From: Candidatus Moraniibacteriota bacterium
Lineage (GTDB): Bacteria; Patescibacteriota; Minisyncoccia; Moranbacterales; UBA1568
Assembly (NCBI GenBank): GCA_018061645.1
Contig: JAGOTT010000008.1
Location: 1-56,928, forward strand
DNA: 56,928 bases
Reading direction: 5' to 3'
Shown here: positions 1-56,928 of the stretch, in pieces
Numbering within the stretch: position 1 is the first letter of the stretch
Layout of the letters: every line of letters starts with the position of its first letter
Program-made: the position numbers and the translations under genes
Notes under the pieces: model-generated
The model's input: the letters and a program-made list of their open reading frames with translations, nothing else
What the model was told of the DNA's origin: nothing
The model's database searches: none

Positions 1-241
1 CATCTTTTCTTCCTGGAGCAGCATATACCTGGAATCATATGGATTCATATCGGTTTGGCTAAAAAGAGGACTTTTCAGCCTAAACCTTTCAGGAAAAGTG
101 TAAACACTTTTGCTGCAATGCTAACAAGTGTTTTTATGTGATATAACCTTATATAAAGCACTTTTTCAATACTTCTTCTTGACACATACGACATAAGGCG
201 AGAGTATTCGCTCACGATTCTTTACAAAACGGAGATTTGCC
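1..241. promoter_or_regulatory. Upstream region with an 8-bp inverted repeat
   Basis: No gene is seen here. Positions 57-80 can form a hairpin (GGCT/AGCC with an AAAAG/CTTTT core), perhaps the end of a gene lying left of the window. Positions 94-111 hold a perfect inverted repeat (AAAAGTGT, AA, ACACTTTT) that is not followed by a T-run, so it looks more like an operator than a terminator. A TTGACA box sits near 179, but no good -10 lies at the right distance. The purine-rich cggaga just before 242 is the ribosome binding site of the next gene. Confidence 0.4.
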
Positions 242-580
242 ATGAAAGTAAAGGTTCCGCTCATAAGCGACCGGGAACGATTCAGCCTACTCCTTCAAGG
301 AATTGATAAAAACCTCCTAGAAGGAGCATTTGTCAGAATCGACACCGGGAATTGGGAAGGCATGCTGCCGGAAGAGATTTCTCCGGAAGATATGGATCGA
401 CTCAAAGGCATAGTCGCCTCTACAAGCGCCGGCCTTATCCGGCTTGTTCTCATGGCAACCGCTCAGGATTTCGTTTCGTTCCGCGGATTCCAAAATCCAC
501 ATCTCCTCTCCCTCATCCAAGCCATGGAAGAAGTTGGGGGCGATATCGGTTTCGAGGCCTGGGCTATGGAAAACTCATAA
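242..580 (+). CDS. Small acidic protein of unknown function (112 aa)
   Basis: I do not recognise this protein. It is 112 residues long, acidic, with no signal peptide or membrane segment and no Cys clusters. Hydrophobic positions in the second half (near GLIRLVLMATAQDF and NPHLLSLIQAMEE) suggest amphipathic helices. A clear Shine-Dalgarno (cggaga, 7 nt before the ATG) and a strong terminator just after the stop make it a single-gene transcription unit. The 94-111 inverted repeat upstream could be its operator. Its codon use and composition fit a real gene. It is separate from the enzyme cluster that starts at 818 because the terminator lies between them. Confidence 0.7.
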   Translation: MKVKVPLISDRERFSLLLQGIDKNLLEGAFVRIDTGNWEGMLPEEISPEDMDRLKGIVASTSAGLIRLVLMATAQDFVSFRGFQNPHLLSLIQAMEEVGGDIGFEAWAMENS

Positions 581-590
581 AGATGCGGGC

Positions 591-631
591 AAAAAAGCGC
601 CTCGACACAATGTCGTGGCGCTTTTCCTTTT
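591..631 (+). terminator. Intrinsic terminator after the 112-aa gene
   Basis: The stem runs from AAAAGCGCC..GACA to TGTC..GGCGCTTTT around a short loop and is followed by a T-rich stretch. It ends the unit begun at 242. Confidence 0.85.
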
Positions 632-817
632 GATCAGGATAGCACGCATTTGGAACTCGTTTCTTACCTCTGGGGATTGTCAGGTGGGACACTCTATGAT
701 ATCTTGCGATGAACCTCAAATAGACTTGGGGTCACGACTGTACTTTAAAAATCCATGTTATCGTGCAAGCAAATCAGGGCACTTTTTCTTCAAAGCCAAC
801 CCGACAAGGAGAGCAAA

Positions 818-2008
818 ATGGATCCTTACATCATAGCCAATACCCCTTGCGGAGTTTACAGAGGGGATCTGCCATTTGGATATGCCTACTATCAAACACT
901 ACTTGATATTCATGCAAGATTCCTAAGGACATTCGAGCACAGAGAAGTGATCTGTCACAAATATAGTCTGAATATCCTAGGAAAAAGAGCGGAAGGATTT
1001 GGTCTCGATGGAACAATCGGGAAGTTGGATGAATATGCCAGAAAGTGGATCGGGGATTGTTTTCTGCGGGATAGAATGGGGTTTTCATTCGAAGGAAGTC
1101 TTCTGGATACGGAGCCGAGATCGATAGAACAAACGAGGGAGACATTCATAGCATTGCACGAGCGCGGTTATATCCTCAGGAAAGATGCTGCCTTTTATCT
1201 GGATGCCGGAAAAATCGGAAAAGACTTCGACCTCAACGGTATCGCTCAGGAAATAAATTTTTTCTCCGCTAGGAGCAAAAAAGAGTTTCTGAGAGTGATC
1301 GCTGAATCAAGTAGACCGATTCGAATCACAAAGGATAGAATCTACTCCATCCCAAACCCGTTTGGAAGCGAAGGAATCGCTCCTATTTTCGGAGTTGCCA
1401 ACTTATGGGACGGTTATTTTGACCACATTGACCTGATGGTTTCATCGGAAAAAGAGCTGACGAGATATCTCGTTTTAAGATTCCTATCTCGGATACCGAT
1501 TTCAGAACGCCTCCCGATGCAGAACATTCTCGTGTTCAATTACATCGATCCGGAATACGGCGCTGAAAGCTGGGATATCGAAAGGCTCACCGGTGATGCG
1601 TGCGGTTCTGACTCACTTCGATATGCTTTTGCAAAGAGCCTCTCCCTGTCAAGATCAAAAACAGGATTAGCAAAAAGTCTTCTCGAAGGAGGGAGGCGAT
1701 TGGCAAATCTTGTTGAAAACTTGGGAAGATTCTTCCTTGGGAACGGCTTGCACACTCACATTCTTCCGAATATCACTCAGGAAGGATATTTCGAAGCCAT
1801 GAGTGCCTTCAGATATTCATCCGCACTTACTGATTTGGAAATAGGTCTTAAGAATGTGAGTAGAGATGTAGATATCGCAAGGTGCAAGGGAAATCTAGAT
1901 GAAAAGAAGCTGATTCTTTTTGAAAGGTATCTCACGATTATAAAAGGCCTTAGCCCGTTCTTCCCATCCGTCTGCAAAAAAGTGATGAGCGCTTTCATCG
2001 AAGGATGA
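818..2008 (+). CDS. MetRS-like class I synthetase paralogue without HIGH and KMSKS
   Basis: A 396-residue protein with the layout of a class I aminoacyl-tRNA synthetase catalytic domain, closest by eye to methionyl-tRNA synthetase. The segment GDLPFGYAYYQTLLDIHARF (16-35) matches the MetRS strand-helix that carries HIGH, but HIGH is replaced by PFGY (19-22). Residues 97-128 match the MetRS TSPEH..TQEFF..L.E.GYI region. The MetRS loop DGEKMSKSRG corresponds to DPEYGAESWD (244-253), so KMSKS has become YGAES. Without both ATP-handling signatures it is unlikely to aminoacylate tRNA. I chose the ATG at 818 because aaggagagcaaa precedes it; in-frame codons run further upstream but have no ribosome site. 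It is the first of four genes that share an AT-richer composition than their neighbours. It could be a decoy, a self-immunity protein or a ligand-binding remnant. Confidence 0.7.
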   Translation: MDPYIIANTPCGVYRGDLPFGYAYYQTLLDIHARFLRTFEHREVICHKYSLNILGKRAEGFGLDGTIGKLDEYARKWIGDCFLRDRMGFSFEGSLLDTEPRSIEQTRETFIALHERGYILRKDAAFYLDAGKIGKDFDLNGIAQEINFFSARSKKEFLRVIAESSRPIRITKDRIYSIPNPFGSEGIAPIFGVANLWDGYFDHIDLMVSSEKELTRYLVLRFLSRIPISERLPMQNILVFNYIDPEYGAESWDIERLTGDACGSDSLRYAFAKSLSLSRSKTGLAKSLLEGGRRLANLVENLGRFFLGNGLHTHILPNITQEGYFEAMSAFRYSSALTDLEIGLKNVSRDVDIARCKGNLDEKKLILFERYLTIIKGLSPFFPSVCKKVMSAFIEG

Positions 2009-2111
2009 ACTATCGTATGAACCCTATCCGCAATAAACGGATGGGGTTCCTTGTTTTCTTGCCTTACTTGATGTCATACTATAGACAAGACGTAATTCGG
2101 CGATCGAATCG

Positions 2112-3104
2112 ATGTGTATGTTTCCACCTAAACTACAAATAGGGGATGAAATAAGAATCATAGCGCCCTCAAGCAGCATCGGGATTATTTCCGAGAAAAA
2201 CACGGAATTTGCGGCCAAGAGACTCCGCGATTTCGGATTTAATGTGACCTTCTCGAAAAACGCCCGGGAAATGGATGGGTCTGGCTCATCATCAAAAGAA
2301 TCGAGGGTGGAGGATCTGCATGAGGCCTTTTCAGACGCACGCGTCAAAGGAATCCTGGCGGCCATCGGAGGATACAATATCAATCAGATACTGAATCACG
2401 TTGATTTCGATCTGATAAAGCGCAACCCAAAAGTCATATGCGGTTATTCCGACATCACAGCTCTATCCAACGCCATTTATAGGAAAACAGGGCTGGTGAA
2501 TTATTCCGGACCAACATTCGCGAATTTCGGAATGATACGGGGGCTTGAGTACACAGTAGAGTATTTCAAAAAATGCCTGATGATTGAGGGCTCGTTTGAG
2601 ATCATCCCCTCAAGAGAGTGGAGTGACGATTGTTGGTATCTGGATCAGGACAGACGGAATTTCATAAAAAATGACGGCCCCTATATCATAAACCCAGGAG
2701 AAGCTGAAGGAACAATTATCGGTGGGAATTTGTGCACATTGAATCTCCTACAAGGAACAGAATTCATGCCGAGCATAAGGGAATCCGTAGTGTTTCTGGA
2801 GGAAGATGACATGACCGGAAAACGGACTCCCTTAAATTTTGACCGCGATTTACAATCACTGCTCCACCTTCCCGATTCCAAAAACCTGCGTGGGATTGTC
2901 ATAGGAAGATTTCAGAAAGGATCCGAAATGACCAGAGAAAAACTTGCTGGAATTATCAAAAAAAAGCGTGAACTTGATAATATTCCGGTCGTTGCCGACG
3001 CCGATTTCGGACATTCGTCGCCGATGATCACCTTTCCCATTGGCGGCACTGCGATAGTATCAGCCGAGAATAATCACGTGGAGCTGGAAATAACAAAGCA
3101 CTAG
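2112..3104 (+). CDS. MccF-type S66 serine carboxypeptidase
   Basis: A 330-residue member of peptidase family S66 (LD-carboxypeptidase/MccF). The nucleophile lies in GYSDITAL (Ser113), the acid in VFLEEDDM (Glu230 or 231) and the base in ADFGHSSPM (His301). These positions fit the Ser-Glu-His triad of the family. The central stretch REWSDDCW and the following basic segment match the nucleotide-binding loop of the MccF branch better than LdcA. MccF enzymes cleave the amide between an aminoacyl or peptidyl group and a nucleotide, and give immunity to microcin C-like trojan-horse inhibitors. There is no signal peptide, so it acts in the cytoplasm. It lies about 100 bp after the synthetase paralogue and 31 bp before the next gene. 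The ATG at 2118 is an equally possible start; neither has a good ribosome site. Confidence 0.85.
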   Translation: MCMFPPKLQIGDEIRIIAPSSSIGIISEKNTEFAAKRLRDFGFNVTFSKNAREMDGSGSSSKESRVEDLHEAFSDARVKGILAAIGGYNINQILNHVDFDLIKRNPKVICGYSDITALSNAIYRKTGLVNYSGPTFANFGMIRGLEYTVEYFKKCLMIEGSFEIIPSREWSDDCWYLDQDRRNFIKNDGPYIINPGEAEGTIIGGNLCTLNLLQGTEFMPSIRESVVFLEEDDMTGKRTPLNFDRDLQSLLHLPDSKNLRGIVIGRFQKGSEMTREKLAGIIKKKRELDNIPVVADADFGHSSPMITFPIGGTAIVSAENNHVELEITKH

Positions 3105-3135
3105 GCAGATAAAATAATCAGGCAACCTCGAATTT

Positions 3136-3900
3136 ATGCACGATACCAGACATGTAATCATCGTTTCGGATTGCAAGGATGTCGCGTTTAACGAGATGAA
3201 GTGGGCTATTCTAGGCGAATGCCATACCATGGGGATTAACAGTGTCGATATCGAATTGGTTCCGGTGCATGAATTTTCCATCATAAACGCCGCCTTCCTT
3301 GCGCGGCTCATGGCGGAATGCTGTCTCCCCGGGACAGTGATATCTGTTGTGATAAATCCACAAAAAAATCGGTCAGCGCGGATTTTCGGGGAAACAACGA
3401 ACGGAATCAAATTTTTCGGAGCGAATACAGGGGCACTCAGCTGGCTACTCAAGGATTTTCATATCCAGGAAGTCCATGAAATACACGACCCAGGATTTGT
3501 CTCTTTCGGCGGTAAATATGTCCATGCCCCGAATATAGCCAAGTTGGTCGCAAATATTCCATTCTCCGATCTTGGCTTGAAGTTCCCACTAAAATCACTG
3601 ACTGACTTGGACATCAAGGATGGAACTATCGTGCACATCGACAACTTTGGTCTTATGAAAATAAAAGGCGAGACACCTGTCTTTGAAGACGGTGATCAGT
3701 TGAAAGTGTGCAGGAACGGCGACTATATTCTCGACGCGGTATTCGCCAAACGAATGATGAGCAAAAACGACAAAGAGTGGGTCCTGTACGCGGGCAGCTC
3801 GCTGAATTCCATGCCAGAGCTTGGCACCGTCCGCTACGCAGAGGGATACAAGGAAATAAGCGCGGAAATCGGCGACATATTGACATGGGAACGGAAATAA
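3136..3900 (+). CDS. SAM hydroxide adenosyltransferase-like protein (DUF62 fold), active site altered
   Basis: A 254-residue protein with the two-domain layout of the SAM hydroxide adenosyltransferase/fluorinase family, which splits S-adenosylmethionine to adenosine and methionine. The N-terminal domain is recognisable at VIIVSDCKD (7-15), FSIINAAFLARLM (47-59) and FFGANTGALSWLL (93-105). The C-terminal barrel is marked by GTIVHIDNFGLMKI. The family motif VDPGVGxxR, which supplies the catalytic Asp and Arg, reads INPQKNRSAR here, so Asp has become Asn74 and Arg is displaced. The HGRD motif that carries the catalytic His reads GGKY. The enzyme is therefore probably inactive as a hydrolase, although SAM, adenosine or methionine binding may remain. 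It sits in one run with the MccF-like and enolase-like genes. Confidence 0.75.
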   Translation: MHDTRHVIIVSDCKDVAFNEMKWAILGECHTMGINSVDIELVPVHEFSIINAAFLARLMAECCLPGTVISVVINPQKNRSARIFGETTNGIKFFGANTGALSWLLKDFHIQEVHEIHDPGFVSFGGKYVHAPNIAKLVANIPFSDLGLKFPLKSLTDLDIKDGTIVHIDNFGLMKIKGETPVFEDGDQLKVCRNGDYILDAVFAKRMMSKNDKEWVLYAGSSLNSMPELGTVRYAEGYKEISAEIGDILTWERK

Positions 3901-3921
3901 TACTTTTTGAAAAATCAAGGA

Positions 3922-5118
3922 ATGAACGGGGATTACGAATTGGAAACGAGGCAGATTCTCCTGTCCACGGGCGAATTCACTACCGAAGCCGTCATATGGA
4001 TCGACGGAATGGAATTCTACGATAGCGCACCGATTGGATTGACTGTCGGTCTGAAAGAACGGCAGTTATCATATATCGACACAAGAGAAATCGCTCCACC
4101 GCGGACTGATCCGCGTCCGGACATCGCAGGATTGAATCAAGCGGAATTCGATGCGCTCATTGCCGGAAGGTACAGTGCACAAACGGGCACAGCTTTTTCG
4201 TTGGCATATCTACGATACCTAGCATCCAAAAATGGATTTTCCGGAAAACGGATATACGAATTTATTGCAAGAAAAAACGAAAAAAACGCACCATTTCCAA
4301 AGATAATATGCAACCTATTGAACGGCGGCAGGCATTCGCAGAACACACTCACATTCTGCGAGTTCATGATCATTCCTCAAGGAAGCGATATCGAACACGA
4401 CATCCGGATCGCCGCCGAAGTATATTCCGATCTTGCAGATGTCATAACAGATGAATTGGGTCATGGTCATTTATACACGGGGAGGGAGGGAGGATTCTCA
4501 CCATCAATATCAGATGTTGAGACAGCGATTTCTTTATTGGATAAGGCTATCAAGAAAAGAAATGCTGGTGGATGTCTCATCGCCATAGATGCAGCTGCGA
4601 ATAATTTTTCAAAAATCGACAGCGCGGGTGGTTTTATCTATACCGTAAACGGGAGAAATTTCACTACCAGTGAGTTCACTGATTATTATGTATCACTGAT
4701 AAATACGTTCCCGACGATCGCATATCTCGAAGATCCATTTCATGAAAACGACACCGATGGATGGAGACAAATAACTCGCCAGCTTGGAAAAAGTGTCCTG
4801 ATTGTCGCTGATGATCTCGTCGTTTCCACAGCATCACACCTGGAAAAGTTCAACGGATGTTTCAATGCATGCATATTGAAAGTGAATCAGGCCGGAAGCG
4901 TAAGCAAACTCCTCGAATCCTACGAATTTTGTCTGAAAAACGGCATACGAACCATAATTTCTCAAAGGAGCGGCGAGACGGACAGCAACATTATCCCACA
5001 TATAGCAGTCGGGTTAGGCAGTGATTTTTTTAAAGGCGGTGCACCTGCGAGAGAAAGAATAATAAAATACAACGAGCTGATCAGAATAGGGCATCGTCGC
5101 AAGCTCGATCTGATGTAG
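3922..5118 (+). CDS. Enolase paralogue with altered substrate loop
   Basis: A 398-residue enolase-superfamily protein, close to true enolase along its whole length. Metal and catalytic positions are mostly kept: GREGGFSP (Glu211 equivalent), IDAAANNF (Asp246), YLEDPFHEND (Glu295), IVADDLVV (Asp320), ILKVNQAGS (Lys345) and FFKGGAPARERIIKYNELIRI (Lys396). Two catalytic features differ. The mobile loop that normally reads PSGASTG reads PIGLTVG (37-43), losing Ser39, and the SHRSGE motif reads SQRSGE, losing His373. A changed substrate is likely, as in the enolase homologue of bialaphos biosynthesis, though no phosphonate genes are present. I placed the start at the ATG giving the usual ten residues before the first strand; a TTG at 3907 is possible. 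A strong terminator follows. Confidence 0.85.
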   Translation: MNGDYELETRQILLSTGEFTTEAVIWIDGMEFYDSAPIGLTVGLKERQLSYIDTREIAPPRTDPRPDIAGLNQAEFDALIAGRYSAQTGTAFSLAYLRYLASKNGFSGKRIYEFIARKNEKNAPFPKIICNLLNGGRHSQNTLTFCEFMIIPQGSDIEHDIRIAAEVYSDLADVITDELGHGHLYTGREGGFSPSISDVETAISLLDKAIKKRNAGGCLIAIDAAANNFSKIDSAGGFIYTVNGRNFTTSEFTDYYVSLINTFPTIAYLEDPFHENDTDGWRQITRQLGKSVLIVADDLVVSTASHLEKFNGCFNACILKVNQAGSVSKLLESYEFCLKNGIRTIISQRSGETDSNIIPHIAVGLGSDFFKGGAPARERIIKYNELIRIGHRRKLDLM

Positions 5119-5134
5119 CCTCATTTTTACCTAG

Positions 5135-5174
5135 AAAATCAAAAGATCCGAGACGAGCCCGAATCTTTTGATTT
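5135..5174. terminator. Bidirectional terminator between the enolase-like gene and the tRNAs
   Basis: A 13-bp perfect stem (AAAATCAAAAGAT with ATCTTTTGATTTT) with A- and T-runs on both sides. It can end the + strand enzyme cluster and the - strand tRNA transcript. Confidence 0.85.
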
Positions 5175-5177
5175 TCT

Positions 5178-5252
5178 TGGAGCGGGTAACGGGAGTCGAA
5201 CCCGTATCTTGACCTTGGCAAGGTCACATAATAGCCGCTATACGATACCCGC
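5178..5252 (-). tRNA. tRNA-Gly (anticodon GCC)
   Basis: The acceptor stem GCGGGTA/TACCCGC, the T-arm GGGTTCGACTCCC and the anticodon loop TTGCCAA are all present. The discriminator base is T and CCA is encoded (5178-5180). It is the last of the tRNAs in the - strand cluster. Confidence 0.95.
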
Positions 5253-5350
5253 AAACCTCGTTCATCAAGTGAAAAGTCCGTAAAACCCTTCAAGTTTCCC
5301 CGAAATGACTTTATGAACTTTATGACTTTACAAACTTGGAACTCGTCTTG

Positions 5351-5422
5351 TGGGACTGGCAGGGATCGGACCTGCGACCAAGCGGTTATGAGCCGCGCGC
5401 TCTACCACTGAGCTACAGTCCC
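5351..5422 (-). tRNA. tRNA-Met/Ile (anticodon CAT)
   Basis: The acceptor stem GGGACTG/CAGTCCC closes a standard cloverleaf with anticodon loop CTCATAA. The three G-C pairs typical of initiator tRNA are missing from the anticodon stem, so this is an elongator Met tRNA or an Ile tRNA whose C34 is modified to lysidine. CCA is not encoded; the next bases are CAA. Confidence 0.9.
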
Positions 5423-5489
5423 TTTCTCCTCACTTCCGGTTCATAACAGGGGATATCCCCGAGTTATACACTCATTTCCTTCTCTTCTG

Positions 5490-5561
5490 TGCCGGGGGGC
5501 AGAATTGAACTGCCGACACGTGGATTTTCAGTCCACTGCTCTACCACTGAGCTACCCCGGC
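5490..5561 (-). tRNA. tRNA-Phe (anticodon GAA)
   Basis: The acceptor stem GCCGGGG/CCCCGGC, D-arm TAGCTCAGTGGTAGAGC, anticodon loop CTGAAAA and T-loop TTCAATT are all standard. The discriminator is A, and CCA is not encoded. Confidence 0.95.
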
Positions 5562-5640
5562 GTTTCCGCTACAGAAGCCATTGTATCCGAACGGCTGAAA
5601 AAATCAACTGTGGACGATGCTGGCTCTCCGCCCGAGGCGG

Positions 5641-5698
5641 ATGCGCCCTGGGAGCAGAACCTCCGACTTCCTCGATGTAAACGAGGCGCTCTAACCTC
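5641..5698 (-). pseudogene. Broken tRNA-Val (TAC) remnant
   Basis: On the - strand the second half of a D-arm (GGTTAGAGC), a full anticodon stem-loop (CCTCG, TTTACAT, CGAGG) and the first half of a T-arm (CGGAGGTTC) can be read, matching the intact tRNA-Val next door. Both acceptor strands and the first half of the D-arm are missing. The T-loop reads TTCTGCT instead of TTCGANT. Palindromes of the form CCGCCC-GGGCGG flank the remnant on both sides, which suggests that repeat insertion or recombination destroyed the gene. Confidence 0.65.
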
Positions 5699-5737
5699 CG
5701 CCCAAGGCGGATCAGCCTTGGGCGGAAACTGATCCTG

Positions 5738-5811
5738 TGCACGCTCGAGGACTCGAACCTCGGACCCTCTCGGTGTAAACGAGATGCTCTAACCAACTGA
5801 GCTAAGCGTGC
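5738..5811 (-). tRNA. tRNA-Val (anticodon TAC)
   Basis: The acceptor stem GCACGCT/AGCGTGC, D-arm TAGCTCAGTTGGTTAGAGC, anticodon loop TTTACAC and T-arm CGAGGTTCGAGTCCTCG are intact. The discriminator is A, and CCA is not encoded. Confidence 0.95.
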
Positions 5812-6050
5812 GGAAGTGCTTCATCCATTGTACCCATTTAAAGGAAAAGAACAAGGCAAACCCCGCTCTTTTCCAGTTCGTTTGTGCGAAGGAGAGGAAA
5901 AGGACTCGGTCACGAGTAAATTTCCTGACGGAAATTTCTCTCGACCCCGCCTCGCGGCACTCGCCTCCCGCCAAAGGCGGGAACTCACGCATCGCTCCAA
6001 CCTTCTCGTCCTCTCACAAGCCAAGCAGTTGTGGTTTGCTTTCTGGAATA
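5812..6050. other. Intergenic stretch between tRNAs
   Basis: No gene or tRNA is seen. It contains short GC-rich palindromes, among them CCCGCC-AAA-GGCGGG near 5968, of the same kind as those beside the broken tRNA-Val. Confidence 0.4.
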
Positions 6051-6077
6051 AAAAAACCGCCTATCAGCGGATTTTTT
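6051..6077 (-). terminator. Terminator behind tRNA-Leu
   Basis: The stem AAAAAACCGC/GCGGATTTTTT with a 6-nt loop lies directly downstream of tRNA-Leu on the - strand, with a T-run in that direction. Confidence 0.75.
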
Positions 6078-6078
6078 G

Positions 6079-6161
6079 TGCCCAGGAGAGGACTCGAACC
6101 TCCAATCCCTTGCGAGAACTAGCACCTCAAGCTAGCGCGTATACCATTCCGCCACCTGGGC
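6079..6161 (-). tRNA. tRNA-Leu (anticodon GAG)
   Basis: A type II tRNA with a long variable arm. The acceptor stem is GCCCAGG/CCTGGGC, the anticodon loop is CTTGAGG and the T-arm is GGAGGTTCGAGTCCTCT. The 83-nt length fits the class. Confidence 0.95.
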
Positions 6162-6173
6162 AAATCCGAAAGA

Positions 6174-6644
6174 CTATGCCTTCGGAGATTCTTCCGCAAC
6201 CGCCTGCTCCGCGATTTCGGCCTCGACCTTTTCCTCGAAGATATCGGCAACAGCGACCGCGGGAGCCGATTTCTTCCCTTTTCCCGTCTTCATCGTGACC
6301 TCCTTCAATTTCTTGGAAAGGAGTTTCGACGATTTGTCACGGACGAAATAAAGCTTCGCGCGACGCGACCGGGTGCTTTTCAGAACCTCGATTTTTTCGA
6401 TATTCGGCGAATACAAGGGGAGTATGAGCTCGACACCGATGCCGAAGGAGACTTTCCGGACGGTGAACGTCGGAGAAGAGCTTTGTCCACCCTTGAGAGC
6501 GATGACCATGCCCTGGAAAACCTGGGTCCTCTCCTTCCCACCCTCGACGATCTTCCGGTATACCTTGACGACATCGCCGGAATGGAGATCCGGGACCTCC
6601 TTAGTGCGACGAGCCGCGTTGAACGCGATGAGATCCTTGTGCAT
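6174..6644 (-). CDS. rplS: 50S ribosomal protein L19 with acidic tail
   Basis: A 156-residue L19, a large-subunit protein at the 30S-50S interface. The core is recognisable from HSGDVVKVYRKIVEGGKER through VFQGMVIALKGG, FTVRKVSFGIGVELILPLYSP and SRRAKLYFVRDK. L19 is usually about 115 residues. Here the C-terminus adds about 35 residues rich in Ala and Glu (EEKVEAEIAEQAVAEE), an acidic extension of unknown role. The start is the ATG in MHKDLIAFNAA; upstream in-frame sequence overlaps the neighbouring gene and has no L19 similarity. It is 40 bp downstream of the pseudouridine synthase and probably co-transcribed with it. Confidence 0.95.
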   Translation of the reverse strand: MHKDLIAFNAARRTKEVPDLHSGDVVKVYRKIVEGGKERTQVFQGMVIALKGGQSSSPTFTVRKVSFGIGVELILPLYSPNIEKIEVLKSTRSRRAKLYFVRDKSSKLLSKKLKEVTMKTGKGKKSAPAVAVADIFEEKVEAEIAEQAVAEESPKA

Positions 6645-6684
6645 AGCGATTCCTGATAATAACGGGGATAAAGACAAAACGAGC

Positions 6685-7692
6685 CTATGTATCCAAGCTC
6701 GAAGCCTCAGTAGGATAACCCGGAATTTTCGTTCCGTCAATAGACGCGAGAAAATCCGAGAAATCTTTCGGAATGGGAGATTCGAATACGTATTCTTTCC
6801 CAAAAAGCGTGAAGGAAAGCCGCGAAGCATGCAGGAGCTGCCGCTTCGGAATATTTTCTCCACGCATACGCTTCCCGCCATAGAGGTGATCACCTGCGAC
6901 CGGACAACCGATGGCGGAGAAGTGGACGCGTATCTGATGAGTCCGTCCGGTTTCCGGCATCACCTCGACGAGATCAAATTCCGTGAAACGCTCCTTCAAT
7001 CGGTACCGCGTCAATGCCTCGCGTGTGGCGCTGGGAAACGCATCCGGGTGCCTGACTGCCATGCGCTTGAGCGTGCCACGCTGTTCGGCGAGCGGAAAGG
7101 AGATTTCGCTCGATGTCTCCGGAACATGCCCGAGGAGAAGCGCGAGGTACGTCTTGTCAATCCGATGATTCTGAAATACGTCTTTCAGCGCAAAAAAGCT
7201 TTCATTCGTCCGCGCGATCACGACGACACCGCTCGTATTCCGATCGAGACGATGCACGATCCCGGGACGAAATGCGTCCTCGCCTACTTCGAAGATTTCC
7301 GGATATTTCGCGAGTATCCAATTCGAAACCGTCCCGACCTCATCGAAGGATACCGGGTGCATCTTCATGCCGGACGGCTTGTCAATGACGACGATGTGTT
7401 CGTTCTCGAACAAGACCCGGGGGTTCATACCGAGATCCGCCTCCAATACGCGTTCCTCCGGGGGAATATGCGACTCGACGACTTCGCCGAAACGGAGCTT
7501 TCTCCGGGGGTCGGGCTCCGTTTCCCCGTTCACGGAAACAAGTCCGGAAAGCACTCCTTTTTTCACCTTTTCCCGCGAGAACAAGGAAAACCCGTCCACT
7601 CCTTTGAGAACGGACGTGAGAAAACCATCGAGGCGGCTGTTCGAATGCCGACGCTCGACCGTCGCCCTGACGATTTCTGATGATCCCTCCAT
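6685..7692 (-). CDS. RluA/RluD-family rRNA pseudouridine synthase
   Basis: A 335-residue RluA-family pseudouridine synthase that isomerises uridines in 23S rRNA. An S4-like RNA-binding domain occupies the first ~90 residues (SRLDGFLTSVL, VSVNGE). The catalytic domain carries PGIVHRLDRNTSGVVVIA, whose Asp is the nucleophile, then GRTHQIRVHFSAIGCPVAGD and the closing HASRLSF motif. These are the motifs of RluD-type enzymes; which uridines are modified cannot be told. The ATG at 7692 is preferred over an upstream in-frame TTG. It precedes rplS on the same strand. Confidence 0.92.
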   Translation of the reverse strand: MEGSSEIVRATVERRHSNSRLDGFLTSVLKGVDGFSLFSREKVKKGVLSGLVSVNGETEPDPRRKLRFGEVVESHIPPEERVLEADLGMNPRVLFENEHIVVIDKPSGMKMHPVSFDEVGTVSNWILAKYPEIFEVGEDAFRPGIVHRLDRNTSGVVVIARTNESFFALKDVFQNHRIDKTYLALLLGHVPETSSEISFPLAEQRGTLKRMAVRHPDAFPSATREALTRYRLKERFTEFDLVEVMPETGRTHQIRVHFSAIGCPVAGDHLYGGKRMRGENIPKRQLLHASRLSFTLFGKEYVFESPIPKDFSDFLASIDGTKIPGYPTEASSLDT

Positions 7693-7894
7693 AAGCAACT
7701 GTCAATCGGGTGATTGTACCCGGAATATGCGAAAAGAGCAAGCAAACCACCGGAAAACAAGGTTATCCGACACACGATAACACCATGGATGGTTATTTTT
7801 TCCGACGGAAAACACAACATATTGTTGGTATTTTTTTGATAAGTTTCCAATCGGTCTTGATTTTTCACAAAAAAATGGCTTCATAATGCCTTGT

Positions 7895-7923
7895 TTGACA
7901 TTCTCAGACAAGAGTCATATCAT
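7895..7923 (+). promoter_or_regulatory. Promoter of the peroxiredoxin/SOD/RNR run
   Basis: TTGACA (7895-7900), a 17-bp spacer and TATCAT (7918-7923) lie about 50 bp before the peroxiredoxin start. Confidence 0.75.
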
Positions 7924-7974
7924 ATACGAACGTCCCTGGGACGTTTACGGAAAGTAAATCATAAGTAAAAACAT

Positions 7975-8592
7975 ATGTGCGAAGGATCATGCGGGTGCGG
8001 TTTCGGAAGCGAAAACATGCTTCCGGTCATCGGCCAGAAAATCCCCGATTTTTCGGGAGAAATGTATCATGAGGAGCAATTCAAAAAGGTTCACCTCTCG
8101 GATTTCACGGGGAAATGGCTCGTGCTCTTCTTCTACCCGGCGGACTTCACGTTCGTCTGCCCGACAGAACTCGAAGACATGGCGGAAAAGTACGAGGAAT
8201 TCAAGAAGCTCGGCGCGGAAATCGTGTCTGTGAGCACCGATACGAAATTCACCCACAAGGCGTGGCATGATCATTCGGAAGCGATCAAGAAGATCTCCTT
8301 CCCGATGCTTGCCGACCCGACGGGGGAACTCTGCAGGATGATGGGTGTCTACATAGAGGATGGTGAGGACGGAGGCCTCGCGCTCCGCGGTACCTTCATC
8401 ATCGACCCGGATCAGGTACTCCAGTCCTACGAAGTCAATTCGAACAACATCGGTCGGAACTCCGACGAAGTCCTCCGGAAGCTTCAGGCGGCACAGTTCG
8501 TCCGCACGCACGGCGGGGAAGTCTGCCCGGCGAAATGGCAGCCTGGGAAAAAGACGCTCAAGCCCGGTATCGGTCTCGTCGGCAAGATCTGA
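7975..8592 (+). CDS. Typical 2-Cys peroxiredoxin
   Basis: A 205-residue AhpC/Prx-type peroxiredoxin that reduces hydrogen peroxide and alkyl hydroperoxides. The peroxidatic Cys is in DFTFVCPTE and the resolving Cys in GGEVCPAKW; LRGTFIIDPDQ lies between them as in the family. The length is normal for the class. An unusual feature is the Cys- and Gly-rich N-terminus MCEGSCGCGFGSE, which adds three Cys residues and could bind metal or form extra disulfides. It is followed after 29 bp by superoxide dismutase, so the two oxidative-stress genes probably form one unit. No AhpF is seen in the window. Confidence 0.95.
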   Translation: MCEGSCGCGFGSENMLPVIGQKIPDFSGEMYHEEQFKKVHLSDFTGKWLVLFFYPADFTFVCPTELEDMAEKYEEFKKLGAEIVSVSTDTKFTHKAWHDHSEAIKKISFPMLADPTGELCRMMGVYIEDGEDGGLALRGTFIIDPDQVLQSYEVNSNNIGRNSDEVLRKLQAAQFVRTHGGEVCPAKWQPGKKTLKPGIGLVGKI

Positions 8593-8621
8593 ACGAGATA
8601 ACCACGATAAAAAACAACATC

Positions 8622-9191
8622 ATGTTCACTCCGAAAGACTTCTCCCATCTCATCGGACTCGACGGATTCTCGGATGATCTTCTCAGGAATCACTTCACAC
8701 TCTACGAAGGGTACGTGAAGAACACGAATGCGCTCCTGGAACTCCTTGGCACGAAAGAGGCTGGGACGCCGGAGTACTCGGAATTACAGCGACGTTTCGG
8801 ATGGGAATGGAACGGCATGCGCCTCCACGAACTCTACTTCGGGAACATGACGAAGTCGGGAACAGATCTCAGGGATGGGACGCTCAAGGAAAAGATCGTC
8901 TCGGTTTATGGGAGTTTCGAGAACTGGAGAAAGAATTTCGTCGGAATCGGTTCCATGCGCGGTATCGGTTGGGCGATGTTGGTACGTGACAATGAAAGCG
9001 GCGATGTCTTCAATATCTGGGTGAACGAGCACGACGGCGGGTATCTTGCTGGCTGTACGCCCATCCTCGTGATGGATGTCTTCGAGCATGCATTCGTCCT
9101 CGACTACGGACTCAAACGGGCGGACTACATCGAAAGGTTCTTCCGATCGATCGACTGGGACGAGGCTGAAAAACGTTTTATCGCGCGATAG
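8622..9191 (+). CDS. Fe/Mn superoxide dismutase
   Basis: A 189-residue Fe/Mn-type superoxide dismutase that converts superoxide to oxygen and hydrogen peroxide in the cytoplasm. The N-terminal domain supplies LRNHFTLYEGYVKNTN and LHELYFGN. The C-terminal domain carries the NIWVNEHDGGYLAGCTPILVMDVFEHAF run, with the Asp and His metal ligands in VMDVFEHAF; the final Tyr-rich stretch ADYIERFF is also kept. Iron or manganese use cannot be decided from these motifs. The start is the ATG before FTPKDFSHLIGL. It follows the peroxiredoxin gene closely and precedes nrdA by 55 bp. Confidence 0.93.
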   Translation: MFTPKDFSHLIGLDGFSDDLLRNHFTLYEGYVKNTNALLELLGTKEAGTPEYSELQRRFGWEWNGMRLHELYFGNMTKSGTDLRDGTLKEKIVSVYGSFENWRKNFVGIGSMRGIGWAMLVRDNESGDVFNIWVNEHDGGYLAGCTPILVMDVFEHAFVLDYGLKRADYIERFFRSIDWDEAEKRFIAR

Positions 9192-9246
9192 AAAGCATGG
9201 ATCCTGGGAGGGAATCCGGACAAAAAATCCTACAAGAAAAAACACT

Positions 9247-11862
9247 ATGCCCCTCACCAAGATACGGAGACGCGACGGAGAAGTGGTCGACTTCGACCGC
9301 TCACGGATCGAAAACGCCATACGACTCGCCTGCGACGCGATCGGCGAAACCGACAAGAGTTTCATCCCGACGCTCACGGATGCGGTCGTCCGGGACGCCG
9401 AACACGTCTTCACCGACATCTTCGTGAACCGGACGCCGGCCGTCGAGGACATCCAGGACATCGTCGAACGGAATCTCGTCAAGGCGAACAAGTTCGAACT
9501 CGCGAAAGCGTACATCATCTATCGGGCGGAACGGAAGGAGGAGCGCGCGGAAAAACAGGAGAAGCTCATCGAACAGTTCGAAAACCGGTCGCTCAAGGTG
9601 ACGAAGTCGGACGGATCGAAGGAAGTGTTCGATCTGAACAAGATCCGGGCGGTCTTCGACCGTGCGGCGAAAGGATATGAGACGGAATGCCGTTTCGAGG
9701 ATCTCATCGAGGCCTTCAAGAAGAATATCGTCGAAGACATAAAGACGGCCGACATCGGCAAGCTTCTCGTGAAGACCTGCGTCGATCTCGTGACCGTCGA
9801 GAATATCGCCTGGCAGCAGGTGGCATCGCGCATCTTCCTCGGGAGCATGTACAAGTCCGCCATCAAGAATCGCGGGCTCTCTCAGAAGGAGATCTACACG
9901 CCCGAGGCATACAAGGCACTCTTCGATGAATACATCGAAAACGGTCTCTACTACAAGGATTTCTACAAATATTACACGCAGGAAGACATCCTCGAAGCCG
10001 GCCGTCATATCGTGAAAGAAACTGACGAGTCATACGAATACACGACATTGCTCTCACTCGCGAAACGCTATCTCCTCAATCCGAACAAGGTCGTCAAGGA
10101 ACTTCCGCAGGAGATGTACATGTCAATCGCGCTTTTTCTCGCGATACCGGAGCCGAAGGAGAAGCGCCTCGCCTTCGCGCTTCAGATCTACCGGCACTGT
10201 TCGGAGCAGCGCATCTCGCTCCCGACCCCGACGCTTCTCAACTCGCGAACGAACTACCATCAACTCTCGTCGTGCTTCAAGATAAACGTCGACGACGATC
10301 TCCGCGGTATCTACCACGCCATCGAGAATATGGCGCAGATATCGAAGTTCGGCGGAGGTGTCGGCGTCTATCTCGGGAACATCCGCTCGCGAGGAAGCTC
10401 CATCCGCGGTGTCGCCGGGATGTCCGGCGGCGTGAATCCGTGGATCAAGGTCGTGAATGATACCGCGGTCGCGGTGAACCAGCTCGGAAGCCGGCTCGGC
10501 GCGATCTCCGTCACGCTCGACGTCTGGCACGCGGATATCTACGATTTCCTCGATCTTCAGACGGAAACCGGCGACATCCGGTCGAAGGCGTTCGATATCT
10601 TCCCGGCGATTTCCGTTCCCGATCTCTTCATGCGCCGCGTGAAGGAAGACCTCGAATGGACGCTCTTCGATCCGCACGAAGTTGGAGACCGGTACGGGAA
10701 GAATCTCCAGGATCATTTCGGCGAGGCATTCGAGAAGTTCTACGAGGAGCTCGAGCACGACGAGACGCTCACGATGAAACGGACGATAAAGGCGAAGGAT
10801 CTCTTCAAGAAATTCCTCAAGTCGGTCGTCGAGACGGGCATGCCGTACGTCTTCTTCCGCGACACAGTGAACCGCCTCAATCCGAACAGGCACGCGGGAA
10901 ATATCTACTCGACCCAGCTCTGCACCGAAATCTGCCAGAACACTTCCGCGAGCCGCTTCACGGAAGAGACGATCGAGGATGGGACGATCGTCATACGGTA
11001 CGAGCCGGGCGACCTCGTCGTCTGCAATCTCGCCTCGATCAACGTCGCGAAGGTCTTCGAGGAAGGGACGATGGCGGAGGTCTTCCCGGTCGTCATGCGC
11101 GTTCTCGACAACGTCATCACGCTCAATTTCTATCCGATCAAGGAAGCCGAGCGTACGGCACAGCGGTATCGGTCGGTCGGTCTCGGGTATCTCGGGCTCG
11201 CGGAATACCTTGCCACGCGGAAGATCGCCTACGATAGTCCGGAGGCCAGAAGCATCGTCGACACGCTCTTCTCGAAGTACGCCTACCATACCTACCGGTC
11301 CTCGGTCGACCTCGCGAAGGAGCGCGGGCACTATCCGCTCTACACGGGCAGCGAATACGCCTTGGGACGGATTCTCGGACACGAACGAAATTGGTTCACG
11401 AAAAACACCGGAGACGGGAAGCTTTGGGATCAACTCTTCGACGATATGCGCCGCTACGGGACGCGTTTCGGATACCATACCGCCCCCGCCCCGAACACCT
11501 CGACTGCCGGTGTCGTCGGCACGACCGCCGCGCTCCTGCCGATCTACAAACGCTACTTCGTCGAAACCAATCTTTCCGCACCGACCGTCCGCGTCGCGCC
11601 GAAACTCGATAAGGAGAATTTTTGGTACTACAAGGAGTACGTGAACATGGACATGGACGATGTCATCGACATGATGGCCGTGGTGTACAAGTGGGTCGAC
11701 CAATCGATCAGCTTCGAATGGATGATCGACCCGTCACGTGTCAGTCCCGAACAGCTCTTCGGCTACTACATCAAGACCTGGGAAGAGGGGATCAAGACCG
11801 TCTACTATGTGCGTAGTCTCTCCGGGGAAGTGAAGGACGACTGCGTTTCTTGCTCGGGATAA
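9247..11862 (+). CDS. nrdA: Class I ribonucleotide reductase, large subunit
   Basis: An 871-residue class I ribonucleotide reductase alpha subunit, which makes deoxyribonucleotides. Two ATP-cone domains stand in tandem at the N-terminus (about 1-95, LTKIRRRDGEVVDF, and about 118-205, LKVTKSDGSKEVFDL). This points to complex allosteric control by ATP/dATP. The catalytic barrel shows QLSSCFKI, FGGGVGVYLGNIR, the thiyl-radical region QLCTEICQNT, VCNLASINV and NTSTAGVVGTTAALLPIYKRYF. The C-terminus ends DDCVSCSG, the shuttle Cys pair used by thioredoxin or glutaredoxin. The true start MPLTKIRRR overlaps nothing; nrdB begins 38 bp after the stop. Confidence 0.97.
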   Translation: MPLTKIRRRDGEVVDFDRSRIENAIRLACDAIGETDKSFIPTLTDAVVRDAEHVFTDIFVNRTPAVEDIQDIVERNLVKANKFELAKAYIIYRAERKEERAEKQEKLIEQFENRSLKVTKSDGSKEVFDLNKIRAVFDRAAKGYETECRFEDLIEAFKKNIVEDIKTADIGKLLVKTCVDLVTVENIAWQQVASRIFLGSMYKSAIKNRGLSQKEIYTPEAYKALFDEYIENGLYYKDFYKYYTQEDILEAGRHIVKETDESYEYTTLLSLAKRYLLNPNKVVKELPQEMYMSIALFLAIPEPKEKRLAFALQIYRHCSEQRISLPTPTLLNSRTNYHQLSSCFKINVDDDLRGIYHAIENMAQISKFGGGVGVYLGNIRSRGSSIRGVAGMSGGVNPWIKVVNDTAVAVNQLGSRLGAISVTLDVWHADIYDFLDLQTETGDIRSKAFDIFPAISVPDLFMRRVKEDLEWTLFDPHEVGDRYGKNLQDHFGEAFEKFYEELEHDETLTMKRTIKAKDLFKKFLKSVVETGMPYVFFRDTVNRLNPNRHAGNIYSTQLCTEICQNTSASRFTEETIEDGTIVIRYEPGDLVVCNLASINVAKVFEEGTMAEVFPVVMRVLDNVITLNFYPIKEAERTAQRYRSVGLGYLGLAEYLATRKIAYDSPEARSIVDTLFSKYAYHTYRSSVDLAKERGHYPLYTGSEYALGRILGHERNWFTKNTGDGKLWDQLFDDMRRYGTRFGYHTAPAPNTSTAGVVGTTAALLPIYKRYFVETNLSAPTVRVAPKLDKENFWYYKEYVNMDMDDVIDMMAVVYKWVDQSISFEWMIDPSRVSPEQLFGYYIKTWEEGIKTVYYVRSLSGEVKDDCVSCSG

Positions 11863-11900
11863 AACAGAATGGAGAATATCGAATGAGGAATGAAAAACCT

Positions 11901-12944
11901 ATGACTGAAACAATGCACCAAAACGCGCTGTTCAACCCGGAAGGCGACGATGACGTCTCGCACCGCACCATCATCAAGGGCGCGACGACCGGGCTCTTCA
12001 ACCTGAACGCGACGAAATACCCGTGGGCGAAATCCCTCTACCAGGTGATGATCGGGAACTTTTGGGTTCCGGAAAAGGTGTCCGGTCTCAAGGACGATGC
12101 ACGAATGTTCCATGCCGAACTCTCGACGGACGAACAGCGCGCCTACAAGGGAATCCTCTCTTTCCTCATCTTCCTGGATTCCATCCAGACGGTGAACCTG
12201 CCGCATTTCTCCGACTATGTCACTTCTCCCGAGGTGAATCTCCTCCTCTCCATACAGGCTTATCAGGAGGCGATTCATTCCCAATCCTATGCGACGATAC
12301 TCGAATCGGTCGTGGATTCCAAGGAGCGCGAAGAGATATACTATTTCTGGCGTACGGATCGGATACTGCTCGAACGGAACAAATATATCGGGGCTATCTA
12401 CCAGGACTTCATCGACGATCCGTCCGACAAGATGTTCTTCCGCGGCATCGTCGCCAACTTCCTCCTCGAATCACTCTATTTCTACAACGGATTCGCCTTC
12501 TTCGATACCATGGTCGACCACATGAAGATGCTCGCGACCGGACGGATGATCGCCTATATCCGCCGGGACGAACTCACTCATGTGACCATCTTCGCGAACA
12601 TCATCCGCGAGATCAAGCGGGAATTCCCGGAAGTTTACGACGAGGCGCTTATCCGGGAAATGATGTCCGCTGCCGTCACACAAGAAGTCGAATGGAGCAA
12701 ACACATCCTCGGCGACCGTATCCCGGGGATAAACGGCGCGACGACGGAGAGTTATACCCGGTGGCTCGCGAACAACCGTCTCGCCATGCTCGGGCTCGCC
12801 CCACTCTATCCGGAAGCCGTCGAGAATCCCTACAAACACCTCGAGCGTCTTCAGGATCCGAATGCCGATAAGGGGAACTTCTTCGAAACCACCGTCGTCA
12901 ACTACACCCAATCATCGAGTATGAACGGGAGTTGGGACTTCTGA
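11901..12944 (+). CDS. nrdB: Class I ribonucleotide reductase, small subunit
   Basis: A 347-residue beta subunit that houses the metal/radical cofactor for NrdA. Ligand positions are visible: the Asp in FLIFLDSIQTV, Glu and His in YQEAIHSQSY, Glu in NFLLESLYFYNGF, and Glu and His in RRDELTHVTIF. The Tyr in HSQSY stands where the radical tyrosine of class Ia/Ib enzymes lies, so this is a tyrosyl-radical type rather than the Phe-containing class Ic. I chose the ATG at 11901, nine bases after gaggaa; 11883 is an in-frame alternative. A terminator follows about 50 bp later. Confidence 0.95.
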   Translation: MTETMHQNALFNPEGDDDVSHRTIIKGATTGLFNLNATKYPWAKSLYQVMIGNFWVPEKVSGLKDDARMFHAELSTDEQRAYKGILSFLIFLDSIQTVNLPHFSDYVTSPEVNLLLSIQAYQEAIHSQSYATILESVVDSKEREEIYYFWRTDRILLERNKYIGAIYQDFIDDPSDKMFFRGIVANFLLESLYFYNGFAFFDTMVDHMKMLATGRMIAYIRRDELTHVTIFANIIREIKREFPEVYDEALIREMMSAAVTQEVEWSKHILGDRIPGINGATTESYTRWLANNRLAMLGLAPLYPEAVENPYKHLERLQDPNADKGNFFETTVVNYTQSSSMNGSWDF

Positions 12945-12993
12945 GACGAATAGTGAATTTTGAATGGGGGATGGCAAAGAAAATAGCTTTTCT

Positions 12994-13021
12994 GAAATCC
13001 GGTAAATACCGGATTTTCGTT
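12994..13021 (+). terminator. Terminator after nrdB
   Basis: The perfect stem AAATCCGG/CCGGATTT has a TAAATA loop and is followed by a T-rich stretch. Confidence 0.8.
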
Positions 13022-13037
13022 TCTGCCGGAATTGCAG

Positions 13038-13043
13038 TATACT
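13038..13043 (+). promoter_or_regulatory. -10 box (TATACT) of the secreted pilin/peptidase gene
   Basis: TATACT lies 33 bp before the ATG at 13076. The -35 region is weak (TTTTCG at 18 bp). Confidence 0.5.
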
Positions 13044-13075
13044 ACTATCGTAGAGATGATTAACATAAAAAAATT

Positions 13076-14545
13076 ATGAAAAAACTATCATTTTCCCTGT
13101 TTGTTTTTTTCGCATCATTTGCTTTTCTTCCCGGATCAGCGGTGGCGGTAGATTATCAAGACTGCTGGTCAAAGAATGGCGGAATATGCAAAAAAGAGAT
13201 TGCCGGCCTTCCAACTTGCTCTCTGATGCCACCCGGGGAAAGCAGTATCGGTGTGTGCGTTGGTGACCCAGCTTATGCTCCAGGAGATGTGTGGCAGTGC
13301 TGTGTTCCAAATGCGGCAGCATTGCCCGCGTATCCAGATTCCGCGGCATGTATTAACGACGGGGGTCAGGCAAGGATTATAAATGGCTGTCAGCCTGGTG
13401 AAGTGAAGAAGGGTGCGATCGTCGCTCCTGCTGGCGACTGTTGTGGAGCGGGAGCGGCGGGAGCGGCGGGAGCGGCGGGAGCGGCGGGAGCGGCGGGAGC
13501 GGCGGGAGCGGCGGGAGCGGCGGGAGCGGCGGGAGCTACCGGATTTTCCTATACACCACTCGAAGACATTCCCGGAGCGAAAGGGGTCAGCAGTTTCCCG
13601 GAGTATGTTCAGGGAATCTACAAGTTCGGCATCTGGACGGTGGGGCTCGCCGCGCTTTTCATGCTCTCCGTCGGCGGGTTCATCTATCTCTCAAGCGGCG
13701 GCAACACCGCGACCATCGGCAAGGCGAAAACCTATATCTGGGATGCGCTCATCGGTCTTGTCCTGGCACTCCTCGCCTGGCTCATCCTCTACGTCATCAA
13801 CCCGGATCTCGTGAACGTGAACCTCGGATCGTTCAGCAAAGTCGGCGGAAGTGTGCCAACAGCATTGATATCAGTAGCAGATGATAATAAGACTAGCGCT
13901 ATAGGACAGCCAAAACCAGGTGCAGCAGGATGCGTCTCGACTCCAAGTGACGCACAACCAATAACAGCCGGGATGAAGGCAAAGTCCCAACAAATTCTTG
14001 ATACGGTCGGGTATAAATCATCCGGCGGACAATGCAATTCAGTCGACGGGAATCCGATAGATCCGAATGACAATTTTAAAGAACAGGCGAGCGGCCAGGC
14101 GATGACGAAGTGCTATGACAATTGCAAATCACCTGCATGCAGAGCTGGATTCTATTGTGCATCAAAAACATCGATGTCTGAACAAGCGCTTGACGTCATA
14201 CTTAATACCCACGCCGCATTACAGACGAAATTCAAGCTTGGTAGCATAAAACCATTCAAGATTTCGAGTGTTGCAGGCGATGACCACTCAACCAATTCCG
14301 ATCATTACCACGGCAAAGGGATAGATGTCGTGGCTGGCGATGGGTATACTGTAAAGAAAGATGGCCCACTTGCGATGTATTATAGTGACATATTGAAAGA
14401 ATTCATAGCGCAGGGTGCTATTTACACAGGAACGAAAGCTGGTTCGTTTTGTGAAAATGGGAATGGGGCTTTTGTAGATTGCCTCGGAGGAGCGACGTTC
14501 CCAAATGGTGGGGAAGGGGATCATCTCCATATCAATCTTCCATAA
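13076..14545 (+). CDS. Secreted fusion: pilin-like two-helix domain plus M15-like peptidase
   Basis: A 489-residue protein with three parts. A signal peptide (MKKLSFSLF to about residue 25) leads into a Cys-rich segment with about ten Cys residues and then a (Gly-Ala-Ala)n linker coded by a 9-bp tandem repeat. Next comes a two-helix membrane module (FGIWTVGLAALFMLSVGGFIYL and DALIGLVLALLAWLILYVI), the layout of VirB2/TrbC-like pilins common in CPR genomes. The last ~200 residues contain HSTNSDHYHGKGIDVV and GEGDHLHINLP, matching the HxxxD and HxH zinc ligands of M15/VanY-like murein peptidases. A cell-wall peptidase anchored through a pilin-like helical hairpin is inferred. It is followed by a second exported protein 12 bp downstream. 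Confidence 0.75.
   Translation: MKKLSFSLFVFFASFAFLPGSAVAVDYQDCWSKNGGICKKEIAGLPTCSLMPPGESSIGVCVGDPAYAPGDVWQCCVPNAAALPAYPDSAACINDGGQARIINGCQPGEVKKGAIVAPAGDCCGAGAAGAAGAAGAAGAAGAAGAAGAAGAAGATGFSYTPLEDIPGAKGVSSFPEYVQGIYKFGIWTVGLAALFMLSVGGFIYLSSGGNTATIGKAKTYIWDALIGLVLALLAWLILYVINPDLVNVNLGSFSKVGGSVPTALISVADDNKTSAIGQPKPGAAGCVSTPSDAQPITAGMKAKSQQILDTVGYKSSGGQCNSVDGNPIDPNDNFKEQASGQAMTKCYDNCKSPACRAGFYCASKTSMSEQALDVILNTHAALQTKFKLGSIKPFKISSVAGDDHSTNSDHYHGKGIDVVAGDGYTVKKDGPLAMYYSDILKEFIAQGAIYTGTKAGSFCENGNGAFVDCLGGATFPNGGEGDHLHINLP
13451..13531 (+). repeat. Nine perfect copies of a 9-bp tandem repeat
   Basis: The unit ggagcggcg repeats nine times without change, with degenerate units at both ends. It codes Gly-Ala-Ala in the gene frame and is open in the other two forward frames as well (Gly-Ser-Gly and Glu-Arg-Arg types). 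Because the unit is a multiple of three, copy-number change alters linker length without a frameshift. Confidence 0.95.
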
Positions 14546-14557
14546 ATTCTATCACTA

Positions 14558-15697
14558 ATGAAAAAACTCTTCGCCATCTCGCTCGGGCTCTTTCTCGTCA
14601 CGCTCCTGTTCCTTGGGGTGTATAATTTCGCGTTCAAGAACAACCCAAGCAACCCTGTTGCGGACGAAACGAAACAGAAAGAGGCGAAGGAGAAAGCGGA
14701 CAAAACATTTTCTGAAAGCCTCTCGACCAAACCGCTTGAGCAGGTGACGGATACGAAAATAGGCGGCGCAACCGCGATCGGAGGAAATTTCATCGCCTTC
14801 TTCAGCGAAAAATCCCTGAAAAGGGCCTCACTCGGAGGCGGTGCGGAAGAGGAGATCATCGGAAACCTCCCGGGGAGCCTTGTCCGTGCAACCTGGTCAC
14901 CGGACAAGAGCGCCGTACTCGCGCTCCTTTCGGTCGAAGAAGGCTCCCGATGGCATCTCATTCGTCTCGATGACCGTTCGGTGACGCCGCTCAAAAATGG
15001 TCTCGCCTCGCCATCCTGGTCGAACATCGGCGAACGGATTTTCTATTTCTACACCGACCCGGGAAACGGGAAGACCGGACTCAATAGCGCCAAACCGGAC
15101 GGGAGCGACTGGAAGGAGATAGCGGAATCGCCGATCGGAAACCCGTATATCGCGACCGTCCCGGGGGGCGTCAATATTTCCTTCTGGAACCGTCCGAACG
15201 CATTCGAGGAGACGGCTCTCTATGCGGTCGCCATGACCGGAGGAACTCCGAGGAAGATCTTCGACAAGAAATTCGGCGCGACCTATCTCTGGTCCCCGGA
15301 TGGTACGAAGATTCTCGTCAGTTCCGTGAACGAGAAGGGGGGGTCCGATACCCGTCTCGGGATCGCGAACCAGCAGGGCGGCGAATATTACACGCTACAG
15401 GCGCCGACCCTCGTCTCGAAAGCCGTCTGGTCGAAGGATTCGAAAACGATTTACTACGCATTACCGACTTCCATTCCGGGTAATGCGGTTCTTCCGAACG
15501 ATTACTTCGAAAAGCCGATCCATACACGGGACTCTTTCTGGAAAATGGATACGGAAACCGGAAAAAACGATCGTATCATCGCCTCGGAGGACATTCCCGG
15601 CGAACATGACAGCATCGATCTTTTTCTCGATTCCGATGAAGGATATCTTTTCTTCACGGATCGGCGTGACGGAAAACTCTACCGGATACGACTGTAA
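14558..15697 (+). CDS. Membrane-anchored beta-propeller (TolB/WD40-like) protein
   Basis: A 379-residue exported protein. Residues 1-27 form an uncleaved signal anchor (LFAISLGLFLVTLLFLGVYNF) followed by a charged, coiled linker of ~40 residues. The remainder shows repeated propeller blades with W-S-P-D or W-S-x-D motifs: ATWSPDKSAVLALL, SPSWSNIGERIFYF, TYLWSPDGTKILV and AVWSKDSKTIYYAL. This is the TolB/WD40-like bacterial propeller pattern. Such propellers usually bind other envelope proteins; no specific partner is known. It starts 12 bp after the pilin/peptidase gene, so joint expression at the cell surface is likely. Confidence 0.8.
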   Translation: MKKLFAISLGLFLVTLLFLGVYNFAFKNNPSNPVADETKQKEAKEKADKTFSESLSTKPLEQVTDTKIGGATAIGGNFIAFFSEKSLKRASLGGGAEEEIIGNLPGSLVRATWSPDKSAVLALLSVEEGSRWHLIRLDDRSVTPLKNGLASPSWSNIGERIFYFYTDPGNGKTGLNSAKPDGSDWKEIAESPIGNPYIATVPGGVNISFWNRPNAFEETALYAVAMTGGTPRKIFDKKFGATYLWSPDGTKILVSSVNEKGGSDTRLGIANQQGGEYYTLQAPTLVSKAVWSKDSKTIYYALPTSIPGNAVLPNDYFEKPIHTRDSFWKMDTETGKNDRIIASEDIPGEHDSIDLFLDSDEGYLFFTDRRDGKLYRIRL

Positions 15698-15718
15698 AAG
15701 TTCGCAAAGTCGTCATCC

Positions 15719-16966
15719 TTAAGGCTCATAAAGTCTTTTCGGCGCCTCGGCGCTTTTTTTGTCCGTCGCGATGAGAATAAAGGCGACTATCGCCCAGAAA
15801 GCGTATGCGAGGTCATTCCTGAAATACGGCGTGTCCACGAGTCCATGCACGAGAAACACGACCAGAAGACCGAGGAGGACCGACGGGAAAATCCGGGTCG
15901 CACCGGGAGAACCGGAAAGTACCGCGGAAAGAATGTTTCTCAGCAGGTGTCCAAGAAGAATGAGGAGACCAAGAAATCCGGTTAATCCGGTAAACACCCA
16001 GAACGAGAGCATTATGTTGTGCGGATGCGGAACCGCCCATTCGAGATATCGGGGGAATTCCGGCTGAAGCGCAAGATATTCCTCCTGAAAGTTCCTTGGA
16101 CCAATGCCGAATATCGGATGCTCAACGATCATGTACGACGAGGCGTTCCATATCATGACCCGGGAAGCGAGAGGGCTTCTCACCTCTCCGCTTCCGAGCG
16201 AATCGCGGTCGACCGTAATGAACGCGCCTACCAAGGAAAAAATGACAAGAAACGATCCGATTCCGAGGATTTTTTTCGATATTCCAGACGGAACGAGAGC
16301 CGAGACAAGCACGACTGCCGAACCGACGGCGAATGAAAGCGAGGCTCCGTCCGACCGGGTCAGGAGAAGCGCCGAAACAATCGCCGCTTCGGACAAGACG
16401 AGGAGAAACAGAATATCTTTTCTGTCTTTCAAAAAAATGACTAGTCCGAGACCGAGAATCGCGCCGTATTCGAGAAAAAATCCGAAGTGGTTCGGAGAGG
16501 GGAATATCGATCGGAGTCTTTCATCGTACGTCTCGGTCGAAAGCGACGGGATGATAAGAGTCGAAAACGCGATGACGGCAACGCCGAAAAACCAGCCCCA
16601 GACCGCTCTCCGGGCGTCCCTCTCGGAAAAACCTGATTTGAATACCAGCCACGAGAACAGCATCGGGAACAGGAACCAGCTCTTGATAGCCCCAAGCGCG
16701 TCACGATCCGTACCGTTTACGACCATGGATGACACCGCTCCGAGAAGCATGAGTGCGGAGGCGGGGGCGACAGCAGTCGGAATCCGACGGGGAAGGACGT
16801 TTTTTTTGAGAAACCTCACGCCATGGATCGCAAGCGCCGACAAAACGAGTGCTTCCGGAAGATAGAATGGCACCCCGAAAACGGATGTTCTCGCATCCAT
16901 GAACGGAAACGAGAGGAAAACGAGAAAAATCAGTATTTTTTCGATGTTTTCGAGGGAATTTTTCAT
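15719..16966 (-). CDS. O-antigen ligase-like polytopic membrane protein
   Basis: A 415-residue membrane protein with about ten or more predicted helices. It has the O-antigen ligase/Wzy_C signature late in the protein: ASRVMIWNASSYMIVEHPIFGIGPRNF, followed by AVPHPHNIMLSFWVFTGLTGFLG with its conserved His. Proteins of this family polymerise or transfer undecaprenyl-linked glycans at the outer face of the membrane. It overlaps the next upstream gene by 4 bp (16963-16966), so the two ligase-like genes are translationally coupled. The glycan substrate is unknown. Confidence 0.88.
   Translation of the reverse strand: MKNSLENIEKILIFLVFLSFPFMDARTSVFGVPFYLPEALVLSALAIHGVRFLKKNVLPRRIPTAVAPASALMLLGAVSSMVVNGTDRDALGAIKSWFLFPMLFSWLVFKSGFSERDARRAVWGWFFGVAVIAFSTLIIPSLSTETYDERLRSIFPSPNHFGFFLEYGAILGLGLVIFLKDRKDILFLLVLSEAAIVSALLLTRSDGASLSFAVGSAVVLVSALVPSGISKKILGIGSFLVIFSLVGAFITVDRDSLGSGEVRSPLASRVMIWNASSYMIVEHPIFGIGPRNFQEEYLALQPEFPRYLEWAVPHPHNIMLSFWVFTGLTGFLGLLILLGHLLRNILSAVLSGSPGATRIFPSVLLGLLVVFLVHGLVDTPYFRNDLAYAFWAIVAFILIATDKKSAEAPKRLYEP
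15742..15762 (+). terminator. Terminator of the propeller gene, inside the 3' end of the convergent gene
   Basis: GCGCC-tc-GGCGC followed by seven Ts reads in the + direction, 45 bp after the propeller gene's stop. It overlaps the last codons of the O-antigen ligase-like gene. Confidence 0.7.
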
Positions 16967-18213
16967 AGGGCTCTTTTCACTGATCCGAACGCAAGTAAAA
17001 GAAGCAGTATCGGAAAGATATGGACGGAGTAGAGCGGCGTTTCGACGAGCGAATGTCCCGTGAATATGATGAGAGAAATCGTGAGAATCGGGTGTGTTTT
17101 TGAGAGAATCAGGAATGCCGAGACGAGTGCAGCGAAGAAAAGCGCGGCACCGACGATTCCGGTCTCTGTCGCGATGTCAAGAAAAAGATTGTGTGCATAT
17201 ATCGGCTCACGGAACGCCGCATCCGGCTTCACGACGAGCGGATAATTTCCGAGGCCATACCCAAGCATCGGTTGATCGGCGATTTTCCCGATGGACACCA
17301 TCCACATCTCGATCCTTCCCTGGTTCGACCCTTCTTCGAATGAAAATGCCGACAAAAAACGATTTCCAATCGGATTTCCTGTGAAAAATACGGTCACGGA
17401 AGAGAGAATGAGAAATATCGACACATACGCTTTCTTTTTTGCGTCGAAGTCGGAAAAGAAGAAGGCGTATGCCGCGCCGAAAACGAGTCCGAGGTACGCT
17501 CCGCGGGAAAACGAAAGTAGATCCGCAAACAAAACAAGAATGGAAAGCGTGAGCAGGAAATATTTCTCGGAGAGCTTGTCCGCTCTGAACGCGAGGAGCA
17601 CTCCGATGGGGAACGCCATTCCCATGAAATAGGCGAATATATGTGGATCCGGAAAGAACGCGCTTGCCCGAAGCATGGTGGTACCGCCGATGTTCACGAG
17701 CAGTGACGGATACTCCGCAACCGCAGCGGCAAACGAAGCCCCGAGAAAAGGCGGCATCACGGACGATACCCAAAAATGGAAAACGGGACCGGCACCGAGG
17801 AAAAACGGGAGTATCGTCTGGATGATTCCGATGATCCCGGCAAGCCCGGCACCGAGGAAAAACGGCCTCAAAAGCAAGTCGGATGATCTCTCCTTTTTCT
17901 CTTCGATAATCGCAAAGAAAACGAAAAAAATCGGCAGAAATGAGATGGGAAACGTCGCGCGACGTATCGCCACTCCCTCCTGCTCCGCCCACAGGAAGGA
18001 ACAGGCGGAAACGAATATGAATGACACGAGTAATATCGCCGTCCTTGATGAGGGAACGATGATTTTCCTCCGAGCCAATCCGGAAGCGAGCCACGAGAGA
18101 AAAATGAGAATCGAAAAGACGCGTGAAGTATGCAGGTCGATACCCGGGGTCAGGTTCAGCGCGAACTGAAACGGCAGTGTGAAAAGGAAAATCCTGACAA
18201 GATGGACGGTCAT
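16963..18213 (-). CDS. Second O-antigen ligase-like membrane protein
   Basis: A 416-residue polytopic protein, paralogous in layout to its neighbour. The Wzy_C-type region is GRIEMWMVSIGKIADQPMLGYGLGNY, followed by PIYAHNLFLDIATETGIVGAALF with the conserved His. Arg in LLSFSRGAYLGLVFG matches the functional Arg of the large loop. Two ligase-like proteins in one cluster suggest one polymerase and one ligase, but which is which cannot be told. The start is the ATG of MTVHLVRIF; it overlaps the upstream glycosyltransferase by 4 bp. Confidence 0.88.
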   Translation of the reverse strand: MTVHLVRIFLFTLPFQFALNLTPGIDLHTSRVFSILIFLSWLASGLARRKIIVPSSRTAILLVSFIFVSACSFLWAEQEGVAIRRATFPISFLPIFFVFFAIIEEKKERSSDLLLRPFFLGAGLAGIIGIIQTILPFFLGAGPVFHFWVSSVMPPFLGASFAAAVAEYPSLLVNIGGTTMLRASAFFPDPHIFAYFMGMAFPIGVLLAFRADKLSEKYFLLTLSILVLFADLLSFSRGAYLGLVFGAAYAFFFSDFDAKKKAYVSIFLILSSVTVFFTGNPIGNRFLSAFSFEEGSNQGRIEMWMVSIGKIADQPMLGYGLGNYPLVVKPDAAFREPIYAHNLFLDIATETGIVGAALFFAALVSAFLILSKTHPILTISLIIFTGHSLVETPLYSVHIFPILLLLLAFGSVKRAL

Positions 18214-19019
18214 AAGAATATCCGCTTCATGACTGAAAGAATCCGTCCCTCCCATTTCGGACGATGTTTTCCGAAATACCGCTCCTGCGATTCGTAGAAG
18301 GCTTCTTTTTTGGCTCGACTCGAAGCATGGCTCGCTCCTCCGTCATGGCGGAATATGATTCCCGGAAAGGAAAATATCCGATATCCGATCCGCTTCAACC
18401 GAAGGCAGAAATCGGCGTCCTCGAAATATAGAAAAAATCCTTCATCGAAGCCACCGACTTCATCGAAAAGATCTTTCCGGGTAAAAAGAGCCGCGCCGCT
18501 CACGAATCCGGCTTTCCGTGGCTTTCCGCTCTTCCAGATGCGCTTTCCCGCGGGAATCCCGACGTTGTTCCGGATGACCTGCCACAGCGTTATATCTTCC
18601 CCGGCGCTCCATAATTCCGGGGCGTTCTCATGGGAAACGAGGCGTGCGCCGAGCACGCCGATATGCGGATGTTTTCTGAATAAATCCGGAATGATGCCGA
18701 TATTTCCGGAAAGAAGCTCCGTATCCGGATTGATGAAGCCGATATACGGCGTGCGGACGTGTCGAACCGCAAGGTTTGCCGCGCTCCCGAATCCCTTGTT
18801 CTTCCGGACTTCGATAAACCGGAGAGGAAATTCCCTGGAGAGCGCCCGAAGCGCCCATGCTTCTGACGGATCGTTATTGATCACGATGATCTCGATATTC
18901 CTGAAAAAAATCCGTTGTTTCGAAAGGGCTCGGAGCGACCGTCTGAGCAGCCCGACACTTCGAAAATTGACGTAAACAAGTGTTATTTCAGGACTTTTCC
19001 GGATTCTGGAAGTCTTCAT
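18210..19019 (-). CDS. Family 2 glycosyltransferase (rhamnosyltransferase-like)
   Basis: A 269-residue cytoplasmic GT2 enzyme that transfers a sugar from a nucleotide donor to a growing glycan. The GT-A fold begins with ITLVYVNFRSVGLLRRSLRAL and the nucleotide-binding EIIVINNDPS. FINPDTEL supplies the DxD-like metal site. FVSGAALFTRKDLFDEVGGFDEGFFLYFEDADFCLRLKRIGY is the acceptor/catalytic region shared with WbbL-type rhamnosyltransferases. The exact sugar is not predictable. It overlaps both neighbours (4 bp downstream, 32 bp upstream), placing it in one tight operon with the ligases and the second GT2. Confidence 0.92.
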   Translation of the reverse strand: MKTSRIRKSPEITLVYVNFRSVGLLRRSLRALSKQRIFFRNIEIIVINNDPSEAWALRALSREFPLRFIEVRKNKGFGSAANLAVRHVRTPYIGFINPDTELLSGNIGIIPDLFRKHPHIGVLGARLVSHENAPELWSAGEDITLWQVIRNNVGIPAGKRIWKSGKPRKAGFVSGAALFTRKDLFDEVGGFDEGFFLYFEDADFCLRLKRIGYRIFSFPGIIFRHDGGASHASSRAKKEAFYESQERYFGKHRPKWEGRILSVMKRIFL

Positions 19020-19863
19020 AGGCGGAAGCTACCAGGAAGGCCTCCTTCTTCCCTTTCTTCTTATCTGTCTTATTCTTCATCTTTCGGAGCAAAATGTAAA
19101 GGCTCATCCATGGGCGAAAAAACCACGGGGTACGTTTCTCGAAAAACCGGAGTCCGGAAAGCACCAACCAGTATATTTTTTCCGGATTTTCCACGCTTTG
19201 TTCGCCATGTACGACGACCGCACCCGGCACGACAAGAAGTTCGTATCCGGAATGCTTCGCACGAATGGAAAAATCCGCGTCTTCATAGTATAGGAAGAAC
19301 CGCTCATCGAAGAGCCCGACGGCCTCGAAGGCCGCTCTCGGCACGAAAAGGGCACATCCGGTAAGATATCCGGTCTCATACGGCTCATGCGCCTGGGAAG
19401 GGACATCCGGCTCGATATGCACCGCTCTCATACGCATGAAATCTATCTTCCCGGCGGAAAACCACGTCTTTCCGGACGGAGTGAGGATGAGCGGAGACAA
19501 AATCGCCTTCCCGGATGCCCCCGATGCCCCCACGAGCTCGCTGAGCGAGTCTTTGCCGACGATGGCATCGTTATTGAGTACCCAGACATGTTCCGCTCCT
19601 TTCGAGAGCGCGAACCGGATACCGACATTCATCCCGGCGGCGAATCCGGCGTTTTTCTCGTTCACGATGAAGTGCGCCCGCCCGAATGAGGAACGGGCAA
19701 GCTCGAGAGATCCGTCGCGCGAGGCATTGTCGACGACGACGACCTCGAAATTCCCGTACCCGAGAGAAAAAACGGATCGGAGACACGGAATGATCCGTTC
19801 TTTTCCGTTCCAATTCAAAATGATGATGAATACCTTCGGTGATGCGATCATATGCACCATCAT
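18988..19863 (-). CDS. Family 2 glycosyltransferase
   Basis: A 291-residue GT2 enzyme of the same branch as the next gene downstream. VFIIILNWNGKERIIPCLRSV opens the GT-A fold, VVVVDNASRDGS binds the nucleotide, VLNNDAIV is the DxD-like site and YLTGCALFVPRAAFEAVGLFDERFFLYYEDADFSIRAKHSGY is the acceptor region. A basic C-terminal tail (KMKNKTDKKKGKKE) may bring it to the membrane. Translation could also start at 19851 (MIASPKV); no clear ribosome site decides. It belongs to the same - strand glycan operon. Confidence 0.9.
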   Translation of the reverse strand: MMVHMIASPKVFIIILNWNGKERIIPCLRSVFSLGYGNFEVVVVDNASRDGSLELARSSFGRAHFIVNEKNAGFAAGMNVGIRFALSKGAEHVWVLNNDAIVGKDSLSELVGASGASGKAILSPLILTPSGKTWFSAGKIDFMRMRAVHIEPDVPSQAHEPYETGYLTGCALFVPRAAFEAVGLFDERFFLYYEDADFSIRAKHSGYELLVVPGAVVVHGEQSVENPEKIYWLVLSGLRFFEKRTPWFFRPWMSLYILLRKMKNKTDKKKGKKEAFLVASAYEDFQNPEKS

Positions 19864-19893
19864 ACCATCCCAAAGCGAGACATCCTAGAAGGA

Positions 19894-21345
19894 TCAAAGG
19901 GGCTCATCCGCCGGAACCATGTGTGATTCCTTTTTCGAGAAAAGGGCGGCGATTTCCTCGCTTGTCACGGCTCGGAACAGCCAGAGTGCTCCGAGATACA
20001 CCGCGACCGAAAGAAGTCCGGAGAGAAGAAATGGGAGATTGCTTGAAAAGAAGAGAAATGTCGCCATAAGCGCCGCCGAACCGAAAACCCGGAAGAGTTT
20101 CCCGAAAGCCGGACGATATCCGAGAAACCGGTAGACAAGGATTCCTGTGGATACGGCGACGAGGGCCTCCGTCATAAGCGCGGTCGCAGCCGCCCCGATG
20201 AACGAATATCTCGAAATCAGGAGCACGTTCATGGATATGTTGAAAATCGCCACGAAAAAGAGCAATTTCATGAGTTTTTTCTGTAAATTCCCGACGATCA
20301 GTATCATGTTGAAATAATGCCCGAAAAAAATGAATGCGAGCGAGAGCATGAGAATCTCGAGAACGGGAACCGCTTCCTCGAAACCCGAACCACTTACGAT
20401 GGAAATGATATCGGATGAAAGGAAAGCGCCGCCGATGACAAGCGGAAACACGATGATGGTAAATACCCGGAAGGTCGTATCGGCGATGTCGACAAACTTC
20501 TCATGCTGCGTGAAAATATGCCGTGAGAGAATCGGGAGAATGAGCCCGGCAAGCATCGCGGGAAAAAACGTGAGATTTTCCATCACCTTGTACGCGACAC
20601 CGTACACGCCGACAGCGGCGCTTCCCTGGATGATGGAAAGAAGGATCGCGTCCATCTTGAAATAAAAGAAGGTGATGAGCGCGCTTCCCCCGAGTGGCAG
20701 GGAGTTACGCAGGAACGTCTTCCAGTACCGAGTATCTATCTGGAACGGGAATGTGGCGTATTTCCGGCTCAGAAGAAAGGAAAGGGATGCGTTGAAGATG
20801 AGGGACGCGAGCAACGTCGACACGATGGCCAAGAACCCGAGATCAAGTGACACGACCATGAAGACGCACCCGACCTGAACGAGTTTTCCGAAGAATTCGA
20901 TCAGGGCTATCCGATCCATTGCGACGTTTTTCTGAAATATCCCGTTCAGGAATATCGAGAACGAGGAAAAAATCACCGCTCCGGACGCTATCCAAATACC
21001 GATCTTTACCGAAAGCGGATATGCGAAAAAGAAAAGGGCTATCGGAACGACAAAAAAAAGGGAAATGGATGATACCAGTCGAAGGGAAGCGACTTTCCCG
21101 AGTATTTCCGCCTCGTCCGCCCCTTCACGGGAAATTTCCCGCGCTGTCATCGACCCGATGCCGAGGTCGGCGATCGCCGCGAAGAAGGCGAAAAAAGCGA
21201 GAATGGTCGTATAATCACCGAACCCCTCCTTTCCGAGATATCCGGTGATGAGCCGGATCGAAAGCAAAGAAAGCGCAACGGTCGTGATGATCTTGAGAAG
21301 GGAATTGAATACGACGTTATAGGCTATTTTCCTCGCAAGAGCCAT
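19894..21345 (-). CDS. Wzx-type oligosaccharide flippase
   Basis: A 483-residue protein with about 12-14 transmembrane helices, of the MOP superfamily (polysaccharide transport). It moves undecaprenyl-linked glycans across the membrane. The N-terminus IAYNVVFNSLLKIITTVALSLLSIRLITGYLGKEGFGDYTTILAF and the following IADLGIGSMTAREISRE are typical of the family. The start is the ATG of MALARKIAYN; a longer reading upstream is intergenic. It is the first gene of the glycan operon (flippase, two GT2s, two ligase-like proteins), which is enough to assemble, flip and polymerise a surface polysaccharide. Confidence 0.92.
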   Translation of the reverse strand: MALARKIAYNVVFNSLLKIITTVALSLLSIRLITGYLGKEGFGDYTTILAFFAFFAAIADLGIGSMTAREISREGADEAEILGKVASLRLVSSISLFFVVPIALFFFAYPLSVKIGIWIASGAVIFSSFSIFLNGIFQKNVAMDRIALIEFFGKLVQVGCVFMVVSLDLGFLAIVSTLLASLIFNASLSFLLSRKYATFPFQIDTRYWKTFLRNSLPLGGSALITFFYFKMDAILLSIIQGSAAVGVYGVAYKVMENLTFFPAMLAGLILPILSRHIFTQHEKFVDIADTTFRVFTIIVFPLVIGGAFLSSDIISIVSGSGFEEAVPVLEILMLSLAFIFFGHYFNMILIVGNLQKKLMKLLFFVAIFNISMNVLLISRYSFIGAAATALMTEALVAVSTGILVYRFLGYRPAFGKLFRVFGSAALMATFLFFSSNLPFLLSGLLSVAVYLGALWLFRAVTSEEIAALFSKKESHMVPADEPL

Positions 21346-21414
21346 AATATCAGGAATAATCAATGACCAAATTCCAATCACCAATGAAGACTGCCTGTAT
21401 TGTAGTTTTTCCTT

Positions 21415-21448
21415 CATGAAAAAGCAAAACCTCCAAATAAAGGAGGTT
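21415..21448 (-). terminator. Terminator of the khpB-yidC-rnpA-rpmH operon
   Basis: The stem AACCTCC/GGAGGTT is followed on the - strand by TTTTGCTTTTT, 16 bp after the khpB stop. Confidence 0.75.
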
Positions 21449-21463
21449 GTTGCAAAGCACTTT

Positions 21464-21949
21464 TCAGATAAGTGATGCCGGTTTTATGGTCACGCGCCGC
21501 TCCTCTCCTCTTCCGGAACTCTCCGTCTCGACACGTTCATTTCCGGAAAGCGCATTATGAACGATTTTCCGCTCATATGGGAGCATGGCGCGGAGATGCA
21601 CCGGACGCCCGGTGGAAATCGCTTCATGCGCGGCCTCCGCAGCATCCTGTTCCAGAAGCCGATATTTCTCCTTCCAATAATTATTGATATCCACCGAAAA
21701 ATTCTCACGAATGTCGAATTTTTTCCGAAGGATCGTCTGGATGAGATGCTGTATCGAGTACAGAGTCACCCCATGAGCGCCGATGAGGATTTTCGAGTCA
21801 TCACGGTTCACGGAAACAGAGCAGACGAAAGCCTCCTTAAGTCCCGGCTTCCCGGCCCGGATTTCCACGGACGCCCCCTCTATACCTAAGGCCGAGAAAA
21901 ACTCTTCCGCAGCACCGGAAACAATCGATTGGATGTTTTTCTCTTCCAT
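21464..21949 (-). CDS. khpB: KhpB/Jag-type RNA-binding protein (KH + R3H)
   Basis: A 161-residue Jag/KhpB protein. An N-terminal Jag-like segment (EEKNIQSIVSGAAEEFFSALGIE) is followed by a KH domain with KILIGAHGVTLYSIQHLIQTIL, where GAHG stands for the usual GxxG loop. An R3H domain ends the protein (RPVHLRAMLPYERKIVHNALSGNERVETESSGRGEERRVTI). KhpB binds RNA and influences cell division and envelope functions; its gene commonly follows yidC, as here. The start is the ATG of MEEKN, 13 bp after yidC stops. Confidence 0.92.
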   Translation of the reverse strand: MEEKNIQSIVSGAAEEFFSALGIEGASVEIRAGKPGLKEAFVCSVSVNRDDSKILIGAHGVTLYSIQHLIQTILRKKFDIRENFSVDINNYWKEKYRLLEQDAAEAAHEAISTGRPVHLRAMLPYERKIVHNALSGNERVETESSGRGEERRVTIKPASLI

Positions 21950-21962
21950 AAGACTCTCGTGT

Positions 21963-22706
21963 TTAGGATTTAACCTCGTCTTCCTTCTTCTTGAATATGA
22001 ACAGTTGTTGGATGATAGCAAAAACCGTCGAAACAAGCCAATACAAGGAGAGGCCGGCTGGAAACGTGATGCCAACCCAAAGAGTGAGCACTGGTCCGAT
22101 ATAGAGCATCTGCTTGTTCATGATAGTCGCAAAATCCGGCTGGGCATCATCCTTCTTCTTCGCTTCCGTCTTTTTCGGCTGGGACGCGATAAGCATCTTC
22201 ATCTGGTAGTATTGCCCCGCTGCGGCGAGAACCGCGAACAATCTGCTTGGCTTCGCGAGATCGGCTATACCGAAAAATGTATGCGAGAGCGTCCCTGGAT
22301 TCGAGACGAATGAATACAATATCGAAGAATCGACGGAGAATTCTGTCTGGGATATCTTCATGATGATCTGATAGATCGTGATAAGAAACACGATCTGTAC
22401 GATAAGAGGAAGACACCCGGCAAACGGATTTACCTTGTTTTCACGATAGAAATTCATCAGTTCCTTCGCCTGCCGCTCCTTGTCGTCCTTATATCTCTCC
22501 TGAATTTCCTTCAGTTTCGGCTGTATTTCCTGAAGTTTCTTCTGGGATTCTATCTGCTTCTTCGAAAGTGAGAGGAAAAGGAATTTGATAAGAATGGTCG
22601 TCGCGATAATGGCGATACCGAAGTTCGCTCCCGGAAACACATCCGCGAAAAAAACGATGGTGTTATACACCGGTTGATAGACGATTGCGTCGAATATTCC
22701 CATCAT
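21963..22706 (-). CDS. yidC: Membrane protein insertase YidC/Oxa1
   Basis: A 247-residue YidC of the short Gram-positive/CPR type without the large periplasmic domain. Five membrane segments can be placed: FFADVFPG...GIAIIATTILIKFLFL, the LPLIVQIVFLITIYQIIM pair, and FPAGLSLYWLVSTVFAIIQQLFIF at the end. The charged helical hairpin between them (KQIESQKKLQEIQPKLKEIQERYKDDKERQ) and the conserved Arg that follows TTILIK-type helices match the family. It inserts and folds inner-membrane proteins with or without Sec. It has the usual location between rnpA and khpB. Confidence 0.95.
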   Translation of the reverse strand: MMGIFDAIVYQPVYNTIVFFADVFPGANFGIAIIATTILIKFLFLSLSKKQIESQKKLQEIQPKLKEIQERYKDDKERQAKELMNFYRENKVNPFAGCLPLIVQIVFLITIYQIIMKISQTEFSVDSSILYSFVSNPGTLSHTFFGIADLAKPSRLFAVLAAAGQYYQMKMLIASQPKKTEAKKKDDAQPDFATIMNKQMLYIGPVLTLWVGITFPAGLSLYWLVSTVFAIIQQLFIFKKKEDEVKS

Positions 22707-22711
22707 AAAGC

Positions 22712-23053
22712 TTATGTTTTGACCCTGCTTATTTTATGAATGATCTCGGATACGGACTTTTTTACCGATTCCTTGTTAATCGGTACTTTTTTTCTGAGGA
22801 AAAAGACCATCTGCCAACCACCTGGAATTTCTTCATAGAGTTCTTGAATAGGATCGGCGAGTATTCTTTTCATAGCGTTCCGATCGACCGCTCTCGGAAA
22901 AAGCTTTTTTGAAACAGCGAAACCGATTTTTACCCTCGCACCATCCAAAAAGATGGCTCTGCAAGCTATATCTCCAAAGAAAAAGGGCTTTCCGCTACGA
23001 AAAGCCTTTTGGAAAAGAGACGCGTCCTTGAGTCGGAAGCGTTTTGGGAGCAT
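22712..23053 (-). CDS. rnpA: Ribonuclease P protein component
   Basis: A 113-residue RnpA, the protein subunit that helps RNase P RNA trim the 5' ends of tRNAs. MLPKRFRLKDASLFQKAFRSG is the family N-terminus. KIGFAVSKKLFPRAVDRNAMKRILADPIQELY contains the RNR-type signature, here read as VDRNAMKR with Lys/Arg positions kept. The start overlaps the very end of rpmH in the usual arrangement. The RNA partner gene is not found in this window. Confidence 0.95.
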   Translation of the reverse strand: MLPKRFRLKDASLFQKAFRSGKPFFFGDIACRAIFLDGARVKIGFAVSKKLFPRAVDRNAMKRILADPIQELYEEIPGGWQMVFFLRKKVPINKESVKKSVSEIIHKISRVKT

Positions 23054-23056
23054 ATG

Positions 23057-23191
23057 TCAGACGGAAAGTTTCTTTCTTCCCTGGATTCTTCGGCTTTTGA
23101 TCACCTTTTGACCACCATCGGTTTCCATTCGTTTCAGAAAACCATGGCGACGGACCCGACGCAGTTTTTTCGGCTGATACGTGCGTTTCAT
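23057..23191 (-). CDS. rpmH: 50S ribosomal protein L34
   Basis: A 44-residue L34, easily missed because of its size. The - strand reads [20 protein letters not shown] and then [20 protein letters not shown], ending KLSV: the classic L34 pattern of YQPs, a basic run, HGF and R..GR..L. It is the first gene of the rpmH-rnpA-yidC-khpB operon, which runs away from dnaA, so the dnaA-rpmH intergenic gap marks the classical bacterial origin region. Confidence 0.97.
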
Positions 23192-23297
23192 AGGAAAATT
23201 AAGAAAGACATAAAAAATGCTCTTTCGAGCTCGATATGAAGAATACCTGAATATCGCGCGGAAGTCAATATGACAAAATAAACGATCATATCAAAAC

Positions 23298-23317
23298 TTA
23301 TACACCGGTTATGCACC
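23298..23317 (+). promoter_or_regulatory. Two DnaA-box-like 9-mers upstream of dnaA
   Basis: TTATACACC (23298-23306) and TTATGCACC (23309-23317) fit the DnaA-box pattern TTATnCACa except for the last base. They lie between rpmH and dnaA and may serve autoregulation of dnaA. Confidence 0.6.
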
Positions 23318-23344
23318 AGGATGAATGACTCCGAAAAACAACTA

Positions 23345-23353
23345 TGCTATACT
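23345..23353 (+). promoter_or_regulatory. Extended -10 promoter element of dnaA
   Basis: TGC-TATACT is an extended -10 box ending 17 bp before the dnaA ATG, giving a leader of only about ten bases. No good -35 is seen, which the extended -10 may offset. Confidence 0.55.
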
Positions 23354-23370
23354 TTCCTTCACGGAAAAAT

Positions 23371-24789
23371 ATGACAAATGAGGAGCTTTGGAAAGCTGTA
23401 CTTGGACAAGTCGAGCTCTCGATATCGAGAGCTGGTTTTCGTACATGGTTCCAGAATACCTCCATTCTTTCGAAAGAAAACGGTGTAGCGACCATAAGTG
23501 TTCCGAATGGGTTCGCAAAAGAGTGGCTTGAAAACAAATATAACCTCATTATTCTTCAGTCGTTCCGGAATTTTGAGGATGGTATACGGGAAATACAGTG
23601 CATCATATCCGGACCACAACAACCAGTAAACACGGTAAAGTCAATCGATGCAGCCCGTCAATCAGGTGGATTCATGATGCCGACCAATCAACATCCGTCC
23701 CAAGAAAAAAACAGTGTGGTTCAGCAACAAACATCCGTTCCGCTTCAGACGACCGCGCTTTTTCATGAATCGAACCTGAATCCACGATATACGTTCGATA
23801 ATTTCGTCGTAGCGGAAAATAATGAGCTTGCCCGAGCGGCCTGTTTCGCGGTATCGCAAAATCTCGGAAATATCTATAACCCACTCTTTATCTACGGCGG
23901 GGTCGGATTAGGCAAAACACATCTTCTTCAGGCTCTTGGAAATGAAGTAAGAGAGAAACATCCGGGGAAGATTATAAAATATATCACATCAGAGCGGTTC
24001 ACTAGTGAGCTTATCGATGCCTTAAAAAACCAGAAGATAGACAAATTCAAGGAATACTACCAACAAATGGATCTTCTCATCATCGACGACATACAATTCC
24101 TTTCAGGCCGGGAGAAGACTCAACAGGAATTTTTCCACATATTCAACGCATTGTATCAAATAAACAAACAAATCATTATTTCAAGCGATCGGCCTCCGAA
24201 ATCGATACAAACACTCGAAGACCGCCTTCGGTCGCGTTTCGAGGGTGGGATGATCACAGACATCAGCCATCCGAACACGGAAACAAGAACTGCTATATTG
24301 AAGCGGAAAATAGCCGAAAAAAACATCACACTTGATGATGATGCCGTCTCGTTCATCGCGGAGAATATAACACAGAATATCCGCGAACTCGAAGGTGCCC
24401 TGAATCGGATCATTGCTTATTCCGAATTCTATAAAACACCACCATCTGTTGATATGGTGGAAAAAATACTATCCCAACTCATCGTGCAAGGGAAAAAAAG
24501 TGTGCAAGGGAAAGATGTTATAGAGGCAGTAATAAGACAATACTCCGTCACTTCGGAGGATCTTATGAAGAAAGGGAGGAAAAAAGGGATTTCACACCCA
24601 AGGCAAGTCGCTATGTATCTCATGCGAAGTGAATTAAGTATGTCATTCTCATCCATCGGAAGTTTTTTCGGAGGAAGAGATCATACGACTGCACTCCATG
24701 CATTTGAGAAAATAAATAAGGATCTTGAAAAAAATCTCCGCTTGAAAGGGGAGATATCCTCATTAAAGGATGCACTCTATCAACAATAA
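23371..24789 (+). CDS. dnaA: Chromosomal replication initiator DnaA
   Basis: A 472-residue DnaA. Domain I (ELWKAVLGQVELSISRAGFRTWF) is followed by a Gln-rich linker (about 90-135) and the AAA+ domain: Walker A GGVGLGKTHLL, Walker B LLIIDDIQFLSG, sensor/Arg-finger region LEDRLRSRFEGGMITDI. Domain IV ends the protein with the DNA-binding signature GGRDHTTALHAFEKI. The start is the ATG of MTNEELW; an upstream in-frame ATG at 23344 lies inside the -10 box and cannot be the start. The gene faces away from rpmH and is followed by the candidate oriC and dnaN. Confidence 0.98.
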   Translation: MTNEELWKAVLGQVELSISRAGFRTWFQNTSILSKENGVATISVPNGFAKEWLENKYNLIILQSFRNFEDGIREIQCIISGPQQPVNTVKSIDAARQSGGFMMPTNQHPSQEKNSVVQQQTSVPLQTTALFHESNLNPRYTFDNFVVAENNELARAACFAVSQNLGNIYNPLFIYGGVGLGKTHLLQALGNEVREKHPGKIIKYITSERFTSELIDALKNQKIDKFKEYYQQMDLLIIDDIQFLSGREKTQQEFFHIFNALYQINKQIIISSDRPPKSIQTLEDRLRSRFEGGMITDISHPNTETRTAILKRKIAEKNITLDDDAVSFIAENITQNIRELEGALNRIIAYSEFYKTPPSVDMVEKILSQLIVQGKKSVQGKDVIEAVIRQYSVTSEDLMKKGRKKGISHPRQVAMYLMRSELSMSFSSIGSFFGGRDHTTALHAFEKINKDLEKNLRLKGEISSLKDALYQQ

Positions 24790-25027
24790 TTTGTATAAGG
24801 AGTGTATAAGTAGTGAAATACACCGTTCATATCATGGATAAGAAGTGTCTAAAAAACGACATCCATGAAATAATACCAAGTGATGTGTGTAACCAGTAAG
24901 GATACAGGTATATAAAAACACTTTATATAAAAAGGAAAGATTTAAAATAAAAGCATAATCGGTGTTTATACACCTATTCACACACCTAATAACAATAAGA
25001 TTTTTTTATATTTTTTAATATCTTCTT
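24790..25027. other. Candidate replication origin (oriC) between dnaA and dnaN
   Basis: This 238-bp gap is very AT-rich and has DnaA-box-like 9-mers on both strands: TTATACACC at 24966-24974, TTATACACT on the - strand (24801-24809), and related CACACACC and TACACC motifs around 24827 and 24980. The last ~40 bp before dnaN are almost pure A/T and could be the unwinding element. Position between dnaA and dnaN is the usual place for oriC. Confidence 0.7.
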
Positions 25028-26182
25028 ATGAAAATCACTTGTACACAGGAAAATCTCGCTCGATCACTTACCTATCTCGAAAGAGCAACTGGGAAGCAAT
25101 CAACACTTCCTATCCTAAGCAACTTCCTTCTTTCCGGAGGAAAGAGTGGATTAAAGCTTTCAGCTACAAACCTTGAAATTGGCGTCATATCAGTCATAGG
25201 GGCGAAAATTGAAGGAAGTGGAGAAATAGCGGTTCCAGTGAAGATTGTCAGTAATTTTGTCCATAATCTCCCTTTGAATGGAATCATAATCCTTGAACTT
25301 AATGAGAGAACGCTTTCACTGGAGAGCGGCGGGTACAAAATGAAGATTCGCGGACTTGATCCGAAGGATTTTCCGATCATTCCTGAAAAAAAAAGAGATT
25401 ATCTCCTTTCTCTTCCAGCGCAAGAATTCAAGGAGGCGCTCCAAAGACTCCTTCCTTGCGTTTCAGTTAATGAGAGTCGTATAGAGCTTACTGGTGTGAA
25501 TATGCTTTTTTTTGAAAAGGAACTGCATATCGCCGCTACAGACAGTTTCCGTCTCGCTGAACAGATTATACCCCTTTCGGATGATGGGAAGAGTTCGGGA
25601 TACGTGGATTTTTCAATGAATATGCCATCACTTATTCTTCCGCAGATGGCGATGCAGGAAATCGCACGCATCATTTCTCCGGATTCGAAAGAAATTCAAT
25701 TCGCATTCGAGGAAAATCAGGTATTTTTCGATATTGATGGTGTTTCCTTAGTATCTCGTGTCATAAACGGGAAATATCCGGATTATAAGCAGATCCTTCC
25801 GAAAAAATTCTCATATACCGTAAAAATATCCCGAGATGAACTTCTTCGATCCGTCAGAATGGCTGGAATATTCTCCTCTCAGATGCACGGAGAAATGCTT
25901 CTTTCACTTTCTCCTGAAAAAGGAGAGCTGGCTGTCTCATCGCAATCTTCCGATATCGGTGAAAATAAAACGATACTTCCTATCGAAGCGACCGGAAACG
26001 GATCGCTTGAGATGTTTTTTAATCCGAGATATATTTTGGATGGATTAAATGTCCTTAATTCAGAATATATCCTCCTTTCCGCGAATTCCGGTACAACCCC
26101 GATAGAACTCCGCGCCGTACATGAATCAATGAATGCTATACCCGATGGTTTCCTATATATAGCGATGCCGGTGCGAAAATAA
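25028..26182 (+). CDS. dnaN: DNA polymerase III beta subunit (sliding clamp)
   Basis: A 384-residue beta clamp that tethers the replicative polymerase. MKITCTQENLARSLTYLERATGKQSTLPILSNFLL is the typical N-terminus. The three repeated clamp domains can be followed through TNLEIGVI, AATDSFRLAEQIIP (domain II signature ATDSyRLA) and FNPRYILDGLNVLN near the end. The C-terminus YIAMPVRK matches the family ending MPVRL/K, part of the partner-binding groove. It follows the origin gap and precedes a DciA-like gene. Confidence 0.97.
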   Translation: MKITCTQENLARSLTYLERATGKQSTLPILSNFLLSGGKSGLKLSATNLEIGVISVIGAKIEGSGEIAVPVKIVSNFVHNLPLNGIIILELNERTLSLESGGYKMKIRGLDPKDFPIIPEKKRDYLLSLPAQEFKEALQRLLPCVSVNESRIELTGVNMLFFEKELHIAATDSFRLAEQIIPLSDDGKSSGYVDFSMNMPSLILPQMAMQEIARIISPDSKEIQFAFEENQVFFDIDGVSLVSRVINGKYPDYKQILPKKFSYTVKISRDELLRSVRMAGIFSSQMHGEMLLSLSPEKGELAVSSQSSDIGENKTILPIEATGNGSLEMFFNPRYILDGLNVLNSEYILLSANSGTTPIELRAVHESMNAIPDGFLYIAMPVRK

Positions 26183-26193
26183 CTCCGTACTGT

Positions 26194-26499
26194 ATGAAAA
26201 AAATAGGGGATATATTCGCATCTATCCAAAAGAAAAGGAAAATAGGATCCATTTCAGATAAAATCGATGAAAAAACCGTATTGTTTCTTATTGAAAAGAT
26301 TATCTTGTCGCAATATGGAATCCGAGGACGGGAAAATATCATTCCGAAGTCATTCAAGGAGAAGAATATATACATTCTTTGTCGGAGTTCCCTTTGGATG
26401 AATGAGTTATGGATGAATAAGGATGTCATCATAAGAAAATTAAATCAGGAATTAGGTGACGGATCCGTTTCCGATATAAGACTAACGGAAATGTTCTGA
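26194..26499 (+). CDS. DUF721/DciA-like protein
   Basis: A 101-residue protein with the DUF721 pattern: an N-terminal helix, a basic DNA-binding stretch and the strand-turn LCRSSLWMNELWMNKDVIIRKLNQELG that matches the family motif of an aromatic-rich strand followed by a helix. DUF721 proteins include DciA, which loads the replicative helicase DnaB in bacteria that lack DnaC and DnaI. Its place 11 bp after dnaN supports such a role, as DciA-like genes often lie near the origin. The assignment rests on pattern and context only. Confidence 0.75.
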   Translation: MKKIGDIFASIQKKRKIGSISDKIDEKTVLFLIEKIILSQYGIRGRENIIPKSFKEKNIYILCRSSLWMNELWMNKDVIIRKLNQELGDGSVSDIRLTEMF

Positions 26500-26505
26500 A
26501 ATAAT

Positions 26506-26537
26506 AAAAAAATCCCATCAAAAACAGGATTTTTTTA
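26506..26537. terminator. Bidirectional terminator between dciA-like gene and PBP1A
   Basis: AAAAAAATCC and GGATTTTTTT form a stem with an 11-nt loop; A- and T-runs on each side let it serve both convergent genes. Confidence 0.85.
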
Positions 26538-26549
26538 TTGATTTCTTTT

Positions 26550-29105
26550 TCAGAAACTCACAACGACATCCTTTTCCGTTTCCTTTTCATTCCCATTCTT
26601 ATCCCGGACTTTTGCGCGAACCGTTACCGATTCACCGTTTTTTTCTGAGGCATCGTATGTTTTTGAGATGGAGTCTCCGGATCCGGAAGCGATCTCATCA
26701 CCATCCACGAAGATTTTCAGATAATCGATCCCATAAGGAGCATCCGCCTCGGCTTCCGCAGAAAAGGATGCGCCGGCGCTCCCTGGAACGGAAAGTGCTA
26801 TTTCCGGGAGATATCCGGAAAAGTCATCTTTTTGACATTTTTCCTCCGGAACTCCCGTGTTTATGGTATCCTTTTTATTTTTATCCTTCTTATACCAATC
26901 TTTCACACCTTCTTCCCAGGTCTTGTATTGGGCGTCGCGATCCGGTTTGTCGGGGGCTGCACCGCGTGGGTCATCGCGAGTGACATAATGAAGGATCTCA
27001 TGGGCTTCGATGAAATCCTTCTTCTTCACATCCTTATCGCGACAGTATTCGTTTGCGAGGCAATATTTATCGTTTTTTCCGGGTATTTCGCATACTTTCA
27101 CATCCTTTTTCTCATCAAGCTTCCCTCCGAGCATCGGTTTTTTCATCCATTCCTCATCTTTCCATCCATCCGGATCATATTTCGGAAATTCTTCTATCGC
27201 CGTATTTTTGAGGGCGAAATCCATGAAGGCGCGCCAAATCGGTGCGGCGACATTCACGCCATCCGCTCCCGTGACCATGGATGTATTATCATTGTTTCCC
27301 GCCCAGACACCGACCGCGAGCGATGGGGTGTGTCCAACCGTCCATCCGTCACGGAACTCGTTCGTGGTACCAGTTTTTGCAGCCATAGGACGGTTATCCG
27401 ACCGGAGCGGGCTGTTCTCACCGAAAACTGGTGCCCGGTAGTCGTTCGTTGACATGACATGGTCGAGCATGGCGACATATTTCTCATCGATGACTCGTTC
27501 CCCGGCATCAGTTTTGAATTCCTCAAGAATCACACCTTTCGCGTCCTCTATCCGAAGAATGGCGGTTTTCTGCCGCTTCACGCCACCCTGGGCAAGCGTC
27601 GAATACGCACTCACATGATCAAGGAGGGTTATCTCGCCGCCACCGAGAACCAGCGAGAGTCCATATCGATCCTCGTCATTCAATCCGGTTATTCCGAGGC
27701 TTTTCGCGAGCGTGATCGCATCCTTCACGCCGACGAGATAGAGTGTCTTCACGGCCGGTATGTTCAGGGATTGCGCGAGTGCCTCCTTCATATGGAGTGG
27801 TCCGCGGAATTTTCCGTCATAATTCTGCGGCTTGTATTCCTTTCCTTCAGCGGTATCGAATTGTGTCTCCACATCATAAAGCATCGTTTCCGGGATATAG
27901 CCCTTCTGGAACGCGGCGAGGTAGACGTATGGCTTGAATGAGGATCCCGGTTGCCGGTCGCGGATCGCGACATTCACCTGGCCGTCGATCTCCTTGTCGA
28001 AATAATCACGGGAACCGACCATGGCGATGATCTGTCCTGTTTTCGGATCCATAGCGACGAGCGCGGCATTTTCCGCGTTCCATTTCTTGTCGTTTTCAAG
28101 CGCTTTTTCCTTAACGATCCGTTCCGCTTCGACCTGCTTGTCCCAGTCGAGTGTCGTGTAGACGCGGAGACCCATTTCTTCGACGGATTCGCCGTATTTT
28201 TCACTCAGGTACTCCTTGATATACATGACGAAGTGTGGCGCGGCGATGATGTGTTTTTGAGGGAGGACTTTCTCGAAAACATCGGTATTCAAGGCTTCAT
28301 TCATTTGTTCCTCGTTGATATACCCGAGCTTCGACATCTGTCGGAGCGCGAACTGGCGTCGTCCGGCGATGGCGTCGCGGTGGGATCCGTATGGGGAATA
28401 ATACGACGGCGCCTGCGGAAGCGAGGCGAGAAGCGCGGCCTCGTCGAGCGAGAGATCCCTCGCGTGTTTCCCGAAGAATGTCTGTGCTGCCGCCTCGATG
28501 CCATATGCATTCGAGCCGTACGGAATCTCATTGAGGTACATCGCGAGGATCTCATCCTTTGAGAATTTCTGTTCGATCTCGATGGAAAGAATAACCTCCT
28601 TCACCTTCCGGAGGAGTGTTTTTTCGTTCGTGAGAAGTGAATTTTTCACGAACTGCTGGGTGATAGTCGAGCCGCCCTGCGCAGCATCACGACTGATGAC
28701 ATCCTTCAATACAGCTCGGATAATCGAGGAAAACTTGATACCGTAATGAGAATAGAAGTCCTGGTCTTCAAGGGAGATCGTTGCGGCACGGACGTTTTTC
28801 GGAATCTCCTCGAAGGGGATAATGGTACGTTTTTCCTCGCCGTGAACCTCGTAGAGGAGGTGTTCACCGGATCGGTCGTAGATTTTCGTTGATTCGGCGA
28901 TGACACGCTTGTTGATTTTTCCAGGGGATGGGAGGTCTTTCGCGACCCACGCGAAGAGCGCGACCGCGGAAACCGTCCCGATGAAAAAGAGTACGAGAAA
29001 GACGCGAAAGAGTATCTTTATCCACTTCCGCGGTTTTTTGAGGGATTTTTTCTCAGTAGGCATCGTCCCGGATCCGTTTTTTGGCTTGAAAAAGAAGATT
29101 CTCAT
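26550..29105 (-). CDS. Penicillin-binding protein 1A (bifunctional)
   Basis: An 851-residue class A penicillin-binding protein that polymerises and crosslinks peptidoglycan. A basic cytoplasmic tail leads to one membrane helix (ILFRVFLVLFFIGTVSAVALFAWV). The GT51 glycosyltransferase domain has LEDQDFYSHYGI (catalytic Glu) and GGSTITQQFVKN. The transpeptidase domain has the nucleophile motif GSSFKPYVYL (SxxK), SLN in ALAQSLNIPAVK and the KTG motif in AAKTGTTNEFRDGW. The last ~150 residues add a Lys/Asp-rich linker and an Ig-like domain (IALSVPGSAGASFSAEAEADAPYGIDYLKIFVDG). I place the start after the upstream hairpin, at MRIFFFKPKNG. It lies downstream of the ATP-grasp operon but behind a hairpin. 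Confidence 0.95.
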   Translation of the reverse strand: MRIFFFKPKNGSGTMPTEKKSLKKPRKWIKILFRVFLVLFFIGTVSAVALFAWVAKDLPSPGKINKRVIAESTKIYDRSGEHLLYEVHGEEKRTIIPFEEIPKNVRAATISLEDQDFYSHYGIKFSSIIRAVLKDVISRDAAQGGSTITQQFVKNSLLTNEKTLLRKVKEVILSIEIEQKFSKDEILAMYLNEIPYGSNAYGIEAAAQTFFGKHARDLSLDEAALLASLPQAPSYYSPYGSHRDAIAGRRQFALRQMSKLGYINEEQMNEALNTDVFEKVLPQKHIIAAPHFVMYIKEYLSEKYGESVEEMGLRVYTTLDWDKQVEAERIVKEKALENDKKWNAENAALVAMDPKTGQIIAMVGSRDYFDKEIDGQVNVAIRDRQPGSSFKPYVYLAAFQKGYIPETMLYDVETQFDTAEGKEYKPQNYDGKFRGPLHMKEALAQSLNIPAVKTLYLVGVKDAITLAKSLGITGLNDEDRYGLSLVLGGGEITLLDHVSAYSTLAQGGVKRQKTAILRIEDAKGVILEEFKTDAGERVIDEKYVAMLDHVMSTNDYRAPVFGENSPLRSDNRPMAAKTGTTNEFRDGWTVGHTPSLAVGVWAGNNDNTSMVTGADGVNVAAPIWRAFMDFALKNTAIEEFPKYDPDGWKDEEWMKKPMLGGKLDEKKDVKVCEIPGKNDKYCLANEYCRDKDVKKKDFIEAHEILHYVTRDDPRGAAPDKPDRDAQYKTWEEGVKDWYKKDKNKKDTINTGVPEEKCQKDDFSGYLPEIALSVPGSAGASFSAEAEADAPYGIDYLKIFVDGDEIASGSGDSISKTYDASEKNGESVTVRAKVRDKNGNEKETEKDVVVSF

Positions 29106-29106
29106 A

Positions 29107-29133
29107 AATAAAATCAGCATTCAGTATGCTGAT
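29107..29133 (-). terminator. Hairpin between the ATP-grasp operon and PBP1A
   Basis: AAAATCAGCAT and ATGCTGATTTT form a perfect 11-bp stem with a 5-nt loop, followed by TATTT on the - strand. It can end the upstream ATP-grasp operon or reduce readthrough into PBP1A. Confidence 0.65.
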
Positions 29134-29171
29134 TTTACACCGAAACAACTGTTTCCTCAAGGGGAAACCGG

Positions 29172-30173
29172 TTATTTTTTCAGTCTTGGGAAGAGTTGTT
29201 TCAGGAGGAGAAAGGCGACATCGGTCCCCTTTCCTTCCGCGAGCGGCTTCTCATTCATGTTGTAGTACGGGTTCGGGTTCAATTCGAGAACGACATAATT
29301 GTCTTTCCTTGCTGGTTTTGATATGTCATCCGCGATCACGTCGATTCCGGTGAATGTGAGGCCGGATATATCGGTCGATTTGATACATATGTCGCGGAAC
29401 GACGGATGCATCGTTTTGGTGACATCGATCGACCGTCCTCCGTCGGACATGTTGAGATTATTTCTGAGTCTGAGAACCTGTTTGTCTGCAAGAACCGAAT
29501 CAAGTGTGAAATTGTTGTCTTTCAATGTCTGCTCAACGACGCTGTCGATCCGAATCTTGAATCCCAGAAGGCGCGTCCTGTTGAATTCGCGTATAAGTTT
29601 CTTGATCGGGGACTTCCCGTCGCCGACGACGCTTGCCGGTATCTTCTCCACACAAGAGACGATATCTCCGTTCAGGACAAGGATCCGATGCTCGCGTCCG
29701 ATGAACATCTCTTCGACGAGTACGGTGTTTTTCTTGAGACCGTGCTCTTTTTTGATTTTTTCAAAATTCGAAAATGCATTCCGGAGGTCGATTTCAGATC
29801 GGATATTCCAGGTCACGCCAAGCGCACGGGAACCGTGTGTCGGTTTGAGAATAAGCGGGAACGGCAATTTGTTTTTCCTGATAAGCTGAAGCGCTCTTTC
29901 AAAGGAATCCGTGACGATGCCACGCGGAGTCCGTACCCCGATTTCGTCGAGGATGATTTTCGTAAGTTCCTTGTCCTTTGTGAAGTTTCCCATCCTTCGC
30001 ATGACCGGAGCGTTGGAGCCCTTCAAAAACGCGACCTCTCCCGCGTGGGAAAGTTTCAGAACACGGTCTTGTCCGGGGACGGTTTCAATTTCTATTCCGC
30101 ATTCGATCGCTCTTTTGAGGAGGGACCGCATCCCGCCATGCTTTGTCCATCCGTGTGCGGATTTCTGATTCAT
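29172..30173 (-). CDS. ATP-grasp ligase (cyanophycin synthetase/RimK-like)
   Basis: A 333-residue ATP-grasp enzyme. The ATP-binding lysines and glycine-rich loop are in PFPLILKPTHGSRALGVTWNI; VLVEEMFIGREHRILVLNGDIV carries the Glu and Arg that grip ATP; YVVLELNPNPYYNMNE holds the Mg-binding Glu and Asn. This combination, with GREHR and a loop of GDGKSPIKKLI, is the pattern of the CphA/glutamate-cysteine ligase branch, which joins an amino acid to a carboxylate. The substrate is unknown. It ends a three-gene operon with another ATP-grasp protein and a 7TM protein; the spacing to the next gene is 10 bp. Confidence 0.85.
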   Translation of the reverse strand: MNQKSAHGWTKHGGMRSLLKRAIECGIEIETVPGQDRVLKLSHAGEVAFLKGSNAPVMRRMGNFTKDKELTKIILDEIGVRTPRGIVTDSFERALQLIRKNKLPFPLILKPTHGSRALGVTWNIRSEIDLRNAFSNFEKIKKEHGLKKNTVLVEEMFIGREHRILVLNGDIVSCVEKIPASVVGDGKSPIKKLIREFNRTRLLGFKIRIDSVVEQTLKDNNFTLDSVLADKQVLRLRNNLNMSDGGRSIDVTKTMHPSFRDICIKSTDISGLTFTGIDVIADDISKPARKDNYVVLELNPNPYYNMNEKPLAEGKGTDVAFLLLKQLFPRLKK

Positions 30174-30183
30174 GATATCGGTA

Positions 30184-31578
30184 TTATTTGCTTACATCCA
30201 CGAGGAATTTCCGGAGGCTTTTCTGTCCTATGATGGCTTTATACTGCATATTCGATCTATCGATCACTGAGACTTTTGCCGGGATTTGAAGTGAGTCCAT
30301 GATGAGCTCTATGCGGACCATGGGTCGGTAGCTTGCTCCGTGGGATGATTTTACCGGTACGGTGTCAGCAAGATTTTCTATACCGGAAAAAAGTTGTTCG
30401 CGCTCGACTTTTGTGAGCTCATTGAGCACGTCTCTCTTCGCGAGTCTCTCTTCGAATATTCTGATCGTTTCATCGAACCCGAGGTCGCGGGCGAGCGCAG
30501 TGTCGATGGAGGTGGAATCGGCACCGGTGTCGATCTTCGCTTCAACTTCGATTTCCTTGCCGTCACGACCGATGAATTTCACCTTCTCGATCGACCCGAT
30601 GACGCGTTTTCCTGAAATCTCCTCGATCTCTTCCTCGATCTCTCCACCGAAGAGTCTCCGCCCGAGGGCGATGCCTCGTTCCTGGGTCTTTATCTTGAGT
30701 CCCTTGATCCGGTCGAGCCTCCCTTTCAGTCCGGCGAGATTTGCGACCTGGATGGAGAGTCCCGGCCGTGCGTTAAGTTCGAGAATCACCGGGCCGCGGT
30801 CACGGTCTATCGCGATGTCGGCGCCGAGGAATCCGAGCCCGGAGACCTCCTGCGCCGCGACAGCGATGCGAAGGATGTCCTTCCAGTAGGGGATCCGGAT
30901 GCCGGAGAGCGCGAGGCGGGTTTTCGGGACGTACTCGATGATATGGGATTTTCCCAAGACGGCGGTCGTCGTCGTGCCGGTCGCCATGTCGATACCGACG
31001 CCGATCGCTCCCTGTTGGAGGTTCGCCTTTCCGTCGGAATCTTTCGTAGGGAGGCGGAGCATCGCCATCACCGGGACCTTGTTCATGACGATGACGCGGA
31101 TATCCGGAATGCCTTTGTAGGCGTATGGCTTGAAGAGTTTGAGGAGCTTGAGCCGTTCCTCGAAAAAGGCGATATCCGGAGTGTTCGTGATGGAAAAGGA
31201 TCCATCGAGGATATTTCGGATGTGTGTCCGGAGATCGTCGATGGTGATGATGGATCCGTTCGCCTTTACCCAAGCGTCATCCCGGTTCTTTTTCCGTCCA
31301 TAGACGACAATGATGCCCTCGCCGCCGAACCCGCGGTTCGGTTTGAGTGCGAAACTCCCCGGGAGCGCGTTCCAATCAAACGCCTCGAGTTCTTCGTGCG
31401 TGCGGATCTTCGCGATGAGTCCCGGAACTGGGAGGTCATTTTTCCGGAGGATCCGCTTCGAAAGAAGTTTGTCGTCCGCGATGTTGCGACCGCGTTTCCG
31501 GTTGAGCGGGCGGATATATTCGAGATTCCGCGCGTTCATGCCGAGAAGCTCGCGGCTTTTTTTGAAGAGTTCGAGCAT
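30184..31578 (-). CDS. Fusion of RimK-like ATP-grasp ligase and RimB-like aspartic protease
   Basis: A 464-residue two-domain protein. Residues 1-~310 are an ATP-grasp domain of the alpha-L-glutamate ligase-like type: LPGSFALKPNRGFGGEGIIVVYG binds ATP, and PVILELNARPGLSIQVANLAGL is the metal-binding end. Residues ~325-464 are a retropepsin-like domain with KFIGRDGKEIEVEAKIDTGADSTSI, the DTGA motif of the RimB/ATP-dependent zinc protease family, and YRPMVRIELIMDSLQIPAKVSVIDRS. In proteobacteria these two functions are usually separate neighbouring genes. The fusion supports direct coupling of ligation and trimming. It is 3 bp from the 7TM gene upstream. Confidence 0.88.
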   Translation of the reverse strand: MLELFKKSRELLGMNARNLEYIRPLNRKRGRNIADDKLLSKRILRKNDLPVPGLIAKIRTHEELEAFDWNALPGSFALKPNRGFGGEGIIVVYGRKKNRDDAWVKANGSIITIDDLRTHIRNILDGSFSITNTPDIAFFEERLKLLKLFKPYAYKGIPDIRVIVMNKVPVMAMLRLPTKDSDGKANLQQGAIGVGIDMATGTTTTAVLGKSHIIEYVPKTRLALSGIRIPYWKDILRIAVAAQEVSGLGFLGADIAIDRDRGPVILELNARPGLSIQVANLAGLKGRLDRIKGLKIKTQERGIALGRRLFGGEIEEEIEEISGKRVIGSIEKVKFIGRDGKEIEVEAKIDTGADSTSIDTALARDLGFDETIRIFEERLAKRDVLNELTKVEREQLFSGIENLADTVPVKSSHGASYRPMVRIELIMDSLQIPAKVSVIDRSNMQYKAIIGQKSLRKFLVDVSK

Positions 31579-31581
31579 ACC

Positions 31582-32238
31582 CTATTTCTCCTTCAAAATC
31601 CGGGCGAAGCGGATATACTCCGTGACACGGAGTCCGGTCCACTTTCCGAGAACCACGTTGAGGGGAATGGTCAGGAGAACGACCCATGGGGCAACGAGTA
31701 CGAGCCGCCACGTCGCCTCCCAGGAGACGAGCGCGTACCCGACAAGCGAGATGGCGAGGGTTTCCAGGGCGAGCACGACCGCTACCCGCGTTCCCTTCTC
31801 GATTTGTACCGCGACGAACTTCTCCGCGAGCGTGATCATGATGAGAAGTGGGAAGATGGAAACGGCGGCGAGCCCCGTCCGCTGGAAGTACCCGCCGAAG
31901 ATGAGAATGGCGAACATTGCAAATGAGATGAGCGAGAGGGTGATGGCGACTCGTGGGAGATACAGGAGGCGGAATCGGCGCAGGGCGTAGCGCGAGAGCA
32001 TGCCGATCAGGATAATGGAGGCGAAGATGGCGATGCCGTATTTGAGCCCCTTCGGATCGAAGGCGAGAAAGGCGAATGTCACGATGGACGGCGTATAGAT
32101 ACCGAACGCCTTGATGCCGATGACCTGGCGGAAAAACGCGACAAGGGTCGCTACGAGCGGAAACATGAGGAGGAGTGCCGCGGTCTGGACCGGGACGCCT
32201 TCACCGGCTGCGAACTGTATGAACGGGTGGTATTCCAT
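31582..32238 (-). CDS. 7TM protein of the transglutaminase-fused 7TM family
   Basis: A 218-residue polytopic membrane protein with seven hydrophobic segments. It matches the C-terminal module of the inactive transglutaminase/7TM proteins: FAAGEGVPVQTAALLLMFPLVATLVAFFRQVIGIKAFGIYTPSI, then FDPKGLKYGIAIF and LLYLPRVAITLSLI. In proteobacteria the 7TM module carries a periplasmic transglutaminase-like domain in front; here that domain is missing. The start is the ATG of MEYHPFIQF. It heads the operon with two ATP-grasp genes, so a membrane-coupled amino-acid ligation step is likely, with unknown product. Confidence 0.82.
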   Translation of the reverse strand: MEYHPFIQFAAGEGVPVQTAALLLMFPLVATLVAFFRQVIGIKAFGIYTPSIVTFAFLAFDPKGLKYGIAIFASIILIGMLSRYALRRFRLLYLPRVAITLSLISFAMFAILIFGGYFQRTGLAAVSIFPLLIMITLAEKFVAVQIEKGTRVAVVLALETLAISLVGYALVSWEATWRLVLVAPWVVLLTIPLNVVLGKWTGLRVTEYIRFARILKEK

Positions 32239-32303
32239 AATATTCCAATAAAAAAATCCCTCCGGATACATTATCTCCCCCTATATGGTATTTCGCAAGA
32301 ATA

Positions 32304-32792
32304 TCAAGACCGGAGGCGGTTCATTTTTCTCGATGACGCGTGGCAGAGAGCGATCGCGAGTGCGTCCGCGGTATCGTCGGGTTTCGGGACGCTCTCGAGA
32401 TGGAGGATGCTCTTCACCATCTGTTGCATCTGATGCTTGTCGGCCTTCCCGTAGCCGGTGAGTGCCTGTTTCACTTGGAGCGGATTATAACTTGCTATAA
32501 TACCACCAAATCTCCTCAATGTCAAGATGATGACACCCCGTGCCTGCGCGACAGTGATAGCCGTCTTCACGTTCGTGGAAAAGAAAAGATCCTCGACGGC
32601 GGATTCCTCCGGCTGGTAGGTTGTAAGGAGCACGGAAAGCTCGTCGGCAAGCTGCAAAAGCCGATCCTCCGGAGAGTCAGTTTTCGGGGTTTGGATGTGT
32701 CCGTAGGCGATGGCGACGGATTTCCCGCCCGTTTCCTCGATGACTCCCCATCCGATCGTCGCTGTTCCCGGATCGATGCCGATGATGCGCAT
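32304..32792 (-). CDS. ruvC: Holliday junction endonuclease RuvC
   Basis: A 162-residue RuvC that cuts Holliday junctions. The catalytic acids are visible: Asp in MRIIGIDPGTATIGWGV, Glu in PEESAVEDLFFSTNVKTAI (the VEDLFF motif), and Asp in KPDDTADALAIALCHA. Length and order are standard. The resolvase works with RuvAB; ruvB lies 5 kb away on the same strand and ruvA is not in the window. It stands alone between the 7TM operon and the TrmB-like gene. Confidence 0.96.
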   Translation of the reverse strand: MRIIGIDPGTATIGWGVIEETGGKSVAIAYGHIQTPKTDSPEDRLLQLADELSVLLTTYQPEESAVEDLFFSTNVKTAITVAQARGVIILTLRRFGGIIASYNPLQVKQALTGYGKADKHQMQQMVKSILHLESVPKPDDTADALAIALCHASSRKMNRLRS

Positions 32793-32835
32793 AGCAATTA
32801 ACAGTCAACAATAAACAAAAAACAGGAAAACCGAT

Positions 32836-33603
32836 TCATTTTTCTCCCATCGCCCACAAGGAATCGAAGAATGTCTGCTGGCTTTGCGCCACTTCCTCAT
32901 TCTTCAGGTCGAATATGATGGGAGGGTTTCCGAAGAAATTGAATGAGATTGAGGATTTCCAGATATTCGTGTCCATGAGGCCGTTTTTCAGTCCGGGAAC
33001 GATGCGATATTCGAAGAGAGGACGCTTCGCTTCGGCGGACTTCATGAGTGATTTTTGCTGGTCCAGCCCTATGATCCGCAGGCGGATTTTCTTCGCGACG
33101 CGCAGTTTCTCGTACGCATCGATCTTGTATTCCATGAGCGCGTAGAAGCGGGTCCAATTGCTCGCGAGTATCGAGAGCGTCGTGCATTCTTCCGCGTCGA
33201 TGAGGTTTTGCATCTCGTGCGCGACAAACGCCCCTTCGCCCTGGAATACCTCGAATTCCTGCTTTTGTCCGGGGAGTGCGAGTGTGGAAAGGTTGCCGAT
33301 AAGCTCCTGCGCGAGCCGCTGCTTTTCGTCGACGAGTGTCTGGAGTCTGCGTGGCGGTTGGGCCGAAAACCGCTTCCGACCGTTGAATACGGCGTGTTTT
33401 GCGAGTCCGGTCGCCTCCAAATCATGGAGGGCGTTGTAGATAATCTGACGATGAAGACCGGTTTCGCGCTCAAGAATAGAAATCCCAGCCTCTTTTTTGG
33501 GGAGGAGCGCCAGATAGACTTCTCCGGAACGTCCGGAAACGCCGAAACTTTCGAGATTCCGAAGGAGGTCTTGCTTTTCTTTTTCGTCAATATTTTTTGA
33601 CAT
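32836..33603 (-). CDS. TrmB-like transcriptional regulator 1
   Basis: A 255-residue regulator with a TrmB-type winged helix at the N-terminus (LRNLESFGVSGRSGEVYLALLPKKEAGISILERETGLHRQIIYNALHDLEATGLAKHA). The C-terminal domain (about 100-255) starts at EFEVFQGEGAFVAHEMQNLI, the region that in TrmB relatives binds ligand, and it ends MGEK. TrmB proteins repress or activate sugar and other genes; CPR genomes have many of this short type. It is divergent from the promoter at 33664 that drives three small genes, and the intergenic inverted repeat over the -35 box of that promoter is a likely binding site. Confidence 0.85.
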   Translation of the reverse strand: MSKNIDEKEKQDLLRNLESFGVSGRSGEVYLALLPKKEAGISILERETGLHRQIIYNALHDLEATGLAKHAVFNGRKRFSAQPPRRLQTLVDEKQRLAQELIGNLSTLALPGQKQEFEVFQGEGAFVAHEMQNLIDAEECTTLSILASNWTRFYALMEYKIDAYEKLRVAKKIRLRIIGLDQQKSLMKSAEAKRPLFEYRIVPGLKNGLMDTNIWKSSISFNFFGNPPIIFDLKNEEVAQSQQTFFDSLWAMGEK

Positions 33604-33652
33604 ACATGTATTATATACCTTTTATAAGAGAAAATAAAGTAAATATACTGTA

Positions 33653-33692
33653 GTCAATAATAGTTGACATAATGTGAAAACGGTGCTATACT
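33653..33692 (+). promoter_or_regulatory. Promoter and candidate operator of the small-gene array
   Basis: TTGACA (33664-33669), a 17-bp spacer and TATACT (33687-33692), preceded by TGC as an extended -10. An inverted repeat GTCAA-N6-TTGAC (33653-33668) covers the -35 box and could bind the divergent TrmB-like protein. Confidence 0.8.
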
Positions 33693-33749
33693 ACGCTGTT
33701 CAAGAATGAGAAAGCGAGGAGAAATCCAAGCAATCGAATTCCTGAAACA

Positions 33750-33820
33750 GTTCTTTGAATCGAATACCGCGAATATTTCGCAACCCGCTTCCGGGGTAGA
33801 TCTGGAACAAGGAGAAGGCA
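33750..33820 (+). other. 5' leader module, copy 1
   Basis: The segment from GTTCTTTGAAT to the ribosome site aaggagaaggca resembles the leader of the second small gene (34572-34634). Both have GTTCTTTGAAT, ACCGCGA, a small CGCGA/TCGC hairpin and a GC-rich stretch before the Shine-Dalgarno. Confidence 0.55.
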
Positions 33821-34213
33821 ATGAGCACCACTTACCGCACATACGCAGCGACCATCCCCCAAGTGTTCTTCGAGGACCCGGGTGTCAAACACCTGCTCGC
33901 CCTCATGAACATGAATAATCGTGGCCTGGCGCAGGTGGATGAATTTGGCGCCCACTTCGAGGTGGAGGAGCTCGACGGGGGACTGAGCTATGAGTTCGAG
34001 TGCGCCAACGACGCCGATGGTCTCATTGAGAGGCTTATCGCCGACAGGAAAATCTGTCTGGTGGATACGGGTCAGGAGTGGAACTCGGGGATGGGCTGCT
34101 ACGAGCAGGACTCGGAGTTTGATCGAGCTATCCTCCTTGACCCGGTCGCGCTCGCAGACAAGATTCCGACCCTGGTGCTCCGGGAAGTCCTTGCCAAAAG
34201 GCTGGCGGAGTAG
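33821..34213 (+). CDS. Acidic protein of unknown function (130 aa)
   Basis: I do not recognise this protein. It is 130 residues, strongly acidic, with no membrane segment. It starts MSTTYRTYAATIPQVFFEDPGV and has the stretch FGAHFEVEELDGGLSYEFEC, suggesting a mixed alpha/beta fold. The ATG is set by a strong ribosome site (aaggagaaggca). It is the first gene after the promoter at 33664 and about 220 bp from the divergent TrmB-like regulator. Higher GC and ordered codon use support a real gene. An earlier in-frame ATG reading at 33707 in another frame overlaps it and was not accepted. Confidence 0.75.
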   Translation: MSTTYRTYAATIPQVFFEDPGVKHLLALMNMNNRGLAQVDEFGAHFEVEELDGGLSYEFECANDADGLIERLIADRKICLVDTGQEWNSGMGCYEQDSEFDRAILLDPVALADKIPTLVLREVLAKRLAE

Positions 34214-34571
34214 CCCGGACCGTTTTGGAGAAAGTTTGCAATGAACAACATTTCTCCCCTTTATTGAAACCTTGAATCTTCGAGGTTTCATAGAGAGTTT
34301 GTCCTTTACGGGTGAATTATCGCAGTGAGTAGCTATCTGAGTGTGATCTTGGCAGGATCATGAAACTCGGACCTACGTCTTCTGTGATTTTTCATTCCAA
34401 CAACTGCATCTCGCCGAGAGTGCGGGGGACTATCGGTACCGAGAGGTCCGAATGCGGTTGTTGCGATGCCCGGGGGATACATCGATGAGAGTACAGGCAC
34501 GCCACGCCCATGACTCATATCCTCCACTTTATTGAGATTTCAATCGTCTGATTGAAGTTTCATAGAGACTC
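34214..34571 (+). other. Non-coding interval with two related hairpins
   Basis: No supported gene lies here; a 42-codon reading at 34360-34488 has no ribosome site. Two hairpins, GAAACCT/AGGTTTC (34266-34289) and GAGATTTCAATC/GATTGAAGTTTC (34534-34561), are each followed by ATAGAGA. They look like two members of one element that separates the cistrons; a third is at 34922. Confidence 0.5.
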
Positions 34572-34634
34572 GTTCTTTGAATACCGCGACATTTGTCGCA
34601 CCGCACCTCGGGTACTGGGGCAAGGAGATGGAAA
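34572..34634 (+). other. 5' leader module, copy 2
   Basis: GTTCTTTGAATACCGCGACATT and the following TGTCGC hairpin half repeat the leader seen before the first gene of the array, ending in the ribosome site aaggagatggaaa. Confidence 0.55.
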
Positions 34635-34850
34635 ATGCCTGGCTATATCGACAAGGATGCAAACGTCGCGGTTGTCGCTCCCGTTTCACCGGCTGACTTG
34701 GCAGCATTCTGCCGCACCGCGATGCAGGAGCTCAGGCCGACTCGCGGAGTGCGTCCGAAGAGAGGTGTACCGTTGAGCGATGAGCGTATCGAAAAGATAT
34801 GCCGCGGCATGGAAACCAACCGACGGATCCTGGAGGAGATGGGAAGATGA
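34635..34850 (+). CDS. Small protein of unknown function (71 aa)
   Basis: I do not recognise this 71-residue protein. It begins MPGYIDKDANVAVVAPVSPA and then has a helical, basic second half with LRPTRGVRPKRGVPLSDERI and RGMETNRRILEEMGR. The pattern of alternating charged and hydrophobic residues suggests helices, perhaps with nucleic-acid contact, but that is a guess. The start is fixed by caaggagatggaaa. It is the second gene of the array and shares its leader module with the first. A short open frame starts at its last codons (34847) but runs into a REP-like sequence and was not called. Confidence 0.65.
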   Translation: MPGYIDKDANVAVVAPVSPADLAAFCRTAMQELRPTRGVRPKRGVPLSDERIEKICRGMETNRRILEEMGR

Positions 34851-34921
34851 GCAGGTTTCGAGTCGCACCTGAAAAAACGGCTCGCGGAGAAATGTGTAAC
34901 GGCACGTTTCTCCTCTCAATT

Positions 34922-34977
34922 GAGATTTCAACCCCTTGTCATTCCGGACTTGATCCGGAATCCAGAATTGAAGTCTC
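34922..34977 (+). repeat. Third intercistronic hairpin, with REP-like sequence in its loop
   Basis: GAGATTTCAA (34922-34931) pairs with TTGAAGTCTC (34968-34977), and ATAGGGA follows, matching the two hairpins at 34266 and 34534. The loop holds the palindrome at 34938-34965, as if the palindrome had been inserted into an existing hairpin. Confidence 0.6.
34938..34965. repeat. REP-like palindrome 1
   Basis: GTCATTCCGGA-CTTGA-TCCGGAATCC is an imperfect palindrome of a kind seen across many bacterial genomes. Five more GTCAT...ATCC elements occur in this window. Confidence 0.8.
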
Positions 34978-35020
34978 ATAGGGATACCATCCATTCGAAA
35001 CGTACACAGGAGATGAAGCG

Positions 35021-35260
35021 ATGAGAATCGTCATGGTGAAGTTGTCAAAGAAGTGCTTTGCGGAGAGCGGGGACATCATGGATGTTCTGAAAGAGAAATA
35101 TCCGGATGCCGTGCATTGGCTTCGGAATGAAAGCCAGATTCCATCTTCATTGGAATCACTGGGGTGGACCATTCAAAAGCTGGAACGGACGCATGTGCAG
35201 GTCGGCGTATACCTCGTTCCTTGTATGGTCATCGAAGTCGATGATTGGGTTCCGAAATGA
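35021..35260 (+). CDS. Small protein of unknown function (79 aa)
   Basis: I do not recognise this 79-residue protein. It has three parts: a beta-prone start (MRIVMVKLSKKCFAE), a helix (IMDVLKEKYPDAVHWL) and a beta-prone end (QVGVYLVPCMVIEVDDWVPK). That would suit a small alpha/beta fold. The ribosome site caggagatgaagcg precedes the ATG. It is the last gene of the array that starts at 33664 and is followed by a REP-like element, a 32-bp palindrome and a terminator. Confidence 0.65.
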   Translation: MRIVMVKLSKKCFAESGDIMDVLKEKYPDAVHWLRNESQIPSSLESLGWTIQKLERTHVQVGVYLVPCMVIEVDDWVPK

Positions 35261-35303
35261 AAAGTTTGGGCGACTCTCAAATGAGGTCGCCTTTTTCTTT
35301 TTC

Positions 35304-35331
35304 CTGGATCCCGGATCGAGTCCGGGATGAC
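35304..35331. repeat. REP-like palindrome 2
   Basis: GGATCCCGGA-TCGAG-TCCGGGATGAC is the inverse orientation of the element at 34938, with small differences. Confidence 0.8.
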
Positions 35332-35357
35332 AAGGGGAAGGTGTTTGTCTGGAGTAT

Positions 35358-35389
35358 CTTTCAATAAACTTTATAAAGTTTATTGAAAG
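35358..35389. repeat. Perfect 32-bp palindrome
   Basis: CTTTCAATAAACTTTA is followed at once by its exact reverse complement, with no spacer. Its outer bases echo the TTTCAAT/ATTGAAA arms of the intercistronic hairpins upstream. It may form a cruciform or an RNA hairpin at the end of the array transcript. Confidence 0.85.
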
Positions 35390-35393
35390 ACAG

Positions 35394-35419
35394 AAAACCG
35401 GCCCGCGAGCCGGTTTTTC
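35394..35419. terminator. Bidirectional terminator between small-gene array and yebC
   Basis: AAAACCGGC/GCCGGTTTTT with a short loop ends the array on the + strand and yebC on the - strand. Confidence 0.85.
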
Positions 35420-35447
35420 TTTAATCTTTATTCTCAAATCTCCATTT

Positions 35448-36164
35448 TCATTCCAAATTGTCCCAGACGGTCTGGATGTCCTGATGGTCGTCGAGGAGCT
35501 CGTAGAGGCGTTCGTATTTTTCCTTGTCCTCATCGGAAAGTTCGGTGGTCTGGGTCGGGCGATAAGAAAGCGCTGCGGATTCGATGGTGAATCCTGCCTT
35601 CTCGAGTGATTCCTTCACGGACTGGAGTTCTTCCGGTTTCGTGTAGACGGCGAGGGAGTTGTCCTCGATGACGACATCGTCGGCACCGGCTTCGATGGCG
35701 GTGAGCTCGGCTTCATCTGAGTTCTTTCCGTTGAGCGGGGCGGCTATTTCGCCGACAGCTTGGAACATATAGGCGACGGCACCTTCGGCGACCATTTTCC
35801 CGCCGTTTTTCGTGAGGAGTGTCCGGATCTCGCCTAAGCTGCGATTGCGGTTGTCGGTGGCGACCCCGATGAGGAGCGCGACCTGTCCCGGGCCGTAGGC
35901 TTCGTAGACGAGCTCCTCGATTTCGGCGCCGTCCTTGGATTCGCCGGTGCCGACCTTGATCGCGCGTTCGATGCGATCTTTCGGCATGTTCACCGAGCGG
36001 GCGGTCTCGACCGCAAGCCGGAGTTTGAAGTTCATGCCGGGGTCGCCTCCGTGTTTGGCGGCGATGGTGATAAGTCTGCCGACTTTGGTGAAAATGGCGC
36101 CTCGTTTGGCGTCGTTGAGACCTTTTTGGCGGTGGGTTGTGGCCCAGTGGGAGTGTCCGGACAT
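35448..36164 (-). CDS. yebC: YebC/PmpR family protein
   Basis: A 238-residue YebC-family protein. MSGHSHWATTHRQKGLNDAKRGAIFTKVGRLI is the family N-terminus. Further signatures are MPKDRIERAIKVGTGE, YEAYGPGQVALLIGVATDNRNRSLGEIRTLLTKNGGKM, and the acidic end DEDKEKYERLYELLDDHQDIQTVWDNL. Members act as DNA-binding regulators and, as shown for some homologues, as translation factors that rescue ribosomes stalled at prolines. The start is the ATG of MSGHSHW. Next to ruvB it keeps the common yebC-ruv neighbourhood. Confidence 0.96.
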   Translation of the reverse strand: MSGHSHWATTHRQKGLNDAKRGAIFTKVGRLITIAAKHGGDPGMNFKLRLAVETARSVNMPKDRIERAIKVGTGESKDGAEIEELVYEAYGPGQVALLIGVATDNRNRSLGEIRTLLTKNGGKMVAEGAVAYMFQAVGEIAAPLNGKNSDEAELTAIEAGADDVVIEDNSLAVYTKPEELQSVKESLEKAGFTIESAALSYRPTQTTELSDEDKEKYERLYELLDDHQDIQTVWDNLE

Positions 36165-36249
36165 ATGAGAAATGAAAAAAGGAAAAATCAAAATGGAAAA
36201 TGTTTCGGAAAAGTACCGAAAACCAGAGATTGTTGAAGAAATAAAAAAG

Positions 36250-36284
36250 AAAGCGATTCCATCGTAGCCGAAGAATCGCTTTTT
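36250..36284. terminator. Terminator between the PH-domain gene and yebC
   Basis: AAAGCGATTC and GAATCGCTTT form a 10-bp stem flanked by A- and T-runs. Confidence 0.8.
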
Positions 36285-36309
36285 ATCAAGATTTTCCTTC
36301 CAAAGTGAT

Positions 36310-36900
36310 TCAGGCACGCTTGCGGCGCTGCATGTCCTCGAGAATGCCGACGGCGTCCTCAAGGTCGTCCTCCTTGGCACCCTGGGCGAGACGCATGACG
36401 AGATCCTTGACCGCGACCGGGTCGGGAACGTTGCGGAAAATGAAGCGGGGGACTTCGCTTGCGCTCTGGACGTAGACTTCGCCGAAGCCGAGGACGCTCT
36501 GAAGGAGTCCTTCGACCTCGCTCGTCACGTCTTGCACTTTGGAGAATGAGACCTCGCTTATGTGTCTTATGAACAACCCTTTCTGCTCGATGTTTATGAT
36601 ACGTTCGTTCGTGATGATCCAGACATCGAACCAGACGTCGATCCAGACGAGGAAAACGAAGATGAAGAGAAGCAGGAAAAAGGTGTTTTCGATGAGAAGT
36701 GCGATGAGACTGTTTTCGCCCTCGAACGCGGCAGGAAAGAGTGAGGGGAACAGGAAAAATCCGAAAAGAAGGAGCGCGGCGAGGAACGCCGCCATGAAAA
36801 GATGTGACGCGATATCGAACCAGTGTCGGTGGAGGACCTTGATGATCATCTCTCCCTGTCTGGTGCCAGCGAGCTTGTGTACGTTCTCGATTTCTACCAT
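36310..36900 (-). CDS. Membrane protein with bacterial PH domain
   Basis: A 196-residue protein. After about 20 cytoplasmic residues there are two membrane helices (HLFMAAFLAALLLFGFFLFPSLF and LLIENTFFLLLFIFVFLVWIDVWFDVWIITN). The domain after them, NERIINIEQKGLFIRHISEVSFSKVQDVTSEVEGLLQSVLGFGEVYVQSAS, is the bacterial PH-like (bPH2/YdbS) fold. Such proteins are membrane-bound and of poorly known role. Its ATG overlaps the stop of the preceding 80-residue membrane protein (ATGGTAG), so the two are translationally coupled. Confidence 0.8.
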   Translation of the reverse strand: MVEIENVHKLAGTRQGEMIIKVLHRHWFDIASHLFMAAFLAALLLFGFFLFPSLFPAAFEGENSLIALLIENTFFLLLFIFVFLVWIDVWFDVWIITNERIINIEQKGLFIRHISEVSFSKVQDVTSEVEGLLQSVLGFGEVYVQSASEVPRFIFRNVPDPVAVKDLVMRLAQGAKEDDLEDAVGILEDMQRRKRA

Positions 36901-37136
36901 ACGCTTCTCTGTGTCATTTGTGGTTCGAATACGATGGAATCCCAGTTGATGCGGAAGAATATGATCGCGTTCAGCCCGAGCAGAATGGTGAGTCCGGAGA
37001 GAAAAATCATATTTCCCCAAAATGCGTTCTTTTTCGAAAGCGAATACTTCGATATGTGGTACACGACAAAGAGCGCCGCCACGACGATGGCGAGAAAGAA
37101 GAGGAGATAGAGAAGGGAAAGTATCTGCTGGATCAT
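36894..37136 (-). CDS. Small two-helix membrane protein (80 aa)
   Basis: An 80-residue protein with two hydrophobic helices (LLYLLFFLAIVVAALFVVYHI and MIFLSGLTILLGLNAIIFF) joined by a basic loop (SKYSLSKKNAFWG). No family is recognised. It lies 29 bp after ruvB and overlaps the start of the PH-domain gene by 7 bp, so it probably works with that protein. Confidence 0.75.
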   Translation of the reverse strand: MIQQILSLLYLLFFLAIVVAALFVVYHISKYSLSKKNAFWGNMIFLSGLTILLGLNAIIFFRINWDSIVFEPQMTQRSVW

Positions 37137-37165
37137 TTTTTGTTTTTCTTATTCTAGCACATCCG

Positions 37166-38179
37166 TCACAAAAGTTTGTCCTGGTGGTTTTCAGGCATCT
37201 CCATACCGATGTGGGTGTAGCCTTCGGGGGTGACGACGCGGCCGCGCGGGGTGCGGGCGAGGAACCCGAGTTGGATGAGGTACGGTTCGTAGACGTCCTC
37301 GATCGTCTCAATCTCTTCTCCTGTGACGGCGGCGAGCGTCTGGACGCCGACGGGTCCGCCACGGAATTTACCAGCAATGGCGGAGAGGATATTCCGGTCG
37401 GTCGGTTCGAGGCCGATCTCGTCGACCTCGAAGAGCGAGAGCGCTTCGCGGGCGATGTCGTGGGAAATGTCCGTGTGACCGTGGATTTCGGCGAAGTCGC
37501 GGACGCGTTTCAGGAGCCGGTTCGCGACGCGCGGCGTAGCGCGGCTTGCCTTGGCGACCGAATCCGCTCCCTCGTCGCCGATCCCGATTCCGAGGATGCG
37601 CGCCGATCGGGAGATGATGGATTTCATCTCGTCGTGCTCGTAGAATTCGAGGCGATGGGTCGAGCCGAACCGGTTGCGGAGGGGATTGGAGATGGAGCCG
37701 AGGCGGGTCGTCGCGCCGATGAGCGTGAACCGCGGCAGGTCGAGTTGGATGGTGCGTGCGGACGGTCCTTTGCCGATGATGATGTCGAGCTTGTAGTCCT
37801 CCATCGCAGGGTAGAGGACTTCTTCGATGACCTTGTTGAGACGGTGGATCTCGTCAATGAAGAGGACGTCACCCGGTTCGAGGTTCGTGAGAATGGAGCC
37901 GAGGTCGCCGACGCGTTCGATCGCGGGACCGGAGGTGATGCGGATATTGACGCCCATCTCCTTGGCTATGATGTGTGCGAGCGTCGTCTTGCCGAGACCG
38001 GCCGGGCCGTAGAGGAGGATATGATCGACGCTTTCGCCGCGCCGCTTCGCCGCCTCGATGAAGATGCCGAGGTTCCGTTTGATCTTCTCTTGTCCGACGT
38101 ACTCCGAAAAATGCTGCGGGCGCAGTGTCGTGTCGAGGACGACATCCTCTTCTTCGGTCGGTTCCGGGGAAGTAATCAT
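37166..38179 (-). CDS. ruvB: Holliday junction branch migration helicase RuvB
   Basis: A 337-residue RuvB, the AAA+ motor of branch migration. [20 protein letters not shown] opens the protein. Walker A is [17 protein letters not shown], Walker B is [11 protein letters not shown], and the Arg finger region is [25 protein letters not shown]. The winged-helix end has [41 protein letters not shown], which is family-typical. It is the first gene of a run with the two-helix protein and the PH-domain protein. RuvA is not in the window. Confidence 0.97.
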
Positions 38180-38242
38180 ACTTGACTTCTTGGCTTTATT
38201 CAGGGAAAATATCAGAATAATATATTGTCATAGTAGCACGTC

Positions 38243-38271
38243 TTGACAGGAATACAAAGCCGTGCTATCAT
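38243..38271 (+). promoter_or_regulatory. Promoter of the structured RNA gene
   Basis: TTGACA (38243-38248), a 17-bp spacer ending TGC, and TATCAT (38266-38271): an almost ideal extended -10 promoter. TGTCA (38226-38230) and TGACA (38244-38248) also form a spaced inverted repeat. Confidence 0.8.
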
Positions 38272-38277
38272 GCGGGG

Positions 38278-38582
38278 TCGCGTTGAAAAGCGGCGTTGTT
38301 TTTTTACGAGGAACGAACGGATCGTTCACCTGCAGGCAAATTGGGGATTACTATCTTTTATCCTCAAAATGGGAGCTTCAATTCCGCACTTTCTTCCGAA
38401 AGTGAAGGAGGGTTCGCTCTTCCGGAAGGAAGTGCGGACGTCCAGACCGGGTTGGGGGGTTTCGGCTCTCCCTCTCCTCGACACTGCTCCTTCCCGAGAT
38501 GTCCTTGATGTCTCGGCTTGCCTGCAGCTGAACGGTTCTTTGAGATGAAAGGGCTCCCTCTCGGGGCCCTTTTCATTTTTTT
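38278..38582 (+). ncRNA. Structured non-coding RNA of about 300 nt, family unknown
   Basis: This interval has its own near-consensus promoter and ends in a strong terminator (38548-38582), yet holds no convincing gene. The RNA folds on a long closing stem: CGTTCA (38323-38328) with TGAACG (38529-38534), a single C/C mismatch, then CTGCAGGCAA (38330-38339) with TTGCCTGCAG (38518-38527). Inside is a 15-bp hairpin (38384-38398 with 38423-38437, one G-U pair) and a CCGAGA/TCTCGG hairpin near 38494-38516. The overall shape, one long rod enclosing smaller hairpins, recalls 6S RNA, but I see no sequence match to 6S, SRP RNA, tmRNA or RNase P RNA. An open frame through it exists but breaks no structure and has no ribosome site. 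Confidence 0.65.
38548..38582 (+). terminator. Terminator of the structured RNA
   Basis: AAAGGGC..CC and GG..GCCCTTTT form a stem followed by CATTTTTTT. Confidence 0.85.
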
Positions 38583-38636
38583 CCGGAGACGGTACGATGT
38601 ATCGTTGTAATGCCATCGTAAGAAATCGGAATCACT

Positions 38637-39044
38637 ATGCGGAGAACAGATATAGATATGAACGATCACGTGATCGTGAGGCGCTCGAGCGCCGGGCTCG
38701 GTCTGTATGCGGCCCGGGATTTTTCCCGTGGCGAGGCTGTCATCGAGTACGTCGGGAAGCGGCTCAAAGGGGATCATGGGAAACGGAATCTGTATATCTT
38801 CAATGTCGATCGCGAGTGGGACATCGACGGGAGTCCGCGATGGAACACCGCCCGATACATCAACCATTCCTGCAAGCCGAACTGCGAGGCGGTGAACGAT
38901 GACAATCGGATATTCATCGTCGCGAAACGGAAAATCCGCGCGGGCGAGGAGCTCGCCTACGATTACGGCGAGGAATACTTCAAGGAATACATCGAGCCGA
39001 AAGGATGTCGGTGCGTCCGGTGTGATAAGACAGCCAGCAAATAG
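38637..39044 (+). CDS. SET-domain protein (putative lysine methyltransferase)
   Basis: A 135-residue stand-alone SET domain. SSAGLGLYAARDFSRGEAVIEYVG is the N-terminal SET strand pair that binds S-adenosylmethionine. ARYINHSCKPNCEA is the pseudoknot NHSCxPN motif, and GEELAYDYGEEYF carries the catalytic Tyr. The end, KGCRCVRCDK, has a CxC-x2-C pattern like a post-SET zinc site. SET proteins transfer methyl groups to lysine side chains. Bacterial copies are patchily distributed and their targets are mostly unknown. It follows the RNA gene on the same strand; a weakly purine-rich stretch precedes the ATG. Confidence 0.9.
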   Translation: MRRTDIDMNDHVIVRRSSAGLGLYAARDFSRGEAVIEYVGKRLKGDHGKRNLYIFNVDREWDIDGSPRWNTARYINHSCKPNCEAVNDDNRIFIVAKRKIRAGEELAYDYGEEYFKEYIEPKGCRCVRCDKTASK

Positions 39045-39075
39045 CGGTCAACAAAAAACAGGAAACGAAGAATAG

Positions 39076-39104
39076 AAATCCACGGCGTATGCCGTGGATT
39101 TTTA
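39076..39104. terminator. Bidirectional terminator between the SET gene and the tandem PilB gene
   Basis: AAATCCACGGC and GCCGTGGATTTTT form an 11-bp stem with a GTAT loop. Confidence 0.9.
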
Positions 39105-39137
39105 CTACCAACTACATACCACTTACCACCGATCATC

Positions 39138-42100
39138 CTATTCTTCCGTGACGCGTTCAATTTCTGAAAGTGTCGTCTTGCCTTCGAGGACGGCGAGGAC
39201 GCCGTCTTCCTCGATCGTGAGCATGCCTTCCTCTTTCCCGATCCGACGGACGTCGTCCGCAATAGGGCTGCTGTTCAATGTGTTCGCGATGTCTCTGGTA
39301 ACGGGAAGGATTTCCGAAAGCATCATCTGTCCGGAATAGCCGGAACCGTCGCATCGTTCGCATCCGACGGATTCGAATACGTCGCGCGTTTTCGGTACGA
39401 CGACCCCCGCCTTTTCCGAGATGCCTGAAAGTATGCGCTCGATGAGTTCGAGGGATCGTCCGTCGGGGACCGTCTTCTTCTTGCAATGATCGCACAGTTT
39501 TCGGACGAGACGGACTCCGGCGATCATCGTTCCGGCGTTTGCGAAATCCTCGCTTCCTATGCCGAATCCGGAGAGTCGTGTCGCGGCGAGCGCGGCACTG
39601 TTTCCCTGCATGCTTCCGAACACGAGGTGTCCGGTAAGGGCTCCTTCGCTCGCGGCTATCGCGGCCTCCCGTTCCCGTATCTCGCTTATGAGGAGTGCGT
39701 TCGGGCTCTGTCTTAGGAGTGCGCGGATCGCCTCCGAAAAGGAATATCCTTCCGCATCGTTCACCTGGGTCTGGAGCGCTCCGGGAATCCGACGTTCTAT
39801 CGGGTCTTCGACGGTTACGATCTTGGTGTCGGGCGTGTTGAGCGAGATGAGAATGTCATAGAGAAGAGTCGTCTTCCCCGATCCGTCCGGTCCGGAAACG
39901 ATGAAAAGTCCCGACGGCTTCCGGCAGAACGATCGGATCGTTCCGAGATGGGTTTCGCGGAGACCGATGTCGTCGAGTCCGACCTCCTCCTGTTTCCCTG
40001 TGATCTTTATCATCACCGTTTCCCCGTATCCGCCGAGCGCCACCGAGACGCGCGCGTCGATGGTTTCCGCTCCGGACTCTTCCTCGCCGAACCGGAAGGA
40101 AAAACGGCCTTCGCGTACCCCCGGCTTCGCTTCCTGCGGCATTCCGGCAAGGTGCTTGATTTCCCCGATGACCGCCTGATAATTCTCCGTCCGGATGGTC
40201 CCTGCCGGTTCCAGGGCGCCGTTTCTCCTGAAGCGGAAAGTCGCCTCCTCCTCGCCGGGTTCGAAGTGGATCTCGCTCGCTTTCCGGGCGGCTGCGCCGG
40301 CAAGAATCGCCTGGGCGATCTTTTCGAGCGGGAGCGATCGGAGATATTCGGAGAATGAATCACCGCTCCCGCTTGCCTTCGCGGCCTCGGCCGCGAGCGT
40401 CGCGTTCATGGATGACTTCGCCGACAACGAATCCGGAGAGAGGCTGAGGTAGAGTTCTTCGAGGAAATCTTCCTGCCCGGTCGCCCGCCAGACTTCCTCC
40501 ATGGTCGTGATGCCCTGGAGCGCCTTCAGTATCCCGTCCTGAAGCATTGTTACCATGCCGTCCTCGAGCGCGGCCTTCGCAAGCTCTTTTTCGGTGCCGA
40601 GCTCGAGGATGAGCGTCTCGATCCGTTTCGAGAAAGAAAATATCTCGAATATCCCGATACGACCCCGATATCCGCTGAAATTGCACTGCGCGCATCCCTT
40701 CGCCCGCCAAAGTTCCTCGGTCTGTGTGGGAACATCTATCTTCGCCTTGGGCGAGATGAGCGACAGGAGACGCTTGAGATTTTTCGTCGTCTCCTCCGCC
40801 GGGATGTATGATTCCTTGCAGTGGTCGCAGAGCTTCCGGACGAGTCGTTGGCCGATGATGACGTTTATCGAGGAAGCGATGAGCGACGGCTTCACTCCCA
40901 TTTCGATGAGCCGCGGGATGGCTCCCGGTGCCGTGTTCGCATGGATGGTGGAGAGGAGGAGATGTCCGGTGAGCGCCGCGTTCACGGAGATGTCGGCCGT
41001 CTCCTCGTCGCGGATTTCGCCGACGAGGACGACGTCCGGATCCTGCCGTACGACGGCGCGGAGCGCGGAACCGAACGTGTAGGTCCTGTCTTTCGATACC
41101 TCGGTCTGGACGATGCCGGGAATCTGATATTCGATCGGATCCTCGATAGTGATGATCTTGATGTCCGGCTTGTTGATGGTATGAAGAAGGCTGTAGAGCG
41201 TCGTGGTCTTTCCCGATCCGGTCGGGCCGGTGTTGAGGATCATGCCGTGAGGCTTCTGTGCCTCGTGCATGATCTTGTCGTATGTTTCGCCGTTTATGCC
41301 GAGCGTATGTATGTCGAGTAGAACACTCTCGGCGTTCAGGATACGCATGTTGATATTTTCCCCATGGTTTCCCGGAATGATGTTCACACGAAGGTCGATC
41401 TTTCTGTCGCCGAGTTCGATGCTGAAATGTCCGTCCTGTGCGCGGTCCCGGACGTTGATTTTCATGTGCGAAAGCATCTTCACGCGGGAGAGCGTGAGTC
41501 GGTAGACGTCCTTCGAGAAGGTGCCGATATCCTGGAGCATGCCGTCGATGCGATACCGGAGCCGGGTCGCGGTCTCGGTCGGTTCGATATGGATGTCGCT
41601 TGCACGGAGCTTGTTCGCGCCGGCGAGCACGATCTCGATCGTCTGCGACACCGGGATATTCGATGAGTCTTTCAGCTTGAGGAGTTCGCCGAAATCTTCC
41701 TCGAACTTCTTGAGGTCGTCGCCTTTGAGTGAGACCCGCCAGAGATCGAGGCTCTCGAGCACCGGTGCGTTCTCGTATGCGTGCCAGACTTTCTCGAGCG
41801 ACTGTGCCGATACGACGTATGATTCTATCTTGAGTCCGTTTTCTTTCGCTTTGTTCCCGACGAAGGTCTTTGCCGTCTCATCAGTCGGGTCTGCGAATGC
41901 GACCCGGACCCTCGACCCGGACCGTTCGAACGCGGCTACCCGGTGCTTTCTCGCTTCTTCTTCCGGTATGATCGTGATCACTTCCTCATTCGCGGGAAAT
42001 ACCTGGAGATCGATATAAGGTAGCCCGAGACTCGCCGCAAGCCGCGATGCTTCCTCTTCCTGCGACACGGCGGACAGCTTTCGGATCACTTCGCCGGTCT

Positions 42101-42155
42101 TCTCCGCCTTTTCGTCGCGCCAATTCTGCGAGGACTGTTGTATGATCTTGACCAT
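39138..42155 (-). CDS. Tandem PilB/GspE-type ATPase fusion, second unit degenerate
   Basis: A 1005-residue protein made of two type II/IV secretion ATPase units. Unit 1 is complete: an N1-like region (1-150), ASDIHIEP (Asp box, ~186-192), Walker A GPTGSGKTT (310-318), Walker B DPDVVLVGEIRDEE, His box STIHAN, and a zinc site CDHCKE with CAQCNFSGY. Unit 2 repeats this with ASEIHFEP (~627-633), Walker A GPDGSGKTT (755-763) and a zinc site CDHCKK with CERCDGSGY. Its Walker B reads SPNALLISEIRERE, losing the Asp residues, and its His box reads GSMQGN. Unit 1 likely powers pilus extension or secretion; unit 2 may be structural. PilB proteins are usually about 570 residues with one unit. No other pilus genes are in the window. 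Confidence 0.92.
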   Translation of the reverse strand: MVKIIQQSSQNWRDEKAEKTGEVIRKLSAVSQEEEASRLAASLGLPYIDLQVFPANEEVITIIPEEEARKHRVAAFERSGSRVRVAFADPTDETAKTFVGNKAKENGLKIESYVVSAQSLEKVWHAYENAPVLESLDLWRVSLKGDDLKKFEEDFGELLKLKDSSNIPVSQTIEIVLAGANKLRASDIHIEPTETATRLRYRIDGMLQDIGTFSKDVYRLTLSRVKMLSHMKINVRDRAQDGHFSIELGDRKIDLRVNIIPGNHGENINMRILNAESVLLDIHTLGINGETYDKIMHEAQKPHGMILNTGPTGSGKTTTLYSLLHTINKPDIKIITIEDPIEYQIPGIVQTEVSKDRTYTFGSALRAVVRQDPDVVLVGEIRDEETADISVNAALTGHLLLSTIHANTAPGAIPRLIEMGVKPSLIASSINVIIGQRLVRKLCDHCKESYIPAEETTKNLKRLLSLISPKAKIDVPTQTEELWRAKGCAQCNFSGYRGRIGIFEIFSFSKRIETLILELGTEKELAKAALEDGMVTMLQDGILKALQGITTMEEVWRATGQEDFLEELYLSLSPDSLSAKSSMNATLAAEAAKASGSGDSFSEYLRSLPLEKIAQAILAGAAARKASEIHFEPGEEEATFRFRRNGALEPAGTIRTENYQAVIGEIKHLAGMPQEAKPGVREGRFSFRFGEEESGAETIDARVSVALGGYGETVMIKITGKQEEVGLDDIGLRETHLGTIRSFCRKPSGLFIVSGPDGSGKTTLLYDILISLNTPDTKIVTVEDPIERRIPGALQTQVNDAEGYSFSEAIRALLRQSPNALLISEIREREAAIAASEGALTGHLVFGSMQGNSAALAATRLSGFGIGSEDFANAGTMIAGVRLVRKLCDHCKKKTVPDGRSLELIERILSGISEKAGVVVPKTRDVFESVGCERCDGSGYSGQMMLSEILPVTRDIANTLNSSPIADDVRRIGKEEGMLTIEEDGVLAVLEGKTTLSEIERVTEE

Positions 42156-42248
42156 ATGTTCTTTTCGATTGATCGTTTCAAAACAAAAACAGGAACATTC
42201 GTTCCCATTGTAACGGAAAAGAAGAAACGGAGAAAGGATGTGTCGGTA

Positions 42249-43397
42249 TCAACGGCTGACCGCGACAGCGTTTTTCAGGGTAGCGATGAGAGCGGCTTCG
42301 CCTGTCGCATCGGCGGGAGCCGCTATCGGAAAGGAGAGAATATCTCCGCGGAGCTCGGCTGAAGCGATCGCGGGAAGCAACCCCGAAATGGAAACATTCT
42401 GTGACGTCTTGAGTATGGCGCGCGATGTCTCTGCGGTCTCCGGGAACAGGATCGCGAAATAGGTGCCGGACGAGAAGTTCCCGCGGATCTTCTCGAGGAC
42501 GGCCGGGATATCGTCCGGGTTCGACCGGCTCTGCACGAAGTCGTCGACGGTCGCGGTTGCATAAGCAAGCCGGAGCGATTCTTCCCATTTGAGCCCGGAC
42601 ATGAGTCGTCCCCAGAGTTTGAGGAGGTGGAACGGCTGGGTCTTGTAGAGTGACAGGACGATTTTCTCGCGGTCGGCCCCGGCATCGATGAGCAGTGACG
42701 CGGTCTTGAGCGCTTTCGGGGTCGTGTTCTTCTTCTGGAAGCTTTCGGTCGCGGCGATGATGCCGGCAAGGAACATCTCGGCGAGCTCCTGGTCGACCAA
42801 TCTCTTGTCGATCGAAAGAGCCGCATCGCAGAGGATCTCCGAGACGGACGATGCGGTCGTGTCCGTCAGATTGATCTGTCCGAAATGCTCGTTTTCCGCG
42901 CGGTTGTCGACGTTCGCGACCGGGATCTCGTAGAATATGTCCGGATTTTCCTCATAGATTTTCCCGAGGCGCTCCTTGTCGGGGGATCCGAGCACGAACG
43001 CCGCGTCGTATCGGATCTGTCCGGGGATGAAGGAGAAATCCCGTGGGTCGATCGACCCTTTTTCCGGCGTGATGAATATCCTGAACGAATCGCCGTCCTG
43101 TTCGCTCCGCATTGACAGGATCCTGTTGTGGGTGGTCTCGAACGCCAGCACGAAGTCGCGCGTTCCGGACAGGGTCTCGAGGATGTTTTTCGGTGCCGCG
43201 AGAAAGGGGAGTTCGGAGAGATGCGAAGAGAGTGAGTCTCCCGCGATCGTCGCTTCTTTCCCAAGCTTCAAGAAAAACCGGACGAGCGCGAGTCCCGAGG
43301 CGAGCGCATCCTTGTCCGGATAGGCCGGAAGGAAGATGATCGGACGTTCGCTTTTCCGCACAAGGTCGGAGAATTGTTCGAGGGGGGAGAGGGACAT
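42249..43397 (-). CDS. DHH-family phosphoesterase homologue with lost catalytic motifs
   Basis: A 382-residue protein of the DHH/DHHA1 (NrnA/RecJ) fold. The order of family motifs is kept but key residues are replaced. The first motif, normally H.NPDGDALGS, reads LPAYPDKDALASG. The second, normally VLDTSD, reads VLGSPDKERLG. The signature DHH, normally in NIDHH.SN, reads VDNRAENEHFGQINLTDTTASSVSEIL. Loss of the metal-binding His and Asp residues suggests no nuclease activity. The C-terminal DHHA1 part ends GGxGxGS-less, at EAALIATLKNAVAVSR, so substrate binding may also be changed. It is 93 bp from the tandem PilB gene and in the same direction. Confidence 0.8.
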   Translation of the reverse strand: MSLSPLEQFSDLVRKSERPIIFLPAYPDKDALASGLALVRFFLKLGKEATIAGDSLSSHLSELPFLAAPKNILETLSGTRDFVLAFETTHNRILSMRSEQDGDSFRIFITPEKGSIDPRDFSFIPGQIRYDAAFVLGSPDKERLGKIYEENPDIFYEIPVANVDNRAENEHFGQINLTDTTASSVSEILCDAALSIDKRLVDQELAEMFLAGIIAATESFQKKNTTPKALKTASLLIDAGADREKIVLSLYKTQPFHLLKLWGRLMSGLKWEESLRLAYATATVDDFVQSRSNPDDIPAVLEKIRGNFSSGTYFAILFPETAETSRAILKTSQNVSISGLLPAIASAELRGDILSFPIAAPADATGEAALIATLKNAVAVSR

Positions 43398-43562
43398 GAC
43401 GGTAAGAATTTCTAATTTTCAATTTCTCATTTCCAAAAACTATCTATCAAACGATGCGAGCTTTACTGCGTGGAAACGGCGTACGAAAGCCCAAAGTAGC
43501 AGAGAAAAAGACGGGTGTCAAACCGGAAGACAAAACGGGAAAAGGGATGCGAAAAAAAGAAG
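43398..43562. other. Gap without a supported gene
   Basis: A basic open frame on the + strand runs through this gap and into the next terminator and the opposing gene; it has no ribosome site and is not called. Nothing else is seen. Confidence 0.4.
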
Positions 43563-43595
43563 ACGGCAAGGACTGGGAATGTCCTTGCCGTTTTT
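43563..43595 (-). terminator. Terminator of the 135-aa gene
   Basis: ACGGCAAGGAC and GTCCTTGCCGT form an 11-bp stem; on the - strand it is followed by CTTCTTTTTTT. Confidence 0.85.
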
Positions 43596-43608
43596 ATGAC
43601 GTGATTCA

Positions 43609-44016
43609 TCAGCTGGCGTTCGCACTCTCTTCGGATGGGAATTTATTTTCGAGGTTTTCGATCCAACTGATCTCATCGTATCCCGATGCGGTGAACGAGA
43701 GACGCATCTCGTAGAGTTTTTCCACAAGATCCTTCGCGTCGATGCCGCGCGTATTGGTCAGCGTGTGGAGGATATCGTCCGTCCGTCCGATGGCGACGAT
43801 GCCGAACGCGGTGAGATGTGTCGCGATGGCGAGTCTCTCCTCCGATGTGATGATCTTTTTGTTGATATTGTGGATGAGCGCGTTTATCTCGTGATTCGCT
43901 CTGTCGAGAGCTTCTCTGGTTGATAGCGGATCATCGCGCCGTATGAGTATTTCGACCACCCGCTCGTTCTCTTCGGCGGCCTGGATGATCGGTTCGATGG
44001 GGAATAGGGCGGTCAC
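43609..44016 (-). CDS. Helical protein of unknown function (135 aa)
   Basis: I do not recognise this protein. It is 135 residues, predicted mostly helical, with heptad-like stretches (IEPIIQAAEENERVVEIL, STREALDRANHEINALIHNINKKI and DAKDLVEKLYEMRLSF). It is acidic and cytoplasmic. I chose a GTG start because AGGAGG stands 5 bases before it; an ATG further upstream (44066) would add 17 residues but has no ribosome site. It is divergent from tsaE and ends at a strong terminator. Confidence 0.65.
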   Translation of the reverse strand: MTALFPIEPIIQAAEENERVVEILIRRDDPLSTREALDRANHEINALIHNINKKIITSEERLAIATHLTAFGIVAIGRTDDILHTLTNTRGIDAKDLVEKLYEMRLSFTASGYDEISWIENLENKFPSEESANAS

Positions 44017-44134
44017 GACATCCTCCTGATTGTTAAAGATGCACCGAAGAGTGGCAGAAAACATGGGTATCGTCAAGGGTGTTATTCTGAAATACGCTCT
44101 CGACAAAAAAAGGGAAATGGGAAAAGATGGATGT

Positions 44135-44563
44135 ATGGAACACCTCACTCATTCTGCCGACGAAACGCGCTCGCTTGGTGCAGCGGTCGCGCGCGATACG
44201 AACCCCGGAAGCATCCTTGCGCTTCGGGGTGACTTGGGCGCGGGCAAGACCACGTTTGTCCAGGGGTTCCTCGAAGCGCTCGGCGCGGAAAAACCCTACG
44301 TCAGTCCGACCTTCGTCATCATGAAGGAATACGACCTTGCGGAACCTTCGGAAAACGGTATCCGGCGAATCTACCATGTCGATGCGTACCGCATGGACGA
44401 TCCCGAAGAAATAGAGAAGATCGGCTTCGAGGAGTGGTGTGCCGACCCGGAGGGCATCGTCCTGGTCGAGTGGCCGGAGAAAATCGAACCACTCCTTCCG
44501 CCGACCACCAAAACCATTTCCTTCGCCTGGCGCTCCGATACGGAGCGGGAGATCGTGTTCTGA
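44135..44563 (+). CDS. tsaE: tRNA t6A37 threonylcarbamoyladenosine biosynthesis ATPase TsaE
   Basis: A 142-residue TsaE, the P-loop ATPase that works with TsaB, TsaD and TsaC in making t6A at position 37 of ANN-decoding tRNAs. MEHLTHSADETRSLGAAVA is the typical start. Walker A is LRGDLGAGKTTFVQGFLEALG, and YVSPTFVIMKEY, IYHVDAYRM and IVLVEWPEKIEPLLPP are family signatures. The chosen ATG gives the usual length; in-frame ATGs at 44117 and earlier would add a basic tail. No other tsa genes are in the window. Confidence 0.95.
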   Translation: MEHLTHSADETRSLGAAVARDTNPGSILALRGDLGAGKTTFVQGFLEALGAEKPYVSPTFVIMKEYDLAEPSENGIRRIYHVDAYRMDDPEEIEKIGFEEWCADPEGIVLVEWPEKIEPLLPPTTKTISFAWRSDTEREIVF

Positions 44564-44567
44564 ATAC

Positions 44568-44620
44568 TTGACGGCTAATTTTATATATGATAGAATATAC
44601 TTAACAAATATGTTAAGTAT
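44568..44620 (+). promoter_or_regulatory. Promoter and palindromic operator of the AbiE operon
   Basis: TTGACG (44568-44573), a 17-bp spacer and TAGAAT (44591-44596) form the promoter. Directly after it, ATACTTAACA and TGTTAAGTAT (44597-44606 and 44611-44620) are a perfect 10-bp inverted repeat with a 4-bp spacer, at the place expected for autoregulation by the AbiEi-like antitoxin. Confidence 0.85.
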
Positions 44621-44635
44621 TATAAATTATATAAT

Positions 44636-45331
44636 ATGACCGACCAAGAATTGGATGGGTATATTCGAGAGCTTGGCATAGCCAAGGATCATATCCTCCG
44701 GGAAGAGGCGGAAATGGACTTTCTCGATGCCCTTTCCCGTACGAAGATTTCAAAAAAAATCCTGTTCTATGGGGGCACGGCATTGCGGCTCGCGTATGGG
44801 TCTCCGCGGTTTTCCGAGGATATAGATCTGTTGTGTGCGGAGGAAGTGACCTTCTCCGAATTCAAGGAGCTGATTAATGAAGTAGTCAGGCGGTATGCCG
44901 GGCGTTTTGAACTTCGTGATATCAAGGGGAAGCGCAATACCCTTTTCGCGCTGATTGCCGTCCGGGATAGCCGATTGAAACACGCCTTTTCCGTGAAAGT
45001 GGAACTGCATCGGCATATTCCAAAGGTATCGATGAAGACGGAGCTGGTGCTGCTGAGGAGCCCGGTCAGCGCGAACGCGCCGCTCCTCCTGGTGCCGACA
45101 CTTTCGGAGCTCAAGCGGATGAAAGAATCGGCGCTGGCCGGAAGAAAGAAGGCGCGGGACATCTTCGATCTCTGGTACATCGCGCAGGTGTCGCGCCAGG
45201 CATTCACCGTTCCTGACGATGCACCACAGTATGGGAAGCGGGAATTCTCGAATGAACTTCGGGTTTTCCTTCCGCATGCGTATTATCCCGTCATCGAACA
45301 ACTCTATGAGAGGACTCATCCAAGACATTGA
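44636..45331 (+). CDS. AbiEii-type nucleotidyltransferase toxin
   Basis: A 231-residue protein of the AbiEii/MenT nucleotidyltransferase family. ILFYGGTALRLAYGSPRFSEDIDLL holds the GG(T/S) and DxD motifs of the DNA polymerase beta-type fold. FSVKVELHRHIP supplies the third acidic strand, and LPTLSELKRMKESALAGRKKARDIFDLW matches the family motif with the catalytic Lys and Asp. Known members block growth by adding nucleotides to tRNA or similar targets. It precedes its partner gene and overlaps it by 26 bp. The usual order in AbiE systems is antitoxin first. Confidence 0.88.
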   Translation: MTDQELDGYIRELGIAKDHILREEAEMDFLDALSRTKISKKILFYGGTALRLAYGSPRFSEDIDLLCAEEVTFSEFKELINEVVRRYAGRFELRDIKGKRNTLFALIAVRDSRLKHAFSVKVELHRHIPKVSMKTELVLLRSPVSANAPLLLVPTLSELKRMKESALAGRKKARDIFDLWYIAQVSRQAFTVPDDAPQYGKREFSNELRVFLPHAYYPVIEQLYERTHPRH

Positions 45332-45878
45332 GCGCATTCCAAAGGAATACTTTTCGATAACCGATATCGCCAAAATATCGTCGCTTTCCGACGGAAGTCT
45401 CTGGGTCGCGCTCTCGCGTCTCGTAAAGCAAAAAAAACTCTCGCGGCTTGCGAGGGGATGGTATGCGCGGGATATCGTCCGCGTGGATTTCGAAGCGCTC
45501 GCGTTGGATGTGTCCTCGGGCGGCTATATTTCGTTCGAGTCGGCGCTGGCGCGATATGGAGTCTTGAGTCAACAACCGATGGCGATAACCGTCGCGACCA
45601 AGGGGCCCGGGAAATCCATCATCGCCGGCGGGCGGGAATTTCTCTATCGGCATCTCCAGCCGAAATTGTTGTGGGGCTATCGGAAAGAAGGGGATATCCT
45701 GGTTGCTGATCCGGAAAAGGCATTTCTCGATCTCGCGTATCTCTCGCTCAACGGATACGCGCATTTCGATCCCGGAGAAATGGATACCTCTCTCCTTGAT
45801 CGAAAAATTATCGATCGGTATCTCAAGCGGATCGGCTCTTCGAGACTCACCGGTTTCATTGAAAAGATATTCTTATGA
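45306..45878 (+). CDS. AbiEi-type antitoxin and autoregulator
   Basis: A 190-residue AbiEi-like protein. The N-terminus, about 1-60, is a winged helix (YFSITDIAKISSLSDGSLWVALSRLVKQKKLSRLARGWYA). The following domain, GGYISFESALARYGVLSQQPMAITVAT and LVADPEKAFLDLAYL, is the AbiEi C-terminal toxin-neutralising domain. Antitoxins of this family bind inverted repeats in their own promoter; the 44597-44620 palindrome is the likely site. Translation starts inside the toxin gene, and it overlaps the next small gene by 4 bp. Confidence 0.88.
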   Translation: MRGLIQDIERIPKEYFSITDIAKISSLSDGSLWVALSRLVKQKKLSRLARGWYARDIVRVDFEALALDVSSGGYISFESALARYGVLSQQPMAITVATKGPGKSIIAGGREFLYRHLQPKLLWGYRKEGDILVADPEKAFLDLAYLSLNGYAHFDPGEMDTSLLDRKIIDRYLKRIGSSRLTGFIEKIFL

Positions 45879-46117
45879 AAATGACCATTACTTGGGTATC
45901 AAACGGATATGTCGTGAAGAATGGCGAAGAGACCATCGTTTTTTCCGATGCCCTCGAAGAAGGGGATGTGGAGCGTTTCGGGACGAACGATCTTGAGAAA
46001 ATCGCGCTCGCGAAAACACTTGAATATATCGCGGATCAGTATATTCCGTATGATAAATTCAGCGGAAACAACCTCTCCATCACATGGAAGAGAAAAGGAC
46101 ACAAGCTCAATGACTGA
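45875..46117 (+). CDS. Third gene of the AbiE operon (80 aa, unknown)
   Basis: An 80-residue acidic protein with no recognised family. It starts MKMTITWVSNGYVVKNGEET and has an alternating beta pattern, then a helix (DLEKIALAKTLEYIADQY). Its ATG overlaps the stop of the antitoxin gene (ATGA), and a strong terminator follows, so it is part of the operon. Such a third gene is not standard for AbiE modules; it may be an extra regulator or just a passenger. Confidence 0.7.
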   Translation: MKMTITWVSNGYVVKNGEETIVFSDALEEGDVERFGTNDLEKIALAKTLEYIADQYIPYDKFSGNNLSITWKRKGHKLND

Positions 46118-46132
46118 TACTCCTTACGTAAC

Positions 46133-46170
46133 AAAAAGACCACCTCGACATGCCGAGGTGGTCTTTTTTA
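46133..46170 (+). terminator. Terminator of the AbiE operon
   Basis: AAAAAGACCACCTCG and CGAGGTGGTCTTTTTT form a 15-bp stem with a short loop. Confidence 0.9.
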
Positions 46171-46351
46171 TTCTCTTCACCGCTCCGCGGGCGATGGCTC
46201 GGCGCCTTGCAAAGCGCTTGTGAGCGAAGCCGGTCTCCCTAGTGTTTCTCGCGGGGAGAGAGACAGTACCCGGGAGAACGGGAGACGCGGGATATATCGC
46301 CGCGCGGAGCGGTGGAGGGAACATCATTTCGAATCCGCAAGCGTGCATTTT

Positions 46352-46388
46352 GTCATTGCGAGAGAGTCCGCGACCGCGGCAATCCAGG
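46352..46388. repeat. REP-like palindrome 3
   Basis: GTCATTGCGAGAGAGTCCGC-GACC-GCGGCAATCC belongs to the GTCAT...ATCC class but with the GCGAG/GGCAATC arms found in many genomes. Confidence 0.7.
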
Positions 46389-46473
46389 GATTTTTCGCGG
46401 TGACAGAAGAACACAGTTTCCGAACTCGAAAGATGCGGCGACAAGGGGACGTTGCTCCTTGTCGCCAAAACAG

Positions 46474-46860
46474 TTACTGCACCGGACCCATATCGAGGAC
46501 CGTGACGCCGCGCTCGTCGTCGGAGCCGAGTGAGACGACCCTCCCCGAGTCGGCAATCGCGTCCTCGACTTCGCCGACGACGCGGGTGAGCTCCTCGGTG
46601 TCGCCCGGATTCCCGACCCGGTGGGATACGCCGAGGAAGGTGACCGGAAGGCCGCGGAGGAGCGCGCGGAATATCCGTGCGGACAGGTCCTGCCGGCCTC
46701 ATTCGTACGCCTCTTCCTCGGTCGCCCGGGAATAGTCGATGGACCATTGCCACCCCCTCTCGAGAAATCCCCCGAGCAGTCCTTCCGCCGTGATTTCCGG
46801 CGGCGCCTCTTTGGTTTGTCCGGCATACGGCCCGGACAATGCCGTGACTTTAATCGTCAT
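46474..46860 (-). pseudogene. Small cassette gene interrupted by an in-frame TGA
   Basis: Read on the - strand, 53 codons (MTIKVTALSGPYAGQTKEAP...SRATEEEAYE) end at TGA (46699-46701). The same frame continues without another stop for 74 codons (GRQDLSARIFRALLRGLPVT...ERGVTVLDMGPVQ). The second part has normal codon use and globular composition, while the other frames give Arg-rich shadow sequence. One TGG-to-TGA change would restore a 128-residue protein with YEWGR at the join. It has a good ribosome site (aaggagaggga). TGA ends other genes here, so this is probably a nonsense mutation, although readthrough is possible. It is the last gene of the ubiquitin-like cassette. No family is recognised. 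Confidence 0.7.
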
Positions 46861-46878
46861 TTCCCTCTCCTTGCTTGT

Positions 46879-46906
46879 GTCATCCTGAACGAAGTGAAGG
46901 ATCCCG
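46879..46906. repeat. REP-like palindrome 4
   Basis: GTCATCCTGAACGAAGTGAAGGATCCCG, a widespread short palindromic sequence, overlaps the ribosome-site region of the interrupted gene. Confidence 0.75.
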
Positions 46907-47047
46907 AAATTTTCGGTACCATTTTCCTTGATCGGTGTTGACGGGTTAAAAATACTTTGATCGATTCGACTCAACCTAAGTTGAGTGCTGGATCCATCAT
47001 TTGAAAACTCGTTTCGTCTCTCGAAAACGAATCCTCAAAAATGGAGA

Positions 47048-47067
47048 GGAACACGACCAAATGTTCC
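47048..47067 (-). repeat. Intercistronic hairpin, cassette copy 1
   Basis: GGAAC and GTTCC flank a 10-nt loop. The sequence around it resembles the hairpin element at 48802 (CTCAA-AATGGAG before it and AAACCATA after it), so the two appear to be copies. Confidence 0.5.
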
Positions 47068-47084
47068 CCGCCGAAACCATAACT

Positions 47085-47783
47085 TTACTTCCGAACCCGA
47101 GGCGCCGCCGCGTTCGCGACGATATCGAAGTACACCTCGGGCGAATCCCACCGATACTCTTTCTGCTCGAGCGCGTAGAACGCGTTGAGCATCAAGGTCG
47201 CGGCGGTGAGATTCGCGAAGATCAACTGCGGGGAGCTTGCCGCGAGCTCCTCGCAGGACATCTCGTAGGGTGCTTTATCACTCGGGGAGATGAATTCCGG
47301 ATGATATTTCTCCAGCCGGCAAGTCATGTCCTGACCCTGCCGACGAACGAACACCTGGACATTGCCGTCCGTGTATTCGTTCCCTCCGGAGATCAACGTC
47401 GTGTCGCGGAGGCCGGCGCAGTGATCGGCGATCGTCTTCCTCGTGCGGTGGTTGTCCACGCACGAGAAGACGACGTCGCCACTGCGGATGGCGTCGCGGA
47501 CGGGGAGCGTTCCCTCGGCACCATCGGCCGAGAGGTACTGCGCGAGGGGCTGGACGCGCAGACGCGGGAAGCGCCGCGCGATCCAGCCCGCCTGGACATC
47601 GGCTTTGGCTCCGAGTTCCTCGAAGCACTGCCGAGTCCGATTTTTTTCCTCGTACTCGTCCCCGTCAACGAGCACAAGGGTCCAGGTGTCGGCCCCGGAG
47701 TTGAGGAACGGCACGAGTGCTTGGAGCACCCACGATCCGATCCCACCGAGCCCGACAACGACGATACGCCGGTCAGCCGCCAT
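47085..47783 (-). CDS. ThiF/E1-like activating enzyme of the ubiquitin-like cassette
   Basis: A 232-residue ThiF-fold protein. The Rossmann start RIVVVGLGGIGSWVLQAL has the GxGxxG loop (11-16). LVDGDEYEEKNRTRQCF matches the DxD..E..N..RQ motif that grips ATP and activates the C-terminus of a ubiquitin-like protein. DVVFSCVDNHRTRKTI is the CxDN motif. A candidate catalytic Cys is Cys177 in PYEMSCEELAASSPQLIFANLTAATLML, a region that resembles PRTRC ThiF proteins. The CxxC zinc pairs of ThiF/MoeB are absent. It overlaps the JAB gene by 11 bp and has a strong ribosome site (aaggaggtcacc). The compact size suits the PRTRC group rather than thiamine or molybdopterin synthesis. Confidence 0.88.
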   Translation of the reverse strand: MAADRRIVVVGLGGIGSWVLQALVPFLNSGADTWTLVLVDGDEYEEKNRTRQCFEELGAKADVQAGWIARRFPRLRVQPLAQYLSADGAEGTLPVRDAIRSGDVVFSCVDNHRTRKTIADHCAGLRDTTLISGGNEYTDGNVQVFVRRQGQDMTCRLEKYHPEFISPSDKAPYEMSCEELAASSPQLIFANLTAATLMLNAFYALEQKEYRWDSPEVYFDIVANAAAPRVRK

Positions 47784-48696
47784 GGTGACCTCCTTTCTTT
47801 TTGGCCGGCAGGCGGAGTTTAGAAGCACTCTTCCCCGCCCGGCCAGTTGAGAAAAAATCGTCGGCCCGCGAAAGATCCCGCGAGCCCACCCTTGTCGTGC
47901 GCTCGGCCTCCTCGGCTTCGCGCGCCTCCCGATTGATTTTCGTGAGCTCGGCCTTGTAGGCCGGTTCCGCGAAATCACCGCGCCAGTAGCGCTCGTAGAG
48001 CGCGTCGGCGCGGGCAGCGAACGGCTCGGCGAGTCCGCGTGGCTTCGGCAACTTCATCGCCGAGAGCCATGCGGCGGGAATCGCCTCCGCCGGTGCCATC
48101 CCGTCGATCAATTCCGACGGGTCGACCATTGCCCGTTTCCCCTGCACCATGACGGAGCAGGAGTACTCGGGCACGGAGTTGAGCTTGCCGATGGTGATAT
48201 GCACCCCATCGAAAAACTCCTCGTCCGCGTGGTCGGTGCCGCTGTGGAACGCCGACATCGATGCATGGGAGTGGATTGTCCCCGCGACGAGCCATCCTTC
48301 CCGCTTCGGCGCCTTATCGTAGGACACCGACGCCGGCCCGGCGGTCTGGGCTGGCGGGACGAAGTCCCACGCGCCGGTGCCGGGCTGGTACAGGAGGTAT
48401 CCGGCGGCTTCCGACTGGTACTTGACGTACACAGAGCGGAACCACGCGGTCACCCGTCGCACCAGATCCAGCGGCAACTTCGCCGCCGTGAAGTCGATCG
48501 CGGCCGGAAGCGTCGGGAGACCCGACACCGTGTCGACCGCGATGAGCGCAACGGAGACACCGTTGCGCTTGAAGAATTTCCAACCCTCACTGTCGAGGAC
48601 GTAGGCGTAGTCCGCCTCGATCCCCGACACCTGAAACCCGGGCTCCCCGGCAAAGTACGCCGGAAAAATCCCATTTACCTTGAACAGCTCGCGCAT
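47773..48696 (-). CDS. JAMM/JAB-domain isopeptidase-like protein of the cassette
   Basis: A 307-residue protein with an N-terminal domain of unknown fold (about 1-85) followed by a JAB metalloprotease domain. The JAMM zinc motif is complete: Glu96 in YQSEAAGYLLY, then GWLVAGTIHSHASMSAFHSGTDHADEEF with His142, His144, Ser152 and Asp155, matching HxH-x7-Sx2D. JAMM enzymes cleave after the tail of ubiquitin-like proteins, to process precursors or release conjugates. A C-terminal basic, Ala-rich tail follows (SASKLRLPAKKKGGHHGG). The layout matches PRTRC protein A. The start is set by aaggaggagcccgcc; the gene overlaps thiF downstream. Confidence 0.88.
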   Translation of the reverse strand: MRELFKVNGIFPAYFAGEPGFQVSGIEADYAYVLDSEGWKFFKRNGVSVALIAVDTVSGLPTLPAAIDFTAAKLPLDLVRRVTAWFRSVYVKYQSEAAGYLLYQPGTGAWDFVPPAQTAGPASVSYDKAPKREGWLVAGTIHSHASMSAFHSGTDHADEEFFDGVHITIGKLNSVPEYSCSVMVQGKRAMVDPSELIDGMAPAEAIPAAWLSAMKLPKPRGLAEPFAARADALYERYWRGDFAEPAYKAELTKINREAREAEEAERTTRVGSRDLSRADDFFSTGRAGKSASKLRLPAKKKGGHHGG

Positions 48697-48801
48697 GGCG
48701 GGCTCCTCCTTTTTCATTTTGCGCCGTCGTGGGGCGGCGCAATCCCCATCGAATCCATCTTTGAGCCTGCAAACCAATATTTCATTTGCATTCTCAAGAA
48801 T

Positions 48802-48830
48802 GGAGGGAAGCAAAACCACTTGCTTCCTCC
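48802..48830 (-). repeat. Intercistronic hairpin, cassette copy 2
   Basis: GGAGGGAAGCAA and TTGCTTCCTCC pair over a short loop, with one bulged base. The 29-bp core is identical to that at 50526-50554. Confidence 0.75.
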
Positions 48831-48842
48831 AAAAACCATACA

Positions 48843-49232
48843 TTAACTCTCGACTTCCTCCTCGACCTCGACGAATTCGTCTTGGTCTGGCGCAACAACA
48901 GATTGTTGCTGCGCAGAAGAATCTCGTTGCACGGGCGATGTTTCGCCGCGTGCCGCTTTTTCTTCCCCGCCTTTCTGATGAGCGGGTTGGAAAACCTTTG
49001 CCCGGTAACAGGCGTTCACGAGGACAGCGAACCGGGCGGTCGCCGCCTCGTGCTCCTCGATTATCCCGCGCTTTCGGTAGATTGCCACCGCTTTGGCGGT
49101 GATGACCTCCGTAAACGTCCCCGACCACTGATCGAGCTGGTCGGGTGGGGTGACGAGGAATCGGTTGAGCCACTGCTCCAGCCGCTGCCCTTTTATGGGC
49201 TTGAGCTGGCTTGTTAACTTGAGGAGGTCCAT
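48843..49232 (-). CDS. Cassette companion protein with acidic tail (129 aa)
   Basis: A 129-residue protein with no recognised family. The first ~85 residues are helical and basic (LTSQLKPIKGQRLEQWLNRFLV, then IIEEHEAATARFAVLVNACYRAKVF). The last ~45 are low in complexity and end in an acidic stretch (DQDEFVEVEEEVES). It starts directly after the E2-like gene: the stop of that gene overlaps gcTAGcATG, and gggaggtgctagc serves as ribosome site. Its fixed place between E2 and JAB suggests a partner or adaptor of the conjugation system. Confidence 0.75.
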   Translation of the reverse strand: MDLLKLTSQLKPIKGQRLEQWLNRFLVTPPDQLDQWSGTFTEVITAKAVAIYRKRGIIEEHEAATARFAVLVNACYRAKVFQPAHQKGGEEKAARGETSPVQRDSSAQQQSVVAPDQDEFVEVEEEVES

Positions 49233-49233
49233 G

Positions 49234-49896
49234 CTAGCACCTCCCCGCGATGACGTCCGACAACCTGACCTCCGCCTCGAACCACTTGATCCCGAGCGGG
49301 AACAAAGGGTTCTTGGCGGACTCCTCCTGCCACGCCGTAAGCGACGCGACCTGGGGGAACTGCTTGGCCGCCGGCCGCCAGTTGTTGTCCTGGAGGTCGC
49401 CGTTGAAATGCGATCGCCAGAACTCGGCGACGAACGACTCGGCCTTCTGGGCGAGAGTCGTCCCGGATACACGAATGGATCCCGTGCATATCCGGCCGTC
49501 CTGGTAGGTGTTACACAGGTTTGGCCGGAGCACAGGATCGTCCGTGCCCCCGAGCGGGGCGGTGCGGTAGAACACGCGGCACGCCGCCGTGTCCACCGCC
49601 TCGCCCGCGAAGCTGAGGACGAACACGACAAACGGAAACGCGAGTTTCCACTTGTCGCCCTCCCCCATTCCCGACCAGTTCACCTGGTGGGTCTGGGGGA
49701 CCTGCTCGATCACGAATACAGAGCGGTTGCCCTGTGCGTGAAAGAACCGACACCCCGAGGGGAGGATCGGGGTCGTCACGCCTGACTCCTTCGCCGCCTC
49801 CGCGAGGAGGTCGGCGAGCGAGACGGTCCGCTGAACCGTCTCTTGAACGAGGGAGACGGCGTCCCCCTCAATCCGGAAGAATTGTCTGCTGGCCAT
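49234..49896 (-). CDS. E2-like protein of the ubiquitin-like cassette (PRTRC B-like)
   Basis: A 220-residue protein resembling PRTRC protein B and the prokaryotic E2 group D. Key region: LRPNLCNTYQDGRICTGSIRVSG, with a candidate catalytic Cys137 after the NxYxDGxIC pattern, followed by FVAEFWRSHFNGDLQDNN, a FW-x3-FN motif I associate with that group. The N-terminal ~110 residues carry beta strands (CRFFHAQGNRSVFVIEQV, KLAFPFVVFVLSF) as in the family. E2-like proteins accept the activated ubiquitin-like protein from E1 and pass it to a target. The ribosome site is aaaggaggacaac. Assignment is by motif memory, not by search. Confidence 0.75.
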   Translation of the reverse strand: MASRQFFRIEGDAVSLVQETVQRTVSLADLLAEAAKESGVTTPILPSGCRFFHAQGNRSVFVIEQVPQTHQVNWSGMGEGDKWKLAFPFVVFVLSFAGEAVDTAACRVFYRTAPLGGTDDPVLRPNLCNTYQDGRICTGSIRVSGTTLAQKAESFVAEFWRSHFNGDLQDNNWRPAAKQFPQVASLTAWQEESAKNPLFPLGIKWFEAEVRLSDVIAGRC

Positions 49897-50617
49897 GTTG
49901 TCCTCCTTTCAAAAAACGCCCTGCCATGGCGAGCATGGGCGTCAGGATTGAGAAAGAAGGTTCATTTGGGAGGCGTCAACCCTGACACGCCATACCTCCC
50001 TTCGGCTCACCGATTTTGCAACCGGCTGTCAGAGCTTTGCGAGGACGAACCACCCCCGCCGTTCCCGCACCCTTTCGCGCTTTACTTGGTCGTGTTCAGC
50101 TCCTGCATATTTTCCGAGTCGCTTCCTTCTCCTGTAACAGGATTGCCGGATCTCCTTAAAGGTCTGGCGCCGAAAGCTTCTCTTCCGATATCCATTTGCT
50201 AAACACTCGCGCCCGGCGTGTCCCCGGACCCAGCTGGCCTTGCGACGTACGATATTCTGTGCGTATCCAGCATGCGCATGGGTTTTTTGCCCGGATGAGT
50301 ACCCGAGCCATCCTCGTTTTTTTTTGCGCCACCCTGTTACCAGGCTCGCTGTGGCCTCAAGGTCGAAGGTTCCTTGAGATTTGCATTTATCCTTTGGGAA
50401 GGATGGGTCTTGCAAATTACCCGCCGGTTTTTTTATTTGCTCGTCGCTTCCCGGCGGCGACTTTCAGCAGTGTCCATTTTGTTTCTCCTCGGTTTCCACG
50501 CACCACCATTGATGCGCGGGAAAAAGGAGGGAAGCAAAACCACTTGCTTCCTCCGAACCGCTGCGCAGGTTGCCATCCTGCCGTGATTTTCCCGCGTGGC
50601 GAGCGCGGGAGAGTCCG
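49897..50617 (-). other. 720-bp gap in the cassette, with hairpin and no sure gene
   Basis: Two overlapping - strand readings cover the middle: a basic 128-codon frame (50029-50415) and a 51-codon frame starting MARVLIRAKNPCACW (50156-50311). Neither has the strong ribosome site that all the accepted cassette genes share, and the two may be one decayed gene with a frameshift near 50160. A hairpin identical to that at 48802 lies at 50526-50554. The rest shows nothing. Confidence 0.45.
50526..50554 (-). repeat. Intercistronic hairpin, cassette copy 3
   Basis: The 29-bp core GGAGGGAAGCAA-N-TTGCTTCCTCC is identical to 48802-48830. It lies 64 bp downstream of the ubiquitin-like gene's stop. Confidence 0.8.
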
Positions 50618-50824
50618 TCAGCCCTTGGTACCGCTGGGCTTGACGAACTCGAGTTCGTCTCCATTGGCGAGGACGTAGTCCTCGCCGAGGATTTCGCCGC
50701 CGACCGCGGGTTGCGCGGTCGGGTCGATGTTGAGCGCCTGCTCCAGCATGGCGCGGACGCTGCAGATGCTCTGGCCGGCGAGGCCGGCTTCCAGGGTATT
50801 CACCCCGGAGATGATTTTGTTCAT
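50618..50824 (-). CDS. Ubiquitin-like protein ending GTKG (PRTRC C-like)
   Basis: A 68-residue protein with a beta-grasp pattern. It has an N-terminal hairpin (MNKIISGVNTLEAGLAG), a central helix (SVRAMLEQALNID), and a last pair of strands (PAVGGEILGEDYVLANGDELEFVKP), ending SGTKG. The segment DYVLANGDELEFVKP matches the end of ThiS/MoaD-like and PRTRC C proteins, where the chain ends close after a G-D-x-(V/L) turn. A C-terminal Gly is exposed without any processing, so it could be activated directly by the ThiF-like enzyme. Ribosome site ctaggaggaaacc is strong. The family is inferred by pattern and by context with E1, E2 and JAMM genes. Confidence 0.75.
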   Translation of the reverse strand: MNKIISGVNTLEAGLAGQSICSVRAMLEQALNIDPTAQPAVGGEILGEDYVLANGDELEFVKPSGTKG

Positions 50825-51220
50825 GGTTTCCTCCTAGTGGAGACCCGATTCATCCCGTGCGCCATGACGCACACGGCCGGGCGCCCTTGCGAGCTGGTTG
50901 GCTGTGGGAGAACTGCGAAGAGAGACGATGAAAGTCCCTCTTTTTCCCTTTGATCCTCTTGAGGAAGAGGTATACACCCGCGAGCGAAGTTTCCGTCGCG
51001 GGAGACGAATCTCTTTCCCAAGTCTCTCTCAGAATCCTCAATAATGCTTTGAGAACTCAATCGAGAGGAGAAACGTACCATCGTTTCTCTCTCAACCTTG
51101 CGCCGGAGACCATCCGGCTTTTTGCCTTTTTGACTATCCTCCATCACGGGTGTCAGGCTACCCTTGGGGTGCGGTTTCTAAGACTGGAGAAACCGTCAAA
51201 ACCGAAGGAGGGGCTGGATC
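50825..51220 (-). other. Cassette interval with hairpin, no sure gene
   Basis: About 395 bp without a supported gene. A hairpin GAGAG..AGAAACG/CGTTTCTCTCTC lies at 51063-51093. Short open frames here lack ribosome sites and have Ser/Arg-rich shadow composition. Confidence 0.4.
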
Positions 51221-51451
51221 CTAGTGGATCCGCACCCTCCTCTGAACCGTCCGCTGGAGCGGGAACTGCCGCTCCAACTGGGCGCGGGTCGCGCGCCCGA
51301 GGCGGTCCCGAGGGACCGGCCGCTCCTCCACCAGCCCTTGCGGGCCGGTGAAGGAAATGAGCGCGTCATCGCCTTTGCGGGCGACGACGCGGGAAGACCA
51401 TCCTGCGTGGGCCAGATCGGCCCACGAACAATTTTTAAAACTGGTGACCAT
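51221..51451 (-). CDS. Small first gene of the ubiquitin-like cassette (76 aa, unknown)
   Basis: A 76-residue protein, basic overall, with no recognised family. It starts MVTSFKNCSWADLAHAGW and has a beta-rich middle (SSRVVARKGDDALISFTGPQGLVEERPVPRDRLG) and a basic end (QLERQFPLQRTVQRRVRIH). The middle may be a small SH3-like barrel, but that is a guess. gggaggaggccacc is a strong ribosome site of the same style as the other cassette genes. It lies first after the long leader, 370 bp before the ubiquitin-like gene. Confidence 0.65.
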   Translation of the reverse strand: MVTSFKNCSWADLAHAGWSSRVVARKGDDALISFTGPQGLVEERPVPRDRLGRATRAQLERQFPLQRTVQRRVRIH

Positions 51452-52425
51452 GGTGGCCTCCTCCCACACACAATGCCCGGCGCGCAGGAGTAATTTTTGG
51501 GGCGCGGGTACGCCTGTTCCTTTGAACTCACGAAGTTTCCTTCGCGGGCTCGGTTGGACCCCGCACCTATTTGTTCATAAATAGGTGCGGGACAGGAGGG
51601 GAAGCATGATTCGTTTGAACCCCTCCTCAATCCTCCCCTTGGAAAAGGGAGGAGGAAGAGGTGCTTCCCCGATGTATTCTTTCCACGCACTGATTTTCTC
51701 TGAAAATGAGTGTATGGATAAATTGTAAATGGACTTCCTTGGGGCTGCGGACGAGATCCCTCGACTACGCTCGGGATGACATCGGCGGCGACCAGAGTTA
51801 TTTTTTGACTCTATTTCTCAAGGACTATGACGTCTCTCATGGGGATTGTCCTCATGGGGGACGCGTACTCCTTGGGATGCAGGGTGATTCTCGGATCTTA
51901 TCCTGAAACTGGTTCTCTCTCGAGGCTCCGGAGTTCCGGAGACTACCCAGTTTCAGACTTCGATCACACACCGCTCGCAACGTGGTTAATGTCGCGCCTT
52001 GGGTTGCGGAGTAGGCAGAGCCCAGATGTGCATCCTTATGCTAAAAGGTACGAATTCTTTCCAATCTATCTTCTGAATTATTGGAAAGAGGATAGAGGGG
52101 AGGATGTCCGGAACTCCCGAATTCTCGGGGGAGGTCTCTCTCTGTCCCGCTTGTCCCGCACTTTCTGAAAGTGCGCGGATCCCGGCGTTGCCGTTTCGGG
52201 ACTTCCGGTTCATCCCTCACTAATTACCAAGGAAGTAATTGGTGAGGGACAGGCCTGTCTCCTCTCTATGACTCTCTCTAACAATCGATCTATTCTTTTG
52301 GTTGCAAGGTACTGGTATCTCTCTGCTTGGCGGGTCTCAATCGCCTGTCCCTCTTTTGTCCCCGTCCATATCGCTTTGCGAAATGTGCCGGGCAGGTCTC
52401 TTTGCCTCTCTCAATCTGACAGCAC
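51452..52425 (-). other. Long structured leader of the cassette transcript
   Basis: Almost 1 kb between the promoter at 52426-52454 and the first gene has no supported gene on either strand. It contains many hairpins: CCGCACCTATTT/AAATAGGTGCGG (51561-51590), CTGAAACTGG/CCAGTTTCAG with an inner CTCCGG/CCGGAG (51901-51957), GCACTTTC/GAAAGTGC (near 52167) and TCCCTCAC.AATTAC/GTAATT.GTGAGGGA (52213-52249), plus one REP-like element. It may hold small RNAs, regulate the cassette, or be a decayed gene region. Confidence 0.5.
51753..51780. repeat. REP-like palindrome 5
   Basis: GAGATCCCTCGA-CTACGC-TCGGGATGAC, in the leader of the cassette; another GTCAT...ATCC-type element read in inverse. Confidence 0.75.
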
Positions 52426-52454
52426 AGTATAGCATTATATTGACTAATTGTCAA
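52426..52454 (-). promoter_or_regulatory. Promoter and candidate operator of the ubiquitin-like cassette
   Basis: On the - strand TTGACA (52454-52449), a 17-bp spacer ending TGC and TATACT (52431-52426) are a textbook extended -10 promoter. TTGAC-N5-GTCAA (52440-52454) is an inverted repeat over the -35 box, resembling the repeat at 33653 and likely to bind the TrmB-like protein encoded on the other side. Confidence 0.85.
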
Positions 52455-52520
52455 AGGTATGTGGCAAGTATTTGTATAAACACTTTAAAAAATATAAAAA
52501 AGTGTTTATAAAAAGACTAT

Positions 52521-52565
52521 ATTTTGTCATAAAGTATTGACAAAATAGAATGAATACTGTAAAAT
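52521..52565 (+). promoter_or_regulatory. Promoter and operator of the TrmB-like gene 2
   Basis: TTGACA (52537-52542), a 17-bp spacer and TAAAAT (52560-52565). The inverted repeat ATTTTGTCA-N8-TGACAAAAT (52521-52529 and 52538-52546) covers the -35 box and suggests autorepression. Confidence 0.85.
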
Positions 52566-52688
52566 AGAGGGAGAAAGATGCGGATAATTACTCAAATTCA
52601 CTCTCCCACCCCTCACCCTGGCGGACTCGGGAGCTCCCCTCCCTCCAGAGGCGGGCAGGCAGGCAGAGGAGCGGGAAAAGGAAATTTT

Positions 52689-53591
52689 ATGGAAAATTAT
52701 AAGGAAACGCTGAAACAAGCCGGATTGACCGACGCGCAGGCGGAGGTGTATGAGACGCTGCTTTCGCATGGGAAGCAGCCCGCTGGGGCGCTGACGCGGA
52801 AAACAAGCCTCAAACGAGGGCTTGTATACAAAGCGTTGGACGAATTAGTGGGGTTCGGGCTGGCGGAAAAGGAGGAAAAGCCGGGAGAGGTAGCAAAATT
52901 TTCGCCGAAACACCCGAGCGCGATCCGCGACCTCGTAGAGAACCGCGAACGAAAGCTGAAAGAGGCGGCGCAGTCGCTCGAGGGGATATTTCCGACTTTG
53001 GTGTCGAATTTCAACCTTTCGTCCGGCGGCCCCGGAATCCAGGTCTTCGAAGGAAAAGATGGCGTCGAGAAAGTGCTCAACGATTCCCTTTCGAGCAAGA
53101 CGATCATCTATACGTATGCGGACATCGAGTCGGTGGTGAAGAATATCGACGCTATCAATCGTCGGTACGCGGCCCGGCGCGACAAGCTCGGAATCGACAA
53201 GAAGGCGATCCTCCTCGACACACCCTTCGCGCGGGAGTATATGAAAAACTATCATCGGCTCGTGACGGATATCAAGCTCGTGTCGGTCAAAGATGCGCCG
53301 CCGTTCCAGAGCGCGCTTGAGATCTATGACGGCAAGGTGGCGTATATCACCTTTGCACCCGAGAAGATGATCGGGGTCATCATTCACGACCCCTCCCTCT
53401 ACGCGCTCCACAAGTATATGTTCGAGGCGATGTGGGAGAAAACGACGAGTTACTCGTCGTCTAGTGACAAGGGGCAGGAGACAGGCGACAAGGAAAACGA
53501 AAGGGAAGGGGAGAAAAAAGCAGCGCCGGAGAAGCCGGCGCCGATGGAAGAAGCGAAATATGACGATGACGAATATTTCGTACGGCTGTAG
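52689..53591 (+). CDS. TrmB-like transcriptional regulator 2
   Basis: A 300-residue regulator. The winged helix is ETLKQAGLTDAQAEVYETLLSHGKQPAGALTRKTSLKRGLVYKALDELVGFGLAEKEE (about 6-63). A helix-rich linker follows, and the C-terminal ligand-type domain starts at GGPGIQVFEGKDGVEKVLNDSL, like the FEVFQGEGAF region of the first TrmB-like protein. The tail from ~255 on is low in complexity and acidic at its end (AAPEKPAPMEEAKYDDDEYFVRL). The start MENYKETL is about 120 bp from the promoter at 52537. It is divergent from the ubiquitin-like cassette, with inverted repeats over both -35 boxes, so it probably controls both the cassette and itself. Confidence 0.88.
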   Translation: MENYKETLKQAGLTDAQAEVYETLLSHGKQPAGALTRKTSLKRGLVYKALDELVGFGLAEKEEKPGEVAKFSPKHPSAIRDLVENRERKLKEAAQSLEGIFPTLVSNFNLSSGGPGIQVFEGKDGVEKVLNDSLSSKTIIYTYADIESVVKNIDAINRRYAARRDKLGIDKKAILLDTPFAREYMKNYHRLVTDIKLVSVKDAPPFQSALEIYDGKVAYITFAPEKMIGVIIHDPSLYALHKYMFEAMWEKTTSYSSSSDKGQETGDKENEREGEKKAAPEKPAPMEEAKYDDDEYFVRL

Positions 53592-53654
53592 AACGAGAGT
53601 GTCGAATGCGGAATGGAGAATGAAGGGGGATATGTTTGAACCCTAATCTTCGTT

Positions 53655-53689
53655 GTCATTCCGAGCGAGTCTGCGAGCCGAGGAATCTG
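53655..53689. repeat. REP-like palindrome 6
   Basis: GTCATTCCGAGCGAGTCTGC-GAGCC-GAGGAATC, between the TrmB-like gene and the 902-residue gene. Confidence 0.75.
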
Positions 53690-53752
53690 TTTGGTCAACG
53701 AAAGATTCCTTGCGGAGTCTATCCGCCTTGCACGGACCCGGAATGGCAAAGA

Positions 53753-56461
53753 CTATCTGGGTTTCTCGAATACCGCGGCGACCGCGCTATTGTCGCCAGT
53801 GTCGCGGGTGATGTGCGTGAGCAGCCATCCTTTTCCGAGGAGGTCGGATGCGATCGCGGGGATATCCCCGCGCGGCATTTTCCGTATGGAGATGTGTCCT
53901 TTCTCCGCGAGCCTCGTCAGCTCTTCCTTGTCTTGAGGTGATTGTTTCGTCGCGAGCCTCGCGTTCGTTTCCGGATCGCGCATGATTTTCAGGAGCGGTC
54001 GCCCGCCGATGTCCTCGATGCCGGTCGCGACGAACCCGTTCGTTTCAAGGTAGTGCGAGCTGATCGGGAGCGTCGGGTCCGCGTACGCTTCGATGATCGT
54101 GTCGTCGATGGTTTCTTGCGCGAGGCAGTCGTCGAATAGCTTGTCGCCGAGTTTCGATCCCCTATAATGCGGCGCGACGTTGAACGAGCCGACATATTTC
54201 CGTTTCCGCTCATCTTCCGTGTCGGGCAGATTCTCGAAACGATTGTACCCGACCATCTCACCATCTTTTTTCAGGACATAGAATCGCGTATCTTTTTTCG
54301 TGAACGCATCTTCGAGTCCGTGGAAAATAGCCTCACGGAATTCTTTCGAATATCCGGCACTTTCCGGGTAGTTCTCGTCGTATATCCTCCGCATCGCCTC
54401 CTTGTCCTCGTCGGAGAGTTCCTCTGGCGACTTCGTGCCGAACTCCATGCCGGACACATCCTCGAAGTTTTCGATGACACCTTCCTCGTACAATGTGCGG
54501 AACGCGCTTTTGAACATCTCGATGTCGCTGCGAACAGTCTTAAACTTTTCGGAAAAGGAATTGATGAGAGATTTTTTTGCGTCGTGGCCCCGGTGTTTGA
54601 TCGTTGAATATTCGCTGAAGAACTTTTCAAGGAAAGTTTTTGCTTTCGTAGTCAATGAAGACTTGATTGCGGATTCTGCCGTGCTGAATTGCTCTGCGGT
54701 TGCTGCTCCAACACCCCTGAATCGATCCAGTGTCTCTGAAAAAGCATCGCGCGATGACAACATGGAGGCGTATATGTGAAAAATGGATTCAGCCAGCTCG
54801 GGTTCATCGGATCCAAAAGAGAAGACTTCGTGGTTGATATCTTTTCCGAAAGTGCTGGCGATAAATGTCCGTAGGCCGTCTTTCCCAAATCGCTTGCAAA
54901 ATTCCAGAATTTTTTCGCGGTTGAATCGGTGATCGATAAGAATGGAGCTGGCCGCAAGCTGTTCCTCCCACGGGAGATGATGCAACCCGATATTGGCATC
55001 ACGGAAGAATTCGCGCGTGTTCTGGGAAGTGAGGCGGATGTCGCTCAGGCGTGCGATGCGGTTGGCATAATCGCGAGGCGACTCGTCGGGAAGCTGGGGA
55101 AGGTATTGGGTAAGCTGGTGGCGCTTCATCCTTCTCGACATTTCCTTTCCACCCGCGTACGCATAACTGGCGATATTTTTCTCGGTTACCGACTTCCCGC
55201 TTTCCGCGAGTCTTTGCTTGGTGATTTCCCGCCGCTCTTCGACTTCGTCAGGCGACAAAAGAGGGAAAGTCGTAACAACCTCTTCGGCGTTTCCAACGAT
55301 TCGGACAAGGCCGCATGTCCGGTCGTCGAGGTATCGCAACACCATGCTTTCCCGATCGAAAGGTATGTCGGTTCCGACGATCGTATTCCGTCCGAGATAG
55401 TATTTCATCGATTTTCCTCCAGGAGTCTGCAGGCTCATATCGGGCGATGATGAAATGGACCGATCCTGTGGAGGGAACAAGGAGTCATCAAATCGGGCAA
55501 CTGTTTGTCGGAAATCTTCGGGGCGAAGTATGCCGAGGCGGTGGAGATTTCCGAGATGTTCTTTCGCGTACTCCGCCGGGCGATACCTGAAATCCATCGC
55601 AGAACGATACCCTTGCGCAGAGAGAAATTCCTTCGTGAGCTGCTCTGTCCCGAGTTGGATTGTTTCTCCGCTCGCGGGATCTGTGAGAGAAAAGCGTCCG
55701 TTTCCTATGGAAGTGACTTTCCATTCCCGTACGAAATCGGCCATGGAAAGCTCCGCGATGCTCGTGACGGTTCCGTCAGCCAGTGTCACTGTGTTTTCCC
55801 GAATGTCCCGTTGCATGGCCGCCAACTCCCAAGGCTTCACATGGCAGTCTGGGTACTTTCCGCTTACCATCTGATCGAATGAATCGGGGAATGTGGTAAT
55901 CGGCATGGCATCCCCGGACCCATCTTTTTTGGCAGCGGGAAGATGAAGGATGCGATCGAAGATGTCGGATGTTTTCAGATATACACGTGACTCAGAATCC
56001 GGAATATCAAAGCGCTTACGAATAGCCGGAATCAGCTCCCAATCGCGTGTCGTCGTTTGTTTTCCGTTCCATTTTCTCCATCCCTCACTTTTCAATTTTT
56101 CAGCGTCCGCGAGAATAATGGTGTCACCATCGCGTTCGAGGATGTGGTTTTCAAAAAGAACCGATTCGGCATTGTCGCGCTTCCATCTTTTGATAGCCTC
56201 ATCAAGTCCGTTTTCTGAGGAAAGTGCGATTTTCGTATATTCGGAGTTTCGCGGATCCAACGACGGATCGGCCTCAATTGCCATTCGACGCCTCGTTTTC
56301 TCCTTCCGCAATCGTGCTGTTGGAGAATCGACATCGCTATCATTGGCCGCCTCGGGAGGGGCGTCAAAGCGGATAGTATAAGCCTCCCCGGTCGGTTTTG
56401 CCGGGCTGTTTTGGTTTGCTGTGAATTGCTCGCGCATAGTTGTTTTCTTTTTCCCTTTCAT
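53753..56461 (-). CDS. Large protein of unknown function with C-terminal GNAT domain (902 aa)
   Basis: A 902-residue protein with no recognised family over its first ~650 residues. That part is hydrophilic and mostly helical, with no signal or membrane segment; it starts with a low-complexity stretch (NQNSPAKPTGEAY). From ~690 on there is a GNAT acetyltransferase-like domain: DTRFYVLKKDGEMVGYNRFENLP, KYVGSFNVAPHYRGSKLGDKLFDDCL (acetyl-CoA pyrophosphate loop, R-G-x-x-L-G) and SSHYLETNGFVATGIEDIGG. The last ~70 residues add LARLATK.. and a small domain ending EKGHISIRKMPRGDI...AAVFEKPR. Substrate is unknown. Large proteins with a small enzyme domain at the end are common among CPR effectors. 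Another start is MREQFTANQ (56437). It is divergent from polA. Confidence 0.75.
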   Translation of the reverse strand: MKGKKKTTMREQFTANQNSPAKPTGEAYTIRFDAPPEAANDSDVDSPTARLRKEKTRRRMAIEADPSLDPRNSEYTKIALSSENGLDEAIKRWKRDNAESVLFENHILERDGDTIILADAEKLKSEGWRKWNGKQTTTRDWELIPAIRKRFDIPDSESRVYLKTSDIFDRILHLPAAKKDGSGDAMPITTFPDSFDQMVSGKYPDCHVKPWELAAMQRDIRENTVTLADGTVTSIAELSMADFVREWKVTSIGNGRFSLTDPASGETIQLGTEQLTKEFLSAQGYRSAMDFRYRPAEYAKEHLGNLHRLGILRPEDFRQTVARFDDSLFPPQDRSISSSPDMSLQTPGGKSMKYYLGRNTIVGTDIPFDRESMVLRYLDDRTCGLVRIVGNAEEVVTTFPLLSPDEVEERREITKQRLAESGKSVTEKNIASYAYAGGKEMSRRMKRHQLTQYLPQLPDESPRDYANRIARLSDIRLTSQNTREFFRDANIGLHHLPWEEQLAASSILIDHRFNREKILEFCKRFGKDGLRTFIASTFGKDINHEVFSFGSDEPELAESIFHIYASMLSSRDAFSETLDRFRGVGAATAEQFSTAESAIKSSLTTKAKTFLEKFFSEYSTIKHRGHDAKKSLINSFSEKFKTVRSDIEMFKSAFRTLYEEGVIENFEDVSGMEFGTKSPEELSDEDKEAMRRIYDENYPESAGYSKEFREAIFHGLEDAFTKKDTRFYVLKKDGEMVGYNRFENLPDTEDERKRKYVGSFNVAPHYRGSKLGDKLFDDCLAQETIDDTIIEAYADPTLPISSHYLETNGFVATGIEDIGGRPLLKIMRDPETNARLATKQSPQDKEELTRLAEKGHISIRKMPRGDIPAIASDLLGKGWLLTHITRDTGDNSAVAAVFEKPR

Positions 56462-56469
56462 TCTATACT
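56440..56469 (+). promoter_or_regulatory. Promoter of polA (leaderless transcript likely)
   Basis: TTGTTT (56440-56445), an 18-bp spacer and TATACT (56464-56469) lie so close to the ATG at 56476 that transcription would start at or beside the start codon. The promoter overlaps the first codons of the divergent gene. Confidence 0.6.
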
Positions 56470-56475
56470 AAAACC

Positions 56476-56928
56476 ATGACTCAACCAAAGCCGAAAAAAC
56501 TGATTCTTTTGGACGGGAATGCGATCATTCACCGGGCGTACCACGCTCTGCCGCCACTTACGACCAAAACGGGTGAGACGGTGGGGGCGGTGTACGGGTT
56601 CGCGATGACCCTGCTTGCGGTGCTCGAGAAATTCAAGCCCGACTATATCGCGGCGTCTTTCGACCTCCAGGGACCGACGTTCCGTGATGAGATGTACGCC
56701 GAATACAAGGCGACGCGGACCAAGGCGCCGGACGACCTCTATGCGCAGATCCCGCGGGTCAAGGAACTCGTTGCCGCGTTCAATATCCCGATCTATGAGC
56801 ACGAGGGGTTCGAGGCGGACGATTGTGTGGGGACGATCGCACGACAGGCGGAACGCAAAGAATCGGGGGGGTCATCGGGGCTGGGGGCAACGGACCCCTT
56901 CCGCCTCGCCTCGCGGTCCGCAAACGTG
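56476..56928 (+). CDS. polA: DNA polymerase I, N-terminal part (runs off the window)
   Basis: The first 151 codons of a DNA polymerase I-type 5' nuclease domain. KLILLDGNAIIHRAYHALPPLTTKTGETVGAVYGFAMTLL, then YIAASFDLQGPTFRDEMYAEYKATRTKAPDDLYAQIPRVKELVAAFNIPIYEHEGFEADDCVGTIARQAE, matches the family, with Asp residues of the metal sites (LDGN, FD, EADD). After AERK, where most homologues go straight to the VIVTGDRD strand, the reading continues ESGGSSGLGATDPFRLASRS, which looks like an extra loop. The gene continues beyond the window, so the polymerase domain cannot be checked. Confidence 0.93.
   Translation, partial: MTQPKPKKLILLDGNAIIHRAYHALPPLTTKTGETVGAVYGFAMTLLAVLEKFKPDYIAASFDLQGPTFRDEMYAEYKATRTKAPDDLYAQIPRVKELVAAFNIPIYEHEGFEADDCVGTIARQAERKESGGSSGLGATDPFRLASRSANV

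Follow-up and report, generated by a model that had tools for sequence, protein, structure and literature searches.

A probable phage-related module for reversible ubiquitin-like conjugation in the chromosome of a CPR bacterium

A stretch of 56,928 nucleotides from a Candidatus Moraniibacteriota genome (hereafter the window) carries a cassette that is most likely a phage-related module for the reversible conjugation of a ubiquitin-like protein (Ubl). The cassette occupies 46474-51451 on the minus strand and has seven genes in one direction, six of them intact and one interrupted. These encode the Ubl, an E2 of family D, g129 (a small helical protein), a JAMM protease and an E1 of the ThiF type; the remaining two products are orphans (Table 1). 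All seven coding stretches of an initial annotation are present, at or near where it had placed them and on the minus strand. Its claim of a complete E1/E2/Ubl/JAMM set is borne out by family matches and by catalytic residues that are conserved in the homologues compared (155-173 for the enzymes, 36 in the case of the Ubl). We favour, with a probability of roughly three in four, a self-contained system, belonging to a CPR/viral clade, that entered the genome as a mobile cassette and was retained for conflicts between phage and host.

Table 1. Features of the cassette and its upstream region, with positions in the window
Feature	Position	Strand	Remarks
Candidate sigma-70-type promoter	52426..52454	-	TTGACA-17-TATACT; ~1 kb upstream of first gene
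g76, orphan, 76 aa	51221..51451	-	GC3 0.80; GGAGG ribosome site
Ubiquitin-like modifier (Ubl), 68 aa	50618..50824	-	beta-grasp model; C-terminus GTKG
Intergenic hairpin GGAGGAAGCAAGTGGTTTTGCTTCCCTCC	50526..50554	-	downstream of Ubl gene; z -2.2
E2-like conjugating enzyme, Prok-E2 family D / PRTRC-B-like, 220 aa	49234..49896	-	PF14460; catalytic Cys137
g129, 129 aa, between E2 and JAMM	48843..49232	-	relatives in same slot of viral modules
Intergenic hairpin, second copy	48802..48830	-	downstream of g129; z -2.6
JAMM/JAB isopeptidase, PRTRC-A-like, N-terminal JAB-N region	47773..48696	-	Prok-JAB over cut-off
E1-like ThiF-family adenylyltransferase	47085..47783	-	ThiF 72.5 bits; Cys177
Third intergenic hairpin, diverged	47040..47074	-	downstream of E1; 63% identity to other two
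Orphan gene with in-frame TGA at 46699-46701	46474..46860	-	coding GC3 either side of the TGA

Components of the conjugation set and their proposed action

The initial annotation had staked its reading on the fold of the Ubl and on the conservation of the E2 cysteine, and the outcome for each of these supports it. AlphaFold2 predicts a beta-grasp Ubl (pLDDT 91.5) with a flexible xGxKG tail, and K67-G68 is kept in 36 of 36 homologues. The E2 matches Pfam Prok-E2_D (PF14460) at 28.2 bits, with a cut-off of 25, and has an N129-x7-C137 motif in which C137 is invariant (154/154 aligned homologues) and N129 nearly so (154/155). This motif aligns to the HPN...C motif of eukaryotic E2s. When the E2 profile was compared with 177,635 PDB sequences, the 12 best matches were E2s, all with weak E-values, and eukaryotic E2s were at the top (E 0.15). 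The E2 structure model is fairly confident (pLDDT 86.5). Foldseek matched no E2 structure with it (best E 0.36), so the assignment rests on profiles and the motif. A PF14460 match in another genome of the phylum (G302) contains six in-frame stops and was taken as chance.

The JAMM protein, whose start is better placed at 48696, preceded by aaaggaggagcccgcc, reaches 26.0 bits with Prok-JAB (cut-off 25). The full JAMM residue set proposed earlier is present and conserved (E96, H142, H144, S152 and D155, numbered from 48696), the last four residues being kept in 159-162 of 163 homologues. A viral scan with the window JAMM as a single protein gave no matches, and profiles were needed to find its viral relatives; for the genome scan an alignment of 8 rows worked, and one of 13 rows was too diverse. 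The E1 has GxGGxG, D40/D42, N48/R51/Q52 and Cys177, the last kept in 168 of 169 aligned homologues, and its gene is the sole member of the ThiF family in the genome. Generic E1 matches apart, PHROGs offered no convincing hit to the core proteins.

Three proteins of the cassette had been described as belonging to no known family. This stands for g76 and the product of the interrupted gene, which remain orphans, but not for g129, for which relatives were found in viral modules only. In hhalign, g129 matched a profile of the viral proteins in the E2-JAMM slot with an E of 2.2e-6 and a probability of 89%, as against an E of 0.41 for g76 as a control. Searches of NCBIfam, Pfam, PHROGs and PADLOC gave no match for the g76 protein, and the related loci nothing convincing.

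From these components we infer the activity, the order of transfer and the targets. The E1 would adenylate the C-terminal Gly68 of the Ubl and then hold the Ubl as a thioester on Cys177. From there the Ubl would move to Cys137 of the E2 and then onto lysines of target proteins. The JAMM protease would take the Ubl off its targets and, in relatives with poly-Ubl precursors, may also mature the Ubl. Because no E3 is recognisable, we suspect that g129 is an accessory protein, most likely a target adaptor or an E2 partner.

Relatives and chromosomal setting

The E1 tree places the window in a clade of 28 rows (support 100/99) with plasmid PRTRC proteins outside, and the JAMM tree agrees. The members of this clade are other CPR cassettes and viral contigs of ~26-527 kb, most of them viral. 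E2, JAMM and E1 are co-linear in 104 of 148 viral loci and 35 of 46 genomic loci, and a minimal E2-JAMM-E1-Ubl set is the norm within the CPR/viral clade. We found no account of the clade in a literature search of incomplete coverage. Six modules on viral contigs (L186, L188, L189, L190, L193 and L201) share with the window the order Ubl, E2, small protein, JAMM, E1 and a Ubl tail of the form xKG, and most of them have a g129-like protein. They differ from the window's chromosomal cassette in their longer JAMM proteins, in Cys-containing genes downstream and, in one instance, in a poly-Ubl.

Window-like E2-JAMM-E1-Ubl sets that adjoin housekeeping genes are found in Parcubacteria (L113, beside a comM-like gene), in an uncultured bacterium (L116, leuC-like) and in genome G135 of the same phylum (L244, valS-like). 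All three fall in the window's E1 clade, the E1 of L116 being nearest at 49% identity. In these sets the Ubl gene is last rather than first and no g129 was found; the E2 of L113 and L116 is part of larger proteins, whereas that of the window stands alone.

Next to an AbiE pair, the cassette sits within a variable island flanked by tsaE and polA. The two flanking genes are ~11.9 kb apart in the window and directly adjacent in a same-genus genome, and the cassette was found in 0 of 94 relatives searched. The Ubl and enzyme genes have a GC3 of 0.80-0.87; for tsaE and polA nearby the value is 0.72, and for dnaN/dnaA it is 0.38-0.44. The genome is 1.0 Mb long and 100% complete. Its small size, the similarly small genomes of its kin (0.5-1.4 Mb) and the cassette's relatives in Parcubacteria and Uhrbacteria lend indirect support to the earlier view that this is a CPR chromosome.

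We suspect that a mobile cassette was inserted into this island and was retained for phage-host conflict; the AbiE neighbour and the sporadic occurrence are the context that suggests a defence role. Alternatively, the module may serve the mobile element itself, as a phage- or plasmid-derived system that phages use on host proteins and that is now a chromosomal passenger. The preponderance of viral contigs in the clade favours this alternative, as do a terminase above the family cut-off in 7 of 18 viral records tested and the related sets in plasmid PRTRC and in phages D69 and Arash. However, neither the window nor L113, L116 and L244 showed phage genes next to the cassette, and the catalytic residues of the cassette are intact, so that we consider a passenger possible but rather unlikely.

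With this cassette, complete E1-E2-ubiquitin-JAMM modules reach the chromosomes of minimal CPR bacteria and are tied to a clade that is mostly on large viral contigs and includes a phage-type polyubiquitin gene. A more tentative reading, which we would not expect to hold in full, is that the clade is a separate prokaryotic ubiquitin class, mainly of very large phages and with poly-Ubl precursors and a small adaptor protein of its own, that CPR chromosomes of ~1 Mb genomes captured for antiviral tagging. Its core is made up of five proteins and the genome has no recognisable rival E1 or Ubl, so that the cassette is a clean test system for bacterial Ubl tagging without a recognisable E3, and for whether phages and hosts turn the same tagging chemistry on each other.

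Expression signals and integrity of the cassette

One shared promoter and a shared style of ribosome site had been proposed for the cassette. The latter is seen in GGAGG-type sites ahead of most starts and a GGAG-type site at the last gene. The promoter claim is sustained in part. A strong candidate, by consensus match only, agrees with 11 of 12 consensus positions and has a TG before the -10 element, in a scan that returned 9 promoter-like sites where 2.0 were expected; terminator-like hairpins and long non-coding stretches within the cassette make a single transcript doubtful. The hairpins after the Ubl gene and g129 are identical and have no further copy anywhere in the genome, and the third has retained its stem despite its divergence. 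The Rfam scan of the window yielded five tRNAs only; thus the long non-coding stretches, including one of ~720 nt between Ubl and E2, contain no known RNA family.

The two halves of the interrupted gene share one frame and have GC3 values of 0.70 and 0.86; no convincing homologue was found in NCBIfam, Pfam, PHROGs or related loci. A second gene in another frame overlapping the TGA was rejected, its composition being that of an out-of-frame reading. An alternative code in which TGA is read through was ruled out, given that the Ubl and JAMM genes both end in TGA. That of the Ubl sits exactly at the end of its homologues, and TGA is therefore a stop codon here.

The broken last gene, the long non-coding gaps and the hairpins make partial decay possible. 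That the whole is a non-functional insertion in decay, as these features and the absence of the cassette from all of the relatives might suggest, is improbable: the five core genes are all open and have kept their coding bias and every catalytic residue. Moreover, none of the related modules has a homologue of the broken gene, which may thus lie outside the system.

Relation to known systems

A ThiS/MoaD-type sulfur-carrier pathway, with a JAB protein and no protein tagging, could be suspected from the ThiF-type E1 and from the Ubl model, for which MoaD (1fm0) was the best PDB match in Foldseek (E 6e-4; ubiquitin also matched). This is very improbable given the conserved E2 with its invariant Cys137, a Ubl tail of KG rather than GG and the lack of metabolic partner genes in the cassette; the E1 being the only ThiF gene in a genome with no ThiS/MoaD family match also counts against it.

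The cassette had been read as a distinct, reduced version of PRTRC. The likeness of the core and its distinctness hold: the order Ubl (C), E2 (B), JAMM (A), ThiF is that of PRTRC plasmids (e.g., Paraburkholderia pl2WSM5005, L245), and PRTRC-like phage relatives have the same Ubl tail, GTKG. The window differs from plasmid PRTRC in having g129 between E2 and JAMM and in lacking PRTRC ParB, E, F and D. A reduction is not supported, since E1 and JAMM belong to a separate clade. With the NCBIfam models TIGR03734-TIGR03742 and their curated cut-offs, PRTRC_A (39.2 bits, cut-off 101.8), PRTRC_B (23.2, 131.45) and PRTRC_ThiF (38.8, 144.75) all fall below, and g76, g129 and the last gene, considered for E and F, have no PRTRC match. 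The absence of ParB-related and actin-like partners, already noted, holds for the whole genome at these cut-offs. A generic ParB on another contig scores 126.3 bits (cut-off 278.6) with a model that also matches 8 of 14 ordinary genomes, and the best PRTRC_D match, again on another contig, scores 20.7 (cut-off 214.8); no gene is annotated as PRTRC D in the stretches examined of three plasmid sets either. The E2 also lacks the downstream His. Where plasmid PRTRC-B has FTH or NTH, residues of the FNxD/WNxD type occur in the window and in most members of its clade. Despite the core order and the weak matches, it is thus hardly credible that this is a true PRTRC cassette from which ParB, E, F and the gene for the actin-like protein were lost.

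The cassette is a variant of a kind already known, the PRTRC systems or type 6d of Iyer, Burroughs and Aravind (2006), which comprises a Ubl, an E2, an E1, a JAB and an alpha-helical companion (PMC1779556, Table 1). The row for this type lists no CPR or viruses. Its traits are a stand-alone Ubl with a C-terminal Gly, a strictly invariant His downstream of the E2 Cys, a JAB N-terminal alpha+beta domain with conserved Arg and Trp, and conserved charged residues in the companion (PMC1779556). The window shares the small Ubl with its C-terminal Gly (G68, 36/36), an E2-like protein with a conserved Cys, and a clustered E1 and JAMM, the E1 without a rhodanese domain. It differs in its E2, which has FNxD in place of the His, and in the separate clade of its E1 and JAMM. 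As a counterpart of the helical companion it may have g129, a different and smaller protein. The JAB-N region is present; its Arg and Trp are not invariant in our alignments, nor are they evident in every plasmid PRTRC-A example.

CBASS type II has a CD-NTase as substrate and an E1-E2 fusion, whereas the window has separate E1 and E2 genes and a dedicated Ubl. No CD-NTase was found among the cassette proteins with NCBIfam, Pfam and PADLOC, the last giving only generic similarity of the E1 to E1-E2 proteins. Nevertheless, the cassette has the E1, E2 and JAMM chemistry in common with Cap2/Cap3 of CBASS and with the Bil/Bub defence operons, and its E1 profile matches the structures of Cap2 and Citrobacter BubCD.

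Gene layout and the conserved enzyme core

The window (56.9 kb) belongs to a 1.0-Mb genome of 26 contigs with a completeness rating of 100%. As the initial annotation described, the cassette comprises six co-directional genes and an interrupted one, and their starts share one style of ribosome site (GGAG or GGAGG type). No ribosome site precedes the ATG at 48717, so the start of the gene for the JAMM isopeptidase was placed at 48696. GC3 of the intact genes is 0.68-0.87, against 0.44 for dnaA and 0.38 for dnaN; the flanking tsaE and polA are at 0.72, so the cassette differs only modestly from its immediate neighbours. The first two hairpins in the table are identical and have no copy elsewhere in the genome; a terminator-like hairpin lies immediately 5' of the E2 ribosome site. 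None of the long non-coding stretches has a counterpart in Rfam.

Features of the cassette and its island, with positions in the window
Feature	Position	Strand	Remark
Candidate promoter	52454-52426		strong
Non-coding stretch	51452-52450		unusually long
g76 (76-residue orphan protein)	51451-51221	minus	first in transcription order
Non-coding stretch	50825-51220		unusually long
Ubl gene (ubiquitin-like protein)	50824-50618	minus	second, after g76
Hairpin	50526-50554		3' of Ubl
Non-coding stretch	49897-50617		unusually long
E2 gene	49896-49234	minus	third, after Ubl
g129 (129-residue protein)	49232-48843	minus	fourth, between E2 and JAMM
Hairpin	48802-48830		3' of g129
JAMM gene	48696-47773	minus	fifth, after g129
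E1 gene	47783-47085	minus	sixth, after JAMM
Third hairpin	47040-47074		3' of E1; diverged
Last gene	46860-46474	minus	single in-frame TGA
AbiEii/AbiEi toxin-antitoxin pair	44636-45878		same island as the cassette

In Pfam, Prok-E2_D, Prok-JAB and ThiF were each matched above cut-off. The NCBIfam matches (PRTRC_A, E 5e-10; PRTRC_B, E 4e-5; PRTRC_ThiF, E 6e-10) all fell well under the curated cut-offs, and PADLOC gave the E1 only generic similarity to E1-E2 proteins. For the remaining cassette proteins there was no meaningful family match.

The catalytic residues are nearly invariant in homologue sets that, being gathered by similarity, are not independent samples, yet include very distant members. 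The candidate E1 cysteine C177 is kept in 168 of 169 aligned rows (173 distinct E1s), as are E2 C137 in 154/154 and N129 in 154/155 (155 E2s), and Ubl K67-G68 in all 36 homologues. The JAMM residues recur as well (H142/H144 in 159 and S152/D155 in 162 of 163 rows, all others being gaps). Thus, the complete activation, transfer and deconjugation set previously proposed is present with its catalytic residues, although its activity is predicted.

The Ubl, modelled from 26 aligned sequences, is predicted to adopt the expected beta-grasp fold (pLDDT 91.5) with a loose C-terminal tail; Foldseek placed MoaD first (E 6e-4), followed by more MoaD, ubiquitin and SAMP structures. The E2 model (pLDDT 86.5) had no PDB match in Foldseek. 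When the E2 profile was compared with PDB sequences, the top twelve matches were nevertheless E2s (UBE2L3, UBE2L6 and variants), which lined up at HPN...C but had weak E-values (0.15-0.74). We take the E2 assignment to be well supported by family and motif, but not confirmed by fold comparison.

Relationship to plasmid PRTRC and to viral modules

The cassette is real, and is a variant of the type 6d/PRTRC kind with a well-conserved core. Plasmid PRTRC cassettes run ParB - E - C - F - B - A - ThiF, with variants. Of this order the window retains C - B - A - ThiF, with g129 in addition. No ParB, E, F or D could be recognised, in keeping with the missing ParB-related and actin-like partners noted earlier. 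According to Iyer et al. 2006 (PMC1779556), type 6d E2s carry a His after the catalytic Cys. Plasmid PRTRC-B proteins have this His within an F/N-T-H motif, whereas FNxD or WNxD-type residues take its place in the window's E2 and in most members of the clade.

The description as a 'reduced' PRTRC is not supported by the E1 and JAMM trees. In an E1 tree of 142 rows, the window, all CPR-type rows and a number of viral rows form one group (SH-aLRT 98), and three plasmid PRTRC proteins fall outside it. A careful tree of 81 rows, leaving out long and gappy ones, gives a 28-row group including the window (support 100/99). The JAMM tree is concordant, holding the 27 rows of the group together relative to PRTRC; its smallest starred set with the window numbers 33 rows (support 95). 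CPR bacteria make up the clade of the cassette together with large viral contigs, and these relatives are of more interest than any reduction. The nearest E1 is that of L116 (49% identity). Given that the window has the Ubl-first order of the viral type and its nearest E1 relatives carry Ubl last, the cassette may be mosaic in origin.

Six viral modules (L186, L188, L189, L190, L193, L201) are arranged as Ubl - E2 - JAMM - E1 and leave a gap after the E2 gene, before JAMM. The small proteins encoded there share a pattern around a conserved Leu, Gly and Ala, and a profile built from five such proteins matched g129 with hhalign (E 2.2e-6, probability 89%; control g76, E 0.41), in a weak alignment (13-24% identity to g129) of a small family. 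The match is a good lead that g129 is related to these same-slot proteins, but falls short of proof. Of the three proteins said to have no known family, g129 thus likely has viral relatives, while g76 and the last gene remain without a meaningful match.

Distribution and mobility

An E2 search of 95 genomes (its own and 94 relatives) matched only the window, and this JAMM occurs in 3 of 380 genomes of the phylum, window included. Distant matches came first from plasmids of Bacillota, and also from phages D69, Arash and MT835919. In Vibrio phage D69 and Salmonella phage Arash, the E2-JAMM-E1 relatives are annotated as hypothetical or structural. JAMM profile scans gave 68 viral and 46 genomic loci, and the E1 scan 148 viral loci (best 80 retained), several contigs recurring between the viral scans. 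The best E1 matches have 42-48% identity across most of the protein; the closest JAMMs in named genomes include those of a Parcubacteria bacterium and Ca. Uhrbacteria. Terminase scored above cut-off in 7 of 18 viral records tested (contigs of 110-527 kb). A genome of the same class (L243:2-5871) carries two E2-JAMM-E1 sets in tandem.

In a genome of the same genus, tsaE directly adjoins polA. In the window they are separated by ~11.9 kb, which contains the AbiE pair and the cassette as well as genes for a TrmB-like regulator and a 902-residue protein. In genus g5, the TrmB-like gene lies near polA, as does a relative of the gene for the 902-residue protein, and the cassette is absent. The interval is a variable island. 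Window positions 22000-26200 hold what we take, from sequence, to be yidC-like, rnpA-like, dnaA and dnaN genes, typical of a chromosome origin, and so the cassette lies ~20 kb from the likely origin.

Other CPR-type cassettes adjoin housekeeping genes that differ between loci (comM-like, leuC-like and valS-like, judged by sequence), and no phage genes were seen beside them. A small mobile cassette fits this better than a prophage remnant.

Possible role

Apart from this E1 the source genome encodes no ThiF protein, and nothing in it matches ThiS/MoaD; the Ubl and E1 would therefore be expected to work with one another rather than in cofactor synthesis. With the invariant E2 cysteine and the JAMM, tagging and untagging of proteins would be the simplest reading, as was proposed for such operons (Iyer et al., PMC1779556). 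From its mobility, neighbours and viral clade, we infer a role in conflict with phages.

Some viral relatives encode poly-Ubl: L188:3939-4571, a polyubiquitin precursor of phage type, has three head-to-tail units with xGxKG at the end of each, and L070:3976-5082, upstream of E2-JAMM-E1, has repeated GTKG units ending NRTGTKG. The Gly conserved at the unit boundary is thereby marked as the site of processing and conjugation. In the window, the Ubl already has this Gly as its last residue and would need no maturation.

Five viral modules (L186, L188, L189, L190, L193) have genes with paired cysteines after E1, such as CxxC...CxxxC in L190, without a Pfam match where scanned; metal-binding partners or E3-like proteins are possible. 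Most members of the viral group L159-L168 have a second, diverged ThiF-family gene (~290 residues) downstream of Ubl, and in L159:7702-8172 and L161:7710-8177 a Rho_N (SAP-like) domain, above the Pfam cut-off, is fused to the N-terminus of the Ubl.
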